64,000 bases of DNA from Microcystis wesenbergii NRERC-220 (GTDB taxonomy: Bacteria; Cyanobacteriota; Cyanobacteriia; Cyanobacteriales; Microcystaceae), in NCBI RefSeq assembly GCF_032027425.1, contig NZ_JAVSJA010000001.1, forward strand, positions 2,059,501 through 2,123,500, written 5' to 3'. The notes below the pieces were generated by a model, which was given only the letters and a program-made list of their open reading frames with translations, ran no database searches and was not told the origin of the DNA. Position 1 is the first letter of the stretch. The number at the start of each line of letters is the position of its first letter. Made by a program: the position numbers and the translations under genes. Shown here piece by piece: positions 1 to 64,000 of this stretch.

Positions 1-226
1 CTGGTTAAGTGTGATCTCGATCGCCGATTGTGATCACAGACAAAGAATAGATTAGTGTACAATGCTAACTGGATGAGAGTTTAGACAATCTGACTCACTG
101 GAGCAATAGGGGTTGCGGGGAATTAATTCCCTGGCTAGAGTTAGAAATATCCCATCATCTGGGTACTCTGTAGTTGAGGGCTAAAAAAGCCAGTAGTTTT
201 GAGGAAAAACTTGGGAGGATTAGGAA

Positions 227-823
227 GTGAAATCAAAAGGAAAGAGGATACCGCTAAAACTGTCATCGTCTGAGTCAGGTTTCTCCCTGTTAGAAGTAAT
301 CATTGCCATTTTGACTATTACCGCTTTCTTAACGGGAACCCTACAGTTAATGGCAGTGGATGCCTTATATAAAGTTCGGTCAGAAAGACAAGCTCAAGCT
401 AACTTTTGGATTCAAGAAGACTTCGAGGATACCAAATATATAGCTTCGACTTTAAATGTGACTTCCAGTCCCAATTATGTCAGTCCAGATGTATGTACAA
501 ATATCAATCAGGGTTATGCCACAGCTTTAAGAAGACAACTAACGGATATTAAACTCCCCACCCCTATACCGACGGACCCCCAATTAGTAGCGACCAGAAC
601 AATTGTCGGTAAAAACTATTCTCTCTATCGGACTTTTAATATTGATAACCAATCGGATAATCCCCATCTTCTCCGTATAGAGTATAAGGTGAAGTTAGCT
701 GATGATGAAATCGCTAATGACTATCAAACTCAAGAAAGAGACGAAAGAAGCGAACAAGAAGGAAAATTTCTTGCTAAAAGTTCTGTTGAGGTGATTCCCG
801 ATGCGTCGTTTGAATGTCCATAA
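227..823 (+). CDS. Type IV pilus pseudopilin-like protein (PilV/GspI type)
   Basis: A 198-aa protein with a type III (prepilin) signal. A basic leader ends at Gly18, followed by Phe19 and Glu23 (+5) and a hydrophobic helix to about residue 45, the pattern cut by prepilin peptidase. The rest is a polar soluble domain with no motif I recognise. The start is GTG, supported by the purine-rich GGGAGGAT at 213-220. The gene overlaps the next pseudopilin by 23 bp, so the two are probably co-translated. Known role of the family: minor pilins that prime or decorate type IV pili or type II-like secretion pseudopili. In filamentous cyanobacteria such pairs also serve polysaccharide secretion (hps genes), which is only a possibility here. 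The class is secure; the exact partner system is not. Confidence 0.8.
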   Translation: MKSKGKRIPLKLSSSESGFSLLEVIIAILTITAFLTGTLQLMAVDALYKVRSERQAQANFWIQEDFEDTKYIASTLNVTSSPNYVSPDVCTNINQGYATALRRQLTDIKLPTPIPTDPQLVATRTIVGKNYSLYRTFNIDNQSDNPHLLRIEYKVKLADDEIANDYQTQERDERSEQEGKFLAKSSVEVIPDASFECP

Positions 824-1430
824 AAATCAGGGTTTTACCCTGTTAGAAATTTTGGTAGCTTTGGCAATTACGGGAGTTCTTGCCGCCTTAACCCTGCCTA
901 ATTTATTAGCTTGGTTAAATAGCAATAAAGTCCAAGAAGCCACCGATTCTATACAATCAGCCCTAGAGGATGCCCAAGGACAAGCTATCCGTCTGGGGAG
1001 AATTTGCACGATTAATTTTACCAACGGGACTGGCAATAATCCCACGGTTTACCGGCAAATAACCGCCAGTGAAGCAGGTTGTTTAGTGGCGACTAATACT
1101 AACGCGGGCTCCTTAAGTCTGCCGCAGGAAATATTTATGGTGGTGAATAATTTTACGAATGTTCCCACTACTAGCAGCAGTCTGGGGGTACAGTTTTCCT
1201 TTCGGGGTCATGTGCCGGGGTTAACCTTTGAGCCGCCGCAAAACCAAGCGATAATCGTATTATATCCCGCCGCCGATGCCTCCGCCGATCCCTATCCCAA
1301 CCAAGAAAAAAAATGTCTAGTTATCGCTTCTCTGTTAGGAATAATTAAACAAGGTACTTATACTGGAACTTCTCTAACTAACCTCGATGCCAGTAAATGT
1401 GAAATCAGTCTCGATGGAACTCAACCCTAA
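801..1430 (+). CDS. GspH/FimT-like type IV pilus pseudopilin
   Basis: A 209-aa pseudopilin. The short leader MRRLNVHKNQG ends at Gly11 before Phe12, with Glu16 at +5 and a helix reaching residue about 37. The body is a beta-rich soluble domain with three or more cysteines towards the C-terminus, which may form a disulphide. Length and layout fit the GspH/FimT family of minor pilins. It starts inside the end of the preceding pseudopilin gene in another frame, so the two form one transcription unit. A pilus minor subunit exported and inserted in the inner membrane is the likely role. The substrate or pilus type cannot be told from this window. Confidence 0.82.
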   Translation: MRRLNVHKNQGFTLLEILVALAITGVLAALTLPNLLAWLNSNKVQEATDSIQSALEDAQGQAIRLGRICTINFTNGTGNNPTVYRQITASEAGCLVATNTNAGSLSLPQEIFMVVNNFTNVPTTSSSLGVQFSFRGHVPGLTFEPPQNQAIIVLYPAADASADPYPNQEKKCLVIASLLGIIKQGTYTGTSLTNLDASKCEISLDGTQP

Positions 1431-1832
1431 TCAGTTATCAGTTAAGTAGTCGTGCAAAATAAATTTCCTAGTGAAGATAGGCAAGAGGCAAAAGGCAAAA
1501 GGCAAAAGCTTTATCGAAATGTGTAATTAATTTTGCTTAGGTACTTATCAGGTGTGAGTTATCAGTTATCAGTTACCAGATGTGAGTTATCAGGTGTGAG
1601 TTATCAGTTAAGCTAAGACGCATTTAAAACCCTTATTCTTAGATTAGCCGAACCTCTCCCCCCCGATGTCGGGGGGGTTGGGGGGGTGTTGCCTTTTGAC
1701 TCTTGCCTCTTGCCTCGTCTCAACAAGCAATTTAAATTACGAACAGCTTATCAGTTATCAGGTGTGAGTTTTTAGTTTACTGTTTACTGTTTACTGATTA
1801 CTGTTTACTGTTCACTGTTCACTGATTACTGA
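1431..1832. repeat. Intergenic short-repeat region
   Basis: No gene is seen. The stretch is packed with short direct repeats: TTATCAG units (1551-1610), GGCAAAA units (1483-1508), and CTGTTTACTG/CTGATTACTG units (1777-1836). A palindrome-ended element is embedded at 1609-1750. The same unit types recur in many other gaps of the window. Confidence 0.8.
1609..1750. mobile_element. MITE-like element, family A, copy 1
   Basis: A 142-bp element whose ends are imperfect inverted repeats: TAAGCTAAGACGCATTTAAA on the left, and on the right the complement of TAAGCTGTTCGTAATTTAAA. A second copy is at 40061-40190, with the same ends and a matching interior. The interior holds a run of C, then GATGTC, then a run of G, and it codes for nothing. 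It is probably a non-autonomous transposable element. Confidence 0.6.
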
Positions 1833-2216
1833 TTACTTTTGATTGCTCAGAAATAGTCGTAATTTCAATAAACTGAGAGTTTGACCGAGATTGAGGGGAA
1901 GGAGGGAAATGCCTTCTAAACGGGATTGTAACCAACCATCACCCCAATACCATTCGTGATAGCCATCGATGCCTTGACTCAAAAGCAAGCGTAAACACTG
2001 GTCATTGGCCAATAAAACCTGATGTTGTACGGGAATTAAACCTAACCAAGAGGTAAAAGTCAAACCTTCCTCTAATTTATCGGGTAGATTAGGCGAGAGC
2101 ATTTGCGGCCACAGCCATTGACGGAGATGAGCAGTTTTGAGCAAACTATCCCGGATAGCCTGTTCACTGGCCGAGATTTCGATACGCAGCTGACTTTGTT
2201 GAAAATTGCCGAACAT
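1833..2216 (-). CDS. Conserved hypothetical protein, 127 aa
   Basis: A 127-aa soluble protein with no signal peptide or membrane segment. It is rich in Trp and Leu, with segments such as HLRQWLWPQML and GYHEWYWGDGWL. The alternation of strands and a long C-terminal Leu-rich helix would suit a small START/SRPBCC-like fold, but this is only an impression. It is divergent from hslO, with an 84-bp gap between the two starts. Function unknown. Confidence 0.6.
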   Translation of the reverse strand: MFGNFQQSQLRIEISASEQAIRDSLLKTAHLRQWLWPQMLSPNLPDKLEEGLTFTSWLGLIPVQHQVLLANDQCLRLLLSQGIDGYHEWYWGDGWLQSRLEGISLLPLNLGQTLSLLKLRLFLSNQK

Positions 2217-2300
2217 ATTATTATCTGATAATTTTTGTTAAGTTAGTTAAAGAATAACTAAAAATCGGGACAGCGTTTTCCAAGGATAACAGTAAGTAGT

Positions 2301-3215
2301 ATGGCAGATAAATTAATCCGCGCCACGGCCGCCGATGGGGGAATTAGAGTAGTAGGAGTGATTACCACTCGTTTAACCGAAGAAGCCCGCCAAAGACATC
2401 AATTATCTAACGTAGCCACCGCCGCGCTCGGTCGCACGATGGCATCGGCTTTACTCTTGGCTTCCAGTTTAAAAAAACCCGGTTCTAGGGTCAATATTCG
2501 CATTAAAGGCGACGGTCCTCTGGGTGGGGTCTTGGTTGATGCTGGACTCGATGGCACGGTGCGGGGTTATGTGGACTATCCCCAAGTGGAATTACTCCCC
2601 AATGCTAAGGGTAAATTAGATGTGGGTCGCGCCGTGGGTAACAAGGGTTATGTGCGAGTCTTACGCGAAGAAAAAGGCGAGGGGAGAAATGAACTTCAAG
2701 AAAGCATCGTCGAGATAGTTTCTGGGGAAGTGGGGGAAGATATCGCCTACTATCTAGACCAATCGGAACAAATTCCCTCCGCTTTGCAAGTGGGGGTTTT
2801 TGTCGGTACGACCACAGGAGTGACGGCTGCTGGGGGAATTTTATTACAAGTTCTCTCTAAAGAAGCCGCCCGGGATGAGGTCTTAGTGGCTCGTTTAGAG
2901 TCGAGATTGCGAAAATTAACGGGATTTACGCCCCTTTTACGCGCAGGAAAAGGACTAGAAGATATTTTTCAGGAACTTCTCGGAGATATGGGTCTAGAAA
3001 TTTTTCCTGCTGTGCAGATGCTGCGTTTTGATTGTAGCTGCTCTTTTGAACGGGTCTTAGGAGCTTTAAAATTCCTCGGGGTCGATGAATTAAAAGACAT
3101 CATCGAAAAAGATAAACAAGCGGAAGCCGTCTGTGAGTTTTGTCGGGAAGTGTATAATGCCAACGAGACACAATTAATCGAATTAGTCGAGTCTCTACAG
3201 GCTGAATCTTGCTGA
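2301..3215 (+). CDS. hslO: Redox-regulated chaperone Hsp33
   Basis: A 304-aa protein matching Hsp33 in length and layout: an N-terminal substrate-binding domain to about residue 180, a linker, and a C-terminal zinc switch. The four zinc cysteines are visible as C245-x-C247 and C278-x2-C281. In this family, oxidants release zinc and join the cysteines, which unfolds the linker and turns on a holdase that protects cytosolic proteins without ATP. Start ATG at 2301. It stands alone, with the next gene 63 bp downstream in the same direction. Confidence 0.95.
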   Translation: MADKLIRATAADGGIRVVGVITTRLTEEARQRHQLSNVATAALGRTMASALLLASSLKKPGSRVNIRIKGDGPLGGVLVDAGLDGTVRGYVDYPQVELLPNAKGKLDVGRAVGNKGYVRVLREEKGEGRNELQESIVEIVSGEVGEDIAYYLDQSEQIPSALQVGVFVGTTTGVTAAGGILLQVLSKEAARDEVLVARLESRLRKLTGFTPLLRAGKGLEDIFQELLGDMGLEIFPAVQMLRFDCSCSFERVLGALKFLGVDELKDIIEKDKQAEAVCEFCREVYNANETQLIELVESLQAESC

Positions 3216-3278
3216 GAAGTTGGGCAATGAGCGCCATTAGGGTAAAATCTATCTAAAATATCTGCCGGGGAGTTGTGA

Positions 3279-5234
3279 ATGTCTAAAGGAAAAGAATTAA
3301 CCGAAAATCTAGTCAAACGAGAATCGATTGACTCCCTGACTCGTTGGCCTGAGAAAACTAAGTCTTTTCTTTTTCTCTTTTGGTACCGATACCAGCATCG
3401 TTTCACTTGGAAAGTTTGGGCGGCTTTATTTGTCGTGGTCTTTGGCAGTGTTGGCTTTCTCGCCACTTGGCAGTTATTAAATATGCAGAAGTCGCCCAAT
3501 TGCCCAAAAATCTTCTGGCCCATCGCTTCTGCGTCCCTGCGTCTCTACTGCGCTCAACTTTCCGCCGATAGTCGCACCGTGGCAGGTTTACTCGAGGCAA
3601 TTGCCCTAGTGGAAGCTTTACCCGATGACCATCCCCTGCGATCGCAAGTTAATCAACAGGTGGAAGAATGGGCGCGAGATATCCTGAATTTGGCTGAAAA
3701 AGACTATCAAGCGGGAAATTTAAGGCAAGCGATCGCTAAAGCCCGTCAAATCCCCGATAATATGGCAGTAGCGGCAATTATTGAAGAAAGAATCGCTAAG
3801 TGGCAAGGAACCTGGACGGAAGGCAACGAGATATTAAGCAAACTAGAGGAAAATCTCCGCGCTTCCAACTGGAATCAATCTTTCCGTCTAGCGGTGGATT
3901 TATTGAACTTAAATAACGAATATTGGGCAACGGTTAAATATAATGAAGCGATCGCTAAAATTACCGTCGCCCGGGAAGATAGTAGTAAATTAGATAATGC
4001 CTTTAATCTCTTTGCCCGGGGCGGTCTCGACAATTGGTTCAAAGTCATCGAAGAAGCTAGAAAAATTCAAGCCAGCAGTTATGCCTATCAGGAGGCAGAA
4101 AAATTAATCGGGAAAACCGAAGATAAACTGCAAGAATATGCCGAAAGATTAATTGAGCGGAAGCAATGGCAAGCTCTTCGGGATTTGGCTAACCAAACCC
4201 CCAAAGACCTCAAAATTAAAGAAGATGTCACCGATTGGTCTCTCTTGTCCACAGCGGCCTTGGATGCGGAAGCCGGCACGGTGGAGGGATTGGAAGCTGG
4301 CATACTGGGACTAGAACAAATCGACCCTTCTCGACCCCTCCATCAAACGGCCCTAGGCATGAGGGAACGCTGGCAGTTACAGGTACAGGATCTAAGAATA
4401 CTGTCTGAGGCTAGAGATTTAGCACAAGCAGGGACGATCGAGCAGTATAGCGCCGCGATCGCGAAAGCGGGCGAGGTTCCCCGGAATAACCCCCTCTGGT
4501 CGCAAGCACAGCAGGAAATTGGCTCTTGGAATCGTCAAATACAAGTCATTGAAGACCGACCGATTTTAGAACGCGCGCGGGAAATAGCTCTCCCTGGCGA
4601 TATTAACTCCCTCAGTAACGCTATTATTCAGGCGCGAGCCATCGCTAACAATCGGGTCCTATACAGAGATGCTCAACGGGAAATTCGCGACTGGCAAGCG
4701 CGGATTGAACGCATGGAGGATCAACCCATTTTAGATCAGGCTCAAGCTTTGGCCAATCTCAAAGACTATAGCACGGCGATCGAAACTGCCAATCAAATTC
4801 CCCCCGGTCGCGCTCTTTCCGGGGAAGCATCCCAAAATATCCGTCGTTGGCGCCGAGAATTGCGGGCCAGTCAAAATCTCCAACAGGCTAATCAATTAGC
4901 GGCGACGGGAACCGCAGAAGGTTTAACCCGGGCGATTGCTTTAGTTACCAATATTTCCACTAAAACCGATGCGGGTGTGCAACGGAGTGAATTGCTGGAA
5001 CGTTGGAGTTATCAGCTTTTGTCTTTAGCCACGGCCCAAGCTAATAATGGCCGTTATCTGGAAGCTATTCGCCTTGCTGAATCCGTATCCCCAGAAAGTA
5101 CCGCTTACAGTTCGGCTCGCTCCCAAATGCAAGGCTGGCGCAATATTCTCCAACCTCCGGCCCCACCGCCAATAGTTGAATCGACTCCCCTTTCCCCAGA
5201 GTCCCCGATAGAAGCACCGAGTCCGGGTCAATAA
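3279..5234 (+). CDS. Membrane-anchored cyanobacterial repeat protein, 651 aa
   Basis: A short basic cytosolic head is followed by one membrane segment (about residues 44-68, WKVWAALFVVVFGSVGFLA), then about 550 residues of helical repeats. Each repeat has a core resembling ...A..IP.....A...I..W...I, seen for example near residues 150-175, 400-430, 470-490 and 510-530. The protein ends in a Pro/Ser/Glu-rich tail. The repeats look like alpha-solenoid or TPR-like units on the outer face of the membrane. Such proteins are often annotated as chromosome segregation ATPase by coiled-coil similarity, but I see no Walker motif. Probably a scaffold; function unknown. Confidence 0.75.
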   Translation: MSKGKELTENLVKRESIDSLTRWPEKTKSFLFLFWYRYQHRFTWKVWAALFVVVFGSVGFLATWQLLNMQKSPNCPKIFWPIASASLRLYCAQLSADSRTVAGLLEAIALVEALPDDHPLRSQVNQQVEEWARDILNLAEKDYQAGNLRQAIAKARQIPDNMAVAAIIEERIAKWQGTWTEGNEILSKLEENLRASNWNQSFRLAVDLLNLNNEYWATVKYNEAIAKITVAREDSSKLDNAFNLFARGGLDNWFKVIEEARKIQASSYAYQEAEKLIGKTEDKLQEYAERLIERKQWQALRDLANQTPKDLKIKEDVTDWSLLSTAALDAEAGTVEGLEAGILGLEQIDPSRPLHQTALGMRERWQLQVQDLRILSEARDLAQAGTIEQYSAAIAKAGEVPRNNPLWSQAQQEIGSWNRQIQVIEDRPILERAREIALPGDINSLSNAIIQARAIANNRVLYRDAQREIRDWQARIERMEDQPILDQAQALANLKDYSTAIETANQIPPGRALSGEASQNIRRWRRELRASQNLQQANQLAATGTAEGLTRAIALVTNISTKTDAGVQRSELLERWSYQLLSLATAQANNGRYLEAIRLAESVSPESTAYSSARSQMQGWRNILQPPAPPPIVESTPLSPESPIEAPSPGQ

Positions 5235-5452
5235 TCAGTTTTAGGGGCTGTTTTTGCTGTGGATTGCCCCTAAGAAAGTCCCTCATCCCCGGAAAGATGA
5301 GAGACTTAACAAATTGCCTAACCGAACTCAATTTAAAATCGATCGAAGTCAATCTAACACGGTTTTTTGCGGTAGAACAGTTTAGCTACCGATGCTAACA
5401 ATATCTGTGACATTGGCTCAGAAAAAGTTACTTTTTTCCTAACCAAAAATCC

Positions 5453-5481
5453 TTGACAAGATCGTGTAATTATGCTAGGTT
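5453..5481 (+). promoter_or_regulatory. Candidate sigma70-type promoter for cbiT
   Basis: TTGACA at 5453-5458 and TAGGTT at 5476-5481 are separated by 17 bp. The TG of an extended -10 lies just before TAGGTT. Transcription from here would give a leader of about 185 nt that contains the inverted repeats at 5484-5607. Only sequence similarity supports it. Another TTGACA lies at 5617-5622 next to an AT-rich stretch and could be a second promoter. Confidence 0.4.
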
Positions 5482-5483
5482 CC

Positions 5484-5607
5484 ATCAAGTCCCCTCCCAC
5501 CTCTCGGTATCTACTCCTTTGACAGGAAAAAAGCTGTAATGACAAATAATAGCTTTTTAGAGCTATTATCAGGGTTTTATACCGAGAAAAGTCCCTGTTT
5601 ACTTGAT
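5484..5607. promoter_or_regulatory. Nested inverted repeats in the cbiT leader
   Basis: The outer arms ATCAAGT (5484-5490) and ACTTGAT (5601-5607) enclose a second pair, TCTCGGTAT (5502-5510) and ATACCGAGA (5579-5587). Inside these lie AAAAAGCT and AGCTTTTT. All arms are perfect complements, so the RNA could form one long stem with an inner hairpin. It could be a structured regulatory leader or a fold-back mobile element. I do not see the conserved core of a cobalamin riboswitch. Confidence 0.5.
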
Positions 5608-5672
5608 AAAGAAAACTTGACAAACTTATATAATAATGCTTGGTAGTGAAGCTTCTCAATAATTGATCCCCC

Positions 5673-6263
5673 ATGACTTGGTTATATAAAACCCCCGGTA
5701 TTCCCGATGAACTGTTTGAACGTTTGCCCGGGATTCCCTTGAGTAAACGCGAGGTGAGATTATTGATGATTTCCGCTTTGAGGTTAGGAGATGGGGGGGT
5801 TTTCTGGGATATCGGCGCAGGAACCGGCACTATTCCCGTTGAAATTGGCTTATTATGTCCCAATAGTCCGATTATTGCCATTGAAAGAGATGAAGAAGTG
5901 GCCAGTTTAATCCGCCGTAATTGCGATCGCTTTGGGGTTAAAAATGTTACGGTTTTTGAAGGCAGCGCCCCGGATTGTCTGCCCAATATATCCCTCGCAC
6001 CCGATCGCGTCTGTATCGAGGGCGGCAAACCGATTAAATCAGTCCTGCAAGAAGTGTGGCAATACCTGAAACCCAACGGCCGCATCGTGGCTACGGCCAA
6101 TAATTTAGAAACCCTCTATCAATTTTCCGAAGGCTTTTCTAATTTACAGGCGCGTAATATCGAGATTGTCCAAGCGGCAGTAAATCGCCTAGAAACTAGG
6201 GGTATTCACCAAGTTTTTGCCGCCGTTGATCCCATGTTTATCCTGAGTGGCGATAAACTTTAA
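5673..6263 (+). CDS. cbiT: Cobalt-precorrin-6B C15-methyltransferase (decarboxylating)
   Basis: A 196-aa class I SAM-dependent methyltransferase. The glycine-rich motif I (DIGAGTGTIPVEI) is at about residues 46-58, with an acidic post-I motif (IAIERDEE) and the PGIP/SKREVR head typical of CbiT. The family methylates C15 of cobalt-precorrin-6B and decarboxylates the C12 acetate in corrin synthesis. The stand-alone form matches CbiT rather than the CobL fusion. It is followed without a gap by cdsA. A CobA-HemD fusion lies 1 kb downstream, so two tetrapyrrole genes sit near each other. A structured leader precedes it. Confidence 0.88.
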   Translation: MTWLYKTPGIPDELFERLPGIPLSKREVRLLMISALRLGDGGVFWDIGAGTGTIPVEIGLLCPNSPIIAIERDEEVASLIRRNCDRFGVKNVTVFEGSAPDCLPNISLAPDRVCIEGGKPIKSVLQEVWQYLKPNGRIVATANNLETLYQFSEGFSNLQARNIEIVQAAVNRLETRGIHQVFAAVDPMFILSGDKL

Positions 6264-6305
6264 TTGGGGATAACCTTCCATAAAGTTTTCTTAATCTATA
6301 TAATT

Positions 6306-7223
6306 ATGACAATGCCGCCTAATTTCTCTGGATTAACCATGCCTTGGCCACGCATTGTCAGCGCTATTTTTGCTATTGCCTTCGCACTGGGAATTATTAT
6401 CGTTGGGGGTTGGTATTTCACCCTCGGCATCGGTGTTATCGTCTTTTTGGGACAATTAGAGTATTTTCGCTTAGTTCGCGCTAAAGGCATTGAACCGGCC
6501 GCTAAAACCACTCTTGTCGTTTCACAATTATTACTGCTGACGGCAACTATGGCGGCCCCCCTCACCGATGCCATGTTTCCCCTCGCTGGGGCATTAATTT
6601 GTTTTTATCTGCTCTTTCAGCCCAAAATGGCGACAATTGCCGACATTTCCACCTCAATTCTCGGTCTGTTTTATGGTGGTTACTTACCTAGTTATTGGAT
6701 TCGTTTACGGGTCGGTTTTTCTCCTGAAAGTAATCCTGTGGCTATTGCCAGTAACTTACCCCTGATGGGATATTGGCCAGAATCGTGGATGGAACCGAAA
6801 TTATTCCCGGCCGCTTTGACGGTGACTTTTCTAGCTTTCGGTTGCATTTGGGCCGCCGATATCGGAGCTTATATCATGGGAAAATGGTTAGGGAAAACCA
6901 GTTTATCGCTGATTAGTCCCAAAAAAACCGTGGAAGGTTCCTTTTTTGGCATTTTAGGCAGTATAGCGGTGGCCGATTTGGGTGCTTGGTATTTAGATTG
7001 GCCCTATTGGCAGCTGACGGGCCTAATTTTGGGCTTATTAATTGGTATTGTCAGTTTATTGGGCGATTTGACGGAATCGATGATGAAACGCGATGCTGGG
7101 GTCAAGGATTCCGGGCAGTTAATCCCCGGTCACGGTGGTATACTCGATCGCACTGATAGTTATGTGTTCACCGCTCCCCTAGTATATTATTTCGTCACTT
7201 TACTGCTGCCCTTGTTGCGTTAG
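6306..7223 (+). CDS. cdsA: Phosphatidate cytidylyltransferase (CDP-diglyceride synthase)
   Basis: A polytopic membrane protein with about seven or eight hydrophobic segments. It ends in the CDP-alcohol synthase signature (SLLGDLTESMMKRDAGVKDS, then GHGGILDRTDS). It makes CDP-diacylglycerol from CTP and phosphatidic acid, the precursor of phosphatidylglycerol, which is needed in thylakoids. The frame is open from a TTG at 6264, just after the cbiT stop. ATG at 6306 gives MTMPPNFSG and a 305-aa protein of normal size, so I take that start. It is probably co-transcribed with cbiT. Confidence 0.92.
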   Translation: MTMPPNFSGLTMPWPRIVSAIFAIAFALGIIIVGGWYFTLGIGVIVFLGQLEYFRLVRAKGIEPAAKTTLVVSQLLLLTATMAAPLTDAMFPLAGALICFYLLFQPKMATIADISTSILGLFYGGYLPSYWIRLRVGFSPESNPVAIASNLPLMGYWPESWMEPKLFPAALTVTFLAFGCIWAADIGAYIMGKWLGKTSLSLISPKKTVEGSFFGILGSIAVADLGAWYLDWPYWQLTGLILGLLIGIVSLLGDLTESMMKRDAGVKDSGQLIPGHGGILDRTDSYVFTAPLVYYFVTLLLPLLR

Positions 7224-7276
7224 TAATTTGTATCTTCTCCAGTGCTAGATTAAAGATTAAACCCAAATTTGCGATT

Positions 7277-8794
7277 ATGTCAGCAGTCGTCCATCCCCGG
7301 GGTAAAGTTTATCTTCTCGGTGCGGGAATCGGTCAGAGCAGTTTTCTCACCCTGCAAGCGCGAGCAATTTTAGCCACGGCCGAGGTTTTGCTGTATGATG
7401 CCCTAGTGGATAGTCAAATCTTCTCCCTAGTGCCGAAAACCTGTGTTTTAGTCGATGTAGGCAAACGGGGGGGACAACCCGGGGCCGAGCAGAATCAGAT
7501 TAATCGGATACTGGTTAATTATTGTCAAGAGGGAAAACGAGTTATTCGGCTCAAAAGTGGTGATCCGGGTGTTTTTGGGCGAGTATATCCTGAAATGTTA
7601 GCCTTAAAGCAGGCTGGCTGTGATTTTGAACTGATAACCGGTATTTCCTCCGCTTTAGCCGCTCCTTTGTTGGCCGGAATTCCCCTGACCGAAAAGGATA
7701 TTAGTCGCTGTTTTGCGGTCTTGAGCGCTCACGATCCCGAGTCTCTCGATTGGTCAGCTTTAGCTAAAATTGATACACTTGTGCTATTGATGGCCGGTCA
7801 GTCCTTAGGGCAAATTATCGAGAAATTATGCCAAAATGGGCGGAATATTGACGACTCGATCGCTATTATCCGCCAGGCCGGACGCAAGGATCAACAAATT
7901 TGGCGCGGCACTTTAGAAAATATTCTCGCTCAAACCGCCGGGGTGTCCCTCTCACCCTCTATTATGGTCATTGGTCAAGTTGTGGATCTGGCGATTATGT
8001 CTTCTCCCCTACCCCTAGGCGGTAAAACTATTGTTATTACCCGTGCCGCCGAGCAAACGAGTCAATTTAGCGAAATTTTGCAAAATCAAGGCGCAGAAGT
8101 CCTAGAAATGCCCGCTTTAGAGATTCGTCCCCCCGACCGTTGGCAAGGTTTAGACGATGCCATCGCTCAGTTAAAAGAGTTTGATTGGCTGATTTTAACT
8201 TCTGCCAATGCTGTTAATTTTTTCTTCGATCGCTTGACATTTTGGGGAAAAGATGCTAGGGCTTTAGCGACCGTAAAAATCGCCGTGGTGGGCAAAAAAA
8301 CCAGCCAAGTTTTGCACTCACGGGGATTAAAAGCGGATTTTATCCCGGGGGATTTTGTCGCTGATGCTTTGGTAAACGAGTTTCCCGACCCGATTAAGGG
8401 GCAAAAATTCCTCTTTCCTCGCGTGGAAACGGGAGGCAGAGAGATATTAGTTAAGGAGTTAACGGCCAAAGCTGGTCAGGTGACGGAAGTGGCCGCATAT
8501 TATTCCGGATGTCCGGCACGCATGGATAGTGGCATCTGGGAAGCGTTTCGAGAGGGGAAAGTCGATATAGTCACCTTTGCTAGTTCCAAAACCGTCCAGA
8601 ATTTTTATCGGTTATTGCTGCAAGAAACGGCAGAATTATCGGTTAATTCCCTATTAGAAAAAGTTTGTCTGGCTTCTATCGGTCCGCAAACTTCAAAAAC
8701 CTGTCAAGAGTTATTTGGTCGTGTTGATATCGAGGCGCGAGAATATACCCTAGAAGGATTGACTAGCGCTTTAATCGAGTGGGGTAAGACCTGA
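7277..8794 (+). CDS. cobA-hemD: Uroporphyrinogen-III C-methyltransferase / uroporphyrinogen-III synthase fusion
   Basis: A 505-aa two-domain enzyme. Residues about 8-245 are a SUMT domain (GKVYLLGAGIG start, VYPEML motif, GISSALAAP, then the VIGQVV end). Residues about 248-505 are a HemD domain (GKTIVITRAAEQ, TSANAV, FASSKTV, ASIGPQT). HemD closes the linear tetrapyrrole hydroxymethylbilane to uroporphyrinogen III. SUMT methylates that product twice to precorrin-2, the branch to sirohaem and vitamin B12. The fusion places the branch enzyme next to the substrate source. Start ATG at 7277. Confidence 0.92.
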   Translation: MSAVVHPRGKVYLLGAGIGQSSFLTLQARAILATAEVLLYDALVDSQIFSLVPKTCVLVDVGKRGGQPGAEQNQINRILVNYCQEGKRVIRLKSGDPGVFGRVYPEMLALKQAGCDFELITGISSALAAPLLAGIPLTEKDISRCFAVLSAHDPESLDWSALAKIDTLVLLMAGQSLGQIIEKLCQNGRNIDDSIAIIRQAGRKDQQIWRGTLENILAQTAGVSLSPSIMVIGQVVDLAIMSSPLPLGGKTIVITRAAEQTSQFSEILQNQGAEVLEMPALEIRPPDRWQGLDDAIAQLKEFDWLILTSANAVNFFFDRLTFWGKDARALATVKIAVVGKKTSQVLHSRGLKADFIPGDFVADALVNEFPDPIKGQKFLFPRVETGGREILVKELTAKAGQVTEVAAYYSGCPARMDSGIWEAFREGKVDIVTFASSKTVQNFYRLLLQETAELSVNSLLEKVCLASIGPQTSKTCQELFGRVDIEAREYTLEGLTSALIEWGKT

Positions 8795-8880
8795 CATTCT
8801 CACCGCCGTATTTGCGGCAGCCGGGGTTGGGGGGATCAAAGCCACCCTTATCAAGGAGGAGCAAAGCCACCCTTTTTAAG

Positions 8881-10490
8881 CTATCCATTAGTCGGATCTT
8901 TCTTAACAAAAAGAGAAGAAACTTAAAAAAAGGGGAAACGATTGATAGGTATAGTTTTGAAAGAAGGAATTAAGGTGGAGGTGAGCAAAAAAATGGAGAA
9001 ATGGGCAGCCCAAGAACTACAGTATGCAGACCTAGGAGACACCAGAAGAAAGAAAAGGTTAATCAGTATCGTGGAAAATTTGGCCAGTCAACCTAGTACA
9101 AGTGTGCCACAAGCTTCGGGAAATCTAGCCGCAGCGAGTGCCACCTACGACTTTTGGAATTCCCCCTATTTTCACCCCTCAGATCTAATTGCCGCCCAAG
9201 CCAAAAGTACAGTAGAAAGAATCAAAGAACATCCAATAGTTTTGGCAGTTCAAGACACAACAAGTTTAGACTTTACGACACAAAAAGCCAAAAAAGGAAT
9301 GGGTTATCTAGATTATAAAAAATCCTTTGGTCTCAAAGTTCATACCACATTAGGAGTGTCACCGCAAGGAATACCTTTAGGACTGATTAATCAATATGTC
9401 TGGGCAAGAGAAGAAAAGAATTTAGGGATTGCCAAGCAACGCAAAAAAAGAGAAACCCAAGAAAAAGAAAGTCAAAGATGGTTAGATTCCTTATCAGAAA
9501 CACAACAACAAATACCCGAAGAAATTCAAGTAGTAACAATCGGAGATTGTGAGGCAGACATATTTGATTTATTTGCCCAATCAAGAAGTCCTAACTCTCA
9601 TTTATTAATCCGAGGAACTCATAAACGAAAAGTTAACTATCTCGAAGATAAGCAAAGCTCAGGGCATCCAGAGACTAAATATTTACATCAATCCATCAGA
9701 GAAATAAAAGCCTGTGGTAGCCTAGATGTGCAAGTAAAACGCAATCCTAATCACGAGGCTAGACTAGCTAAACTAACAGTTAGATTGGCCAGTTTTGAAA
9801 TACAAGTACCTAAGCATCACTCGAAAGCGAACCCTCGTCAACCGGTCAAATTACAGGTAATTTTAGCTGAAGAAGAAAATCCTCATCCTGGAGTTAATCC
9901 TATCAGTTGGCTCCTCTTAACTAGCCTGAACATTAGTAGCTTTGAATCGGCGATAACCTGCGTGCGCTGGTATAGTTATCGCTGGTTGATAGAACGCTAT
10001 CATTTTGTTTTAAAAAGTGGTTGTGGACTAGAAAAACTGCAATTAGAAACGGGTCGGAGAATTAAGATGGCCTTAGCTACCTATTCGATTGTAGCTTGGA
10101 GATTACTTTGGTTAACCTATCAAGCACGCTTACACGGAGAGGAGAGTTGTGAAAGTTTTTTGGAAGAACATGAATGGCAATCTTTGTGTGCCACTATTCA
10201 TAAAAAGGGTCCGCCACCTGAAAAGCCGCCCTCCTTTAGGGAAGCGGTCAGAATGATTGCTTCTCTTGGGGGGTTTTTAGGTAGAAAAGGTGACCCTTCG
10301 GCTTCTCTCAGGGTCAACGGTGAACCTGGTGTTAAAACTATTTGGTTGGGACTGCGAAGGTTACATGATATCAGCCAGACTTGGAAACTATCTCATCAAA
10401 TTAGTCCCCCATAGAACTCCCTTGAGCCATCTTGCACACTTTTCTCTTTTTGTCAAATTTTATGTTAAGAAAGATGTGACTAATGGATAG
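8881..10490 (+). mobile_element. Complete IS4-family (IS50/Tn5-like) insertion sequence
   Basis: A 1.61-kb element with one transposase gene. The left end CTATCCATTAGTC (8881-8893) and the complement of the right end (10478-10490) are identical, and ATCTTTCTTAACA follows in both after two mismatched bases. The flanking 9-mers are CTTTTTAAG (8872-8880) and CTTATTAAG (10491-10499), which match at 8 of 9 positions. A 9-bp target duplication is known for Tn5-type elements. The right flank continues into a dispersed repeat, so the element probably landed in one. Confidence 0.85.
8993..10414 (+). CDS. IS4-family transposase (Tn5-like)
   Basis: A 473-aa DDE transposase that lines up with the Tn5 transposase along its length. 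It has an N-terminal DNA-binding domain (WAAQELQYADLGDTRR), then D88 in AVQDTTSLD, D185 in IGDCEADIFDL, and E334 in YRWLIERYHFVLK, the Y-R-E-K signature of the IS4 group. The frame is open from a TTG at 8942. ATG at 8993, preceded by GGAGGTGA, gives the size expected from Tn5 (476 aa). No stop or frameshift is seen, so the element may still be active. Confidence 0.92.
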   Translation: MEKWAAQELQYADLGDTRRKKRLISIVENLASQPSTSVPQASGNLAAASATYDFWNSPYFHPSDLIAAQAKSTVERIKEHPIVLAVQDTTSLDFTTQKAKKGMGYLDYKKSFGLKVHTTLGVSPQGIPLGLINQYVWAREEKNLGIAKQRKKRETQEKESQRWLDSLSETQQQIPEEIQVVTIGDCEADIFDLFAQSRSPNSHLLIRGTHKRKVNYLEDKQSSGHPETKYLHQSIREIKACGSLDVQVKRNPNHEARLAKLTVRLASFEIQVPKHHSKANPRQPVKLQVILAEEENPHPGVNPISWLLLTSLNISSFESAITCVRWYSYRWLIERYHFVLKSGCGLEKLQLETGRRIKMALATYSIVAWRLLWLTYQARLHGEESCESFLEEHEWQSLCATIHKKGPPPEKPPSFREAVRMIASLGGFLGRKGDPSASLRVNGEPGVKTIWLGLRRLHDISQTWKLSHQISPP

Positions 10491-10536
10491 CTTATTAAGG
10501 GGGGTATCTGACAATTTTTAACACCCACCTACTTAG
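10491..10536. repeat. Fragment of dispersed repeat family B at the IS right flank
   Basis: This segment reads, on the complementary strand, CTAAGTAGGTGGGTGTT followed by TAAAAATTGTCAGATACCCCC. It matches the start of the elements at 49755-49900 and 58431-58540. The other half is not obvious on the left side of the insertion sequence. The following bases up to 10762 hold C/T-rich runs (10585-10637) and CTGATTACTG units, with no gene. Confidence 0.55.
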
Positions 10537-10762
10537 TATGATTGACTCCCAATCGAACTTTAAAAACCCAGTTATGGATTGTTTCTCCCCATCTCCCCCA
10601 CTTCCCCACTCCCCACTTCCCACTTCCCACTTCCCTCACTGATGACTGATTACTGATCACTGAAAATGCTTCCTACTGCCAAAAGCTGCCAAGATCACAA
10701 AAAAGACCGCTATGATCGAAAATAGAATTCATCGTCATTGGTAGAGAATAGGTAAAAAATCT

Positions 10763-11413
10763 ATGACATCTTATGCGGCCTCCTCTGCACGAGCCGAAAT
10801 GAGCGAACTTCGGCGCCTAAAAACCCTACTACCCCCAGAATTACAAAGTTGGGTAACGGTAGAAGGTTCCACAGAGATTAATCCCCCCCTGATCCGTTGT
10901 GAAGAAATTGGCAGAGATGAGGTAGAAATTCAGATAGATTTAGCAAAATGGGAAAATTTAGCCATCGATCAGCGTAATTTGCTCTTTTGGCATGAAGTGG
11001 CCAGGATTCAAAATGATAGTATTCCCCGGGAAGGCTGGGAAATGGCCGCCCTCGCTATTGGCTTAGGTGGCGCAGTGGGGGAATTATGGGTACAGGACGG
11101 GTTATTATTGCTTTTGGCTATGGGATTATGTGGGATTTCCGGTTATCGTCTCTGGCGCAAAAATAATGGCGATAAAATTCTCAAAGAAGCGATCGAAGCC
11201 GATGAAAAAGCGATCGCCATCGCCACCCGTTTCGGTTATTCTCTCCCCAACGCCTACAAGAGCCTAGGCAGTGCCTTTAAAACCCTAATCGAACAAACAC
11301 CCAACCGTCGTCTGCGTAAGCGTTATGAGACCCGTTTAGATGCCCTGAGAAAGAGTGCGGCCAAAGCGAAAGCCCAAACCCAAGGCCGTCCGCCCCTAGG
11401 TGAGATTCGTTAG
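10763..11413 (+). CDS. DUF3318 family membrane protein
   Basis: A 216-aa cyanobacterial protein. The N-terminal half is soluble and includes FWHEVARIQND. A hydrophobic hairpin follows at about residues 92-128 (ALAIGLGGAVGELWVQDGLLLLLAMGLCGI). The C-terminal tail is basic and helical and ends near RKSAAKAKAQ. This layout is that of DUF3318, a family with no known function. It stands alone between the insertion sequence and the STAS-sugar transferase gene. Confidence 0.75.
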   Translation: MTSYAASSARAEMSELRRLKTLLPPELQSWVTVEGSTEINPPLIRCEEIGRDEVEIQIDLAKWENLAIDQRNLLFWHEVARIQNDSIPREGWEMAALAIGLGGAVGELWVQDGLLLLLAMGLCGISGYRLWRKNNGDKILKEAIEADEKAIAIATRFGYSLPNAYKSLGSAFKTLIEQTPNRRLRKRYETRLDALRKSAAKAKAQTQGRPPLGEIR

Positions 11414-11526
11414 CCGATAATCACAGGCAATCTCTGACATTACCCATTGGTATTTGGGGAAAAGTGTAGTAAACATTAGGTAGGTCATCAGGCCTTGTTC
11501 ATCTATCAAACCACCTCTTTGTGTCG

Positions 11527-12522
11527 ATGACTTCCCAACTCCCTGAAACACGTTTTCTGATCATTCCGATGGAGTATCCCGTTTTGCGGATGCCCGATCG
11601 CTTGACTGTCTTGGAAGCAGTACAGTTCAAAGATCTCTTTCACCATCTCATCGCCCAAACACCCACTCCCGAAAAAGTCATTCTTGATCTGAATGCCACT
11701 CAATTTATGGATAGTAGTGGTGTGGGTGCTTTAGTCCATAATCTCAAAGCGGCCAGGGCAGAAAATATCGAGTTAGTGCTGGCTAACGTCCATCCCCCAG
11801 TGATGGGGGTTTTATCGATTACGGGACTAGATCAATTATTCACTTTCCAAACCCCCCCCCTAGCACCCCAAGAAAACGGCTTTACTGCCACTGAAAACGA
11901 TCTACCCGAAACCCATCCCTCGATTCGCAGTTGGTTAAAGCGCTGTCTTGACATTGTTGGTGGGATCGTGGGTTTATTAATCACGGGGTTTATTTTTGTC
12001 CCCATTGCTATCGCTATTAAGTTAGACAGTCCAGGTCCAATTTTTTTTAGTCAAACCCGCTGCGGTTGGTTGGGAAAGCAATTTAAAATTCTCAAGTTTC
12101 GTTCCATGTGTGTGGATGCAGAAGCACTCAAGGATAAAATCCCCAATCAAGCGCAGGGAGCTTTTTTTAAGAATAAAAATGATCCCCGGATTACCCGGGT
12201 AGGAAAATTTTTACGTCGTACCAGTTTAGACGAATTGCCCCAGTTTTGGAATGTGATCACCGGTGAAATGAGTCTTGTTGGCACTCGTCCCCCCACACCC
12301 GATGAGGTGGAACGCTACGATGTTCCCCAATGGCAACGTTTAGATGTAAAACCCGGTATGACGGGAGAATGGCAGGTGAATGGTCGCTCTCGGGTGCGTA
12401 ATTTTGAAGAGGTAATTCAACTAGATTTGCGCTATCAAGAAAATTGGAGCTTAGGCTACGATCTACAACTGATTTTTAAAACAATTTTGATTCTCTTTCA
12501 AAAAAACAGTGGTGCCTTCTGA
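11527..12522 (+). CDS. STAS domain-bacterial sugar transferase fusion
   Basis: About 331 aa with two parts. Residues about 10-110 are an anti-sigma-factor-antagonist (STAS) domain, including LDLNATQFMDSSGVGALV, where the serine is the usual phosphorylation site. Residues about 135-331 are a bacterial sugar transferase (KRCLDIVGGIVGLL membrane anchor, KFRSM, RRTSLDELPQFWNV, GTRPP). The catalytic part belongs to phosphoglycosyltransferases that start exopolysaccharide synthesis by moving a sugar phosphate to undecaprenyl phosphate. The next gene, an RsbW-type kinase, overlaps by 14 bp and is the natural kinase of a STAS domain. GTG at 11521 is an alternative start. Confidence 0.88.
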   Translation: MTSQLPETRFLIIPMEYPVLRMPDRLTVLEAVQFKDLFHHLIAQTPTPEKVILDLNATQFMDSSGVGALVHNLKAARAENIELVLANVHPPVMGVLSITGLDQLFTFQTPPLAPQENGFTATENDLPETHPSIRSWLKRCLDIVGGIVGLLITGFIFVPIAIAIKLDSPGPIFFSQTRCGWLGKQFKILKFRSMCVDAEALKDKIPNQAQGAFFKNKNDPRITRVGKFLRRTSLDELPQFWNVITGEMSLVGTRPPTPDEVERYDVPQWQRLDVKPGMTGEWQVNGRSRVRNFEEVIQLDLRYQENWSLGYDLQLIFKTILILFQKNSGAF

Positions 12523-12961
12523 AGTCTTAAATTCCCCTTCTTCCCCCCTCCATTTCCATCTACAAGTCCGGACGGAATTGGCAGCTTTAATCCCAGTCCT
12601 ACAATGGTTTGAATCCCACGGCCGTTCTTTTCTACCCGACTCGGTGCTTTGGCAGTGTAAGGTGGCTTTAGCAGAAGGATTTACTAATACTGTCCGTTAC
12701 GCTCACCAACATTTACCACCGACCACAGCGATCGATCTAGAATTAACTTTTTCGTCCCATTCTCTAGAAATAAAAATATGGGATCACGGTCAACCTTTTG
12801 ATCTGCAAGCCAAACTTGATTCTCTACAACAACATCCCCTCGCACCTTTGGAAATGGAAAGCGATCGAGGATTACTTTTCATGCGTTCTTTTACTGATAC
12901 TTTACAATATATCCGCACTGGCGAAGGGAGAAATTGTTTAATTCTCCAGAAAAGTTTTTAA
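12509..12961 (+). CDS. RsbW-like anti-sigma / serine kinase (HATPase)
   Basis: A 150-aa GHKL ATPase of the anti-sigma regulatory factor type. The N box is EGFTNTVRYAH (about residues 52-62), the G1 box is WDHGQPFD, and the G2 box is DRGLLFMRSFTD. In partner switching these proteins bind a target and phosphorylate a STAS protein. It starts at GTG inside the end of the STAS-sugar transferase gene, so the two should be translationally coupled. The likely substrate is the STAS domain next door. No sigma factor is nearby, so control of the sugar transferase itself is the simplest reading. Confidence 0.85.
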   Translation: MVPSEVLNSPSSPLHFHLQVRTELAALIPVLQWFESHGRSFLPDSVLWQCKVALAEGFTNTVRYAHQHLPPTTAIDLELTFSSHSLEIKIWDHGQPFDLQAKLDSLQQHPLAPLEMESDRGLLFMRSFTDTLQYIRTGEGRNCLILQKSF

Positions 12962-12967
12962 GCTAAT

Positions 12968-14413
12968 TTATCCTTTGCTAGACACTCTGTCCACGGCACA
13001 GGCTTCCAGACGAGAAAAAAGAATTATGCCACCACCCACACCCCAGACAAGGGTGGGGAGATGTCCGGAGGGTGCTTTGAGAGAGAAAGTAATTTGATCG
13101 TAGTATAACCACTTGTTATTAACTCGCCAACCGACTTTTGATCCAAAATCGTTCCATTTTTGTTGATCATAATTGCCGCTTCCTCCTAAACTTTCATAGA
13201 TTCTTTTCTGAACAGATATACCGAATTTTCCCTGACTATATTGTAACCAGAGTTGATTGATAGTGGCTAAATCTTCACAGGGAAAGTTATCTATATCTTC
13301 TATCTTAAGATATTTTTCTTTAGTTCGATCGGCAACTTTTAAAAATAGATTAGCTGTTTCTTGATCTGCCTCTTGCCATTTTTCTTGCGCCAATAAATAC
13401 CGTAGGTTAGTGTAATCAATTGCCTTGGCACTTTTGAGGTTAATTTCCTCCCTGGTGGCGGCTGGAAAAACTGGCAAAACCGTTTCTTGAATTGTATTCT
13501 GTGATCGGGGTTTTGGCGGAATCACGACGGCTAATTTTACTGCTAACTCTTGCAGGACTTCCCCAGCTGATTGATAACGTTTTTTGGTGGCAAATTCAAT
13601 TAATTTATCTAAAATTTCGCCTAATCCAACACTAACAGGATTATTAATCAGGTGCTGTCTCCATACCCATTCATGTTCACTCACATCGAATAATTCAAAG
13701 GGAGATATTCCCGTTAATAAATAGATACAAGTGACTCCCAAACTATATAAATCACTGCTATTAATCGCTTTACCATTGCCTTGTTCTGGGGCGATATATC
13801 CCGCCGAACCGATCACTGTTCCTGTCAGGGAAAGATTAGCAATGGTCATAAATTTAGAGGCACCGAAATCAACTAAAATTATTTTATTATCGCTGCGTCT
13901 CCTAATTATATTAGCTGGTTTAATATCCCGATGAATGACTCTTTTAGCATGGATAAAATCAAGAATTGGCAAAATTTCTAATAAAAGATGTTTAATCTTT
14001 TCCTCATTGAAAACTCCCTCGCTTTGTAATTCTTGTTCTAGATTTTGTCCCTCAATATATTCTTGAACAAGATATTGTCGCCCATCATTGCTGGTAAAAT
14101 AGGCATAGAGGGAGGGAATTTGTGGGTGTTGACCGAGATTATCTAAACTAATCGCTTCTTCTTTAAATAATTCCGCAGCTTTCTTGAGGGCGTTACTATC
14201 TTGAGCGCTAGGAAAAAATTGTTTAATCACACAATAAGGTTTAGAAGGTTTATCCTCATCAATTGCTTGAAAAGTTTTACCGAAACCCCCTTGTCCAATT
14301 AATTTTATAGCACGATAACGATCTTTTAGTAATAATTGAAAGCGACATTTTTGACAGAATTTATCTGTAGGATCATTGTTATATAAACAATCGGGATTAA
14401 GACATAAACTCAT
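12968..14413 (-). CDS. Ser/Thr protein kinase with C-terminal GUN4 domain
   Basis: A 481-aa protein. A short zinc-ribbon-like head (CLNPDC...CQKC) leads to a Hanks-type kinase: P-loop GQGGFGKTF, VIKQF lysine, HRDIKPANI, DFGAS and GYIAPEQ. The kinase is followed by a linker and a GUN4 domain (about residues 325-440, AIDYTNLRYLLAQEKWQEAD to VGWRVNNKW). GUN4 domains bind porphyrins such as Mg-protoporphyrin, so this may be a tetrapyrrole-sensing kinase. The frame extends upstream to 14515, but those residues translate the TTATCAG repeat array, so I start at the ATG at 14413. It converges on the anti-sigma gene with a 6-bp gap. Confidence 0.88.
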   Translation of the reverse strand: MSLCLNPDCLYNNDPTDKFCQKCRFQLLLKDRYRAIKLIGQGGFGKTFQAIDEDKPSKPYCVIKQFFPSAQDSNALKKAAELFKEEAISLDNLGQHPQIPSLYAYFTSNDGRQYLVQEYIEGQNLEQELQSEGVFNEEKIKHLLLEILPILDFIHAKRVIHRDIKPANIIRRRSDNKIILVDFGASKFMTIANLSLTGTVIGSAGYIAPEQGNGKAINSSDLYSLGVTCIYLLTGISPFELFDVSEHEWVWRQHLINNPVSVGLGEILDKLIEFATKKRYQSAGEVLQELAVKLAVVIPPKPRSQNTIQETVLPVFPAATREEINLKSAKAIDYTNLRYLLAQEKWQEADQETANLFLKVADRTKEKYLKIEDIDNFPCEDLATINQLWLQYSQGKFGISVQKRIYESLGGSGNYDQQKWNDFGSKVGWRVNNKWLYYDQITFSLKAPSGHLPTLVWGVGGGIILFSRLEACAVDRVSSKG

Positions 14414-14487
14414 TGTTAGTTCAAAGAGGGATAGGGAAGATGTTTCAGTGAGCAGTAAACTGATAACTGATAACTGATAACTGATAA

Positions 14488-15741
14488 CTAAATCGAGGTT
14501 TCTTCCTCTAGCCAAATTTCTGGCTGTTGATTTAATAAAAGCTGGGCTGCCTCTAACATATCATCAACAATATCGCGCAAATCTTTCTTATTATCGATAT
14601 AAGCTTTTAACGCCTCCATCGGATCTAATTGATTACCCACCCCTAATTCCGGTAAACGGGGACGGGTTAATTGACTAATTAACTCCGCCCGAATACTATA
14701 ACTATGGGCAGTTTTTAACGCTTCGTCAAGCTGATTGGTGTTGATTAGTTCTAATTGTTCACTGCGAATTTTATAAACTAAGCGGATAACTGCTTCCTGA
14801 ATATCGTATTTTTTGAGAGCTTTCAACAATTCCTTTTGGGGGTTTTCTGCCTCGGAAACATCCACTTCGATCGAACGGAAAGGACGCACGGGTAAAGGAC
14901 AAAATTCCCATTTAACCTCTCCTTTAGCCACTTCTATTAAAACATAGCCCTTATCTTCTTTTTCCTCGCTAAAATCCACTCGATCAATGCTCCCCGGATA
15001 GACAATAGGCGGATCATTGCTAGGATTAAGATTTTGATGTTTGTGAACATGACCGAGGGCGACATACTCGAATTGTGGACGATTTAGCAGCGATAAAGGC
15101 ACGGTAAAACCTTTACCAACCGCTAAAAATCTTTCTGCTCCTAAACTAGCTCGATCGGCCATTAAATGGGCTAATAAAATTGTTGGTACACTTGTATCTA
15201 ATTGGCGAATTTCTCCTTCTAAAACTGGTTCCAAACGGTTAATTAATAATTCATTTACCCCACTCAAGGATAAACCCTCGGTTTCGGGACGGGTTAAGAG
15301 AGTGGCGCGGGTTAACCAGGGTAAAGTAATTACTTGGATATCGCCATTGCGAGTGGTGATGCGATGGGTGGTCAGGCGATCGCCAACAATAAACCCCGGC
15401 ACCGCTAGGGTACGATAGATGGAGAGACTGACACCGCCATTACCATGAGAATGTTGATCGTGATTACCTACTAATAACACCGTCGGGATATTAGCATCGG
15501 CAAGACGACGGAATTGACTGGCAAAAGCTTCGTGAACAAAAGGAGGAGGAGTGGCATCGGGAAAGGCATCTCCCCCAAAAAGAACTAGATCCACAGGGGA
15601 GGCAATAGCCCGATCGATACAGAGGCTTAAACTGCCCATAAAATCCTCTAAACGAGTATTTAATCCCGTTTTTGGATTTAAACGTCCATGGGAAAAACCG
15701 CTCCCCATGTGAATATCCGATAAGTGCAGTATTTTAATCAT
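14488..15741 (-). CDS. sbcD: SbcD-like DNA repair exonuclease (Mre11 family)
   Basis: A calcineurin-like phosphoesterase of 417 aa. Metal-binding motifs appear in order: LSDIHMG (DxH) at the N-terminus, FGGDAFPD, GNHDQH, a His in LLAHLM, and GHVHKH. The C-terminal third is the cap domain typical of SbcD/Mre11. The family works with the SbcC/Rad50 ATPase to cut hairpins and end-bound proteins. No sbcC lies in the window. ATG at 15741 (MIKILHLSD) is the start. The nine extra residues of the longer frame translate a GGCAAAA repeat. Confidence 0.88.
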   Translation of the reverse strand: MIKILHLSDIHMGSGFSHGRLNPKTGLNTRLEDFMGSLSLCIDRAIASPVDLVLFGGDAFPDATPPPFVHEAFASQFRRLADANIPTVLLVGNHDQHSHGNGGVSLSIYRTLAVPGFIVGDRLTTHRITTRNGDIQVITLPWLTRATLLTRPETEGLSLSGVNELLINRLEPVLEGEIRQLDTSVPTILLAHLMADRASLGAERFLAVGKGFTVPLSLLNRPQFEYVALGHVHKHQNLNPSNDPPIVYPGSIDRVDFSEEKEDKGYVLIEVAKGEVKWEFCPLPVRPFRSIEVDVSEAENPQKELLKALKKYDIQEAVIRLVYKIRSEQLELINTNQLDEALKTAHSYSIRAELISQLTRPRLPELGVGNQLDPMEALKAYIDNKKDLRDIVDDMLEAAQLLLNQQPEIWLEEETSI

Positions 15742-16052
15742 AAGTAGTAGGCAAAAGGCAAGAGGCAAAAGGCAAGAGGTGGTGAGATATGTCTAATTAA
15801 TTGCGTCTAGCTACTTAAGACCTCCTGAAAAAGTAAGTTCTCGAACCGCTATCTAGTCAAAATATCTAAAAACTCAGATAAATCTGACATAATCTTAGGT
15901 TTTGTGGATAGCATAGTTGTTTCTTGTCTTTTTTATCCTCCTGTCTCGGATTATCCTATCGACCGTCTCCTCACCTAAGGTCAGATTTTTGATTTTTGCA
16001 GGAAATCTATAGTAAAGGAAAAACAGGCGTAATTAAGTACACCTGTTCAGGA
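15742..16052. other. Intergenic region between sbcD and the petN cluster
   Basis: A 311-bp stretch with GGCAAAA/GGCAAGA units at 15749-15778 just upstream of sbcD. The remainder is AT-rich, with no gene or structure I can support. The minus-strand small genes end at 16053. Confidence 0.5.
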
Positions 16053-16196
16053 TTATTTTCCTAATTTTTTATCGCCATCTTGACGACGGCGATCGCGCCA
16101 TTCTGTAGTCGTCAGGTAGAGAATGCCACCGCTAACGATAACGAGGAGAATTAAGGCGACTAGAAAGAGAGTGTTGAGAATCAAGGATGTTTCCAT
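16053..16196 (-). CDS. Small single-pass membrane protein, 47 aa (NdhP-like candidate)
   Basis: A 47-aa protein beginning METSLILNTLF. It has one membrane helix (about residues 5-28) and a charged C-terminal tail (EWRDRRRQDGDKK). It is 16 bp downstream of petN on the same strand. The size and the ILYLT..EWRDRRR pattern resemble small subunits of the photosynthetic NDH-1 complex, especially NdhP. I recall this only loosely and do not assign the symbol. The reading frame is clean from ATG to TAA. Confidence 0.6.
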   Translation of the reverse strand: METSLILNTLFLVALILLVIVSGGILYLTTTEWRDRRRQDGDKKLGK

Positions 16197-16212
16197 GGTA
16201 TCTATAGATTAC

Positions 16213-16302
16213 CTAGAAACCGTTACGACCCCAAACCACCATGGCGATCGACCAAGTGAACAGGGCGAGAATGCTAACCCAACCAAGTGTCAAAATATCC
16301 AT
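16213..16302 (-). CDS. petN: Cytochrome b6f complex subunit VIII (PetN)
   Basis: A 29-aa membrane peptide starting [17 protein letters not shown] and ending in VVWGRNGF, which matches PetN along its whole length. PetN is one of the four small single-helix subunits at the edge of the cytochrome b6f dimer and is needed for its stability. The gene reads from ATG at 16302 to TAG at 16213. It is divergent from the gene at 16388 and probably co-transcribed with the 47-aa membrane protein downstream. Confidence 0.95.
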
Positions 16303-16387
16303 AATTGCCTTTGTTAAACGAAATACTTAGGAGATAACTACTCAATTTATAATACTTCATCAGTGACTCCGTTTTAGAGAGGCGATC

Positions 16388-16783
16388 GTGCAAATTACGC
16401 TCAAGGAAAGAATCGAATCCATACAGGTGGGGAGTATCTCGGCTCTGGCTTTCCTGGTTCCCTATCTGCTATTTTTAACTGTTGATCGACTATTGTTAGG
16501 GGAATCGATCGCACTAATTGGCGCTTTTGTCAAGATATCCGGGGCGATAATTAGCGGATTTCTCTTCGGTGTCACCTATCGTTATGTCGTCCGTAACGAC
16601 GATAATCCCCATCTCAAAGATGGTACAGTGGCAGCTTTTGCCCTAGTCCGCGGCCTAGTTCCCCTACAATTATCCACAGACTTGCTCGCTGACGCTTGGC
16701 AATTAAGTCTCTTTCTGGGAGAGAGCTTTATCTGTTTTTTATCCTGTCGTCTGCTCTTAGAGTTGACTAAGCTGCGTCAATAA
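16388..16783 (+). CDS. Conserved membrane protein, 131 aa
   Basis: A 131-aa protein with three or four hydrophobic segments (about residues 15-34, 42-63 and 100-125). Around them lie RYVVRNDDNPHLKDG and a conserved-looking VRGLVPLQL. GTG start. It is divergent from petN with an 85-bp gap that should hold both promoters. I know of no function. The composition and length fit a cyanobacterial family of unknown role. Confidence 0.65.
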   Translation: MQITLKERIESIQVGSISALAFLVPYLLFLTVDRLLLGESIALIGAFVKISGAIISGFLFGVTYRYVVRNDDNPHLKDGTVAAFALVRGLVPLQLSTDLLADAWQLSLFLGESFICFLSCRLLLELTKLRQ

Positions 16784-16944
16784 CCGACTCAGTTATCAGT
16801 TATCAGTTATCAGTTATCAGTCATAAGATTTAAGTTTTCAGTGAATAGTATTAAGCGACAAGCTCGGAGCTGCTTTTTTACTGTTTACTGATCACTGTTT
16901 ACTGATCACTGATCACTGTTTACTGAAACATCACCCCACACCCT
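16784..16944. repeat. TTATCAG and CTGATCACTG repeat array
   Basis: Four consecutive TTATCAG units at 16792-16820 and several ACTGATCACTGTTT units at 16880-16925 lie just upstream of aroB. No gene is seen. This is the same repeat type as in other gaps of the window. Confidence 0.7.
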
Positions 16945-18045
16945 ATGGCTATTTGTATTCCCGTTAATTTACCCGATCGCTCCTATAATATTCTGATCGA
17001 GAAGGGCAGTTTAGCTAATCTCGGTGGAGAAATGAGCCAGTTAAGCTTAGGTAAAAAGGTTTTATTGGTTTCTAATCCCGAAATTTTTGACTATTACGGG
17101 CAGATAGCCGTTAATTCCCTAGAAAAAGCGGGCTTTGTTGTTTCTACTCATCTGATCCCCGCTGGCGAAAATTATAAAACCCTCGATTCGATCGCCCAAG
17201 TTTATGATAGCGCCCTCGCTCACCGGCTGGAACGTTCCTCGACTATGGTTGCCCTCGGTGGTGGTGTAATCGGTGATATGACTGGATTTGCGGCAGCCAC
17301 ATGGTTACGGGGCGTTAATTTTGTCCAGGTTCCCACCACTCTGTTAGCGATGGTGGACGCTTCCATCGGGGGTAAAACTGGTGTTAATCATCCCCAGGGC
17401 AAAAATCTGATCGGGGCGTTTTATCAACCGAAATTAGTTCTGATTGATCCTAGGGTGCTTAAAACCCTACCCGTGCGAGAATTTCGGGCTGGAATGGCAG
17501 AAGTGATTAAATACGGTGTAATTTGGGATGCTGAGTTATTTCAACAGTTAGAAGACTCGGACAATTTAGCCAGTTTTTCTCAGATCGATGGCGATCTATT
17601 GCAAACAATTATTACAAAGTCTTGCCAAGCTAAAGCAGATGTGGTATGCACAGACGAAAAAGAAGCGGGTTTGCGGGCGATCTTAAACTATGGTCACACG
17701 ATCGCCCACGGCATTGAAAGTCTAACGGGATATACTAGCATTAACCACGGGGAAGCGGTGGCCATGGGGATGGTGGCGGCAGGAGCGATCGCTGTTAAAC
17801 TGGGAATGTGGACCGCCGGGGAAAATCAACGTCAAACCGATTTAATCGAAAAAGCCGCCTTAGAAACCCGTATTCCGCCTTTAAATGCCGATGAGATGGT
17901 AAATGCTCTCACTGCCGATAAAAAAGTTAAAGATGGCAAGGTTAGATTTATTTTACCAACGGCAATCGGCCAAGTCACCATTAGCGATCGAGTCACCCCC
18001 ACCCTGGTGCGCGAGGTGTTATCACCAACCGAATCCGGGCAGTAA
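16945..18045 (+). CDS. aroB: 3-dehydroquinate synthase
   Basis: A 366-aa protein with the AroB hallmarks. The NAD-binding [13 protein letters not shown] is near residue 104, followed by [21 protein letters not shown]. The metal-site residues lie in [20 protein letters not shown] and [10 protein letters not shown]. It converts DAHP to 3-dehydroquinate, the second step of the shikimate pathway, using NAD and a divalent metal. Start ATG at 16945. Its 3' end overlaps the convergent flavoprotein gene by 24 bp. Confidence 0.96.
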
Positions 18046-19158
18046 AAGCTTTTTCAATTGTTGCATCGCTTGTTCCGTAACATCCCGGTATTTTAAATCT
18101 CCCACGAGAATACGTCCCATCAGTTGACCGGCGATCGGGCGTTTAACGGCGATATTGTAGGCGATTTGGGTAAATTGATAGAATAAACCGGCTAATTTGG
18201 CCGCTAAAGCCATATCTTCCCCCCATTCTTCCCGAATTATCCGACTATAGCCCGCTAAAGCCTGATTATCCCCGGCTAAAGCTCGATCGATCGCCTCGGC
18301 TGCCTTAACTCCCGTCAAAATTGCCGGACGGATACCCTCACCGATGAGAGGATCGAGAATCCCCGCCGCTTCTCCTGTAATTAGGGCATTTTGGGCGTGT
18401 AGCGGTTTATTTCCGTTCCAAAGGGCTAAAGCATACTCACTATAGCGATAATCCTCTAAATTCCAGCCCTTTTGACGGGCATAATTTAACAGTTGTTTTT
18501 TCAGATCCTCGGATTTGATGCTGCCCTTAAAACAACCACCGCTAATTGTGTAACCATTAGACTTGGGAAAAGCCCAGATATAACCATTTTTTAGGGAACC
18601 AAAGTCAAAAAAAGCTTTTTGGGGGGGAATAGTAGCCCCTTCGTTAGTAATTTCGAGGGTAGCCCCGATCGCTTGGTTTTTCGCCGGTAATCCCAACCAG
18701 CGACTGGTATTGCCCCTAACACCATCGGCAGCAATCAGATATTTACCTGAAAATGTTCCCTGTGATGTGGTAACTTGCCAGTGATCTTGAAGGAATTTGA
18801 TCTGGGTAACTTCGCTGTTATCTTGGATGGTTGCCCCGACTGCGATCGCCTGTTGACCTAAAAAATCATCGAAACGATCCCTTTGTACCATCCACATCGG
18901 TTCTAGCATATTTAACTTAGTGGTGGCGGCATCCCCCTGTTTCCAAGTAAACTCCACTTGCGTGACGGTATTCTCGATCACGGGGGTAAAATCAAAATCA
19001 AACCACTGCTTAATTGCCGGGGATACCCCCCCACCACAGGGTTTATAACGGGGTAATTTCGCTTTATCGAGGATCAGAATCGATCGCCCCTTTTTAGCTA
19101 GATGATAACCCGCCGTCGCTCCTGCTGGTCCCGCACCGATGATAATACAGTCAAACAT
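18022..19158 (-). CDS. Geranylgeranyl-reductase family FAD oxidoreductase
   Basis: A 378-aa flavoprotein. The Rossmann FAD motif ([17 protein letters not shown]) is at residues 5-21. PCGGGVSP is the family's substrate-loop motif, and the second FAD motif is [15 protein letters not shown] near residue 270. It belongs to the geranylgeranyl reductase family, which reduces isoprenoid chains. The sequence differs from the canonical chlorophyll enzyme ChlP (about 406 aa), so this is a paralogue whose substrate I cannot name. It converges on aroB with overlapping 3' ends. Confidence 0.85.
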
Positions 19159-19396
19159 TTGTACTAATTTAAGTCGTTGAACAAATTTATAGACAATTTA
19201 CGCTATTTTGGGCAACTTGTGTTGAGTCTGGTTTCTTGTCCCTTCCCTAGGCGGTTGAGCTTGCCTCTCTAGTTTCTAGCTGATTTATACCCCAATTTCC
19301 AAGAGAGTCCAATCTCTGGCTTTTTTGACTAATTGATCAATTATCTTCACCGGATCAATCGTATAATCAAAAAAACTATAACGGCTCGATTATATC

Positions 19397-20581
19397 ATGA
19401 AAATTGTTTCTATTAAAATAAAAAACTATCGTATGTTTAAAAATATACACATAAGAGATATTCCCCCTTTTTGCGTGATTATTGGAGCTAACGGCACGGG
19501 AAAATCTACTCTATTTGATATTTTTGGGTTTCTGCGAGATGCCCTCAAAAATAACATTCGCCAAGCTTTACAAATTCGCGGCGGTTATAGAGAAATTATC
19601 ACTAGAGGTCAAGAACAGGAAGATATTGAAATCGAGCTGCAATTTCCCATGAAAATCTTAGATACAGAACGTCTGGTTACTTATCAAATCATAATTGGAC
19701 AAAACAATAATCGCCCCGTTATCAAACGCGAAATACTTCGCTATAAACGGGGTGAACACGGTAAACCTTTTCATTTTTTAGATTTTCAACTTGGTCAAGG
19801 ATATGCTATCACCAACGAAGAAGATTTTAGTAAACCGGATAAAGAACTCGATCGAGAAGAACAACAGCTAGAATCTAACGATATACTAGCAATCAAAGGA
19901 TTAGGACAATTTCAACGTTTTAAAGCCGCTACAGCCTTTCGTTCTCTGATTGAAAATTGGCACGTTTCTGACTTTCATATTAGCGAAGCTAGAGGAAGTA
20001 AAGAAATATCTTATGCTGAACACTTATCCCCTACTGGCGACAATATAGCTACAGTCGCTCAATATATTTATCAACAATATCCCGAAATTTTTCAGCAAAT
20101 TCTCGAAAAAATGAAACAACGAGTTCCGGGTATTTCCTCTGTGGAAGCCAAAGAAACCGAAGACGGTCGCTTGATTTTACGTTTTCAAGATCAGGCCTTT
20201 AAAGACCCTTTTATTGATCGCTATGTTTCTGACGGAACTATGAAAATGTTCGCTTATTTAATATTACTATTCGATCCCAATCCTCATCCCCTACTCTGTG
20301 TCGAAGAACCAGAAAACCAACTTTATCCTACTTTATTAAAAGAACTAGCCGAAGAATTCGCCCACTATAGCTATCGGGGGGGTCAGGTATTTGTTTCTAG
20401 CCACTCCCCCGATTTTATCAATGCGGTTCCACTAGCTAGTATTTTTTGGCTAATTAAATCCCAAGGTATCACCCAAATCCATAGGGCTAACGATAGCGAA
20501 ATCCTCAAAAACTTAGTAGCGGAAGGCGATTTACCCGGCTATCTTTGGAATCAAGGCTGGTTTGAAGGAGTAGAACCCTAA
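19397..20581 (+). CDS. AAA ATPase (AAA_21/RecF-like), defence-type
   Basis: A 394-aa ATPase of the SMC/RecF-like AAA_21 group. Walker A GANGTGKST is at residues 30-38. A variable middle carries the YVSDGTMKMFAYL signature-like helix, the Walker B-type LLCVEEPENQLYP near residue 300, and the H-loop VFVSSHSPDF. Proteins of this type pair with TOPRIM-like or DUF4276 partners in phage-defence and toxin systems. Six bases after its stop begins a DUF4276 gene that is broken. The ATPase frame itself is intact. Confidence 0.85.
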   Translation: MKIVSIKIKNYRMFKNIHIRDIPPFCVIIGANGTGKSTLFDIFGFLRDALKNNIRQALQIRGGYREIITRGQEQEDIEIELQFPMKILDTERLVTYQIIIGQNNNRPVIKREILRYKRGEHGKPFHFLDFQLGQGYAITNEEDFSKPDKELDREEQQLESNDILAIKGLGQFQRFKAATAFRSLIENWHVSDFHISEARGSKEISYAEHLSPTGDNIATVAQYIYQQYPEIFQQILEKMKQRVPGISSVEAKETEDGRLILRFQDQAFKDPFIDRYVSDGTMKMFAYLILLFDPNPHPLLCVEEPENQLYPTLLKELAEEFAHYSYRGGQVFVSSHSPDFINAVPLASIFWLIKSQGITQIHRANDSEILKNLVAEGDLPGYLWNQGWFEGVEP

Positions 20582-20587
20582 GGAACT

Positions 20588-21171
20588 ATGATATCGTATT
20601 TTTGCTAGAAGAGTCATCTATAAAAAATGTGTTAGAAGAACTTTTGCCTAAACTTATTCCCCCAGAAATAAGCTATATATATATTGGTCATCAAGGTAAA
20701 CAAGACCTAGCCAAATCTATTCCTATAAAACTCAAAGCTTTCAATAAATCTAGTCCCAATACCAAATTTATTATTGTCCATGATCAGGATTCCCACGATT
20801 GTCAAAAACTCAAAAAGGAACTAGGGGAAATTTGTCAAAATGCCAGCGATGCTCAAGTATTAATTCGGATTATTTGCCATGAATTATAATCTTGGTTTCT
20901 GGGAGATTTAGCAGCGGTGGCCAAGGCGTATAATTTAAATAGTCGCGGCCAAAAACAAAATAAAAGTAAATACAGAGAACCAGACCAGCTTAACTCGGCT
21001 AAACAAGAATTAAAAAAGCTAGTGAAAGAGTATTATGCAGGAACCCACTCTAAACAGATTGCCCCCCATCTTTCCCTAACTGAAAATAAATCGCGTAGTT
21101 TTCAAACTTTTATCCAAGGTATCAAAAATGTTGTGGAAATGATACAACGCCCCGATCCGAACCCGAACTAG
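20588..21171 (+). pseudogene. DUF4276 family gene, disrupted by a frameshift and a nonsense codon
   Basis: The ATG at 20588 opens MISYF, but the frame then needs one extra T in the run at 20599-20603 to continue as LLEESSIKNVLEELLPKL, the usual DUF4276 head. The reading continues to CHEL at 20886, meets TAA at 20887-20889 where related proteins carry a residue before SWFLGDL, and resumes in frame to 21171. The joined product would be about 194 aa, normal for the family. The EE near the start and the HDQDSHDC segment suggest a TOPRIM-like acidic site, which is an inference. Two lesions make a sequencing artefact unlikely but not impossible. Confidence 0.78.
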
Positions 21172-21304
21172 AATAGACCTCGACCTAATATAATTAAAAG
21201 CTTGTAAACTCCTAACTAGGGTTGGCTGAAAAAATCTAAAAATCTTGTTGGATAATATCTTGAGGCTTTTTTAAAATCAAAAAGTGCCGGCCCTGGGAGT
21301 GAGC

Positions 21305-21348
21305 GGGGGGAAGATTTAGGCATTTTTGCGCCCAAAAATATTCCCCCC
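21305..21348. terminator. Two-step hairpin between the DUF4276 remnant and the DUF4278 gene
   Basis: GGGGGGAA (21305-21312) pairs with TTCCCCCC (21341-21348). Inside, TTTTTG and CAAAAA form a second small stem. It lies between two convergent genes, where a terminator is expected. It lacks a strong T run on either side, so the role is uncertain. Confidence 0.4.
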
Positions 21349-21385
21349 GGCAGAACCGAGGGGAAAGTGGGGAAAAACCGCTAAT

Positions 21386-21778
21386 CTAGCAGTTTAAGGC
21401 TAAGTCTTGGGATTCTTTTTTCAAGAGATTAACGAGGGTTTCGTCACCATTCTCTTGAGCGATTTGTAAACGACGTTCCAGACGACGACGAATATTGTTC
21501 AGATGGATACTAGAAAGGGTTTCCTCCTGGACAACAACAGGGGGTTTGACAACGGGCAACGGACAAGTGTTCGGGATGACTTGCTCGGCAAAATGAGGAC
21601 GGGTGCTGTAGGCAACTCCACGATACTGACGATGCAGTTTCGGCTCTAATTGGAGCATATGGCGAGGATAATGGTGATTCCAGTCTTGACCTCGGTATTT
21701 ACCCCCGATATCTCCAGTATTCATCTCCAAGGGGAGAGAATCCCTTTCGTACTTAACTCCTCGATAGACTAACGTCAT
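21386..21778 (-). CDS. DUF4278 domain protein
   Basis: A 130-aa protein opening MTLVYRGVKYERD, which is the DUF4278 hallmark. A second copy of the motif, QYRGVAYSTRPH, lies near residue 50. The C-terminal half is a helical segment rich in Arg, Leu and Glu (RRRLERRLQIAQENGDETLV). The family is small, cyanobacterial and of unknown function. A TTG six codons upstream is open, but the ATG at 21778 fits the domain start. A promoter probably lies in the AT-rich region upstream. Confidence 0.78.
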   Translation of the reverse strand: MTLVYRGVKYERDSLPLEMNTGDIGGKYRGQDWNHHYPRHMLQLEPKLHRQYRGVAYSTRPHFAEQVIPNTCPLPVVKPPVVVQEETLSSIHLNNIRRRLERRLQIAQENGDETLVNLLKKESQDLALNC

Positions 21779-21796
21779 ATCACCGACTCCCTGCAA

Positions 21797-22284
21797 TGCT
21801 TTAAAGTGACTTTAATCTCTCTTGTCGTCTCTATTTAGGGACAACAAATGACAAGATCTTATTTCTTATTCTGTATCTATTCTTACATTTTGCTAGGGAA
21901 ATTGAAAAAACTTTATAAAAATTTAATATTTTCTAGTTGGCCGTAGTATCCCTTTATGGCCGGGTTTGGTCGCCCGCCAAAGGAGCCTCTAGGGGTTTGA
22001 GGATTAATTTGGAGGCTGGAGGTGGCCAAACGAACCGCCATACCATCATTGTTTCATAATTTCCCCTTCCCTCTGGACTGACCTCGCCCAGAAAATCTAG
22101 CAACTTCGCCCACATTCTTGAAAAATGTTATTATTGCCAGCAAGCTCAATTTTTGCCGTTTTATATCTTTTTTTAACTTGAGCAATAGTATTAATCAAAT
22201 CCATGGGGTATGATTGCCACATTCTGACCAAAATTTACCCTATTCAGGGATAAGATAGTGCTTGTGTCACCTAAAAACTGATCT
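21797..22284. other. Intergenic region with a long palindrome
   Basis: A 488-bp gap before a small membrane gene. Apart from the 88-bp inverted repeat at 21955-22042 it is AT-rich and shows nothing I can support. A minus-strand frame at 22191-22421 is a shadow of the small plus-strand gene. Confidence 0.5.
21955..22042. repeat. 88-bp imperfect palindrome
   Basis: Paired arms from outside in are TATGGC/GCCATA (21955-21960 and 22037-22042), GTTTGG/CCAAAC (21964-21969 and 22026-22031) and AGCCTC/GAGGCT (21984-21989 and 22012-22017). The result is a long cruciform or RNA hairpin with a loop of about 22 bp. It could be a small RNA, a fold-back mobile element or a regulatory site for the flanking genes. 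Confidence 0.5.
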
Positions 22285-22458
22285 ATGAGCGGCTTTATTA
22301 TCAAAATAATCTTGATATCGGCTTTAATTTCCCTGGCAATTAAATATCTTGCCCCTTTATTATCGATCACTCCCAGTCCTCTTAACACTTTAATTCTGGT
22401 TTTTACTCCTTTTCTGCTCACGGTTTTTGCCCTCTGGAGACGGACAATAACTGATTAG
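22285..22458 (+). CDS. Small two-helix membrane protein, 57 aa
   Basis: A 57-aa protein starting MSGFIIKIILISALISLAIKY. Two hydrophobic helices (about residues 3-25 and 33-50) surround a Pro/Ser-rich turn, and the end WRRTITD is charged. It lies 21 bp upstream of the AI-2E type permease on the same strand, so the two are probably co-transcribed. Function unknown. The clean frame and the operon position support a real gene. Confidence 0.6.
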   Translation: MSGFIIKIILISALISLAIKYLAPLLSITPSPLNTLILVFTPFLLTVFALWRRTITD

Positions 22459-22479
22459 GAATTTTTCTCCTTACTTATC

Positions 22480-23529
22480 ATGACTTTTGGCAGCAGCCTC
22501 GGTTTAGTCCTGTTAGTCTTCTGTCTGTTGATTCTCTGGCAGATTCGACAGATTCTCCTATTATTATTGATGGCGATTCTTCTGGCGCAGATTTTAAATT
22601 TGGCTGTGACTTGGTGGCAGCGTCATCACCTCAAGCGTTCCTACGCCCTAATTATCACCCTTTTTAGCTTCTTTATTGGTATAATCGGTATTTTTGTGGG
22701 GATTATACCCGCTTTAGTCCAACAATTTCGCCAATTATTTAGTTTATTACCCCAAGCTATAGAAAGACTCTGGGGACAAGTCCATAGTCTTGAGGATTAT
22801 CTCGATCCTAGTCTGGCCACTGTCTTCCCGGACTTTAAAACGCTGCTGGCTCAATTACAACCCCTGATTAACCAAATTGCTGGCCGGGGTTTAAGCATTT
22901 TCTACGGCACTTTCGGTATTATCCTCAGCTTACTGCTAATTGTTGCCCTGAGCTTGATGATTCTCGCCGATCCTGCCGCTTACCACCGTTGTTTTCTGCG
23001 TTTATTTCCCGCTTTCTACCGTCCTAGGGTACGATCGATCCTAGAACAATGCGATCGAGATTTAAAAGCTTGGCTGAAAGGGATTTTCTGTCATATGTTG
23101 ATTATGACCTTGGGCAGTTGCCTGGGTCTATCCCTGATCGGCATTCCCCTCGCTTTTTCCCAATCTATCCTGGCGGGATTTCTCACCTTTATCCCTAACC
23201 TCGGGCCGGTTTTAAGCACGATTTTACCCTTTTCTATCGCCCTTCTGGAGGCTCCCTGGCAACCCTGGGCAGTTTTACTACTCTACAGCAGTATTTATCT
23301 GTTAATTCAATATTTCGACCATCATCCACCGCTGCCCATTTTAACAGTGCCGTCCCTCAAGCTCTTACCCGCTTTTACCCTGTTGGCCCAGTTGTTTTTT
23401 GCCTCGATTTTTGGCTTTTTAGGGCTATTTCTGGCGGTTCCCCTGACGCTTATCGGTCGTATTTGGCTAAAGGAAGCTTTGATCGAGGATATTCTCAACC
23501 ATTGGCGGATTGGGGATAAAAAATCTTAA
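22480..23529 (+). CDS. AI-2E family transporter / permease
   Basis: A 349-aa membrane protein with about seven hydrophobic segments in the pattern of the AI-2E (PerM/YdbI) family. There are two or three helices at the N-terminus, a soluble middle (about residues 80-150), then a C-terminal block with GFLTFIPNLGPVLSTILPF and FGFLGLFLAVPL. Members export or exchange varied substrates, including autoinducer-2 or ions. The substrate here is unknown. Start ATG at 22480. The tRNA-Gln gene follows on the opposite strand two bases after the stop. Confidence 0.88.
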   Translation: MTFGSSLGLVLLVFCLLILWQIRQILLLLLMAILLAQILNLAVTWWQRHHLKRSYALIITLFSFFIGIIGIFVGIIPALVQQFRQLFSLLPQAIERLWGQVHSLEDYLDPSLATVFPDFKTLLAQLQPLINQIAGRGLSIFYGTFGIILSLLLIVALSLMILADPAAYHRCFLRLFPAFYRPRVRSILEQCDRDLKAWLKGIFCHMLIMTLGSCLGLSLIGIPLAFSQSILAGFLTFIPNLGPVLSTILPFSIALLEAPWQPWAVLLLYSSIYLLIQYFDHHPPLPILTVPSLKLLPAFTLLAQLFFASIFGFLGLFLAVPLTLIGRIWLKEALIEDILNHWRIGDKKS

Positions 23530-23530
23530 A

Positions 23531-23603
23531 CTGGGGATCTAGGATTCGAACCTAGGAAATGGCGGGACCAAAACCCGCTGCCTTACCGCTTGGCTAATCC
23601 CCA
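23531..23603 (-). tRNA. tRNA-Gln (anticodon UUG)
   Basis: On the minus strand, acceptor arms TGGGGAT and ATCCCCA, a D arm (AGCCAAGCGGTAAGGC), an anticodon stem GCGGG/CCCGC with loop TTTTGGT, and a T arm with GGTTCGAATCC can all be seen. The anticodon is TTG, which reads CAA and CAG. The tRNA is 73 nt and CCA is not encoded. Confidence 0.95.
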
Positions 23604-23917
23604 TTGGACAGACCTTTTTAATATTAGCATTTATCTCCCCGGTTTTGTCAAGAAGTTTCTAAAAATTTTTTGCTGACTATAGCATCCGAGGGTAGAATCG
23701 GGAAGCTGCCTGAGCCTCAAACTAAGCTATAGTGGGAACTACTGGTCTGTCAAGTTGAAGTTGACCCAGACAATCATTGTCAAGCTGTACCCTTAACAAG
23801 AGAGCAGTCAAACTAAGTCCGTCTGAGGTGAACATCTCAAGCACGGTTCTGAATGGGAGGGGAGGTCGGCGATAATCTGATCAGTGGAGATTGTTAAGTA
23901 AACAGTGATGTTTCCCC
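23604..23917 (+). other. Intergenic region with a group II intron-like 3' end
   Basis: At 23815-23850, CCGT and ACGG enclose GAGGT-GAAC-ATCTC and end in CACGGTTCT. This is the outline of group II intron domain V, followed by GAATGGGAGGGG as is common between domains V and VI. The catalytic AGC triad is not intact. There is no maturase gene, so this would be a decayed remnant. A weak case, based only on recall of the consensus. Confidence 0.4.
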
Positions 23918-25714
23918 ATGACGGATTTAATTCTACAAAATCGTTACAAAGTCTTGCGATTAATTGCCGATGGTGGTTTCGGAGAGACTTTTTTGGCAGA
24001 AGATAGCCAAATGCCCTCAAAACGGCTCTGTCTGGTTAAACAGCTAAAACCGATTAATGATAATCCCCAGGTTCACAATCTTGTCAAAGAAAGATTTGAT
24101 CGAGAAGCCGCTATCCTGGAAAAATTGAGCGAAAATAGTCCTCAAATTCCCAAACTATACGCTTATTTTGAGGAAAATAATCAATTTTATTTAGTCGAGG
24201 AATTTATCGAGGGGGAAACTCTCAGCCAAAGAATACAGAGTAAAGGAGTTTTTACCGATGATCAAGTCAAAGAGATTTTAGTTAGTATTCTACAGGTTTT
24301 AATTTATGTTCACGGACAAAAAATTATCCATCGAGATATAAAACCCGATAATATTATTCTACGAATTTATGATCATTTACCGATCCTAATTGATTTTGGT
24401 GCGGTTAAAGAAACTATGGGAACGGTGGTTTCTAATTCGGGGCATTCTCTTAATTCTATTGTTATCGGTACTCCCGGTTTTATGCCATCAGAACAAGCGA
24501 TCGGTCGTCCGGTTTATAGTAGTGATCTCTACGCTTTAGGATTGACGGCTATTTATCTACTAACTGGCAAAACTCCTGAAATGTTAGAGAGCGATCCGAT
24601 GACAGGAAAAATTTATTGGCGGCAGTTCGCTTTAAATACTAATATCAGTTTAGCAGCTGTGCTAGATAAAACTATTTCACTGCGCTCTAACGAACGTTAT
24701 TTAACTGCAAAAGAGATGTTAGAAGCGCTACAAGCTCCTCCATCAATTGTAGCAACAAATATCGTTATTCCTGCCGCTACCCCCGCTCCTACTCAAATAA
24801 TTTATCCTGTAACTTCAAAACCTGTTTCTAATCCCCGCACGTTACCTGAATGGGTGAAAGCAATAATTATAGGTAGTATGATCGGTACTGGCATTTTAGG
24901 TGGTTTTGTCTTAAGTTATTATCTCTCAAATTCTTCTGGAGATGAGTCAATTTCTCCGTCACCTTCCCCAGAGAATCAAGACTCAGATATTACCATTAAT
25001 AATGAGTTTCCTAAATCTGTCTGTGGAGATGAGAATATCACCGATACTTACTATAAAGTTGTAGTAACTGATGAGGATAGTTTAGAGAGAGTTAAAAATA
25101 ACTTTTGTCGCGATGCTTTTGTTAATGATGGTAATATTCAGGTGGCAACTTTTAGTGACTTAAATCGCGCTCAAGAGTTACAAAAGCACCTAATTAAATA
25201 CTTTAATCAAGTTAAAATTACCCAAGGTGTCATCGATACCTCACCCAGTCCTGAAGCTGTCTATTCACCTGTTCCTCAACAGACAGTTAACTCTATTTCT
25301 CGTTCAGAAGCGGTGGATTTAATCGAGCGCTGGTTAAAGGCAAAAAGAGATATTTTCGGTCCCTCCTATCAAACCTATTTAGGAGAAAAATTACTTACAG
25401 GTAAAGCTTATAATGACAAAATAAAAAGCTCTGATGGTCAAGAAAGTTCTTCCGAATGGTTAGCTAATAATGGCGCTTATTATATCTATGGAGTTCAGAG
25501 AATAGATTCAGTTAATAATTTTACATCCTCTGGCGATCAAGCTACAGTGGATGTGGTGGTTACTGAAGAAAGAACACTCTATAACAATCAGGGTAAAATT
25601 GATCAAAAAAATAGTGGTTTAAGTACCTTATTAGTTCGCTATAATCTTGAAAATGACGAGGGAACATGGAAAATAGCTAACTCTAGAACTCTTAAAAGTT
25701 TAGTTCGTAGATAA
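23918..25714 (+). CDS. Ser/Thr protein kinase with membrane anchor and ARC6-type IMS tail
   Basis: A 598-aa protein. A Hanks-type kinase fills residues about 10-275 (ADGGFGETF, VKQL lysine, HRDIKPDNI, DFGAV, GTPGFMPSEQ). One membrane helix lies near residues 315-340. A Ser/Pro linker and SPOR-like stretch follow. The C-terminal domain (about residues 460-595, SRSEAVDLIERWLKAKRDIFG to GTWKIANS) resembles the ARC6 IMS/DUF4101 domain. A membrane kinase with an outward sensing or protein-binding domain is likely. Start ATG at 23918. It stands alone. Confidence 0.87.
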   Translation: MTDLILQNRYKVLRLIADGGFGETFLAEDSQMPSKRLCLVKQLKPINDNPQVHNLVKERFDREAAILEKLSENSPQIPKLYAYFEENNQFYLVEEFIEGETLSQRIQSKGVFTDDQVKEILVSILQVLIYVHGQKIIHRDIKPDNIILRIYDHLPILIDFGAVKETMGTVVSNSGHSLNSIVIGTPGFMPSEQAIGRPVYSSDLYALGLTAIYLLTGKTPEMLESDPMTGKIYWRQFALNTNISLAAVLDKTISLRSNERYLTAKEMLEALQAPPSIVATNIVIPAATPAPTQIIYPVTSKPVSNPRTLPEWVKAIIIGSMIGTGILGGFVLSYYLSNSSGDESISPSPSPENQDSDITINNEFPKSVCGDENITDTYYKVVVTDEDSLERVKNNFCRDAFVNDGNIQVATFSDLNRAQELQKHLIKYFNQVKITQGVIDTSPSPEAVYSPVPQQTVNSISRSEAVDLIERWLKAKRDIFGPSYQTYLGEKLLTGKAYNDKIKSSDGQESSSEWLANNGAYYIYGVQRIDSVNNFTSSGDQATVDVVVTEERTLYNNQGKIDQKNSGLSTLLVRYNLENDEGTWKIANSRTLKSLVRR

Positions 25715-25794
25715 GTTGAATTAATTCCAATAAAAACCCATATATACAATCATTGCTGTTAAATTTTAATCTTGAGAACGCAGTGTAACCCATT

Positions 25795-26871
25795 CTATTC
25801 AGAATCATCATTATAAATATCTTGGAGAGTTTTATTTTCGTAGCGTTCCTGATCTTGATTTTTGCCGCGACGGGAAGGACGACGATATTTTTTATTAGCT
25901 AATTTGGGTTCGTAGGTTTCTTGACCTGCTTCTTTAATTTTTAACTTTAAACTTGACTCTTTTGTGCTAGTTTTATGTAATGACTGTTCTCGTGTGATCG
26001 CCTCTTCTAAAAACTCTAAATAATGTTGGTAACGTTCCCAATCTCCCCTCACCACACAGTTAGGTTCCCGACGGTGAGTACAATCATTAAATTGACAATT
26101 TCCTAAAGCTAAACGCTGTCTCACTTCTGGAAAATAAAAAGTTAATTGTTCCGGTAAACACTTAATATCCGGTTGGTTAAACCCCGGACTATCGGCCAAT
26201 AAACCCCGATTTGGTAAAGCAAATAACTCCACATGACGGGTAGTGTGACGACCTTTTTGCAGTTTTCCCGACACATCCCCCACCCGTTGATTAATCTCAG
26301 GAATTAGGCAATTAATTAAACTCGATTTTCCCACCCCGGATGGACCGGCCAAGAGAGTAATTTTATGGTTTAATTGTGCCAATAAAGCCTCAAATCCCCG
26401 ATTTTTCTCCACACTGACAAAAAAGGGACGATATCCCCAACCAGCTAGGCGATCGCCCCAGAGTTCTATTTGTTCCGGTTCCCCCAGATCGATTTTATTG
26501 ACACAGACCGCAATTTCCAAGCCTGTGGACTCGGCTTTCACCAAAAAACGACTGATCAGCCAAGGATCGAGGACAGGTTCGGCAAGGGCAAAAACTAGCA
26601 AAATCTGCTCGATATTGGCAACGGCCGGCCGATCGATCTCGGTACTGCGGGGGAGGACTTCTGCGATCGCACCCTGCCGATCATCAAAATTGGCTTCCTC
26701 CACGCGCACCCGATCACCAACCATCACCGATTGACCGATTTTTTGCAAGCGAGCGCGACGGGTACAGAGAAGATTCTCGCCCATAACGGGAGAATCCAAG
26801 CGTACCTGATAGAAATTCGCCTGTACGGCCACCACTGTGCCGTATAAATCGGTTAATTGTGCATCTACCAT
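25795..26871 (-). CDS. rsgA: Small ribosomal subunit biogenesis GTPase
   Basis: A 358-aa circularly permuted GTPase. An OB fold comes first (about residues 5-70), then NKID (G4) before the P-loop GPSGVGKSSL (G1) and DSPGF (G3). A zinc knuckle (C...C.H....C in GNCQFNDCTHRREPNC) follows. The tail is basic (KKYRRPSRRGKN). RsgA helps mature the 30S subunit and releases from it on GTP hydrolysis. The start codon directly abuts the stop of the TusA-like gene, so the two are one operon. Confidence 0.95.
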   Translation of the reverse strand: MVDAQLTDLYGTVVAVQANFYQVRLDSPVMGENLLCTRRARLQKIGQSVMVGDRVRVEEANFDDRQGAIAEVLPRSTEIDRPAVANIEQILLVFALAEPVLDPWLISRFLVKAESTGLEIAVCVNKIDLGEPEQIELWGDRLAGWGYRPFFVSVEKNRGFEALLAQLNHKITLLAGPSGVGKSSLINCLIPEINQRVGDVSGKLQKGRHTTRHVELFALPNRGLLADSPGFNQPDIKCLPEQLTFYFPEVRQRLALGNCQFNDCTHRREPNCVVRGDWERYQHYLEFLEEAITREQSLHKTSTKESSLKLKIKEAGQETYEPKLANKKYRRPSRRGKNQDQERYENKTLQDIYNDDSE

Positions 26872-27093
26872 TTAGAAATCGGGGCGATAGACTTGGAGAA
26901 CAAAAAAGCTATCTCGGTCCTCGATCGATTCTATCTGATAACCCTCCACTGTCAGGCTAGTGGGAACCTGTTCGATCGGTTCCCCGGCATCTAACCAGAC
27001 TTCCAACCGTTCCCCGGCGGTCATTTTCTCTAATTGCAATTTTGTCCGGACAAAATTAATTGGGCAGGGAGTGCCGCGCAGGTCTAAAGTCAT
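26872..27093 (-). CDS. TusA/SirA-like sulfur carrier family protein
   Basis: A 73-aa protein with the TusA/SirA layout: MTLDLRGTPCPINFVRTKLQLEKM, where Cys10 is the sulfur-carrying residue. TusA family members usually have CPxP; here it reads CPIN, so the second proline is missing. The family hands sulfur to tRNA thiolation or other pathways, but which path is used here is unclear. It is the first gene of a two-gene unit with rsgA. Confidence 0.8.
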   Translation of the reverse strand: MTLDLRGTPCPINFVRTKLQLEKMTAGERLEVWLDAGEPIEQVPTSLTVEGYQIESIEDRDSFFVLQVYRPDF

Positions 27094-27119
27094 AATTATT
27101 TAGGGTTTGCTGAAAAAGT

Positions 27120-27180
27120 TTCTCCTAGGGACAGGGTGTGGGGTGTGGGGTGTGGGGTGTAGGGTGTGGGGAGAATAAAT
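27120..27180. repeat. GTGTGGGGTGTGGG short tandem array
   Basis: Consecutive GTGTGGG/GTGTAGG units at 27136-27171 in the gap upstream of the TusA-like gene. A similar array is at 28647-28676, upstream of dnaJ. The gap from 27094 to 27388 holds no gene. Confidence 0.65.
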
Positions 27181-27388
27181 AAAATAATCTCCTATCTCCT
27201 GACTCCTGAATACTGAGACCATTTTTCATAAGTAATGGCAGAGATGGTTAATCGCCCTCATCCCTAACCCCCCACCCCCCCGATGTCGGGGGGCAAGGGG
27301 GGGGTAAGATACCTGCCAAGAATAAAGAAAAATGGTATGACTCCTGCCTCCATTAACCGACAAGATTTTTAGATTTATTCAGCCTGCC

Positions 27389-28753
<1,365 letters not shown>

Positions 28754-30805
28754 TTAATCTACGGCCTCGTAGTCACTGTTGATCGCTTCTGCCTCATTGT
28801 AGGTATTATCATAACTGCCTGATTCGGTGGATTTCGTTTCTGGATTGCTATGGGTTCTGGTTCCAGTAGAGGAGGGGGTTGGCCTGTCGGCGATGGTATT
28901 TGGGGGGGCGGCGGCTTGGGTGCGGGTTGGTTGAGTTGGTTCTTGGGTGACGTTGAGCGCTTGAAGACCGGTATCGTTGCGGGTTGGGTTTTCTTTTTGT
29001 TTACCTGTGTAGATACGGGTACCGATTTCGAGGACAATCTGACGAAATTCTGCCAGGGTGGTTTTTAGCTTTTCCGGGGATATGGAGGGGTCGCGCAGGG
29101 CGATTTCCAACTGTTGCCGCTTCTGGTCGGCTAGTTGCCGGATATCGGGGGCGACAAACTCACTGTTTTCCTTGAGGGTGACTTCGTAGCTATAGAAAAG
29201 ACTATCGGATTGGTTGCGAATATCGATCATTTGCAGACGATTGCGATCAAATTCGGCGTATTGTTCGGCTTCTAGGCGCATTTTTTCAATTTCGTTCGGT
29301 TTCAGTCCCCCAGTATGGCTAATTAAAATGCTTTGTTCTTTGCCGGTGCCTTGGTCGCTGGCGGACACTTTTAAGATGCCGTTGACATCGATCTCGAAGG
29401 TTACTTCGATTTGTGGCACACCCCTACGGGCGGGAGGAATTCCCGTCAGGAGAAATTTACCGAGGGTTTTATTATCCTGGGCCATCGACCTTTCCCCTTG
29501 CAGAACATGAATTTCCACCGAAGTTTGACCGTCGGCAGCGGGGGAAAATGTCTGAGATTTGCTGGTGGGGATAGTGGTATTGCGATCGATGATTTTGGTA
29601 AAAACTTCGCCGAGGGTTTCGATGCCTAGGGAAAGGGGGGTGACGTCGAGGAGGAGGACGTCTTCTACTTCTCCACCTAAAACTCCAGCTTGAATTGCTG
29701 CTCCTAAAGCAACGGCTTCATCGGGGTTGACAGAGCGATCAATCTGGCCCGTGGAAAAGAAACGGGAGATTAATTGCTGTACGGCGGGCATTCTGGTGGA
29801 ACCACCAACGAGAATCACACGATTGATATCGCTAGGCTGTAGTTGGCTGTCTTTGAGGGACTGTTGTACGGGTTGGAGGGTTTTTTCTACTAATTCTCTG
29901 GTTAATTCTTCGAATTTAGCGCGAGTTAGTTCTATTTCTAGGTGTTTGGGACCGGTTTCGTCGGCGGTGATGAAGGGGAGATTGATTGAGGTGGTGATCA
30001 GGCTAGAAAGCTCGATTTTGGCTTTTTCGGCGGCTTCTCGCAGTCTTTGGCTGGCCATGCGATCGGTGGCTAGGTCGATGTTTTCTTGGTTTTTGAAGTT
30101 CTCGATCAGCCACTGCACTAAGAGGTTATCAAAATCGTCTCCGCCAAGATGGTTATTGCCAGCCGTGGCTTTCACTTCAAAGACTCCATTCCCCAGTTGC
30201 AGGATGGAAACGTCGAAGGTTCCCCCCCCTAGGTCAAACACGAGGATATGTTGATCTTCGTTTTGTTTATCTAAACCGTAGGCCAGGGCGGCGGCGGTGG
30301 GTTCGTTAATAATTCTTAATATTTCTAGCCCTGCGATCGCCCCCGCGTCTTTGGTGGCTTGACGTTGGGCATCGGTAAAATAGGCGGGGACTGTAATGAC
30401 GGCTTCTTTGATCGGTTCTCCCAGATAGGCTTCGGCATCGGCTTTTAATTTTTGCAGGATCATGGCCGAGATTTCTTGGGGGGTAAATTCTTGATCGCGA
30501 ATTTTGATGTTGACGGTATCATCGCGACCGCGTTGGCAATTATAGGCGACTCGTCCCCTTTCTGCTTCGGTGTCTTGCCAACGTCTACCGATGAAGCGTT
30601 TGATGCTATAGACGGTATTTTCGGCATTAGTGACGCCTTGACGTTTGGCTAGTTGTCCTACTAGGCGCTGGCTCTTGCCGAATCCCACAATACTAGGAGT
30701 TGTTCTTCCCCCTTCCGAGTTGGGGACTATAATCGGCTGACCTCCTTCGAGTGCAGCAACGCAACTGTTGGTTGTCCCTAAGTCGATGCCGATGACTTTG
30801 CCCAT
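28754..30805 (-). CDS. dnaK: Chaperone DnaK (Hsp70)
   Basis: An Hsp70 of 683 aa. It begins [17 protein letters not shown] and carries the actin-like ATPase motifs ([40 protein letters not shown]) and the substrate-binding domain. The C-terminal tail is long, Pro/Thr/Ser-rich and acidic, and differs from the DDVIDAEF ending of the main DnaK2. It is therefore likely one of the extra cyanobacterial paralogues (DnaK1 or DnaK3 type). ATG at 30805 is taken as the start, since the 43 upstream residues are unrelated to Hsp70. dnaJ follows downstream. Confidence 0.93.
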
Positions 30806-31015
30806 GACTATCTGATAATAAAGGTAGTTAATAGGATATGACTGCCGACAAAAATTATCCCAAAGTTGGGTACGGGCTTTTTGCCTTGTTTGACTTCTCC
30901 GCCCCTTGGCTAATTCAAGTCTTAACTGCATCACTACCCGAATCTACCTTCATACAATACCTCATTTGGTATCTGATCGTCAAGACATTTTCGAGGCCGA
31001 TTGTTAATCGAGTTT

Positions 31016-31117
31016 ATACTAAATCCGGTTATTAAAAACTGATTATTTATTCTCCCCTACCCCCCCTTGCATGAGTGCCTCTCCTCATAACTGGCCTGTA
31101 CTCAACGGATTTAGTAT
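31016..31117. mobile_element. MITE-like element, family C
   Basis: A 102-bp element with perfect 12-bp inverted ends, ATACTAAATCCG (31016-31027) and CGGATTTAGTAT (31106-31117). Part of it (AATAAATAATCAGTTTTTAATAA) recurs at about 40027-40050 and 48786-48810. If TACTAAATCCG is taken as the end, TTA flanks both sides as a possible 3-bp target duplication. It abuts a transposase fragment exactly. Confidence 0.6.
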
Positions 31118-31207
31118 TACGGCTCTTTTTACCTCCTCTGGTTTGACAATTTGAAAATTCCTACCCTTAGCCAAAAATTGTCTTAATAGTCCATTATGCT
31201 GGTTTAA
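31118..31207 (-). pseudogene. IS30-like transposase fragment
   Basis: Thirty codons on the minus strand read LNQHNGLLRQFLAKGRNF, then QIVKPEEVKRAV. The first part resembles the N-NGLLRQ-PKG-F segment of IS30-family transposases. The reading ends exactly at the border of the mobile element at 31016-31117, and the rest of the gene is not found beyond that element. A remnant only. Confidence 0.5.
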
Positions 31208-31756
31208 TCCCTGGTTTAATCTCCTTTCCTACCAATGATTCAGTCAATTTTTCGGAGGGCATCTCTCGAAAAGGTTCTTCGGTGACTCGATTGATTTCCC
31301 TAGCGGTTTGATTTTTTGCCAATTCTGCCACTAGAATTTTTGAGGTTTTGTTGGCATGAGTGATGATTTTCTCTAATTATTCTGTCGCTTTCTCAATCAC
31401 TTCTCTTGATTTTTTCGTCGGCGATTGCTGGTCGCTTCTCGATGCTTGCGGATTTTAGGGACAAGTTTTGTGAGGATTCAGGCTCTCTTAGGTTTGGTGG
31501 GTAAAATGTATTCTAAGATACAGTCCTGCTGGCGAGCGAGTGGAACGAACCACAAAGACACAAAGGACACAAAGATTGATCGCTCCTATATAACTTAAAC
31601 TGAATCACACAAAAAATAAGAGAGCCAGATTCAGATGAAAATTACTGGTGGAATTAATTATCGGCTATTAGGGAACAGGCAATAGACCATAGTTAAGACA
31701 TACTCAGATCAATCTAGGATAAAATAACCAATAAACCCATCCTAGAGGACTTAATC

Positions 31757-32761
31757 ATGATTAGAGCCTATGCTGCCCGAGAAAAAGGGGGAAAACTAGA
31801 ACCTTTTGACTACGATCCGGGTATATTAGCGGATGAAGATGTGGAAATCGAGGTGGAATATTGCGGCATCTGCCACAGTGACCTAAGTATGCTCGATAAC
31901 GATTGGGGACTGACCACCTATCCCTTTGTCCCTGGTCATGAAGTGGTTGGTACAATCGCCGCTCTTGGTGCTAAAGTCAAAGAATTAAACATAGGGCAAA
32001 GAGTCGGTCTTGGTTGGTTTTCCCGTTCCTGTTCGACCTGTGAAACTTGTATGTCAGGGGATCAAAACCTTTGTGCCACTGCCGAAGGAACTATCGTCGG
32101 TCGCCATGGCGGTTTTGCCGAAAAAGTCCGGGCCCATCATAGTTGGTTAGTTCCCTTGCCAGACCAGTTAGATGCTGCCAAAGCTGGCCCGCTTTTTTGT
32201 GGTGGTATAACCGTCTTTAATCCCATTGTCCAATTTGATATTAAACCCACGGCCCGAGTTGGGGTCATTGGTATTGGTGGCTTGGGCCATATAGCCTTAA
32301 AATTCCTCAAAGCTTGGGGCTGCGAAGTAACCGCTTTTTCTAGTAGTCCCGACAAAGAAACAGAAGCAAAAGAACTAGGCGCGACTCATTTTATCAATTC
32401 CAGAGACCCCGAAGCTTTGCAATCGGTACAAAATTACTTTGATTTCATCATCTCTACCGTTAACGTTAATCTCGATTGGGGTCTTTATATCGCCTGTTTA
32501 CGTCCCAAAGGTCGTCTGCATATTGTTGGGGCCGTTCTTGAACCCATAGCTACCTACGCTTTTCCCTTGATTATGGGTCAAAAATCGATTTCCGGCAGTC
32601 CTTTGGGTAGTCCCAGTACCATCAGTAAAATGATCGAATTTGCCTCTCGTCATGGCATTGAACCGGTCACGGAAACCTATCCTATCTCCCAGGTGAATGA
32701 AGCCATGGCAAAATTGAGAAGTGGACAACCTAAATATCGCCTCGTCTTGCAGATGAAATAA
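31757..32761 (+). CDS. Zinc-dependent alcohol dehydrogenase (cinnamyl-alcohol type)
   Basis: A 334-aa medium-chain dehydrogenase. Catalytic zinc ligands are C39 (YCGICHSD) and H61 with E62 (GHE). The structural zinc is held by C92, C95, C98 and C106. The nucleotide-binding motif GIGGLGH is near residue 174. The layout matches the NADP(H)-preferring YahK/CAD-like group that reduces aldehydes broadly, and a similar enzyme occurs in other unicellular cyanobacteria. Start ATG at 31757, after GAGGACTT. The Uma2 gene follows 28 bp downstream. Confidence 0.9.
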   Translation: MIRAYAAREKGGKLEPFDYDPGILADEDVEIEVEYCGICHSDLSMLDNDWGLTTYPFVPGHEVVGTIAALGAKVKELNIGQRVGLGWFSRSCSTCETCMSGDQNLCATAEGTIVGRHGGFAEKVRAHHSWLVPLPDQLDAAKAGPLFCGGITVFNPIVQFDIKPTARVGVIGIGGLGHIALKFLKAWGCEVTAFSSSPDKETEAKELGATHFINSRDPEALQSVQNYFDFIISTVNVNLDWGLYIACLRPKGRLHIVGAVLEPIATYAFPLIMGQKSISGSPLGSPSTISKMIEFASRHGIEPVTETYPISQVNEAMAKLRSGQPKYRLVLQMK

Positions 32762-32789
32762 AACCATCTCTATCCCGGACGTAACCCCG

Positions 32790-33608
32790 ATGACTCAACC
32801 TCTCACTCCTCCAGTTATCGATTGGGAAGAACCCCCCATTCCCCCAGAAGACTTGATTTTTGATGACGGAGAACCTTTGGAAACCCACCGTCACCGCAAG
32901 GCCATGAATGTCTTAATCGATTCTATCGAACAAGCCTATCAGGATCGAGAGGACTTTTTTGTTGGCGGTAATATGTTTATTTACTTTAGCCGTGAGCGGG
33001 TTTTTAATAAAGATTTTCGTGGCCCCGATTTTTTCGTTGTCCTCGATATCGATGGTAGTTATAAACGACAAGGATGGGTGGTTTGGGACGAAAACGGACG
33101 TTATACCGATGTGATCGTGGAATTAATGTCAGAAAGCACCGCAAAAATCGATTTAACTACCAAAAAAGACCTCTATGAGCGGACTTTTCGCTGTTCCCAA
33201 TACTTCGTTTACAATCCCTTTGATGCCACTTCCCTGCAAGGTTGGGCTTTAGACCAAAATCAATGCTATCAAGAAATTATTCCCGACCACCGCGGTTGGT
33301 TATGGTGTCAACGTTTGGGATTATGGTTAGGAGTCTGGATGGGCAGTATTCAGCGAGAAGAAGCCCCTTGGCTGCGTTTTTATGACCTAGACGGCAATTT
33401 AATTCTCCTACCTGCGGAATTAGCCGAAATTGAACGTCAGAATGCTGAAATTGAACGTCAACGCACCCAGGCAGCCTATCAACAGGCCGAAATCGAACGT
33501 CAACGCACCCAGGCAGCCTATCAACAGGCCGAAAGCGAACGTCAACGGGCGGAACGTTTAGCGGCGCAATTACGGCAATTAGGCATAAATCCCGATGAAA
33601 CCCCGTAA
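32790..33608 (+). CDS. Uma2 family (DUF820) PD-(D/E)XK-like protein
   Basis: A 272-aa protein with the Uma2/DUF820 core (about residues 40-200). It includes NMFIYFSRERVFNKDFRGPDFFVV and a VIVELMSESTAKIDLTTKKDLYE segment with the acidic and Lys residues of the nuclease fold. A C-terminal coiled coil is built of repeats of EIERQRTQAAYQQA (about residues 214-250). The family is very abundant in cyanobacteria and its role is unsettled. The coiled-coil repeats are also near-identical in DNA (33424-33545), a sign of recent expansion. Confidence 0.82.
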   Translation: MTQPLTPPVIDWEEPPIPPEDLIFDDGEPLETHRHRKAMNVLIDSIEQAYQDREDFFVGGNMFIYFSRERVFNKDFRGPDFFVVLDIDGSYKRQGWVVWDENGRYTDVIVELMSESTAKIDLTTKKDLYERTFRCSQYFVYNPFDATSLQGWALDQNQCYQEIIPDHRGWLWCQRLGLWLGVWMGSIQREEAPWLRFYDLDGNLILLPAELAEIERQNAEIERQRTQAAYQQAEIERQRTQAAYQQAESERQRAERLAAQLRQLGINPDETP

Positions 33609-33733
33609 TCGGCCCAGGACTGACCCCTATCTCTAAAAATCGAAAACCCACACATTCCGATCTCGGTTTGCGTGGGCCGATTGTTCACTTAATTCTAAGA
33701 TTGAAAGCTGACACCTTGGCGAAATCTCAGAGC

Positions 33734-33934
33734 CTAACTCAGAGTAGCACCAGAGCGATCATAGGTTTGTGAAGAAAAGTCGGCCGAGAAGCGACGTTGA
33801 ACAGTTCCCCCGTAGCCATTGTCATTGTCAATACCGATTTCAGAAGCACTTCTCCCTAACATCGATTGTTGACGATTTTTGACGGCGTGGTGGTGACGCA
33901 TCATTAAGGCACGAGCTTGTTGTTCTGTAGACAT
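33734..33934 (-). CDS. Small conserved cyanobacterial protein, 66 aa
   Basis: A 66-aa soluble protein, MSTEQQARALMMRHHHAVKN followed by RQQSMLGRSASEIG. An N-terminal helix rich in Arg, His and Met leads to a polar tail with YDRSGATLS. The second ATG (33934) is chosen because GGAGG lies 8 nt upstream of it, whereas the ATG at 33940 is too close. Function unknown. No membrane segment. Confidence 0.6.
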   Translation of the reverse strand: MSTEQQARALMMRHHHAVKNRQQSMLGRSASEIGIDNDNGYGGTVQRRFSADFSSQTYDRSGATLS

Positions 33935-34158
33935 AATCATTTCCTCCGATCTGCAAATCGTGTTTTGAACTTTTTTAATCGCCCACTAATATATATAACA
34001 TACAATTCTGTATCTATTTTTACAAAACGCCCTATTCCCAGAAAAATTAACAAAACTTTACAACAGGAGGCAGTGATCAGATGTGAGTTTTCAGTTCACT
34101 GATTACTGTTTACTGATCACTGAAAAAAAGCTTCCCAACCCCAAGACATCAATCGCCC

Positions 34159-34746
34159 TTATACCTTAATCGAACTAGGTTCATCGACGGCGGCGATAAT
34201 GCGATGACAACCGGAAAAGGGTTGCGCCCATTGATACTGGTGTTCTAAAGGATTACCCCAACAGAGGCCGAGATATAATTCTGTGCGCGCCACATCTAAT
34301 TCGGCCCATTCGGACTGGGCGACTAATTCGGCTAGAGAATCGGCGGAAATGGGACGACGGGAGTTAAGCGCCCACCAAAAATTCATATTAGGGGTGATAC
34401 TGTTCCAAAACTCTAAAACAGAGGCTTTGGCAGCCATGAGAATTTCCTTGTCACCCGCCACGGCAACTAATTGATTATGAATTTCGGGATAACGGAGAGT
34501 GCGATCGCCCCATTGACAAACACGCCAGATAATGCCCGAAACCTGATATTGTTGTTGATAATCGTGAACTTGGCGGCGAAAATCCTGATAGGCGAAGACT
34601 TTGCCCACCTTTTCTAGATTGATCGCCTTGGCAATCACCGGATTATCAATGCGCTCCGCCGGGGAGAGTAAGAGACGTTCCCCTTTGCAAGTGGCGTGCA
34701 TTTCTCGCTCGAGGATTTCAATTAACTGCTGTGTCGAGTAAGCCAT
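34159..34746 (-). CDS. Conserved hypothetical protein, 195 aa
   Basis: A 195-aa soluble protein starting MAYSTQQLIEILEREMHATC. Features include IIWRVCQWGDRTLRYPEIHN, FWWALNSRRPIS and ELYLGLCWGNPLEHQYQW. It is mainly helical and Trp-rich. I recognise no catalytic motif or known domain. Gene spacing and codon use look normal for the neighbourhood, so it is probably real. Confidence 0.6.
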   Translation of the reverse strand: MAYSTQQLIEILEREMHATCKGERLLLSPAERIDNPVIAKAINLEKVGKVFAYQDFRRQVHDYQQQYQVSGIIWRVCQWGDRTLRYPEIHNQLVAVAGDKEILMAAKASVLEFWNSITPNMNFWWALNSRRPISADSLAELVAQSEWAELDVARTELYLGLCWGNPLEHQYQWAQPFSGCHRIIAAVDEPSSIKV

Positions 34747-34921
34747 ACTACCGCTCTTACCTGAGAGAGGATTTCTTTTTATAATAAACTCGAATTTCGC
34801 TAGTGGAAACGCTCGATCGCTAGAAAATTGTCATTCATCGGAAATATCGGCAGCATAAACCTTAATACATATCGGCGAAAAACCCCTCAAAAGACCGAAA
34901 TTGACAGGGAGAGAAAACAGT

Positions 34922-35758
34922 CTAACTGTCCAGTTTTACATCGGTTACTTTTTTTCTTGTCCAGATAGCGAGAATTGTCAGAAAAAGTAAACCCATCACT
35001 CCCGCTAAAGGATTTTTATCGATTCCAGTTAACCAATCGGGAACAGTACCAGTGTATTTAATTAACTGACCCACATTTAATATATAGTATGCCCAGATTA
35101 AACCCGCGTGCAGACCGATACTTTTACCCAAACTACCACCACAGGCGCGTTTTGCCCAACCGAGAATCAATCCTAGCAAGACTAAGGCAGGAAATTGGGG
35201 AAAAGTGCGGATAATTTCGGCTAAAGGTTTAATAAAGTGGGCAAGAGCGAAAATTAAGGCACTAATCACTAGAGCGATAGCGGGACTGTAATCCTTTTCT
35301 AATTCTCCCAGTAACCAGCCGCGAAATAGTAATTCTTCGGCAAAACCCACCGCTAAAGCGACTAAAAACCCCTCCAGGATGATTTTGCCGATCTGGGGAT
35401 TTGCGGGTAAGAAATTTAACCAACCTAGGAACGCTTGGGACAGAAAAAGCGAGAAAGTAAAAAATAGACCGATCGCCAAGCCGTTAATTAACTCAATCAG
35501 CGTTTTTCTTCGCCAAATTAACCCATAATCTGCTAATCCCTCATCGCCATAAATTGTCCGTCCCCACCAATGGGATAACCCCAAAAATTCCAGATAGAGA
35601 ACAGAAAGGGTCAAAATTGAGACCAGATTAGCATTAGTGGCAAAAAAGTGATAGAGGGGAAGTGCGATCGGCAACCAGAGAAAAAGTAAGAGCAAAATAA
35701 AAATTCCCAGTCGCAGGGGGACTGGGTAAGTGGCAATTACCCGTAATCTTTTATTCAT
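34922..35758 (-). CDS. CPBP family intramembrane metalloprotease
   Basis: A 278-aa membrane protein with seven or eight helices. The family motif EExxxR is at E141, E142 and R146 (AEELLFRGWLL). A His in FALAHFIKP (about residue 174) is the second metal-site element. CPBP (CAAX/Abi) proteases cut membrane proteins, and some give immunity to bacteriocins. The substrate here is unknown. It overlaps the end of clpS by 8 bp and is probably co-translated with it. Confidence 0.87.
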   Translation of the reverse strand: MNKRLRVIATYPVPLRLGIFILLLLFLWLPIALPLYHFFATNANLVSILTLSVLYLEFLGLSHWWGRTIYGDEGLADYGLIWRRKTLIELINGLAIGLFFTFSLFLSQAFLGWLNFLPANPQIGKIILEGFLVALAVGFAEELLFRGWLLGELEKDYSPAIALVISALIFALAHFIKPLAEIIRTFPQFPALVLLGLILGWAKRACGGSLGKSIGLHAGLIWAYYILNVGQLIKYTGTVPDWLTGIDKNPLAGVMGLLFLTILAIWTRKKVTDVKLDS

Positions 35759-36038
35759 CGGGTTCGATGCTGCTGGTTAAACCTTTATTTTTCAAGGTTT
35801 CACAGTAAAATTCCGCGTGTTCTTGGATGCAGGTAATCACCAAGGCTGTACCATTCGTGTGCGCTTCCATCATGATATCAACTGCTTGGGGTTGCGTCAT
35901 ACCGGCGATCGTTTGCATTAAACTCTGAACCACATACTCCATCGAGTTAAAGTCGTCATTGTGGAGTAAAACGCGATAACGCGGTGCTGGTTTACGGATT
36001 GTCGCTGTGGAACGCTTTTCGATCACTTCTGTGGACAC
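35751..36038 (-). CDS. clpS: ATP-dependent Clp protease adaptor ClpS
   Basis: A 95-aa protein with an extended N-tail and the ClpS core. RYRVLLHNDDFNSMEYVV holds the N-degron pocket residues (N-D-D), and a conserved His lies in EAHTNG. ClpS delivers proteins with destabilising N-terminal residues to the ClpC/ClpA unfoldase. Cyanobacteria often have two ClpS forms, and which one this is cannot be told. Start ATG at 36038. It is the first gene of a pair with the CPBP protease. Confidence 0.93.
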   Translation of the reverse strand: MSTEVIEKRSTATIRKPAPRYRVLLHNDDFNSMEYVVQSLMQTIAGMTQPQAVDIMMEAHTNGTALVITCIQEHAEFYCETLKNKGLTSSIEPDE

Positions 36039-36236
36039 CGTGTCTCTCCTTTGAATCTATATCACAAATAAAGGTCAATTACTAATGATCATAATCAAAA
36101 TTTCCAGATTGAGCTAGGCTTTTTCTGTGATCCGTGGGGGGTTGGGTGTTGGGGAGTGGGGGACAGCCAAAGGAATGACATTTCTAGATAGATAGATCAT
36201 AATTGAATTAATTGGCTAATTTAAGCTTATTTTTCC

Positions 36237-36737
36237 ATGGCTACTGACGAATTACAAAATCTCGATAAAAATATTCAACGCTTAAAAGAACAATTAGCTG
36301 GAATCCGCGATGCGTGGACAGGTGCGCGTCCAGAAGATAAAGTTCTTTTGCAGCAACGCATAAACGATAAGCGCATAGAAATTAAAGAATTGGAACGAGA
36401 AAAATGGGATTTAATCGCCAGCGAGAGTCAAGAAGCATCTTTTCCTGATGCCGAGGTAATGGTAGCAGAAATTGTCACAGAAGTGACGGCAATTACCACA
36501 GAACCGCCCCCTGAACTTGCTTCTGCACAAATCTTAGAATCATTAAACCAAATTCTGGCTAAACTCAATCAACCAGAGCGATCGGCAGCAGCCAAATTAA
36601 AGGCAGCTATATCTACTATACCTCCTTTTGTTTCCCTGACCTACGAAGCGGAATTAGATACTGAGTCAACTTTTAAGCGTTATTTTCCCACATTTAATCG
36701 TGTGATTGCAGGGGTGAAAAATCGTCTAAAAAAGTAA
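36237..36737 (+). CDS. Small coiled-coil protein at the head of an NLR-like cassette
   Basis: A 166-aa protein. Residues about 5-60 form a charged coiled coil (LDKNIQRLKEQLAGIRDAWT and onwards). Residues about 90-115 are a Leu/Ile-rich helix, and the end (IPPFVSLTYEAELDTES to GVKNRLKK) is a conserved-looking basic domain. The frame stops at TAA directly after A AAA AAG (36728-36734). The -1 frame continues for 32 residues to a motif found also at the start of the NB-ARC protein at 37434. Function unknown; it may be an effector or adaptor for that protein. Confidence 0.7.
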   Translation: MATDELQNLDKNIQRLKEQLAGIRDAWTGARPEDKVLLQQRINDKRIEIKELEREKWDLIASESQEASFPDAEVMVAEIVTEVTAITTEPPPELASAQILESLNQILAKLNQPERSAAAKLKAAISTIPPFVSLTYEAELDTESTFKRYFPTFNRVIAGVKNRLKK

Positions 36738-36832
36738 GTATTCCCTCTAAAAGCTTGGCTGGTATCGAGCGGACAATTAATATTAGTCAATCGGGAATTG
36801 GTAATACACAGAACAACATCTTTAATCTGTGA
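36738..36832 (+). other. Minus-one frame extension ending in a shared Q/N/G motif
   Basis: In the -1 frame the codons after the slippery run read VSIPSKSLAGIERT and then INISQSGIGNTQNNIFNL before TGA (36830-36832). The final 18 residues match the N-terminus of the NB-ARC-TPR protein (INIEQDGTDNNQNNTFNL) at 12 of 18 positions. AGGGG at 36710-36714 lies 13 nt before the heptamer, as in dnaX. It could be produced by programmed frameshifting or slippage, or be the relic of a 1-nt indel. Confidence 0.65.
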
Positions 36833-36893
36833 AAACCAAGCCTAGTAAATGTTATCATTGAAAATAGTTATTATCAAAGACAAGAGGTAATTT

Positions 36894-37091
36894 ATGTCAG
36901 AATTGCAAGCGGAAGCGTTAAAACCAATATTAAAAGAGTTACTCTATGAGTTATTAATACAAGAAAAGGATTTACTAAAAGAGTTAATTTATGAAGTGCT
37001 GGAAGATACGGCTATGGCTAGGGCAATTCAAGAGGGAAAAGATAGTAACAATGTCAGTCGTGATCAAATTTTGACTCTGTTAAAAGAATAA
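36894..37091 (+). CDS. Antitoxin of a RelE/ParE-type pair (putative)
   Basis: A 65-aa acidic, Leu- and Glu-rich helical protein (MSELQAEALKPILKELLYEL and a C-terminal EGKDSNNVSRDQILTLLKE). It lies 3 bp upstream of the RelE-like toxin gene. Sequence alone does not fix the antitoxin family, but order, size and charge are those of a type II antitoxin. It would neutralise the toxin and repress the shared promoter. Start ATG at 36894 with AAGAGGT upstream. Confidence 0.68.
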   Translation: MSELQAEALKPILKELLYELLIQEKDLLKELIYEVLEDTAMARAIQEGKDSNNVSRDQILTLLKE

Positions 37092-37094
37092 GAG

Positions 37095-37361
37095 ATGAAT
37101 ATTGAATTTCGTAAAAGCTTTGAGACAGATCTACGCAATCTCAAAGATGGTAAAATTAAGCGACAAATTCAGGCAATTATTGAGGAGATAGAATCAGCCA
37201 AAAGTTTAACAGAGTTGCGTAATGTCAAAGCGATTCAAGGGTATCGAGGATTTTATCGCATTCGGATTGGGGATTATCGTCTTGGTTTGTATTTAGAGCA
37301 AGATACTGTCGCCTTGGTTCGTCTTCTACACCGAAAGGAAATGTATCGTTATTTTCCTTAA
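37095..37361 (+). CDS. RelE/ParE family toxin
   Basis: An 88-aa basic protein with the RelE fold pattern: MNIEFRKSFETDLRNLKDGK, then IEEIESAKSLTELRNVKAI, a GYRGFYRIRIGDYRLGLYL core, and VRLLHRKEMYRYFP at the end. The Arg-rich strands and the final Tyr residues are typical of RelE/HigB mRNA interferases that cut mRNA in the ribosome. It follows its likely antitoxin by 3 bp. The pair sits inside the cassette, between the small coiled-coil gene and the NB-ARC gene. Confidence 0.87.
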   Translation: MNIEFRKSFETDLRNLKDGKIKRQIQAIIEEIESAKSLTELRNVKAIQGYRGFYRIRIGDYRLGLYLEQDTVALVRLLHRKEMYRYFP

Positions 37362-37433
37362 AAACCTCATTAATATTAATTTTATATTAGATTTATTTTG
37401 AGCAAAGATAATTATTTTTAGAGAGAATTAAAA

Positions 37434-39689
37434 ATGAAAATCAATATTGAGCAAGATGGAACTGATAACAATCAAAATAATACTTTTAATCTGAATATTC
37501 CCGAACCAAAAGAACGTCAAGCTGTCCCTAGTAATGTGGGCAAAAGTACGGTTAATTTTGTCGGGAGGGAAGATGAGTTAACCTTAATTCATCAGCAATT
37601 GCAAACAGAACAAGGGGTGATTGTTTGTGCAGTAGAAGGGTTAGGGGGAATAGGAAAAACCGCTTTAGCTTTGGAATATGCGAAACGATACCAACAGGAA
37701 TACGCGGCACAATATTGGTTATCCTTGCGACTATCGGGTTTAGCAGAAGAAATAGTTAAATTAGCTGGTCCCTATCTATCTTTACCAGAAATATTGAAAA
37801 AAGAATCTTTAGAAAAACAAGTGTACTGGTATTGGCAAAATTGGCTACCTCAGCAGGGAAAATTATTATTAATTCTCGATGATGTCCCCAATATCGACCG
37901 AATTCCCGATCGAATATTACCAAAAGATTCTAGGATTAAGATATTAGTCACCACTAGGGAAAGGTGTCTTAGTACGGAATTTGAGTCTATAGCTTTAGAT
38001 GTTTTACCATTAGATAAATGTGTAGAGTTATTAACCAAAATTGTTGGTACTGCTAAAGTTGAGAAAGAAAAAGCTTTAGTAGAACAGATTTGTCACGAAA
38101 TTTTAGGACGCTTAACCTTAGCAGTGGAGTTGGTGGGGGAATATTTAGCGAAAAATCGTCATTTAAAGTTTAGCCATTTACGCGATAAATTAAATTTAGC
38201 TCATACTGCTTTAACCAAAGAAAGAAACCACAAAGATTATGGACATTTAGGGGTAGCAGCCGCAATTAAAATCAGTTGGGATGATTTAAGTTCTGCTGGT
38301 CAAAAAGTGGCAATGCTGTTGAGTTTATTCGCACCGGTGGCTATTGCTTGGACGTTGCTAGAAGATACGGCAAAATCCACAGAAATTACCGAAAGTGAAC
38401 TGGAAGAAGCGCGGGGACAATTGGATAATTCTCATCTGATGCAACCCGTGGATGAGGACTATTCTTTTTATCGGATTCATCCCCTCGTGAGAGAATTTTT
38501 TCAAGAGCAATTACAGGAAATTCCTGAGAAAAATTCTCTTTATCGATGCGCTTTTGTGGAAACTTTGTTAACCATTGCCGAAAATATCCCGCAAACCCCC
38601 ACAAGGGAGATTATTGCAGCGGTAACTCCCGCAATTCCCCATCTGCAACTTGTCAGTCAAACCATGTTAGATGATATTCCCAACCCAGAAGATAATTTAA
38701 TTTTGGTGTTTCTTGGGTTAGCTTTGTTTTATAAGGGACAGGGAGAATATGATTTAGCAGCAGTTCCCTTCACAAAATGTTGTGAAGAAATCCAATCTCG
38801 CTTAGGAGAAAACCATCCAATTGTTGCTGACATTTTCAATAATTTAGCAGTGTTATATGAATTCCAAGGCAGATACGCAGAAGGAGAACTGTTGTGTAAG
38901 CGCTCCCTTTCTATGATAGAACAGCTATTAGGAGAAAACCATCCCATTGTTGCTACCAGTGTCAATAATTTAGCACTATTATATCAATGCCAAGGCAGAT
39001 ACACAGAAGCAGAATCGTTGTATAAGCGCTCCCTTTCTCTGATAGAACAGCTATTAGAAGAAAACAATCTCTATTTTGCTAACATTCTCAATAATTTAGC
39101 AGAATTATACCTCAGCCAAGGCAGATACATAGAAGCGGAACCCTTATGTAAGAGATGCCTTTCTCTGATAGAACAGCTATTAGGAGAAAACCATCCCCAT
39201 GTTGCTACCAGTCTCAATAATTTAGCAGGATTATACCACTCCCAAGGCAGATACGCAGAAGCGGAACCCTTGTATAAGCGATCCCTTTCTCTGATAGAAC
39301 AGCTATTAGGAGAAAACCATCCCAATGTTGCTACCAGTCTCAATAATTTAGCAGAATTATACCAATGCCAAGGCAGACACGCAGAAGCGGAACCCTTGTA
39401 TAAGCGCTCCCTTTCTCTGCGGGAACAGCGATTAGGAGAAAACCATCCTAGTGTTGCTAAAAGTCTCAATAATTTAGCGGTATTATACGAATCCCAAGGC
39501 AGATACGCAGAAGCGGAACCGTTGTATGTGAGAGCTATTGCTATTTATCAAGAAAGATTAGGAGAAAATCATCCCGATACCCAAAAAGTAAGGCAAAATT
39601 TTATGATTCTGTTGTCGCGATTATCCGATGAAGAATTACAGCAAAGATTCCCCGATGAGATAGTTAATCTCTTAAAAAGTATCAGGTAG
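37434..39689 (+). CDS. NB-ARC-TPR protein (NLR-like) with an N-terminal Q/N/G motif
   Basis: A 751-aa STAND NTPase. Residues 1-22 are a Q/N/G-rich motif shared with the upstream gene. The NB-ARC module follows: FVGREDEL, Walker A GLGGIGKT (69-76), Walker B LLLILDD (144-150), VTTRE (172-176), a GLPL-like LGRLTLAVEL, and an MHD-like IHPLV near residue 349. The C-terminal half is a run of 42-residue kinesin-light-chain-type TPRs (LGENHP.VATSLNNLA.LY..QGRYAEAEPLYKRSLSL). Proteins of this type sense a ligand through the repeats, oligomerise and trigger an effector. No effector domain is fused, which points to a partner in trans. Confidence 0.9.
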   Translation: MKINIEQDGTDNNQNNTFNLNIPEPKERQAVPSNVGKSTVNFVGREDELTLIHQQLQTEQGVIVCAVEGLGGIGKTALALEYAKRYQQEYAAQYWLSLRLSGLAEEIVKLAGPYLSLPEILKKESLEKQVYWYWQNWLPQQGKLLLILDDVPNIDRIPDRILPKDSRIKILVTTRERCLSTEFESIALDVLPLDKCVELLTKIVGTAKVEKEKALVEQICHEILGRLTLAVELVGEYLAKNRHLKFSHLRDKLNLAHTALTKERNHKDYGHLGVAAAIKISWDDLSSAGQKVAMLLSLFAPVAIAWTLLEDTAKSTEITESELEEARGQLDNSHLMQPVDEDYSFYRIHPLVREFFQEQLQEIPEKNSLYRCAFVETLLTIAENIPQTPTREIIAAVTPAIPHLQLVSQTMLDDIPNPEDNLILVFLGLALFYKGQGEYDLAAVPFTKCCEEIQSRLGENHPIVADIFNNLAVLYEFQGRYAEGELLCKRSLSMIEQLLGENHPIVATSVNNLALLYQCQGRYTEAESLYKRSLSLIEQLLEENNLYFANILNNLAELYLSQGRYIEAEPLCKRCLSLIEQLLGENHPHVATSLNNLAGLYHSQGRYAEAEPLYKRSLSLIEQLLGENHPNVATSLNNLAELYQCQGRHAEAEPLYKRSLSLREQRLGENHPSVAKSLNNLAVLYESQGRYAEAEPLYVRAIAIYQERLGENHPDTQKVRQNFMILLSRLSDEELQQRFPDEIVNLLKSIR
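38802..39600 (+). repeat. 126-bp tandem DNA repeats coding the TPR array
   Basis: TTAGGAGAAAACCATCC or a variant recurs exactly every 126 bp at 38802, 38928, 39054, 39180, 39306, 39432 and 39558. Copies are near-identical in DNA, not only in protein. The unit at 39054 is the most diverged. This indicates recent copying by recombination and probable copy-number variation between strains. Confidence 0.88.
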
Positions 39690-39776
39690 GTAAAAAAATA
39701 TATATCTCCTTCCCCGGTTTTACTGGGGAGCGCTCAGTTTCCGGGAGATCCTAACCAAGCTTCTCAATCTTCTAGT

Positions 39777-39980
39777 TCAAAAAAATCGAATAAAGCTGCT
39801 GCCTTCCTTTAAATACGCGCAAAAAAGTCCCGTACAACTGGCAAAATTTTGTCTTTGCTCTGTATCTTTTATTTGCTTGACTTTTTGAGCAACTTGTGCT
39901 AATAAATCTGGGAGCGAGTCTAAAAATAGGGTGTAGGGAACGGGATTTGATCGCCAATACCGCATCAGATTATACTTCAT
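39777..39980 (-). pseudogene. Fragment of an Rpn/DUF2887-like protein
   Basis: A 67-codon frame reads MRYWRSNPVPYTLFLDSLPD, then QIKDTEQRQNFASCTGLF. The spacing of DTEQRQNFASC resembles the region before the end of cyanobacterial Rpn/DUF2887 (PD-(D/E)XK) proteins. No start domain or catalytic part is present. It is probably the relic of a larger gene. Recognition is weak. Confidence 0.3.
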
Positions 39981-40060
39981 CTTTATGAGAAAAGCAGTAT
40001 GAAGACAGGCACTGATGCAAAAGGGGGAATAAATAATCAGTTTTTAATAACCAGATTTAG

Positions 40061-40190
40061 TAAGCTAAGACGCATTTAAAGCGCTTATTCTTAAGATTAG
40101 CCGAATCTCCCCCAATCCCTTTACTGTTGCCTCTTGCAAGAGTGCCTCTTGCCTCGTCTCAACCAGCAATTTAAATGCGCGGGCAGCTTA
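40061..40190. mobile_element. MITE-like element, family A, copy 2
   Basis: A 130-bp element with ends TAAGCTAAGACGCATTTAAA and, on the right, the complement of TAAGCTGCCCGCGCATTTAAA. The interior matches the copy at 1609-1750 (CTTATTCTTAAGATTAGCCG, then GTTGCCTCTTGC and CCTCGTCTCAAC). It abuts a partial family C element on its left, so elements have landed next to each other. Confidence 0.62.
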
Positions 40191-40228
40191 TCAGTGCAGA
40201 AATAATGACCCTACCAGCCTAAAAATAG

Positions 40229-40261
40229 CAAAAAACCCGGTGGGAAAATCTCCCCACCAGG
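40229..40261 (-). terminator. Rho-independent terminator of the ribosomal protein operon
   Basis: On the minus strand, CCTGGTGGG pairs with CCCACCGGG (one wobble) around an 8-nt loop and is followed directly by TTTTTTG. It lies 23 bp after the rpmE stop codon, as expected for the end of the infA-rpmE block. Confidence 0.85.
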
Positions 40262-40283
40262 TCAAAAAGGCAAAAGTAAAGAA

Positions 40284-40517
40284 TTATTTCTGATCGGCCT
40301 TTTTGCTTGACTTATCGCCCATTTTGTACTTACGCAAGAAGCGATCGACCCGGCCCTCCGTATCGATCATCTTCTGGGTTCCCGTATAAAAAGGATGATT
40401 ACCCGACCAAACCTCCACATGAATTTCTGGTTTTGTCGAACCCACCGTCATCACCAGTTCACCATTACAGATCACCTTAGCTTCCGGATACCAAGTAGGA
40501 TGAATTTTTTTCGGCAT
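40284..40517 (-). CDS. rpmE: 50S ribosomal protein L31
   Basis: A 77-aa protein starting MPKKIHPTWYPEAKVICNG. It has the L31 core (VEVWSGNHPFYTGTQK) and a Lys-rich C-terminal tail. Only one cysteine is present, so the zinc-binding CxxC sites of the C+ form are absent and it is a zinc-independent L31. It is the last gene of the operon, 19 bp after rpsI, and is followed by a strong terminator. Confidence 0.95.
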   Translation of the reverse strand: MPKKIHPTWYPEAKVICNGELVMTVGSTKPEIHVEVWSGNHPFYTGTQKMIDTEGRVDRFLRKYKMGDKSSKKADQK

Positions 40518-40536
40518 AATAAACCTCTCTATTAAC

Positions 40537-40950
40537 CTAACGTTTCGAGTATTGAGGCGCTTTGCGCGCTTTGTGAAGACCGTATTTTTTCCGTTCCTTC
40601 GCCCGGGGATCCCGAGTCAGATAACCTTCACTCTTGAGGGGAGGACGATTTTCCGGGGCCAATTGACATAAAGCTCTAGCGACACCCAATTTCACCGCAT
40701 CCGCCTGACCGGTCAAACCACCGCCCTCGGCCTTAACGATGATATCATACTCGTTTTCCAGTCCCAAAGTCTCCAGAGGAGCCTTGATCGTCTGGATATA
40801 GGTGGGAATGCGGTTAAAATGGGTTTCTCCATCGCGACCGTTAACGGTAATTGCCCCCGTCCCCGGCACCAGACGCACGGAAGCGACCGCCGATTTGCGT
40901 CGTCCTGTTCCCCAATAAACTACCTTATTTTTACTGTCCGTGGCTTGCAT
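40537..40950 (-). CDS. rpsI: 30S ribosomal protein S9
   Basis: A 137-aa S9. It carries [19 protein letters not shown] near the start and the conserved C-terminal end RKAPQYSKR, whose Lys/Arg tail reaches the P-site tRNA. It lies 4 bp after rplM, the usual pairing. Confidence 0.97.
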
Positions 40951-40954
40951 TGAC

Positions 40955-41410
40955 TTAATTTCCTCCTGCGGGAATCGTATTAATCGCTAAAACTTCCGGT
41001 TGTTGTGCCTGATGGGGATGTTCCGCACCGGCATAAACTTTCAGTTTCGTGAACAATTTCCGACCTAAGCTATTTTTCGGGAGCATTCCCTTAACAGCGT
41101 GTTCGATAATCCGTTCGGGAATGCGTTTTTGCAGTTTATCGAAGCTTTCTACCTTCATACCACCCGGTCTGCCGGAGTCGCGGCGATAAACTTTCTGTTG
41201 GCGTTTTTTGCCCGTCACCGTCACTTTTTCAGCGTTAATAACAATGACAAAATCCCCCGTATCCAGATGGGGGGTGAAAGTGGCTTTATTTTTGCCCCGT
41301 AGAATCATAGCGATTTCGGTGGCCAGACGACCTAGACGCTGATCGGCCGCATCAATGACGTACCATTTCTGCTCTAGAGTCTCTAAATTTGGTAGAGGTG
41401 TTTTGTTCAT
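40955..41410 (-). CDS. rplM: 50S ribosomal protein L13
   Basis: A 151-aa L13 with [37 protein letters not shown], and the [20 protein letters not shown] segment. Normal length. The start is ATG at 41410. The 124-bp gap to truA holds a GGGTTTTCGG repeat (41475-41505). Confidence 0.97.
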
Positions 41411-41534
41411 GGTGAGTTTGCCTTGGTTTACAAAAATAATTTTTTTTATTGCCGACCTGGGTGTTGGGGGGTTAGGGTTTTCGGGTTTTCGGGTTTTCGG
41501 GTTTTAGTTGAAATTCCCCTATTCCCCCATTACC

Positions 41535-42365
41535 CTATTCCCCTATCCCCTCTGCTCGGAAATAATAAAGAGGCTGAGTCTCGAACCAGACGCTATCGGC
41601 AAAGGGAAAATCGGCGTAACCCACCCGCAGTAAACATAGTCCTTTAGCTGGTGCGGCGTATTTGACCAATTCTCGGCGCTGATTGACCCAGATGTCGGTA
41701 AAGTTTTCTAGCGATCGCTCACCAGTTCCCACCTCCACCAACATTCCCACCAATAGGCGCACCATCCCGTACAAAAAGCCATTGGCTTGAATTTCCATCT
41801 GTACAAATGGCCCTTGACGGTAGCATTCCACCCCTTGTACTTCTACCCAGGAATGGTCACGACTAGAGTTAGCACGGTGAAAGGCGGCCAGATGGTGCTT
41901 ACCCAATAGGGGCTTTAAGGCCCTGGCCATCAAATCGGCATCGAGGGGACGATGGTAGTAGTGCCAACTAAAGGGGCTAACAAATAGATTGGGGATGGGG
42001 TCGGTATAGAGGGTGTAACGATAACGTCGCCAGAGGGCCGAGAAACGGGCGTGCCAGCGATCGGGAACCCGGCCCGAGGCCCGGATGACGATATCGTCAT
42101 CTAGCCGAGCATTGAGAACCTTGGCCCAATGGGAAGGTGGGATCGGACTTTGCTGCTGGAAATGGGCAACTTGGGCGGCGGCGTGAACACCGCTATCGGT
42201 ACGTCCGGCCCCGTGCAGAGTGACGTCATGACCGAGAATATCGGCCAGAGCCTTCTCGATTTCCTCCTGCACGCTCCTGTGATCGGGTTGCCGTTGCCAG
42301 CCGTGGAAATTAGTTCCCACATACTGGATAACTAGGGCGATCCGCGACTGGTGGCAAGCTGTCAT
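41535..42365 (-). CDS. truA: tRNA pseudouridine(38-40) synthase
   Basis: A 276-aa enzyme with catalytic Asp57 in GAGRTDSGVHAAAQV, FHGWQRQP near residue 20, and the YRY..Y segments of TruA. It isomerises uridines 38-40 in the anticodon arm of many tRNAs. Its place between rplQ and rplM is typical of cyanobacteria. It starts 2 bp after the rplQ stop, so it is translationally linked. Confidence 0.95.
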   Translation of the reverse strand: MTACHQSRIALVIQYVGTNFHGWQRQPDHRSVQEEIEKALADILGHDVTLHGAGRTDSGVHAAAQVAHFQQQSPIPPSHWAKVLNARLDDDIVIRASGRVPDRWHARFSALWRRYRYTLYTDPIPNLFVSPFSWHYYHRPLDADLMARALKPLLGKHHLAAFHRANSSRDHSWVEVQGVECYRQGPFVQMEIQANGFLYGMVRLLVGMLVEVGTGERSLENFTDIWVNQRRELVKYAAPAKGLCLLRVGYADFPFADSVWFETQPLYYFRAEGIGE

Positions 42366-42367
42366 CT

Positions 42368-42718
42368 TTACATCAGTTCGATAATCGCCATGGGGGCATT
42401 ATCCCCGCGACGGCGCAGGGTACGCACGACCCTGGTATAACCGCCGTTACGGTTGCCATAACGGGCCTGGGCGCCTTCAAAAAGGGCGTGAACCAGTTGT
42501 TTATCGTAGATGTAGCCCATAGCTTGGCGACGGGCGCTCAGGGAACCGTCTTTAGCTAGGGTGATAATGTGGTCTACCTCTGCTCGCACCGCTTTCGCTT
42601 TCGCTAGGGTGGTGGTGATCTGACCGTGGCGAATTAGCTGGGTGGCCAAGCTGCGCAGCAGTGCCTTTCTTTGGTCAGCCGGCAGACCCAATTGAGGCAC
42701 TTTACACCGATGTCTCAT
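42368..42718 (-). CDS. rplQ: 50S ribosomal protein L17
   Basis: A 116-aa L17 starting [20 protein letters not shown]. It has the conserved [21 protein letters not shown] and ends in [15 protein letters not shown]. It follows rpoA by 21 bp, as in most bacteria. Confidence 0.97.
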
Positions 42719-42739
42719 GGTATTTTCCTGGAATTGGGT

Positions 42740-43681
42740 TTACTTGCTTTTTTCTTGGGGTAGGGTGATTCCTAACCGTTTTTGTAGGGCTTCAATGACT
42801 TCTTCCGCCGATTTCTGCCCAAAGTTTTTGATTTCTAAGAGATCTTCTTGGCTGTAATCGAGGAGGTCGGCTACGGTGTTGATCTGCGCTCGCTTCAGGC
42901 AATTGTAGGCGCGCACGGATAATTGTAGTTCCTCGATCGGAATTTGGTTTTCTTGGTTGATCTCTTGGTCGTCAAAGTTACCGGAGGATTCGAGGGCGTT
43001 GAGATCCTTGAGCGGGTTAAAGAGATTAACTAGCATATCGGCCGCTTGGGAAAGGGCTTCTTTGGGGTTAATGCTCCCGTTTGTCCAAATTTCTAAGAGC
43101 AGACGATCCTTAGCTTGACCGCTTTCGGAACGGATATCTTCGACGCTATAGTTGACTTTGGTTACGGGCATAAAAATCGAGTCGATTTGCAGAAAGTCTA
43201 GCGAAGTGGCTTCTTCTTTACTGCGATTGATCGCCCGATAGCCTTTGCCTTTTTCCACGCGAAATTCCATCTCTAGCTTGGCTCCTTCGGCTAGGGTGGC
43301 GACGTACTGATTGCGATCAACTATCTCGATTTCTGAGGGTAAATCGAATTGTGCCGCCACTACCGTCGCCGGTCCAGTTGCCACTAAACGCCCGATCTGG
43401 GTTTGATTGGTGTAGCTTTTCAGGATGATTTCTTTCATGTTGAGCATGAGTTCCATCACGTCCTCGCGTACTCCCTCGACGGTGGCAAATTCGTGATTGA
43501 CTCCTGCGATCCGCAGGGCCGTCACGGCCGCCCCTTCCAGATTGGAAATGAGAATCCGTCTCAGGGCATTGCCTACGGTTGTACCCTGGCCTCTTTCTAG
43601 AGGCTCTAGTACAAACTTACTGTACTGACTCTGATTCTTGTAAGTTTTTGCTTCTACACACTCGATTTGAAATTGCGCCAC
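42740..43681 (-). CDS. rpoA: DNA-directed RNA polymerase subunit alpha
   Basis: A 313-aa alpha subunit. The N-terminal dimerisation domain includes EPLERGQGTTVGNALRRILI. A linker follows, and the C-terminal domain that contacts UP elements and activators is complete (LQLSVRAYNCLKRAQINTVA and NFGQKSAEEVIEAL). Length is usual for cyanobacteria. The 193-bp gap upstream to rpsK contains a short TTATCAG array (43705-43730). Confidence 0.97.
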   Translation of the reverse strand: MAQFQIECVEAKTYKNQSQYSKFVLEPLERGQGTTVGNALRRILISNLEGAAVTALRIAGVNHEFATVEGVREDVMELMLNMKEIILKSYTNQTQIGRLVATGPATVVAAQFDLPSEIEIVDRNQYVATLAEGAKLEMEFRVEKGKGYRAINRSKEEATSLDFLQIDSIFMPVTKVNYSVEDIRSESGQAKDRLLLEIWTNGSINPKEALSQAADMLVNLFNPLKDLNALESSGNFDDQEINQENQIPIEELQLSVRAYNCLKRAQINTVADLLDYSQEDLLEIKNFGQKSAEEVIEALQKRLGITLPQEKSK

Positions 43682-43874
43682 CGATTGACCTCCCTTGTTC
43701 AGTTTTCAGTTATCAGTTATCAGTTATCAGTTTTCTTTGGCTTTCAGCGTTTAGCGTTCGGCGTTCAGTTTTTTGAGCAGATGGTCTTTGACGACCCGAT
43801 TCTGCTGCTGATGCGCTCAAAGCTAACGGCTGCCAGCCTCAAGATCCCTGTCCCCTGAAAAAGCTGTTCACTGT

Positions 43875-44267
43875 TTACACTCTCCGGCGTTTGGGAGGAC
43901 GACAACCATTGTGGGGGATGGGGGTCACGTCCCGGATCAGGGTGATTTCTAATCCTGCTCCTTGCAGGGCCCGGATGGCGGTTTCCCGTCCTGCCCCAGG
44001 GCCGCTAACCATCACCTCTAGTTGACGCATTCCCTGTTCGATCGCTCGGCGGGCGGCGTTATCGGCGGCGGTTTGGGCGGCGAAGGGGGTTCCTTTTTTG
44101 GCTCCTTTAAAACCACTCGATCCCGCCGATGCCCAAGAGATCACATCGCCTTTGGTATCGGCGATCGTGACAATGGTATTGTTGAAGGTCGATTGAATGT
44201 GAGCGACTCCGGTAGGAATATTTTTCTTCTGTTTTTTTGGTCCGGTTTTTTTGGTTGGTCGCGCCAT
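43875..44267 (-). CDS. rpsK: 30S ribosomal protein S11
   Basis: A 130-aa S11 with [38 protein letters not shown], and the conserved end [19 protein letters not shown]. It is part of the operon, 39 bp after rpsM. Confidence 0.97.
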
Positions 44268-44306
44268 AGTTTTTCTTGATTGGGGGATATCGCAATGAAT
44301 AAAAAA

Positions 44307-44690
44307 TTATTTCTTGGAGGGGGCTTTTTTCTTCCCTGCCACTGTCACCCGACGACCGCGACGGGTCCGCGCATTGGTTCGCGTCCGTTGCCCGCGCACG
44401 GGTAATCCTAGCCGATGCCGACGACCTCGATAGGTGCCGATATCGGCGAGGCGTTTGATGTTCATCGCCTCCCAGCGTCTCAAATCCCCCTCGATTTGAT
44501 AATTTGTTTCGATATAAGTCCGTAGCGCCGCCACGTCTTCATCGCTGAGATCCTTGACCCGAGTGTCAGGGTTAACACCCGTCGCAGATAAGACTTCTTG
44601 GGAACGCGATAGACCCACTCCGTAGAGGTAGGTCAGGGCGATTTCCACACGCTTATCGCGAGGTAGGTCTACACCAGCTATCCTTGCCAC
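44307..44690 (-). CDS. rpsM: 30S ribosomal protein S13
   Basis: A 127-aa S13 starting [20 protein letters not shown]. It has the [12 protein letters not shown] helix-hairpin-helix, [20 protein letters not shown], and a basic tail. Normal size. Confidence 0.97.
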
Positions 44691-44783
44691 GCTTTTTCTT
44701 TCTCCCTATGAACGATTTTTTTTCCAAAAACGACTACAATTAACGGTAACGATTCTCTGCCCCAAGACAGTGACTTTGGTGGA

Positions 44784-44897
44784 TTAACCTTGTCTCTGCT
44801 TGTGTTTGGGGTTAGAACAAATTACCATGACTCGACCGCGCCGACGGATGACGCGGCACTTTTCGCACATTTTTTTGACAGACGCTCTAACTTTCAT
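44784..44897 (-). CDS. rpmJ: 50S ribosomal protein L36
   Basis: A 37-aa protein, [20 protein letters not shown], ending in NPKHKQRQG. The zinc ligands C11, C14 and C27 and His33 are present, so this is the zinc-binding form. It lies between infA and rpsM, the standard place. Confidence 0.97.
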
Positions 44898-45024
44898 GCC
44901 TAACTATTCTGGCAACACTGCAAGCTTATTATTATATCAGATTTCTTTTACCCGTGTCACCTATTTTTTTTAAATAAATTTGGCCGCTGATTAGACTTTT
45001 TGGCTTCTTTGCCCCCATTTGTCC

Positions 45025-45255
45025 CTATTTTTTCTGATTTTTCAAGCGATAGGTAATTCTGCCTTTGGTTAGGTCGTAGGGGGTCAGTTCCACTTTGACT
45101 CGATCGCCGGGGAGGATTTTGATATAATTACGGCGGATTTTGCCGGATATATGGGCTAAGACGTTGAAACCGTTATCTAAATCCACCCTAAACATGGCGT
45201 TAGGCAAGGATTCGGTGACGGTTCCTTCCATTTCGATCAGATCTTGTTTAGACAA
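45025..45255 (-). CDS. infA: Translation initiation factor IF-1
   Basis: A 76-aa OB-fold protein, [20 protein letters not shown], with [19 protein letters not shown] and the [11 protein letters not shown] end. It blocks the A site during initiation. It is the first gene of the block here. In many cyanobacteria secY and adk come directly upstream, but they are absent, and repeats begin 15 bp from the start codon. Confidence 0.97.
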
Positions 45256-45824
45256 AGTTAATTCCTCAATTTCACTAGAGACAATTTAATTTAACGCTCG
45301 GCAGCATCAACCGTGCTTTTAGCACAATTCCCCCAGTATAGCTGATCAGTGATCAGTGATCACTGATCACTGATCAGATGTGAGTTTTCAGTTCACAGCA
45401 AAAAGCTCCCCATCTTCCCTCTCCCCCCGCAACGGCTCGACTGAGCATCGCCGAACGTCGCGCACGAAGTGGTCTCCCGACTCCCCACTCCCCACTCCCA
45501 TCTCCCCACTCCCAGGCAGTATTAACAAGTAATATTTAGATAATCAACAGCTTAACATTGCTGTCTTTTCACTGATTACTGATTACTTTTCACTGTTCCC
45601 TGAAAAGCTCCCCACTCCCAGGCAGTATTAACAAGTAATATTTAGATAATCAACAGCTTAACATTGCTGTCTTTTCACTGATTACTGATTACTTTTCACT
45701 GTTCCCTGAAAAGCTCCCCACTCCCAGGCAGTATTAACGAGTAATATTTAGATAGTCAACAGCTTAACATTGCTGTCTTTTCACTGATTACTGATTACTG
45801 ATTACTGTTCCCTGAAAAGCTAGA
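45256..45824. repeat. Repeat region between infA and the YciI gene, with a 106-bp triplicated unit
   Basis: GATCACTGATCA-type units lie at 45343-45372 and C/T-rich units at 45415-45510. Then a 106-bp unit (AGGCAGTATTAACAAGTAAT, then ATTTAGATAATCAACAGC to CTCCCCACTCCC) repeats in tandem three times, with GGCAGT at 45515, 45621 and 45727. Copies 1 and 2 look identical; copy 3 has a few changes. No gene is seen. Confidence 0.85.
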
Positions 45825-46091
45825 TTATTCTACGACAATTCGCCATTCATGAAGTTCGTATTCCACACAACCATTCTCGATTAAAGGGTCGCGAACTATA
45901 ATTGCTTGGGCTTCCTCAAGAGAATCGGCCTTAAATAATAACATTCCGCCGCCCCTTTCTGCCCAATAACCGGTTTTTGCTGCTCGTCCTTGGCTAATTA
46001 AATCACGCACATAGTCCTTATGGGCGCTGACATAGCGATCGAAGGTAGCTTTATCAACAATGCCTTTTTCTATCTTGACAAACCAGGTCAT
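45825..46091 (-). CDS. YciI family protein
   Basis: An 88-aa ferredoxin-like-fold protein of the YCII-related family, with DRYVSAHKDYVRDLISQGRA, GGGMLLFKADSLEEAQAII, and the DP motif (RDPLIENGCVEYELHEW) near the active-site pocket. The His (AHKDY) and Asp (RDP) are the residues proposed as catalytic in the family, whose general substrate is unknown. It stands alone. Confidence 0.88.
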   Translation of the reverse strand: MTWFVKIEKGIVDKATFDRYVSAHKDYVRDLISQGRAAKTGYWAERGGGMLLFKADSLEEAQAIIVRDPLIENGCVEYELHEWRIVVE

Positions 46092-46251
46092 AAATTCTCA
46101 GTAGGCTAGGACGGATTAACAACCATATAATTATACCGATTAATCTTGGCTGTCGATGGTGCAATGTAACAGAGATATACAATTAGCTAGAGTTGTGAAA
46201 GACTGCTAGAATCGAGGTGACAGCTTCATTTCTGTAGCTTTGCTTGTTTCC

Positions 46252-46803
46252 ATGAATCAACCCCAGGGATCTCTATTTTTTATTGCGCTTTTGCCGCCGC
46301 CGGAAGTACAGGAAATTGCCACAAAAATCAAGTTAGAGTTTGCAGAAATTTACAATAGTCGCGCCGCCCTGAAATCGCCTCCCCACGTCACTCTCCAACC
46401 CCCTTTCCGGTGGAATTTAGGAGAATTACCAGATTTAGAAAGATGTTTAGAGGAATTTGCCCGCTTGCACTCTCCTATTCCCCTAATTCTCGAGAATTTT
46501 GCCGCCTTTAAACCGCGAGTCATTTATATTAATGTCCAGAAAACCCCAGAATTATTAACCCTGCAAAAACGGCTTTTACAGCAGCTAGAATCTTCCTTGA
46601 ATATCAGCGATAATACCTCAAAAAGCCGGGCTTTTGCGCCGCATTTAACCGTTGGCTTCCGAGATTTAACTAAAGATAATTTCTGGAAAGCTTGGTCAAA
46701 ATATGCTAATCAAGAGCTATTTTTTGAGGTGATAATCGATCAAATTACCCTCCTAATTCATAACGGTAAGCACTGGCAAATTTATCGGCAATTTTCTCTA
46801 TAA
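46252..46803 (+). CDS. 2'-5' RNA ligase family protein (2H phosphoesterase)
   Basis: A 183-aa protein with the two His-x-Thr motifs of the 2H superfamily: PPHVTLQPPF near residue 45 and APHLTVGFRDL near residue 140. Members open 2',3'-cyclic phosphates or join tRNA halves in vitro. The in vivo role is unknown. The frame is open from TTG at 46240; ATG at 46252 (MNQPQGSLFF) is the better start. Confidence 0.87.
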   Translation: MNQPQGSLFFIALLPPPEVQEIATKIKLEFAEIYNSRAALKSPPHVTLQPPFRWNLGELPDLERCLEEFARLHSPIPLILENFAAFKPRVIYINVQKTPELLTLQKRLLQQLESSLNISDNTSKSRAFAPHLTVGFRDLTKDNFWKAWSKYANQELFFEVIIDQITLLIHNGKHWQIYRQFSL

Positions 46804-47232
46804 TCCAGACCCTTGCAGGTTTCTGCGGGTGCATATCATTTTTGTAAATCTACTAAGTTGGGATTTTTAAGGGGAAACTCTCTACTAAAATCGGGCGTTA
46901 CTTTCGATTTTATCACTCAATCCAAGCTTTTGGGGGGTTCTACCCCCCAAACCCCCCGTTGGGGGCGTGGCGCCGCCCCCAAACCCCCCGCGCATTAGTT
47001 TTTCGGTGAGATGCTTACAGACAGCTGCTGATATATCTGTAATAATTTAAAAGTCACTGATAATTGCTGATTGTCGGTATTGCTGCAAGTGCGAGATGCA
47101 CCCGATTTCTACAGAGGAAGGGGTTATAGTGCTAAAATAGGAGAGAGCAGTTTTTAAAGCTTCATTTCTGGCTTTTTTGCGAAATTTTAACCTATAGAGC
47201 GATTTTATGGCGACTCCGCCGCCCTGAAACCT
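46804..47232. other. Intergenic region with a G/C-rich palindrome
   Basis: A 429-bp stretch. A symmetrical run at about 46931-46992 alternates GGGGGTT, CCCCCAAA and GGGGGCGTGGCGCCGCCCCC, and would fold strongly. It is of the kind found in mobile palindromic repeats. No gene can be supported; the frame at 46813 crosses the palindrome and has no family look. Confidence 0.5.
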
Positions 47233-48699
47233 ATGTTACTCAAAAATCCCCCGAAAATCTCCCCCAATCTGATCAAACAGCTAGAAGCGATCCTCGGTAA
47301 AGATGGTGTCATCCGTCGCAAAGATGAATTATTAACCTACGAGTGCGATGGTATCACAGGATACAGACAAAGACCTGCTCTTGTGGTACTGCCCCGCAGC
47401 ACCGCAGAAATTGCGGCGGTGGTGAAACTCTGTCACGATAACGAGATTGCCTGGGTAGCGAGGGGTGCAGGAACGGGCCTATCGGGGGGGGCGTTACCCT
47501 TAGAAGAGGGGATTCTCATCGTCACGGCGCGAATGAATCAGATTCTCAGGGTTGATTTAGATAATCAAAGGGTGGTGGTACAGCCCGGGGTGATTAATAA
47601 TTGGGTGACGCAAGCGGTAAGCGGGGCGGGATTTTATTATGCACCGGATCCCTCTAGTCAAATTATCTGCTCGATCGGTGGTAATGTGGCGGAAAATTCC
47701 GGCGGGGTTCACTGTTTAAAATACGGTGTCACTACCAATCACGTTATGGGCTTAAAAATCGTCCTTCCCGATGGTTCAATTATCGATGTGGGGGGTGCGG
47801 TACCGGAACAACCGGGCTACGATTTAACCGGTTTATTTGTGGGTTCCGAGGGAACTTTAGGCATTGCCACGGAAATCACCTTAAGAATCCTGAAAACTCC
47901 GGAATCTATCTGTGTTTTACTGGCTGATTTTACCAGTATCGAGGCGGCGGGCCAAGCGGTGGCGGATATTATTAAATCGGGAATGATTCCGGCGGGGATG
48001 GAGATTATGGATAATCTCAGTATCAACGCCGTGGAAGACGTGGTGGCTACCGGCTGTTATCCCCGGGATGCCGAGTCAGTTTTATTAGTGGAATTGGATG
48101 GTTTAGGGGTAGAAGTAGCCAGGAATAAACATCGGGTTGCCGAGATTTGCCGTCAAAATGGGGCGAGAAATATCACCACGGCTAATGATGCCGAAACCCG
48201 CTTTAAACTCTGGAAGGGCAGAAAAGCGGCTTTTGCGGCGGCGGGGAAAATTAGCCCTAATTATTTTGTGCAAGATGGGGTGATTCCCCGCACTCAATTG
48301 GTGTATGTTCTTCAGGAAATTAAGGCTTTAAGTGAAAAATACGGTTATAAAATCGCCAATGTTTTCCACGCTGGGGATGGCAATTTACACCCGTTGATTC
48401 TCTACGATAACAAGGTAGAGGGGGCTTGGGAAGAAGTGGAGGAATTAGGCGGTGAAATTCTCAAGCTTTGTGTGCGGGTTGGGGGCAGTTTATCGGGGGA
48501 ACATGGTATCGGCATCGATAAAAATTGTTATATGCCCGCCATGTTCAACGAGATTGACTTAGAAACTATGGGCTATGTGCGGGATTGCTTTAATCCCAAG
48601 GGTTTGGCTAACCCGGGGAAATTATTCCCCACCCCGCGCAGCTGTGGGGAAGCCGCTAATGCGAAAATACAAGGCTTTGCGGGGGTGGATGTGTTTTAG
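47233..48699 (+). CDS. glcD: Glycolate dehydrogenase, FAD subunit GlcD
   Basis: A 488-aa FAD-linked oxidase. The PCMH FAD domain has RGAGTGLSGGALP and GGNVAENSGGVHCLKYGVT. The C-terminal FAD-oxidase domain has NVFHAGDGNLHPLI and SGEHGIGIDK. GlcD oxidises glycolate from photorespiration to glyoxylate, with an FeS partner (GlcF). Cyanobacterial GlcD can act on glycolate or D-lactate, so the substrate is an inference. GlcE and GlcF are not next to it. Start ATG at 47233. Confidence 0.9.
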   Translation: MLLKNPPKISPNLIKQLEAILGKDGVIRRKDELLTYECDGITGYRQRPALVVLPRSTAEIAAVVKLCHDNEIAWVARGAGTGLSGGALPLEEGILIVTARMNQILRVDLDNQRVVVQPGVINNWVTQAVSGAGFYYAPDPSSQIICSIGGNVAENSGGVHCLKYGVTTNHVMGLKIVLPDGSIIDVGGAVPEQPGYDLTGLFVGSEGTLGIATEITLRILKTPESICVLLADFTSIEAAGQAVADIIKSGMIPAGMEIMDNLSINAVEDVVATGCYPRDAESVLLVELDGLGVEVARNKHRVAEICRQNGARNITTANDAETRFKLWKGRKAAFAAAGKISPNYFVQDGVIPRTQLVYVLQEIKALSEKYGYKIANVFHAGDGNLHPLILYDNKVEGAWEEVEELGGEILKLCVRVGGSLSGEHGIGIDKNCYMPAMFNEIDLETMGYVRDCFNPKGLANPGKLFPTPRSCGEAANAKIQGFAGVDVF

Positions 48700-48821
48700 G
48701 TTATTGGTAATACCAATTTTCTAAACTAGCGGCAGAGATGGCTAGTTAAAAAAGGCAATAGGCAATAGGCAAGAGGCAAAAGGGGGAATAAATAATCAGT
48801 TTTTAATAACAGAATTTAGTA

Positions 48822-48917
48822 TACAGCGTTTCTCAGATAGATGAGGTTCGTTCTTGCGTCTAAAACACTTGATTAGCAAGGATTACTCTGTGCTTCACCT
48901 TTACGAGAAAGGCTGTA
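48822..48917. mobile_element. MITE-like element, family D
   Basis: A 96-bp element with ends TACAGCGTTTCTC (48822-48834) and GAGAAAGGCTGTA (48905-48917), complementary at 12 of 13 positions. AGTA flanks both sides (48818-48821 and 48918-48921) as a likely 4-bp target duplication. It lies directly right of a partial family C element (48778-48820), with GGCAATA units further left. Confidence 0.65.
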
Positions 48918-48957
48918 AGTATTGACTGATGACTGATGACTGATGACTGATGACTGA

Positions 48958-49725
48958 TTACAGTCCAGCTTGGGGTCCTAGGGGCAGATTGATATTAGAG
49001 GGGAAAACTGGGACTTGTCTTTCCAGAAAACGCTGGGTGACTAATTCTCGGAACATCTCTAGATCTTTTTGCCATTGTCCCAGATATTGTTTGAGCAGAT
49101 TTAATCGATCGCTGCCCTCGGCCAGATTATAGTTAAAGTTACCGGCAAATAATAGCGCCGCTAAGGTTTGGCCATCGGGTAATTGCAATTTTGCCTCGTT
49201 AATCGCCACGGATAGCTGAGAGGTTTCTAACTGATAAAGTAGATTGATGCCGGCTTGTAGGGGGGCTGTACCGAAATTGTGCCAGGGACCGGGGGCCAGA
49301 AGAGTTTCGGTGATGTATTTTTGAGCGGCATCGGGACTACTAGGGAGAGGAACAATGCTTTTCGGGGCGATACTCAGGGCTTGATATTCGGCTAAAGGGA
49401 GTTTATCTAGATATAAACCAACAATTTCTGGCAGTTTCAGTTTCAGGCGATCGGGAGAGTTAATTATCTCCACAAAGGTAATTTTCCGGGGTTGGGCGAC
49501 GATGCTGATACCATTTTGAAAATTAACTTGAGCGTAATTAGGATTGAGTACCGGCTGGCCATTCAATTCCCAGTCGGGGGGAACTATTCCCGAATATTTG
49601 AGGAAATCAACCGTTAGCATGGCGGGATTGAGGCTTTTGGCTGTAATTGCGATGGCAAGTTCTTGTATTTCCCGCAAACTAGCCAGTGGTTGATTGGAGT
49701 TATTGTCAGTGAGGGCAATCATCAA
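48958..49725 (-). CDS. Conserved hypothetical protein, about 255 aa
   Basis: A soluble protein beginning MMIALTDNNSNQPLASLREI. It has GPWHNFGTAPLQAGINLLY and GNFNYNLAEGSDRLNLLKQY segments, ends in NLPLGPQAGL, and has no membrane helix. I recognise no domain. The pattern is of a beta-rich cyanobacterial protein of unknown role. The second Met could also be the start. Confidence 0.6.
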   Translation of the reverse strand: MMIALTDNNSNQPLASLREIQELAIAITAKSLNPAMLTVDFLKYSGIVPPDWELNGQPVLNPNYAQVNFQNGISIVAQPRKITFVEIINSPDRLKLKLPEIVGLYLDKLPLAEYQALSIAPKSIVPLPSSPDAAQKYITETLLAPGPWHNFGTAPLQAGINLLYQLETSQLSVAINEAKLQLPDGQTLAALLFAGNFNYNLAEGSDRLNLLKQYLGQWQKDLEMFRELVTQRFLERQVPVFPSNINLPLGPQAGL

Positions 49726-49754
49726 TTTTCTCCTTGCATATTTAAGTTTTCTTT

Positions 49755-49900
49755 CTAAGCAGGTGGGTGTTAAAAACTGTCAGATACCCCCCTTATTAAG
49801 GGGGGATTAAGGGGGGATCGGCACCCCCCTTATTAAGGGGGGATTAAGGGGGGATCAAAGACAAAATCTATCTTCAATTTAATTGAAACCAGTTACTTAG
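49755..49900. repeat. Dispersed repeat family B, long copy
   Basis: A 146-bp element opening CTAAGCAGGTGGGTGTT. Two blocks of CCCCCTTATTAAGGGGGGAT and AAGGGGGGAT follow, and the ending is AAAATCTATCTTCAATTTAA to CAGTTACTTAG. The inner blocks are palindromic. A shorter copy is at 58431-58540 and a fragment at 10491-10536. It probably moves as a non-autonomous element. Confidence 0.6.
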
Positions 49901-49943
49901 GGCTACAGTTAAATTATTCCGGGTCTCGGAGGCCTAGTCACTA

Positions 49944-50699
49944 TCACTCGGACAAAGGACAAGAGAGCCATTCCAGATAAGTATTACTCAATTCTTTCAC
50001 AGCTAATTCATAGAACCTCTGACCGTGTTCGGGAGTCGCTAAAGCAGGATTGGACCCAATACGACCATCGGGGTAGTTTTGGCGAAAATTAGCCGCACCG
50101 TAAATACCATGACCAGAAGCCACTTTTTCCGATAAAAAGGCGTTTTTAAGGCTCTCAGGGTAAAGATACTGAGTTAACGCCACTTCGCTCGGTGTAGCGT
50201 GGGAACCCTCCTGATCTCCATACAATTCTTTGGCTAAAAGATAAACTTCTCGCACCATAAACCAATTGGCCACTTGACATTTAACCTCGTTTGTGTTAGG
50301 CAAATTGAGGGAATCCAAATGATAATAGGTTTCCGAAAAAGCGGCTTTTAGGGTGGCAATATTGCCCCCGTGACCATTAATAAAGAAAAATTGACGAAAA
50401 CCCGCTCTAGCTAAACAAGTCACATAGTCGAGGATGACTTGAATCAAAGTGCTAGGACGAAGGCTAATCGTACCGGGAAAAGCCGTGTGATGTAGGGCCA
50501 TACCGACATTTAAGGTGGGTGCTACCATTGCTCGTACCTGTTTCCCCACTCCTTTAGCGATCGCCTCAGCACATAGAGCATCTGTACCAATTAGTCCCGT
50601 CGGCCCGTGTTGTTCCGTGGAACCAATGGGAATAATAATTCCCTGAGATTGTTCTAGATAGGATTCCACCTCTAACCAGGTAGATAACTGTAATAACAT
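49944..50699 (-). CDS. Creatininase family protein
   Basis: A 251-aa protein with the metal-site residues of the creatininase/MftE family: E29 and H31 in GSTEQHGP, D40 in IGTDA, and a His in FFINGHGGN near residue 110, with a Glu further on in GDQEGSHATPSEVAL. Known members hydrolyse cyclic amides or peptide cofactor precursors. Without a neighbouring pathway the substrate is unknown. It is divergent from sphR. Confidence 0.87.
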   Translation of the reverse strand: MLLQLSTWLEVESYLEQSQGIIIPIGSTEQHGPTGLIGTDALCAEAIAKGVGKQVRAMVAPTLNVGMALHHTAFPGTISLRPSTLIQVILDYVTCLARAGFRQFFFINGHGGNIATLKAAFSETYYHLDSLNLPNTNEVKCQVANWFMVREVYLLAKELYGDQEGSHATPSEVALTQYLYPESLKNAFLSEKVASGHGIYGAANFRQNYPDGRIGSNPALATPEHGQRFYELAVKELSNTYLEWLSCPLSE

Positions 50700-50772
50700 T
50701 CGGCTCTACCCCCCAAAACGAGTGCCGGTTGACAAATTGAGATAAAATTAGGACGAATAATCAAGTATTTTT

Positions 50773-51525
50773 ATGTTAACCCTTGACACCCCCCCCTTGT
50801 CGGCGAGTACGGATTTCGTTCCCAATCATCGGATTTTAATCGTTGAAGACGAAGAAGTGATTCGGGATATGATTATTTTGGCTTTGGAAGAAGAAGGTTA
50901 CGAGGCGCTCGGTGTTAGTGATGGTCGCGTTGCCCTAGAATTACTGCAAAGTCAAGAATCTAATCACGGTGAGTCTCGTTTTGATTTGGTCGTTTTGGAT
51001 TTAATGTTACCCCAAATCAACGGTCTTGATATCTGCCGTCTGTTGCGCTATCACGGCAATATTATCCCGATTTTAATTTTAAGTGCTAAGGCCAGCGAAA
51101 CCGATCGAGTTTTGGGTTTAGAAGTGGGTGCCGATGATTATCTGACTAAACCTTTTAGTATGCGCGAATTAGTCGCTCGTTGTCGCGCTCTCATTCGTCG
51201 TCAAGGATTTACTTCCCTAGCTGCCGCTCCCGTGCGAAAATTCCGCGATGTTCTTCTCTATACCCAGGAATGTCGGGTGACGGTGCGAGATGAAGAAATT
51301 AACCTTTCTCCTAAAGAATTCCGTCTCCTCGACCTATTTATGAGTTATCCGCGCCGAGTTTGGTCAAGAGAGCAATTAATTGAACAAATTTGGGGGCCAG
51401 ATTTTTTAGGAGACACCAAAACCGTCGATGTTCACATTCGCTGGTTACGCGAAAAACTAGAAATCGATCCCAGTCAACCGGAATACCTGATTACTGTACG
51501 CGGTTTCGGTTATCGTTTTGGCTAG
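50773..51525 (+). CDS. sphR: Phosphate-regulon response regulator (SphR/PhoB type)
   Basis: A 250-aa OmpR/PhoB-family regulator. The receiver domain has acidic E25, D26 and E27, phospho-acceptor D76 in LVVLDLMLP, and a Lys in LSAKASETDR. The C-terminal winged helix has NLSPKEFRLLDLFMSYPRRV, TKTVDVHIRWLREKLE, and VRGFGYRFG. With the kinase and PhoU genes following, it should be the phosphate regulator that turns on alkaline phosphatase and Pst transport on starvation. The ATG at 50773 is 74 bp from the divergent creatininase gene. Confidence 0.9.
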   Translation: MLTLDTPPLSASTDFVPNHRILIVEDEEVIRDMIILALEEEGYEALGVSDGRVALELLQSQESNHGESRFDLVVLDLMLPQINGLDICRLLRYHGNIIPILILSAKASETDRVLGLEVGADDYLTKPFSMRELVARCRALIRRQGFTSLAAAPVRKFRDVLLYTQECRVTVRDEEINLSPKEFRLLDLFMSYPRRVWSREQLIEQIWGPDFLGDTKTVDVHIRWLREKLEIDPSQPEYLITVRGFGYRFG

Positions 51526-51572
51526 GTGAGCGATTATATTTTCAAGTTTAGCGATCGCCGCTTTCTGGGATA

Positions 51573-52865
51573 ATGACTATTTTCGCTTTTATTTTCGGAG
51601 TAGTTTTAGGTTTGAGTATTTGTTATTGGCAAGTCTCACGCTTAAATAGAGAGTTAAAGCGAAACCTAAGCGCTCTCTCGGATTCGGTGGATTTGTCGGC
51701 CTCTTTTCCCGTTACCTCCCTAGTGCGTCGAGAATTACAGTTTCTCTCCCAAAGTCTGCAAGAGCGAGAAAAGAGTTTAGAAATTCAGAAATCCTTGCTA
51801 GAAATAGCGCCGATCGCCTATCTTCATATAGATGCCGATAATCAACTGCTCTGGTGTAATCAACAGGCAATTACCCTCTTAAAACTCGATCGCTGGCAGC
51901 CAGATCAGGTACGTCTGCTGCTGGAATTAGTGCGTTCCTACGAATTAGATCAATTAATTCAAGAAACTCGCCAAAAACAGAGTCCACAGGTGCAAACTTG
52001 GACTTTTTACCCGACTAATTATCCTGTCACTCCCATTAGCGATCGCCAAGTGATTGCTCCTAAATCGATTGCCTTGAAGGGTTACGGTTATCCCTTGCCA
52101 GAAGGTGAAATCGCTGTATTTATCGAAAATAGACAGCCTTTAGTGGAATTATCGCAAAATCGCGAGCGAGCTTTCTCTGACTTAACCCACGAGTTACGCA
52201 CTCCCTTAACCTCCATTTCTCTCCTCACCGAAGCTTTACAAAAACGCCTGCAAGCTCCCGAAAGACGCTGGTTAGAACAAATGGGGAAAGAAGTGGAGCG
52301 TTTGAGTCAATTAGTCTGCGATTGGCTAGAAATCAGTGAATTACAAGCGGATGCGGGGCGATCTTTACAATACCAGATAATTAATCTAGAGGAATTAATC
52401 AGCGCTGCTTGGCAGACTGTCACCCCTTTAGCCGCCCAAAAACAGATTAGCTTAGATTATTCCTCTCCGGTGGATTGGACGCTGGAAGTGGATCATTCTC
52501 GTCTGCTGCAGGTTTTCCTGAATCTCTTTGATAATGCCATTAAGTATAGTCCCGATCAGGGGAAAATTCGCCTAGAAATTCGGGAAATATCCGATACTAT
52601 CGGGAAAAAATGGCTGAGAATTGACGTTATCGACAACGGTAAAGGATTTAATGAAGCGGATCTGCCCTACGTTTTCGATCGCCTCTTTCGTGGTGATCCT
52701 TCCCGCACCCGTCAAAAACAAGGCAGCAAGGATCATAGTACCGGTTTAGGTTTATCGATTGCCAAAGAGATTATTCAAGCCCACGGTGGTTCGATCGTCG
52801 CTCAAAATGATCCTAACACCGGTGGCGCTCGCCTACAAGTCACTCTCCCCCGTCAAAAAAATTAG
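51573..52865 (+). CDS. sphS: Phosphate-sensing histidine kinase (SphS/PhoR type)
   Basis: A 430-aa kinase with one N-terminal hydrophobic segment (residues 3-22), a PAS-like region (about 70-190), the H box with H206 (FSDLTHELRTPLTS), and the ATPase boxes N (NLFDNAIKYS), G1 (DVIDNGKGF), F (FDRLFRG) and G2 (GLGLSIAKEI). The single-helix head and PAS are typical of SphS, which senses phosphate through PhoU and the Pst transporter. It lies 47 bp after sphR. Confidence 0.9.
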   Translation: MTIFAFIFGVVLGLSICYWQVSRLNRELKRNLSALSDSVDLSASFPVTSLVRRELQFLSQSLQEREKSLEIQKSLLEIAPIAYLHIDADNQLLWCNQQAITLLKLDRWQPDQVRLLLELVRSYELDQLIQETRQKQSPQVQTWTFYPTNYPVTPISDRQVIAPKSIALKGYGYPLPEGEIAVFIENRQPLVELSQNRERAFSDLTHELRTPLTSISLLTEALQKRLQAPERRWLEQMGKEVERLSQLVCDWLEISELQADAGRSLQYQIINLEELISAAWQTVTPLAAQKQISLDYSSPVDWTLEVDHSRLLQVFLNLFDNAIKYSPDQGKIRLEIREISDTIGKKWLRIDVIDNGKGFNEADLPYVFDRLFRGDPSRTRQKQGSKDHSTGLGLSIAKEIIQAHGGSIVAQNDPNTGGARLQVTLPRQKN

Positions 52866-53014
52866 GTGGGAATTATGAATTATGAATTATGAATTATGAA
52901 TTGGGGAGAGGGGAGAAAAAATTCTGTCAAGTTCTCTAGACAACTGTGCAAAATCTAAAATTTTCTTGTTATGACTGTAGAGAAAGAGTAGTTTTATGTT
53001 AAGCGAATCCGACC

Positions 53015-53683
53015 GTGAGCCTATCCAAAGAAACCAATCATCCCGATCGCACCTATTTCGCTCGTTCTCTCCAGCGATTGGAGCAGGATGTGCTGAGAAT
53101 GGGAACCTTGGTCGAAGAATCCTTTCGTCTTAGCCATCAATCCCTCTTTGCTAGGGATTTGGAAATGGCGAAAAAAATCGCCCCCCTCGATAAGGAAATC
53201 GATCGCTACTATCGTCAAATCGAGTTAGATTGTGCCACTCTCATGACTCTACAGGCTCCCGTAGCCCAAGATTTGCGGCTTTTAAGTGCTTTTATGCAAT
53301 TAGTGCGCGATTTGGAACGGATCGGCGATTATGCCAAGGATTTAGCCGAAATAGCACTCAAGTTATTCGCCTATACTCCTCATGATTGTATGAGTGAGAT
53401 CGAGGCTATGTCCCACCATGCTCAGTATATGTTAGCCACGAGCCTGGTTGCTCTGGCCGACCTCGATCAAGAAGCGGGTTCAAAGGTCAAAGAACTAGAT
53501 AATACGGTCGATCGAGCCTATGATTATCTCTATCACACTCTCGCCCATCAAAGAGATATCAAGGGTGTGGTGGAACCAATCCTGCTGATGGCTTTACTAA
53601 TCCGTCATCTGGAACGCATGGCCGATCACGCCACCAATATCGCCCAAAGGGTATCCTACATTGTTACTGGACAGAGAGGCTGA
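53015..53683 (+). CDS. phoU: Phosphate signalling protein PhoU (SphU)
   Basis: A 222-aa helical protein with two PhoU repeats, each carrying the metal-site ExxxD pattern (LERIGDYAKDLAE near residue 105 and LERMADHATNIAQR near residue 205). PhoU keeps the phosphate kinase off when phosphate is ample. GTG start. An ATG at 52996 is in another frame. It is 149 bp after sphS, with ATGAATT short repeats (52875-52901) between them. Confidence 0.93.
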   Translation: MSLSKETNHPDRTYFARSLQRLEQDVLRMGTLVEESFRLSHQSLFARDLEMAKKIAPLDKEIDRYYRQIELDCATLMTLQAPVAQDLRLLSAFMQLVRDLERIGDYAKDLAEIALKLFAYTPHDCMSEIEAMSHHAQYMLATSLVALADLDQEAGSKVKELDNTVDRAYDYLYHTLAHQRDIKGVVEPILLMALLIRHLERMADHATNIAQRVSYIVTGQRG

Positions 53684-53733
53684 GGGTGCGGGGGTCCTGA
53701 GTTGATTTCCCCCGAACTCTGACCCTCGCTTTT
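53682..53733 (+). terminator. Terminator after phoU
   Basis: GAGGGT (53682-53687) and CGGGGG pair with CCCCCG and ACCCTC (53722-53727), and GCTTTT follows. It overlaps the phoU stop region and the 3' end of the convergent permease gene, so it may serve both. Confidence 0.55.
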
Positions 53734-54601
53734 AGCGTTTACGACTCAGGGGGTTTACAATTTCACTTAACCCCTCTCCCAAGAGGGATAAACCCACCAC
53801 CATCGTGGTCATCGCTAATCCGGGGAATAAAGTGGTCCACCAGATGCCTGTAGATAAATCCGCCAAAGCTTCCTTGAGATCATGACCCCATTCCGGCACT
53901 TCTTCTGGTAATCCTAAGCCTAAAAAGCCTAAACCGCCTAAAACCAGGATCGCATCCGCTGCGTTGAGGGTAAAAAGAACCGGGACACTTTGGACGACAT
54001 TAAAAAAAAGATACTTTGATAATATACGACCCGGTGTAGCCCCGATCGCTCGTGCCGCTTCGATAAATAACTCATTTTTGACGCTGGCGGTTTGATTTCT
54101 GACCACGCGAAAATATTGAGGAATATAGGCAATGCTAACAGCGATGGCTACATTGACGATACCACGACCCAAAACGAAGGCCAGAGCCACCGATAATAAT
54201 AACCCCGGCAAGGTGTAGAGGGTATCCATGAGAAAGAGGAGAACGCGATCGATCTTACCCCCCAAATAACCGCTAATTAACCCTAAAGGAACCCCGATGA
54301 CTAAAGATAATCCTGTGGCCAAAAATACCACGGACAAGGCCGCCCGGGCCCCGAATAGGGTGCGGGAAAAGACATCGTAACCGCGCACATTCGTCCCGAA
54401 CCAATGGGCGGAACTGGGGGTTTGTAGGGGATAATTGCTTAAAATGTCGGTTGGATCCTGAATCAGGCCGATCGCTTGCAGAAGGGGCGAAAACAGGGCA
54501 ATCAGGATAAAAATAATTGTCAATACCAACCCAACCCCTAGGAGCTTAGTAGTTAGGTTGGGTTTCAGAAAAGGATCGATCGGCAATTTAACAGGAGTCA
54601 T
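53732..54601 (-). CDS. ABC transporter permease (DppC/OppC type)
   Basis: A 289-aa inner-membrane permease with six hydrophobic segments. The N-terminal OppC-type region includes HWFGTNVRGYDVFSRTLFGA, and the ATPase-contact EAA motif is EAARAIGATPGRILSKYLF. It would import peptides or nickel. The other permease, the ATPases and the binding protein are not nearby, which is common in cyanobacteria. ATG at 54601 is preferred over the TTG two codons upstream. Confidence 0.9.
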   Translation of the reverse strand: MTPVKLPIDPFLKPNLTTKLLGVGLVLTIIFILIALFSPLLQAIGLIQDPTDILSNYPLQTPSSAHWFGTNVRGYDVFSRTLFGARAALSVVFLATGLSLVIGVPLGLISGYLGGKIDRVLLFLMDTLYTLPGLLLSVALAFVLGRGIVNVAIAVSIAYIPQYFRVVRNQTASVKNELFIEAARAIGATPGRILSKYLFFNVVQSVPVLFTLNAADAILVLGGLGFLGLGLPEEVPEWGHDLKEALADLSTGIWWTTLFPGLAMTTMVVGLSLLGEGLSEIVNPLSRKR

Positions 54602-54676
54602 CGACAAAATTTAGCCATTGCATAGAACGCTAATTGTAGAAGACAAGGCTAACCTGAGACAAGAGCAGTGTTTTTT

Positions 54677-54790
54677 TCAGACAGCCGGGGCCGAAACGAC
54701 CATAAACCAGAGCAAGACTGCTAAAGCTAAAACAGTTAGTTTAATCAGGATATAAAGCAGTCCGTTGGGATAAAGGAGATCGTGAAACAT
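54677..54790 (-). CDS. Small membrane protein, 37 aa
   Basis: A 37-aa protein, MFHDLLYPNGLLYILIKLTV, ending in VVSAPAV. One membrane helix spans about residues 12-33. AAGGAGG lies 4 nt before the ATG at 54790, a strong ribosome site. It is divergent from ndhN and upstream of the permease gene on its strand. Not recognised. The clear ribosome site makes translation likely. The longer frame to 54865 lacks support. Confidence 0.55.
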   Translation of the reverse strand: MFHDLLYPNGLLYILIKLTVLALAVLLWFMVVSAPAV

Positions 54791-54913
54791 ATTGCCTCCT
54801 TGGGAGAGTAGCGATTGTCTCTCTCTATCTTTGATCTTAAGTCTTTCTTTGTTCAGCTGACGCACAACTTAACAAAACGTGCGATTATAGGGAAAAAGAT
54901 TTTTTTACTAGCT

Positions 54914-55390
54914 ATGGCACTACTGACCACAGGAAAACCATTTATTCGCGATCTGGAACAATACGGCGCTTTAGGTGTTTACGCACCCTTAGAAGGAGGT
55001 TACGAGGGACGCTATCAAAGACGTTTACGGGCCACCGGTTACAATGTCCTGCATATCACCGCTAGAGGTCTGGGCGATTTAAGTGCCTATCTTACTGGCA
55101 TTCATGGAGTCCGTCCCCCCCATTTAGGTAAAAAAAATATTGGTCGGGAAGCAGCCGTGGGACCGGTTTATTTTATTCCTCCCATTGCTACCTATCAATT
55201 GGAAAATTTACCCCCCAAATCTAAAGGTTTAGTGATTTGGATTATTGAAAGTTTTGTTTTATCCTCGGAAGAAAAACAATACTTAATTAATCTTAGTCAA
55301 CAGGAACCCCGGTTAAAATTTGTCCTCGAATTGGGTGGGGAAAGATATTTCCGTTGGCAACCTTTGAGCAAATCTTTAATCGCTGCCTAA
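54914..55390 (+). CDS. ndhN: NAD(P)H-quinone oxidoreductase subunit N
   Basis: A 158-aa protein starting MALLTTGKPFIRDLEQYGAL. It has ARGLGDLSAYLTGIHGVRPP, GPVYFIPPIATYQLE and a GERYFRW end, which match NdhN. NdhN is an oxygenic-phototroph-specific subunit of the peripheral arm of the thylakoid NDH-1 complex, used in cyclic electron flow. The frame is open from 54815, but ATG at 54914 gives the usual length. A hairpin (CCCTCTCC/GGAGAGGG, 55433-55450) follows and may end transcription. Confidence 0.94.
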   Translation: MALLTTGKPFIRDLEQYGALGVYAPLEGGYEGRYQRRLRATGYNVLHITARGLGDLSAYLTGIHGVRPPHLGKKNIGREAAVGPVYFIPPIATYQLENLPPKSKGLVIWIIESFVLSSEEKQYLINLSQQEPRLKFVLELGGERYFRWQPLSKSLIAA

Positions 55391-55591
55391 ATTACCGAAA
55401 TAACACGGTTATTTAAATATCTCATCCTCAAACCCTCTCCCCGGAGAGGGAAACTTCATTTATTGAGAGTTTGTTGTTCATCCCTCACCCTTTGGTAGCT
55501 ATTCATTTAATTTTCTTAATTTTGCCAGTTGGCCTAGGTGAATTTGCCATAACATGGGATATCGTTGCCGCAAAAACCTAGGAGTTAGATC

Positions 55592-57034
55592 GTGACAGTA
55601 AGAGTTCGTATTGCCCCCAGTCCCACGGGAAATTTACACATTGGAACAGCGCGCACAGCCGTGTTTAACTGGCTTTTTGCCCATCATCACCAGGGTAAAT
55701 TTATCTTGCGCGTGGAAGATACAGATTTAGAACGTTCTCGACCAGAATATACGGAAAATATTCAAGCGGGCCTACAATGGTTAGGACTGAATTGGGATGA
55801 AGGTCCTTTTTTTCAAACTCAACGTCTTAATTATTATCGTCAGGCTATTCAAACTCTGCTCGATCGAGGTTTAGCCTATCGTTGTTATTGTACCCCGGAA
55901 GAATTGGAAAAAATGCGGGAAGAACAAAAAGCCCGCAATCTTGCCCCCCGTTACGATAATCGTCACCGTTATCTCACCCCCGAACAACAAGCGCAATTCG
56001 AGCAAGCGGGGAGAAAAGCAGTAATTCGTTTTATTATTGACGATGATCGAGAAATTATTTGGCAGGATTTAATCCGGGAAAAAGTCATCTGGAAAGGTAG
56101 TGATTTAGGTGGCGATATGGTGATCGCTCGTACCTCGGAAAATGCCGAGGAAAACTTCGGTCAGCCTCTTTATAATTTAGCGGTAGTTGTTGATGATATC
56201 GATATGGAAATTACCCATGTTATTCGTGGGGAAGATCACATCGCTAATACGGCTAAACAAATTCTTTTATACGAAGCTTTGGGGGCAAAAGTGCCGGAGT
56301 TTGCCCACAGTCCTTTGATCTTAAATCAGGAGGGTCGCAAGTTATCTAAACGGGATGGAGTCACTTCGATCGATGATTTCCGAAAACTGGGTTTTCTGCC
56401 GCAAGCTTTGGTTAATTACATGACTCTCCTCGGTTGGACTCCTCCCGATTCCACTGAAGAAATTTTTACCCTTGAAACGGCCGCAGAAGTGTTTAGTTTA
56501 GAACGGGTAAATAAAGCGGGGGCAAAATTTGACTGGACTAAACTGGATTGGATTAATAGTCAATATCTCCATCGTTTAACCGGTGAGGAATTAGTGCCTT
56601 TACTTCTCCCTTACTGGCAAGAAGCAGGGTATAATTTTGATGCTGAAACCGATCGAGCTTGGTTGATCGGTTTGGCTACTCTCATCGGTCCGAGTTTAAC
56701 TCGATTAAGCGATGCTGTCGCTGAAAGTCGCTTACTTTTAACCCCTCTGGCTAATTATAATCAGGAGGCTTTAAGTCAATTACAATTAGAGGGAGTTAAG
56801 GATATTATCAAGGATATTCTCGCCGCTATTACTCCCGATTTGACCGGAGAAGCTGCTAAGGGAATTGTTGAGACAACAACTAAAGCCCATCGGGTTAAAA
56901 AAGGTCTGGTGATGAAGTCTCTACGCGCCGCTTTGATGGGGGAGTTACACGGTCCTGATTTAATGCAGTCTTGGCTACTTCTCAATCAAAAAGGTTGGGA
57001 TATATCCCGTCTTCAGCAAGCAGTAAATAGTTAA
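55592..57034 (+). CDS. gltX: Glutamyl-tRNA synthetase
   Basis: A 480-aa class I synthetase. The HIGH motif is HIGTA (residues 16-20), preceded by SPTGNL, and the KMSKS motif reads KLSKRDG. The [14 protein letters not shown] segment and the C-terminal anticodon domain follow. It charges tRNA-Glu, and in cyanobacteria charged tRNA-Glu also feeds tetrapyrrole synthesis. Cyanobacterial GltX is usually non-discriminating, charging tRNA-Gln as well; this is family knowledge, not seen here. GTG start. Confidence 0.96.
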
Positions 57035-57078
57035 ATTGATCGGCTATCAGTTATCAGAAAATTTCTCGTATATTAGGG

Positions 57079-57108
57079 TTGACAAATGCCCTAAGATTGC
57101 TATATACT
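57079..57108 (+). promoter_or_regulatory. Candidate promoter of pfkA
   Basis: TTGACA (57079-57084) and TATACT (57103-57108) are separated by 18 bp. A further TATAAT lies at 57115-57120. The leader to pfkA would be about 200 nt and holds GGTAGAGGGACTGAGGGG and a C-rich complementary run, so the transcript may fold. Confidence 0.5.
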
Positions 57109-57312
57109 TTCTAGTATAATGGGAATCCGTGTCGCCCTGCATACCCTGCTCGTGTCGGTCAAACTCTCTGGTAGAGGGACTGAGGGGATAGGGTCTGATT
57201 TTTCGATTTTTTCCCCTAGCTGTCAGGGACGATCTAGAAACTTTCTTAATTTTTAGGCATTATCCGCAACTTTTCCCTAAATATAGATTTGTTAATCTCC
57301 TGACAAAAAGCT

Positions 57313-58395
57313 ATGGGTGAAAAAAAACGAATTGGAATTCTCACCAGTGGTGGTGACTGTGCGGGTTTAAATGCCGCCATTCGTGCCGTTGTCCACCATG
57401 CCAGTGGCAATTATGGCTGGGAAGTGGTGGGTATTCGAGAAGCAACGAACGGATTAGTTAGCCGTCCCCCCAAAACCACTATCTTTGATATTGAAGGAGT
57501 CGATCGCCTGTTGGTGATGGGAGGAACAATTCTCGGTACTACCAATAAAGGGGATCCCTTCGCTTTCCCGATGCCGGATGGAACCCTGATCGATCGCTCT
57601 CAGGAAATCATTGACGGCTATCATAGTCTGGGACTGGATGCCCTGATCGGCATCGGTGGCGATGGTAGTCTGGCGATTTTGCGCCGTATTGCCCAACAGG
57701 GAGGCATTAATCTGATTGGTATCCCCAAAACCATCGATAATGATGTGGGAGCTACAGAAGTCTCCATCGGCTTCGATACAGCTACTAATATCGCCACAGA
57801 GGCCCTCGATCGCCTCCATTTTACCGCCGCTAGTCATAACCGGGTGATGATTCTAGAAGTTATGGGTAGAGATGCCGGCCATATCGCCCTGGCTGCCGGT
57901 ATTGCGGGGGGGGCCCATATCATTCTCATTCCCGAAATTCCCTACCGATTAGAGAAGATCTGCGAGAAGATCCGGCAACGGCAGCGTCTGGATAAACAGT
58001 TTTCTCTGATTATTGTCTCCGAGGCTGTGCGTACCGAAACTGGCAATCGCCTAGTGCAAAAGGAAGCCCTAGGGGAAGATCGTCTCGGGGGTATCGGTCG
58101 CTATTTAGCCGAAGAAGTTGCCAGGGAAACCGGGGCCGAAACGAGAGTGACTTTCCTGGGCCACATTCAACGGGGGGGTATTCCTTCTCCGATGGATCGC
58201 TTACTGGGGGCGGCTTTTGGCGTGGCGGCCGTGGATCTGATCGCCCAGGGAGAATTCGATCGCATGGTGGCCTGGCAAAATCGGCAAGTGGTCAGTGTTC
58301 CCATTGAGGAGGCGATTAAAACCTATCGCGTCGTCGATCCCGAAGAAACTTTAGTCAAAACCGCCAGGGGTTTGGGTATTTGTCTAGGGGATTGA
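57313..58395 (+). CDS. pfkA: 6-phosphofructokinase
   Basis: A 360-aa PFK of the bacterial PfkA family. The nucleotide motif TSGGDCAGLNAAIR is at the N-terminus, GGDGS at 115-119, the catalytic PKTIDND at 138-144, and MGRDAGHIA beyond. A Gly in GGDG with a Lys in PKTIDND is a mix seen in group III PFKs, so the phosphoryl donor (ATP, ADP or PPi) should not be assumed. It commits fructose-6-phosphate to glycolysis. Start ATG at 57313. Confidence 0.94.
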   Translation: MGEKKRIGILTSGGDCAGLNAAIRAVVHHASGNYGWEVVGIREATNGLVSRPPKTTIFDIEGVDRLLVMGGTILGTTNKGDPFAFPMPDGTLIDRSQEIIDGYHSLGLDALIGIGGDGSLAILRRIAQQGGINLIGIPKTIDNDVGATEVSIGFDTATNIATEALDRLHFTAASHNRVMILEVMGRDAGHIALAAGIAGGAHIILIPEIPYRLEKICEKIRQRQRLDKQFSLIIVSEAVRTETGNRLVQKEALGEDRLGGIGRYLAEEVARETGAETRVTFLGHIQRGGIPSPMDRLLGAAFGVAAVDLIAQGEFDRMVAWQNRQVVSVPIEEAIKTYRVVDPEETLVKTARGLGICLGD

Positions 58396-58430
58396 GATTA
58401 AATCTAGGGGAATCGGTGCGAGAATTAACC

Positions 58431-58540
58431 CTTAAGTAGGTAGGTGTTAAAAACGATCAGTTCCCCCCTTATCAAGGGGGGATTAAGGGGGGATCGAACC
58501 TAAAATCTATCTTCAATTTAATTATAACCAGCTACTTAAG
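58431..58540. repeat. Dispersed repeat family B, short copy
   Basis: A 110-bp element with inverted ends CTTAAGTAGGTAGG and the complement of CTTAAGTAGCTGG. It carries the CCCCTTATCAAGGGGGGAT block and AAAATCTATCTTCAATTTAA, as in the copy at 49755-49900. It lies just upstream of the duplicated ruvB end and the restriction-modification operon. Confidence 0.62.
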
Positions 58541-58572
58541 TATCGCCCTTTCCCCACCGATTAAAATTACCC

Positions 58573-58632
58573 CTCAAATAAAGATAAACTCTGATAATTA
58601 TTTTTCGGCAATTTCGCCAGTAAACCTAAATG
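58573..58632. repeat. Duplicated ruvB 3' end left of the restriction-modification operon
   Basis: A 60-bp stretch that matches 61040-61099, the end of ruvB, at 56 of 60 positions and in the same orientation. On the minus strand it still encodes [20 protein letters not shown] followed by a Gly codon and TAA, close to the true RuvB end. Its last three bases are the ATG of the methylase gene. It marks the left edge of an insertion with target duplication. Confidence 0.85.
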
Positions 58633-60042
58633 ATTAATAGTTCAGTTAATCTAGCAGAAAGATTGTTAGAAATTAACAATCTTGATCGAGAATTATTTAA
58701 TTATTTTCAAGACAAATTACTTTATTCTGAGCAATTATCTCGTACCCTAGTGAGTTTTCAAGGTAATAAGAACCAACCGGTTTATCGCTGGTATAAATAT
58801 AAAGAGGGTTTTTCCGTTGATCTGATAGTTTATCTTCTAGAAAAATATGGTATCAAACAAGGAAAAATACTAGACCTTTTCGCCGGCAGCGGAACAACTT
58901 TGTTTGCGGCGGCGGCCAGGGGTTTATCAGCAGATGGAATAGAACTATTGCCGATTGGACAGGAATTAATTATTACTAGACAAATTTTAGAAAATGGCTT
59001 AAATAGTGATGATATACATCGTCTAGAGTACTGGTCTAACCATAGCCTTTGGCAACAGGTAGATTACAAAGTTAAGTTATTAGAATTACCAATTACTCAA
59101 GGAGCATATCCCCAAGAAAATCAGGCTTGTATAGAAAGTTACTTAGGGTTGATTGCCCAAGAGAATGAGCGAGTGCAAGCGATCTTAAAATTTGCCTTAC
59201 TTTCTATTCTCGAATCAATTAGCTATACTAGAAAAGATGGTCAATACCTCCGTTGGGATTATCGTTCTGGTAAACAACAGGGCAAAAATATATTTGACAA
59301 AGGAAAAATTTTAGACTTTAAAATTGCCCTACATAGCAAGTTACGAGAAATTCTCGCAGATTTAGAGCCTAGTCAGCAACAATTGGAACTTTTTTCTAGA
59401 GATTATCCTCGGGGAAAAATTCAACTATATCAAGGTTCTTGTCTTGAGATTTTGCCAGAGATTTCCTCAGAAAAATACGATTCTATTATTACTTCTCCTC
59501 CTTATTGTAATCGCTATGATTATACTCGTATCTACGCTTTAGAATTGGCTCTATTGGGAATAGATCAACTACAATTAAAACAATTACGTCAACAAATGCT
59601 TAGTTGCACTGTTGAAAATAAACCCAAAGAGTTACTAAAAATAAATGAACATTGGTCGCCAGCCATTGCCATAACTGATCGTCAAAAATTATTAGAGAGT
59701 ATCCTGGGTTATTTAGAGGAATTAAAATCAAGCAAGGCCTTAAATAACCATGGTATTCCTCGGATGATTAGAGGGTATTTTCTGGAAATGTCTTGTCTAA
59801 TTTATGAATGCTTTCGGGTTATGAAATCCTCGGGTATTTTCTGTATGATTAATGATAACGTGCGCTATGCGGGAGCTAGTATTTCTGTAGATTTAATTTT
59901 GTCAAAAATTGCCGAAGAAATTGGATTTAAAGTAGAAAATATTTTAGTAGTTCCTCAGGGAAAAGGTAATAGTAGTCAGCAAATGGGATGTCATGGTAGA
60001 GAATCTTTAAGAAAATGTATTTATGTGTGGAGAAAGCCTTAA
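58630..60042 (+). CDS. DNA methyltransferase of an AvaI/BsoBI-type system
   Basis: A 470-aa SAM-dependent DNA methylase. Motif I (LDLFAGSGTT) is at residues 81-90 and motif IV (SPPY) at 289-292, an order seen in the alpha/gamma-like classes. SPPY is typical of N4-cytosine methylases. The next gene is an AvaI/BsoBI-type endonuclease, so the likely target is CYCGRG, protected at cytosine. The start ATG lies in the duplicated ruvB end. The gene overlaps the endonuclease gene by one base (TAATG), so the methylase is made first and couples to the nuclease. Confidence 0.88.
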   Translation: MINSSVNLAERLLEINNLDRELFNYFQDKLLYSEQLSRTLVSFQGNKNQPVYRWYKYKEGFSVDLIVYLLEKYGIKQGKILDLFAGSGTTLFAAAARGLSADGIELLPIGQELIITRQILENGLNSDDIHRLEYWSNHSLWQQVDYKVKLLELPITQGAYPQENQACIESYLGLIAQENERVQAILKFALLSILESISYTRKDGQYLRWDYRSGKQQGKNIFDKGKILDFKIALHSKLREILADLEPSQQQLELFSRDYPRGKIQLYQGSCLEILPEISSEKYDSIITSPPYCNRYDYTRIYALELALLGIDQLQLKQLRQQMLSCTVENKPKELLKINEHWSPAIAITDRQKLLESILGYLEELKSSKALNNHGIPRMIRGYFLEMSCLIYECFRVMKSSGIFCMINDNVRYAGASISVDLILSKIAEEIGFKVENILVVPQGKGNSSQQMGCHGRESLRKCIYVWRKP

Positions 60043-61013
60043 TGGAAAAACCCTATCTCTTGCATTTAAACCAAAGTTGTGATTTGGAGACTACCTATGA
60101 AGCTATCCGTTCAGGATTTATTGCTCTAGCCTTAGAAAAAAATCAGAGAGCTACTCCTTTAATTGCAGAAGCAAGAACCTTAAAAATTATTGCACAAACC
60201 GTAAACAATCCTAGAGATTTACTAAACATCCCAGATATTCAAGCGGCTTTATTAACTGCATCGGGAATTTCTGATAAGGCTAAAAATTATTTACATTCCC
60301 AAGACAAGGTAGAAGCAATTCAAGAATTAATTGTCAATTTTCTGGAACCTGCGGGGACTAATTTTGTCGAGGAGTTAGTCTATAGATTTCTATTGATTCG
60401 GGGTGACACTTTAGGAGGAATCATGAGAAACGCGGGTGGCTCCTTAGCTCAAAGTAAATTTACTCGTTCTCTATTAGCAACTTTAAGAGTAGCAGGGATT
60501 GCTTATGATTGGCTCAATTCTAGTAATAATCAATGGAGAGAAGCTGAAGAAATGACACCTAATCTAGAAATCTTGGTTAGAGGTGTTAGCTGGTTAAATA
60601 ACAGCCAACCAAGAACAATAATTTATAATGTCAATGTTCCCATTGTTAATAACAACAATATTGATTTGTGCCTTTTAAAATGTGATTCGACGCAATTAGC
60701 TAATCAAAAAATCAAAAAACAAACCTTACAATCTGCTGATTTATACATTGCTTTGGGAGAATTGAAAGGTGGGATTGATCCCGCAGGAGCAGATGAACAT
60801 TGGAAAACTGCTCGTACTGCTTTGCAGAGAATTGATGATGCTTTTAGAAAAATCTCTAAGCATCCTTATACTTTTTTTATCGGCGCTGCTATTGAAACAA
60901 AAATGGCTAGGGAAATTTATCAGCAATTAGAGACGAAAAAACTCACCAATGCCGCTAACTTAACCAATGATAATCAACTGGTTTCAATTATGCGTTGGCT
61001 ATGCCATCTTTAA
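60042..61013 (+). CDS. AvaI/BsoBI-family type II restriction endonuclease
   Basis: A 323-aa protein that matches what I recall of BsoBI along its length and in size: NFLEPAGTNFVEELVYRFLL, RGDTLGGIMRNAGGSLAQ, and LGELKGGIDPAGADEHWKTA. The PD-(D/E)XK site is D208, E240 and K242 (GELK), and H253 corresponds to the His of the BsoBI active site. The family cuts CYCGRG after the first C. The frame is open from 60015, but ATG at 60042 overlaps the methylase stop and gives the family length. Confidence 0.93.
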   Translation: MEKPYLLHLNQSCDLETTYEAIRSGFIALALEKNQRATPLIAEARTLKIIAQTVNNPRDLLNIPDIQAALLTASGISDKAKNYLHSQDKVEAIQELIVNFLEPAGTNFVEELVYRFLLIRGDTLGGIMRNAGGSLAQSKFTRSLLATLRVAGIAYDWLNSSNNQWREAEEMTPNLEILVRGVSWLNNSQPRTIIYNVNVPIVNNNNIDLCLLKCDSTQLANQKIKKQTLQSADLYIALGELKGGIDPAGADEHWKTARTALQRIDDAFRKISKHPYTFFIGAAIETKMAREIYQQLETKKLTNAANLTNDNQLVSIMRWLCHL

Positions 61014-61033
61014 CCTAGTTAGGGTCTAGAAAA

Positions 61034-62110
61034 CTACAACTCAAACAAAGGTAAACTCTGATCCTTATTTTTCGGCAATTTCGCCAGTAAACCTAAATGT
61101 TCGTAGGCGGCAGCCGTCACCACGCGACCCCGGGGAGTACGATTGAGATAACCTATTTGTAATAAATAAGGCTCATACACCTCCTCGATCGTCTTGGCAT
61201 CTTCTCCCGTGGCTGCCGCTACCGCTTCCAATCCCACGGGTCTGCCTTGAAACTGTTCGATCATCGTCTTTAATACTAATCGATCGGTCCAATCTAAACC
61301 CATAGAATCCACATTTAATTGATTTAATCCCTCAGCGGCTAACTGGGGGGTAATCATAGTTTCTCCCTTCACCTGCACATAGTCGCGCACCCGTTTTAAT
61401 AAACGATTGGCAATGCGTGGAGTTCCCCGACCGCGACGGGCAATTTCGATCGCACCCGCTTCAGTCATGGGAATATTAAAAATAGTGGCACTTCGGAGAA
61501 TAATTGTGGTCAATTCCTCGACTGTATAGAAGCGCAGACGTTGAATCATGCCAAAACGGTCGCGCAAAGGCGAAGTTAAAGAGCCAACTTTGGTAGTAGC
61601 ACCGATTAAAGTAAAGGGAGGTAAAGAAATACTGCGAATTTTCGCCGCTTGACCCTTGCCAATCGTCACATCTAGGCGATAATCCTCCATCGCGGGGTAT
61701 AATAACTCCTCCGTTACCCGATTCAGTCGATGAATTTCGTCGATAAAAAGAATATCCCGGGGTTGAAGATTGATCAGGATGCCGGTAATGTCCCGGGGAC
61801 GCTCTAAAGCGGGGGCGGCAGTAATGCGGCAATTTACTCCCATCTCAGCCGCTAAAATTAAAGCCATGGTGGTTTTTCCTAACCCCGGCGGTCCGTAGAA
61901 GAGCAAATGATCGATCGCTTCTTGTCTAGCTTTGGCCGCGGCGATGGTGACTTTTAGATTAGCCTTTAAGTCCTGTTGACCGATATAATCCTCTAGGGAT
62001 TGCGGACGAATCTGCGCTTCTGCTTTTTCCGTTTCTTCTATAGTGGGATTGGGAGTGAGCAGATTTTCCTCGGCAGCCGGGGGGGAATTGTGCGATCGTT
62101 TGATGGCCAT
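61034..62110 (-). CDS. ruvB: Holliday junction branch-migration helicase RuvB
   Basis: A 358-aa AAA+ motor. Walker A is YGPPGLGKT, Walker B is FIDEIHRLN, and sensor motifs [18 protein letters not shown] and [17 protein letters not shown] are present. The C-terminal winged helix ends in [23 protein letters not shown] at 62110 (MAIKRSHN) is preferred over the TTG at 62122. RuvB drives RuvA-bound Holliday junctions. Its last 60 bp were duplicated when the adjacent restriction-modification operon inserted. It is divergent from hisF with a 23-bp gap. Confidence 0.96.
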
Positions 62111-62133
62111 TGTTACAATCAAGAGTCTAGGAT

Positions 62134-62898
62134 ATGTTAGCGAAGCGGATTTTGCCTTGTTTGGATGTCAATAAAGGTCGGGTAGTTAAAGGAGTTAATT
62201 TCGTCAATCTTCAGGATGCTGGCGACCCCGTGGAGTTGGCCCGCTTGTATAATCAGGCAGGGGCCGATGAGTTGGTTTTTCTTGATATTACTGCTACCCA
62301 TGAAGATCGCGACACGATTATTGATGTAGTCTATCGTACGGCGGAACAGGTTTTTATTCCTCTGACCGTGGGTGGCGGTATCCAATCCTTAGAAAATATT
62401 AAAAATTTGTTAAGAGCCGGGGCCGATAAAGTCAGCATTAACTCGGCTGCCGTGCGCGAGCCGGAATTGCTCGATCGAGCCAGCGATCGCTTTGGGAAAC
62501 AGTGCCTTGTGGTGGCGATCGATGCTAGACGACGTAAGGATGTGCATAACCCCGGTTGGGAGGTTTATGTTCGGGGTGGACGCGAAAATACGGGTATTGA
62601 TGCTTTATTATGGGCGCAAGAAGTGGAAAAACGCGGGGCGGGTGAGTTGTTAGTTACCAGTATGGATGCTGACGGCACGCAAGCGGGTTACGATCTGGCC
62701 TTGACAAAAGCGATCGCGGAAAGGGTGGAGATTCCTGTGATTGCTTCGGGAGGAGCAGGTAATTGTCAGCATATTTACGAAGCATTGACGGAAGGGCGGG
62801 CAGAAGCGGCTTTATTGGCTTCTTTGCTCCATTATGGTCAATTAACCATCGCTGAGGTTAAAAATTATCTGCAAAATCAACAGGTCCCCGTGCGTTAG
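62134..62898 (+). CDS. hisF: Imidazole glycerol phosphate synthase, cyclase subunit
   Basis: A 254-aa TIM barrel with D11 in [12 protein letters not shown] and the second catalytic Asp in VVAIDARRR. The phosphate sites are TVGGGI and VIASGGAG. With HisH it closes the imidazole ring in histidine synthesis and yields AICAR. Normal length. The ATG at 62134 is 23 bp from the divergent ruvB start. Confidence 0.97.
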
Positions 62899-63142
62899 CC
62901 CGAAAATGAGGGACAGATTTGCAGAACTTAATCTAGTGATTGAGTCGCTTTTCCGGGATAAGGATTTCTTCAGGCTTAAACCCAAGAATAGCAAGGTTTA
63001 GACCTATTACTGAAAGCTAATGGCTGAGGGCTGACAGCCGTGATCGAGAAACCGGCAAAAAATCCCTGTTTTTAACTTCCCTCCGATTATCCCCAGGGAA
63101 AATTATGTATTAGAATAGAGGAAAGTTAACAAAATTTAAAAT

Positions 63143-63343
63143 ATGTTAGTTCCGATTCTCATCTTTGACCTCGGTCTTGTGGCTTGGTCATTGCATCTGA
63201 TGCAGCAAGCGTTCGACAAGCAAGAGTTTTCCTTGATGCTGGCGGGAACCTTGGTGGCAGCAGCGGCAGCGGCTATGTTAGTAGTTTATTTCCTCATGGG
63301 TCACTGTTTAACCTATTTAACCCAAATTCCGGCTCCTGTCTAA
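63143..63343 (+). CDS. Small membrane protein, 66 aa
   Basis: A 66-aa protein, MLVPILIFDLGLVAWSLHLM. Two hydrophobic helices (about residues 3-20 and 30-55, the second with a run of Ala) flank a short QAFDKQEFS turn. The frame is clean. No known domain. It is upstream of tRNA-Ala on the same strand. Confidence 0.6.
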   Translation: MLVPILIFDLGLVAWSLHLMQQAFDKQEFSLMLAGTLVAAAAAAMLVVYFLMGHCLTYLTQIPAPV

Positions 63344-63462
63344 ATGGGGGCGATTGTTTTACCATTGTCTTATCAGCGATCGCCTTTTGAGTGACAAATT
63401 TTTTTCTCGTCCCCCCTTGACAAAATGATTCTATTTAAGCTATATTCAAAAATGGTCTTCAA

Positions 63463-63535
63463 GGGGTTATAGCTCAGTTGGTAGAGCACCTCAATGGCAT
63501 TGAGGGGGTCAGCGGTTCGAATCCGCTTAGCTCCA
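63463..63535 (+). tRNA. tRNA-Ala (anticodon GGC)
   Basis: Acceptor GGGGTTA/TAGCTCC, a D arm AGCTCAGTTGGTAGAGC, an anticodon stem CCTCA/TGAGG with loop ATGGCAT, and a T arm with GGTTCGAATCC fold to a standard 73-nt tRNA. Anticodon GGC reads GCC and GCU. CCA is not encoded. A TTGACA (63417-63422) lies 40 bp upstream. Confidence 0.95.
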
Positions 63536-64000
63536 TACAGTTAGGATAAGAGTTTCAGGGTTACTGGAACCAAAAAAGTAACGAGGAGATGGTAAATTGA
63601 AAGGGGATTTCTAGTTAGAAAAGTCTCTTTTTACCTCGATACTCTCTCAGGACAAAATTAATAAACCTCTTGCATAATTAATTTTTGAGGGTTCAAAAAC
63701 GGCAAAAACAAGGATTAAATTACATAAAATCTGGAAATAGACCGTTTAATTGATTATTATTCATTCTTAATTCTGGCTCTTCGGTTTGTCTTATGCAACG
63801 GACAGGGTTATAGGGAATGAAACTCTTATAGAGAAAGGCACTTGGCGATTTTTGTCAATTTTTTTCGATCTAGAGCGAACTAATCAATTAAATCTTTTGC
63901 CAGACAAGGATTTAGTCGATTTATGCCACCCTATCGAACCATACCAAGTAACGAAGAGCCTTAATTCTCCTGACTACTGACTACTGACTACTGACTCCTA
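63536..64000. other. Intergenic region at the window end
   Basis: No gene is supported in these 465 bp. A 64-codon frame at 63786 starts at TTG, lacks a ribosome site and shows no family features. TGACTACTGACTACTGACT repeat units occupy the last 30 bases. The next gene may lie beyond the window. Confidence 0.5.

Follow-up and report, generated by a model that had tools for sequence, protein, structure and literature searches.

On the forward strand of the 64,000-nucleotide stretch of the Microcystis wesenbergii NRERC-220 genome analysed here (the window), a gene at 36237..36737 encodes a 166-residue protein, referred to below as the adaptor, whose family has no Pfam name; the product itself matched no Pfam family at E <= 0.01, and its AlphaFold2 model is all-helical with a mean pLDDT of 82.5. 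Further along the same strand, at 37434..39689, lies the gene of a 751-residue NB-ARC-TPR receptor (NLR), assigned by Pfam, with the NB-ARC domain at residues 46-283. The first-pass annotation had described a small gene upstream of the NLR, and upstream it is, but the two are not adjacent: a RelB-like antitoxin gene (36894..37091, PF25734) and a ParE/RelE-type toxin gene (37095..37361, PF05016), both on the forward strand and within a 775-bp segment (36750..37524), intervene.

Translation and a motif search placed one Q/N/G motif, INIEQDGTDNNQNNTFNL, at the N-terminus of the NLR (37440..37493), and another, INISQSGIGNTQNNIFNL, on the adaptor side at 36776..36829, both read on the forward strand. 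That the two ends share a motif, as had been claimed, was borne out: they are identical at 12 of 18 residues, and their coding sequences at 37 of 54 bases, and scored against the NLR motif the upstream copy reached 61, with the runner-up among 52,632 stop-free 18-mers in the six frames of the window at 26. The upstream copy also lies where it had been placed, in the -1 frame beyond the stop of the adaptor gene, and for that reason would be translated only if ribosomes slipped by -1 at A-AAA-AAG. The concern that the copies were a recent duplication was dispelled by the 17 differing bases, which fall 2, 6 and 9 at the three codon positions.

A search of 388 cyanobacterial genomes for the motif found matches in 12, the window's genome included, and in seven of these (counting the window's genome and genome G025) a small protein has one copy at its end and a nearby NB-ARC protein has another at its start; the remaining five have a single end, or an unproven second end, within the available stretch. 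A wide spread of the motif apart from NLR loci, the other outcome that would have spoken against the pairing, was not seen in the 388 genomes, bearing in mind the five with a single or unproven second end. It seems unlikely that the motif is a repeated or mobile sequence tag and not an assembly motif; its two copies do sit near both ends of the segment that holds the toxin-antitoxin pair, but they have diverged, and the two-ended arrangement recurs in five further genomes with other small partners. The distribution supports a reading akin to bacterial amyloid signalling sequences (BASS), in which an NLR and its neighbour carry matching motifs. That part of the earlier proposal stood, in the matched ends of seven of the 12 genomes; the label “effector” is unproven, as no known effector matches the upstream protein.

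How the adaptor-side motif might come to be translated is suggested by the 3' end of the adaptor gene, CTA-AAA-AAG-TAA, in which an in-phase -1 slippery heptamer (A-AAA-AAG, 36728..36734) directly precedes the 0-frame stop codon TAA (36735..36737). An AGGGG at 36710..36714, 13 nt 5' of the heptamer, is a candidate Shine-Dalgarno-like (SD-like) stimulator. The predicted -1 extension, KKVSIPSKSLAGIERTINISQSGIGNTQNNIFNL (36728..36832, stop TGA at 36830-36832), runs for 34 codons only, is nearly identical to that of G025 (L097) and has no hairpin; at the window site itself the heptamer, the SD-like site and the motif are what point to a slip.

Wider evidence came from the adaptor family, which was found in 40 of the 388 genomes. 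Fifty-eight loci were fetched and 57 copies scored (L062 was dropped, its contig ending before the stop). An A-AAA-AAR heptamer occurs in phase in 43 of the 57 copies, from 36 genomes and 23 genera, although the residue preceding the Lys-Lys varies, and two further copies have G-GGA-AAG; being related by descent, these sites are not independent counts. The -1 frame stays open for at least 100 codons in 39 of the 43 heptamer copies, the +1 frame in one, and the four short -1 frames are those of L056, L066 (contig end), L093 and L097. In none of the 57 copies does the 0 frame continue into the receptor, its stop lying at most 53 codons from the matched adaptor. By comparison of sequences, then, a predicted -1 slip is a conserved feature of this gene family, and most members run from the slip site into a receptor or signalling domain. 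The string itself is unexceptional in the window's genome, where AAAAAAGTAR is not enriched (71 occurrences versus 98 of the reversed pattern), and none of 68 sites examined out of the 69 others joins a 0-frame ORF of at least 100 residues to a -1 frame of at least 100 codons.

The recurrence of the same break and the same heptamer in 23 genera, together with the in-frame state in 0 of 57 copies, makes it barely credible that the break reflects decay or phase variation of a formerly continuous gene, even though plainly broken copies exist, i.e., L061 with an internal stop and G025, whose NLR frame ends after 99 codons.

The -1 frames of the family encode NB-ARC-TPR, NACHT, nSTAND1, nSTAND4, AAA_35, CHASE2, VMAP-C, CHAT or GUN4 domains. 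The Pfam scan covered 30 of the 42 -1 products of at least 100 codons, with five more taken from named records, and a domain above the cut-off was present in 27 of the 30, NB-ARC in 14 of those. In a further copy (L234) a region preceding the adaptor looks BELL-like by eye, with no convincing Pfam match. On a Crinalium plasmid, the annotation gives the adaptor and a NACHT protein separate genes, and the -1 frame is open across the gap between them. Such pairs might instead be translationally coupled, with termination at the adaptor stop and re-initiation nearby in the -1 frame giving two separate proteins and leaving the heptamer incidental. A potential start (ATG, GTG or TTG) does lie within 25 codons in many -1 frames; in L075 an ATG sits directly at the stop, and L076, which lacks the heptamer, shows an ATGA overlap. 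Coupling is nevertheless very improbable, given that the first ATG, GTG or TTG falls within the domain in six of the 27 products with one, that the heptamer keeps its phase while the residue before Lys-Lys does not keep its identity, and that many sites are followed at a narrow distance by a covarying hairpin. Third-position bias ahead of the first start codon was modest (31 of 60 substitutions, from overlapping pairs) and was absent for L081/L082.

The hairpins were scanned in 37 sites left from 45 after those at least 80% alike were dropped, and a hairpin scoring at least 20 and starting 3-8 nt 3' of the heptamer was found at 16 of the 37, compared with a mean of 0.6% and a maximum of 5.9% at 36 downstream control offsets; thresholds of 16, 18, 20 and 22 gave 17, 16, 16 and 9 sites. 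With the window site added (38 sites; the window's is nearly the same as that of L097), 30 carry at least one of two signals, a hairpin or an SD-like site, the window having the SD-like site only, its AGGGG satisfying the published rule as coded, for which the background rate is 24%. The two signals tend to be mutually exclusive (13 hairpin only, 13 SD only, 3 both, 5 neither; Fisher p 0.0026, from counts that take in sites related by descent). Across eight sites, chosen because the scan placed their stems in one register, seven of ten stem pairs changed on both sides. A covariance model of the eight gave 26 matches in 67 loci, 24 of them at the heptamer, which is favoured as it is part of the model; 16 of the 24 lie outside the training set, seven of these at E 0.08-0.6. 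In the 388 genomes, the model had nine matches, all at adaptor genes and seven of them training sites.

The same -1 product could be made by RNA polymerase slipping on the A run, an explanation for which the length of the run matters, as homopolymers longer than seven are named as slippage-prone (PMC3711429). Runs of nine occur in all six nSTAND4 copies found by Pfam (L065, L070, L078, L119, L123, L125) and in L059 and L128 (AAA_35); of these, L059, L065, L070 and L078 are among the 38 sites. At the window site and 32 more of the 38, the run is six or seven long, the window's own being six and so not above seven, and hairpins and SD-like elements are typical signs of ribosomal shifting. Transcriptional slippage is on this evidence decidedly unlikely.

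Ribosomal frameshifting remains our preferred account, and we think it likely, from sequence comparisons, that the adaptor module has a programmed -1 frameshift at its last sense codons that yields a free adaptor and an adaptor joined to whatever the -1 frame encodes, here a motif-tagged adaptor that pairs with a motif-bearing NLR. Ribosomes that do not slip would release the free 166-residue helical adaptor, and those slipping on A-AAA-AAG would add the -1 part. As this part is predicted to be a receptor or signalling domain in most members, one start would yield both free adaptors and adaptor-tagged receptors, on which the free adaptors may gather. In the M. wesenbergii of the window, the -1 product would be an adaptor tagged with the short Q/N/G motif, and the NLR, presumably translated from its own ATG, would bear the counterpart of this motif at its N-terminal end. 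A non-covalent union of the two through their motifs is probable, as is thought for BASS pairs, and any immune role is putative.

Relatives within Microcystis point to two states of this one locus. From the same adaptor in G024, G034 and G030, the -1 frame continues into an NLR that shares 96-97% identity with that of the window, and in G024 and G034 it does so directly, the 775-bp segment being missing; the window, and G025, have the segment, and in the window these 775 bp separate adaptor and NLR, with matched motifs instead of a fusion. Tentatively, and with slightly less than even confidence, these can be seen as modular cyanobacterial receptor genes in which a -1 frameshift, stimulated interchangeably by a hairpin, an SD-like site or a run of nine A, would set the ratio of free to tagged adaptor, so that a few sensing receptors might nucleate the assembly of many free adaptors, and in which matched amyloid-like motifs may be an alternative to the covalent link, Microcystis species carrying both states. 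If true, the joining of one adaptor, by a conserved frameshift, to nine or more receptor or signalling domains named in Pfam would be a new route to bacterial NLR-type systems and a new means of setting component ratios, and some cyanobacterial receptors, as in Crinalium, would be annotated minus their N-terminus. The two Microcystis states offer a direct way to ask whether amyloid-type motifs replace covalent fusion.

Mobile elements, dnaX and prfB are the best-known bacterial cases of programmed frameshifting (PMC3711429). The open-licence PMC literature yielded no paper on frameshifting in cyanobacterial NLR, STAND or adaptor genes, which is weak evidence; NB-ARC, GUN4, NLR and Microcystis are absent from the first 300,000 of the 475,107 characters of PMC5009743. 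The GeneTack clusters of programmed frameshifts (Antonov et al. 2013, PMC3711429) likewise have conserved heptamers in pairs annotated as two ORFs and fused on shifting, but those named there (section 24) are magnesium chelatase, DUF111, DUF772, a spore germination protein and three more; NB-ARC, GUN4, caspase, Microcystis and Nostoc do not occur in the main text, 146 clusters being listed in the supplements. With E. coli dnaX, the adaptor sites share the A-AAA-AAG heptamer and the kinds of signal that act as stimulators in dnaX, an SD-like site upstream of it and a hairpin downstream (PMC3711429), but the shifted product of dnaX is the shorter one (PMC4066793), whereas that of the adaptor would be the longer, its added domain varying by locus. 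A constant small component with varied NTPase and effector domains, GUN4 and VMAP among them, recalls the effector-associated domains and EACC1 of NTP-dependent conflict systems (Kaur et al. 2020, PMC7159879); EACC1, however, is described there as a separate gene whose product has a single conserved membrane helix, and the word “frameshift” is absent from PMC7159879 and PMC8195603; the adaptor model, for its part, is all-helical. Also comparable to the arrangement in the window are the BASS systems with BELL effectors and NLRs, in which a short motif at the NLR N-terminus is also found at the C-terminus of the neighbour's product (PMC7889193), and by eye the small motif proteins of G165, G192, G402 and G405 have a BELL-like look; the partner in the window differs in being a helical adaptor with no recognisable BELL domain, and in having its motif in the -1 frame only, behind a putative frameshift.

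The gene upstream of the NB-ARC-TPR receptor (NLR; 37434-39689, + strand) encodes a 166-residue protein (36237-36737, + strand), here called the adaptor, whose nearest named records come from Microcystis viridis, M. wesenbergii and M. aeruginosa. Reading of the window sequence bore out the positions and frames that the first-pass annotation had given to a Q/N/G motif shared by the two genes, with one copy at the start of the NLR (37440-37493) and one in the -1 frame beyond the adaptor (36776-36829). The adaptor-side copy scores 61 against the NLR motif, and the next best of the 52,632 18-mers of the window scores 26. A recent duplication, the alternative raised by that annotation, does not account for the pair, since 17 of their 54 bases differ, mostly at third positions (2, 6 and 9 by codon position). 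The adaptor-side copy sits behind a candidate slippery heptamer, A-AAA-AAG (36728-36734), at the 3' end of the adaptor gene (...GTG AAA AAT CGT CTA AAA AAG TAA), and a -1 slip there is predicted to give KK-VSIPSKSLAGIERT-INISQSGIGNTQNNIFNL, with the stop at 36830-36832. At 34 codons, this extension would itself fail the test of at least 100 codons used on the rest of the genome; the case for the window site rests on its relatives and on the motif.

Of 50 genomes from the taxonomic family, 12 gave a match to the adaptor gene in a protein search, and in three of these (G024, G034 and G030) its -1 frame leads directly into an NB-ARC-TPR protein that shares 96-97% of 391 aligned residues with the window NLR. 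Relative to G024, the window carries 775 additional bases (36750-37524), which hold the adaptor-side motif and its stop, a RelB-like/ParE-type toxin-antitoxin pair (36894-37361, between adaptor and NLR), and the ATG and motif of the NLR; the whole segment is present in 2 of 12 Microcystis genomes, the window's own and G025. Within those 12 genomes, the toxin-antitoxin pair has only weaker partial DNA matches beyond the G025 copy (66-70%), in G029 and elsewhere in G025. Judged by sequence, then, the same adaptor and NLR appear to be linked through the -1 frame in some species and to carry matched motifs in others, and this two-state locus is the best support here that the motif may replace a covalent link. 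In the compared set, the closest relatives of the window NLR are the motif-bearing NLRs of G192 and G227 (58%) and G261 (46%), and frameshift-joined NLRs outside Microcystis reach 34% identity at most; there are therefore two candidate histories, in which either the motif form would be ancestral and was lost for the fusion in G024, G034 and G030, or recombination would have made the present form.

The pairing of NLR and neighbour that had been proposed from the window alone recurred elsewhere. A three-row motif profile (E <= 0.05), followed by locus-by-locus reading, gave 21 matches, spread over 12 of the 388 genomes. In 7 of the 12 the motif stands at an NB-ARC-like start and again closes a small frame close by (the window's own genome, G000, together with G025, G165, G192, G227, G261 and G348), with the caveats that the G025 NLR frame is broken, that G261 has a 39-codon fragment and that the G348 copies lie about 5 kb apart. 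G402 has the motif at both ends, the second being a 96-codon frame that is a candidate NLR only, and G145, G206, G305 and G405 have a single copy in the stretch examined. By eye, the small partners in G165, G192, G402 and G405 resemble BELL effector domains, with a hydrophobic helix at the start; the three that were scanned (G192, G165 and G405) had no Pfam match above the cut-off, and one partner in G348 resembles HNH nucleases at a Pfam score below it. In Phormidium tenue (G261, locus L061) the motif again lies in an adaptor -1 frame, that adaptor copy having an internal stop. A second short motif, e.g., NIGVLAQSGSSVTINNLNV and EKIGVVAQSGSVVNIGTLNV, recurs in linkers ahead of the Q/N/G motif or NB-ARC (L057, 980-1300; small proteins of L133, L137 and L139).

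Searched with a profile from ten adaptors, 388 genomes of the class yielded the family in 40 (29 of 159 genera). These sequences are related by descent, so that the counts which follow are not independent. Of 58 loci collected, one ends ahead of its stop, and an in-phase A-AAA-AAR falls among the last 15 codons of 43 of the 57 scored, in 36 genomes and 23 genera. Of these 43 copies, 39 have a -1 frame that runs without a stop for 100 codons or more, and one has such a +1 frame; the four that lack a long -1 frame are L056, L066 (where the contig ends), L093 and L097. Three of the 14 copies lacking A-AAA-AAR have a long -1 frame, two with an in-phase G-GGA-AAG and the third (L076) with an overlapping ATGA start, and one branch (L052, L058, L068, L104 and L106) has neither heptamer nor long -1 frame, making it an internal control. 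On a Crinalium epipsammum PCC 9333 plasmid (L240, 3230-5565), RefSeq lists the adaptor and a "NACHT domain-containing protein" as two genes with a gap between and the shift unannotated; the heptamer is in phase, the receptor frame is open upstream as far as the heptamer, and the -1 frame ends at the NACHT stop (5565). Part of the family may already be in earlier lists of frameshift clusters.

Pfam assigned domains to most of the 30 -1 products scanned: NB-ARC in 14 (10 with TPR), nSTAND4 in 3, nSTAND1, NACHT and GUN4 in 2 each, and AAA_35, CHASE2, VMAP-C and CHAT plus GUN4 in one each; L059, L061 and L089 had none above the cut-off. Five further products from named records carry nSTAND4 (3), AAA_35 (1) and NB-ARC-TPR (1). 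The -1 frame of a second adaptor in the window's own genome enters GUN4, and those of two copies in G049, of another genus, are NB-ARC-TPR and CHAT plus GUN4. Re-initiation could not yield the whole domain in 6 of the 27 domain-bearing products (L060, L063, L080, L100, L101 and L103), since the first ATG, GTG or TTG past the heptamer falls within it, in L060 by a few residues only. Upstream of the first possible -1 start, differences between close pairs number 12, 17 and 31 by codon position, a modest third-position bias from overlapping pairs; L081/L082 taken alone lacks it (5, 6, 3).

A strong hairpin (score at least 20, starting 3-8 nt past the heptamer) is present at 16 of 37 sites less than 80% alike, against means of 0.6% (maximum 5.9%) at 36 offsets downstream in these genes and 0.8% (maximum 8.1%) at 20 upstream offsets. 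Across eight sites, two of them close kin, with stems placed in one register by scan, double changes affect 7 of 10 pairs, and pairing holds in 87.5% of cells. In 500 shuffles the pairing score and the covariation score were never attained, the number of double-change pairs was attained 7 times and that of pair types 3 times, and all stem measures fell when the partner was shifted by 1 to 3 columns. A covariance model of the eight, run on 67 loci (369,709 bases), gave 26 matches up to E = 1, 24 exactly at the heptamer, places favoured by its inclusion in the model; 16 of the 24 are outside the training set (three being close kin of training sites), 9 at E <= 0.01 and 7 between 0.08 and 0.6. 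Under stricter filters, a search of the 388 whole genomes at E <= 0.01 hit adaptor genes only, with 9 matches, 7 being training sites. With the Shine-Dalgarno (SD)-like site rule taken from PMC4066793, the 34 sites without a nine-A run divide into hairpin only (13), SD only (13), both (3) and neither (5; Fisher p 0.0026), the rule being weak for any single site because in-phase upstream positions satisfy it at a background rate of 24%. The window site, with AGGGG 13 nt upstream of its heptamer, is of the SD type. A nine-A run is found in 4 of 38 sites, and also in L119, L123, L125 and L128; all 6 nSTAND4 copies found are of this type, where transcriptional slippage is possible.

The adaptor is modelled as all-helical, a long N-terminal hairpin followed by more helices, and this hairpin is seen by eye in frame with NB-ARC (the case scanned with Pfam), WD40-like, AAA_35-like and CHAT-like regions of other proteins. 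The hairpin alone is so joined, by eye, to one of the latter three in L228, L229, L230 and L232. In L234 (1562-2437) a region that looks BELL-like precedes the adaptor in frame, and NB-ARC comes after the adaptor in the -1 frame; in L227 two neighbours (373-1059 and 1409-4441) have in common both the hairpin and another motif (VIQGNGNQVSVNYYGG, VILGDQNTVNIHYHG), in frame with NB-ARC in the second. From a single mRNA, slippage would give both free and tagged adaptors; once triggered, the tagged receptors would oligomerise and gather the free adaptors, a recruitment that it is reasonable to infer.

AAAAAAGTAR is not enriched in the window's genome, since it occurs 71 times versus 98 for the reversed pattern, and none of the 68 examined, out of 69 sites beyond the two adaptor genes, joins a 0-frame ORF of at least 100 aa to a -1 frame of at least 100 codons. 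The A-AAA-AAG at the 3' end of the window adaptor is the same heptamer as the frameshift heptamer given for dnaX in PMC3711429.
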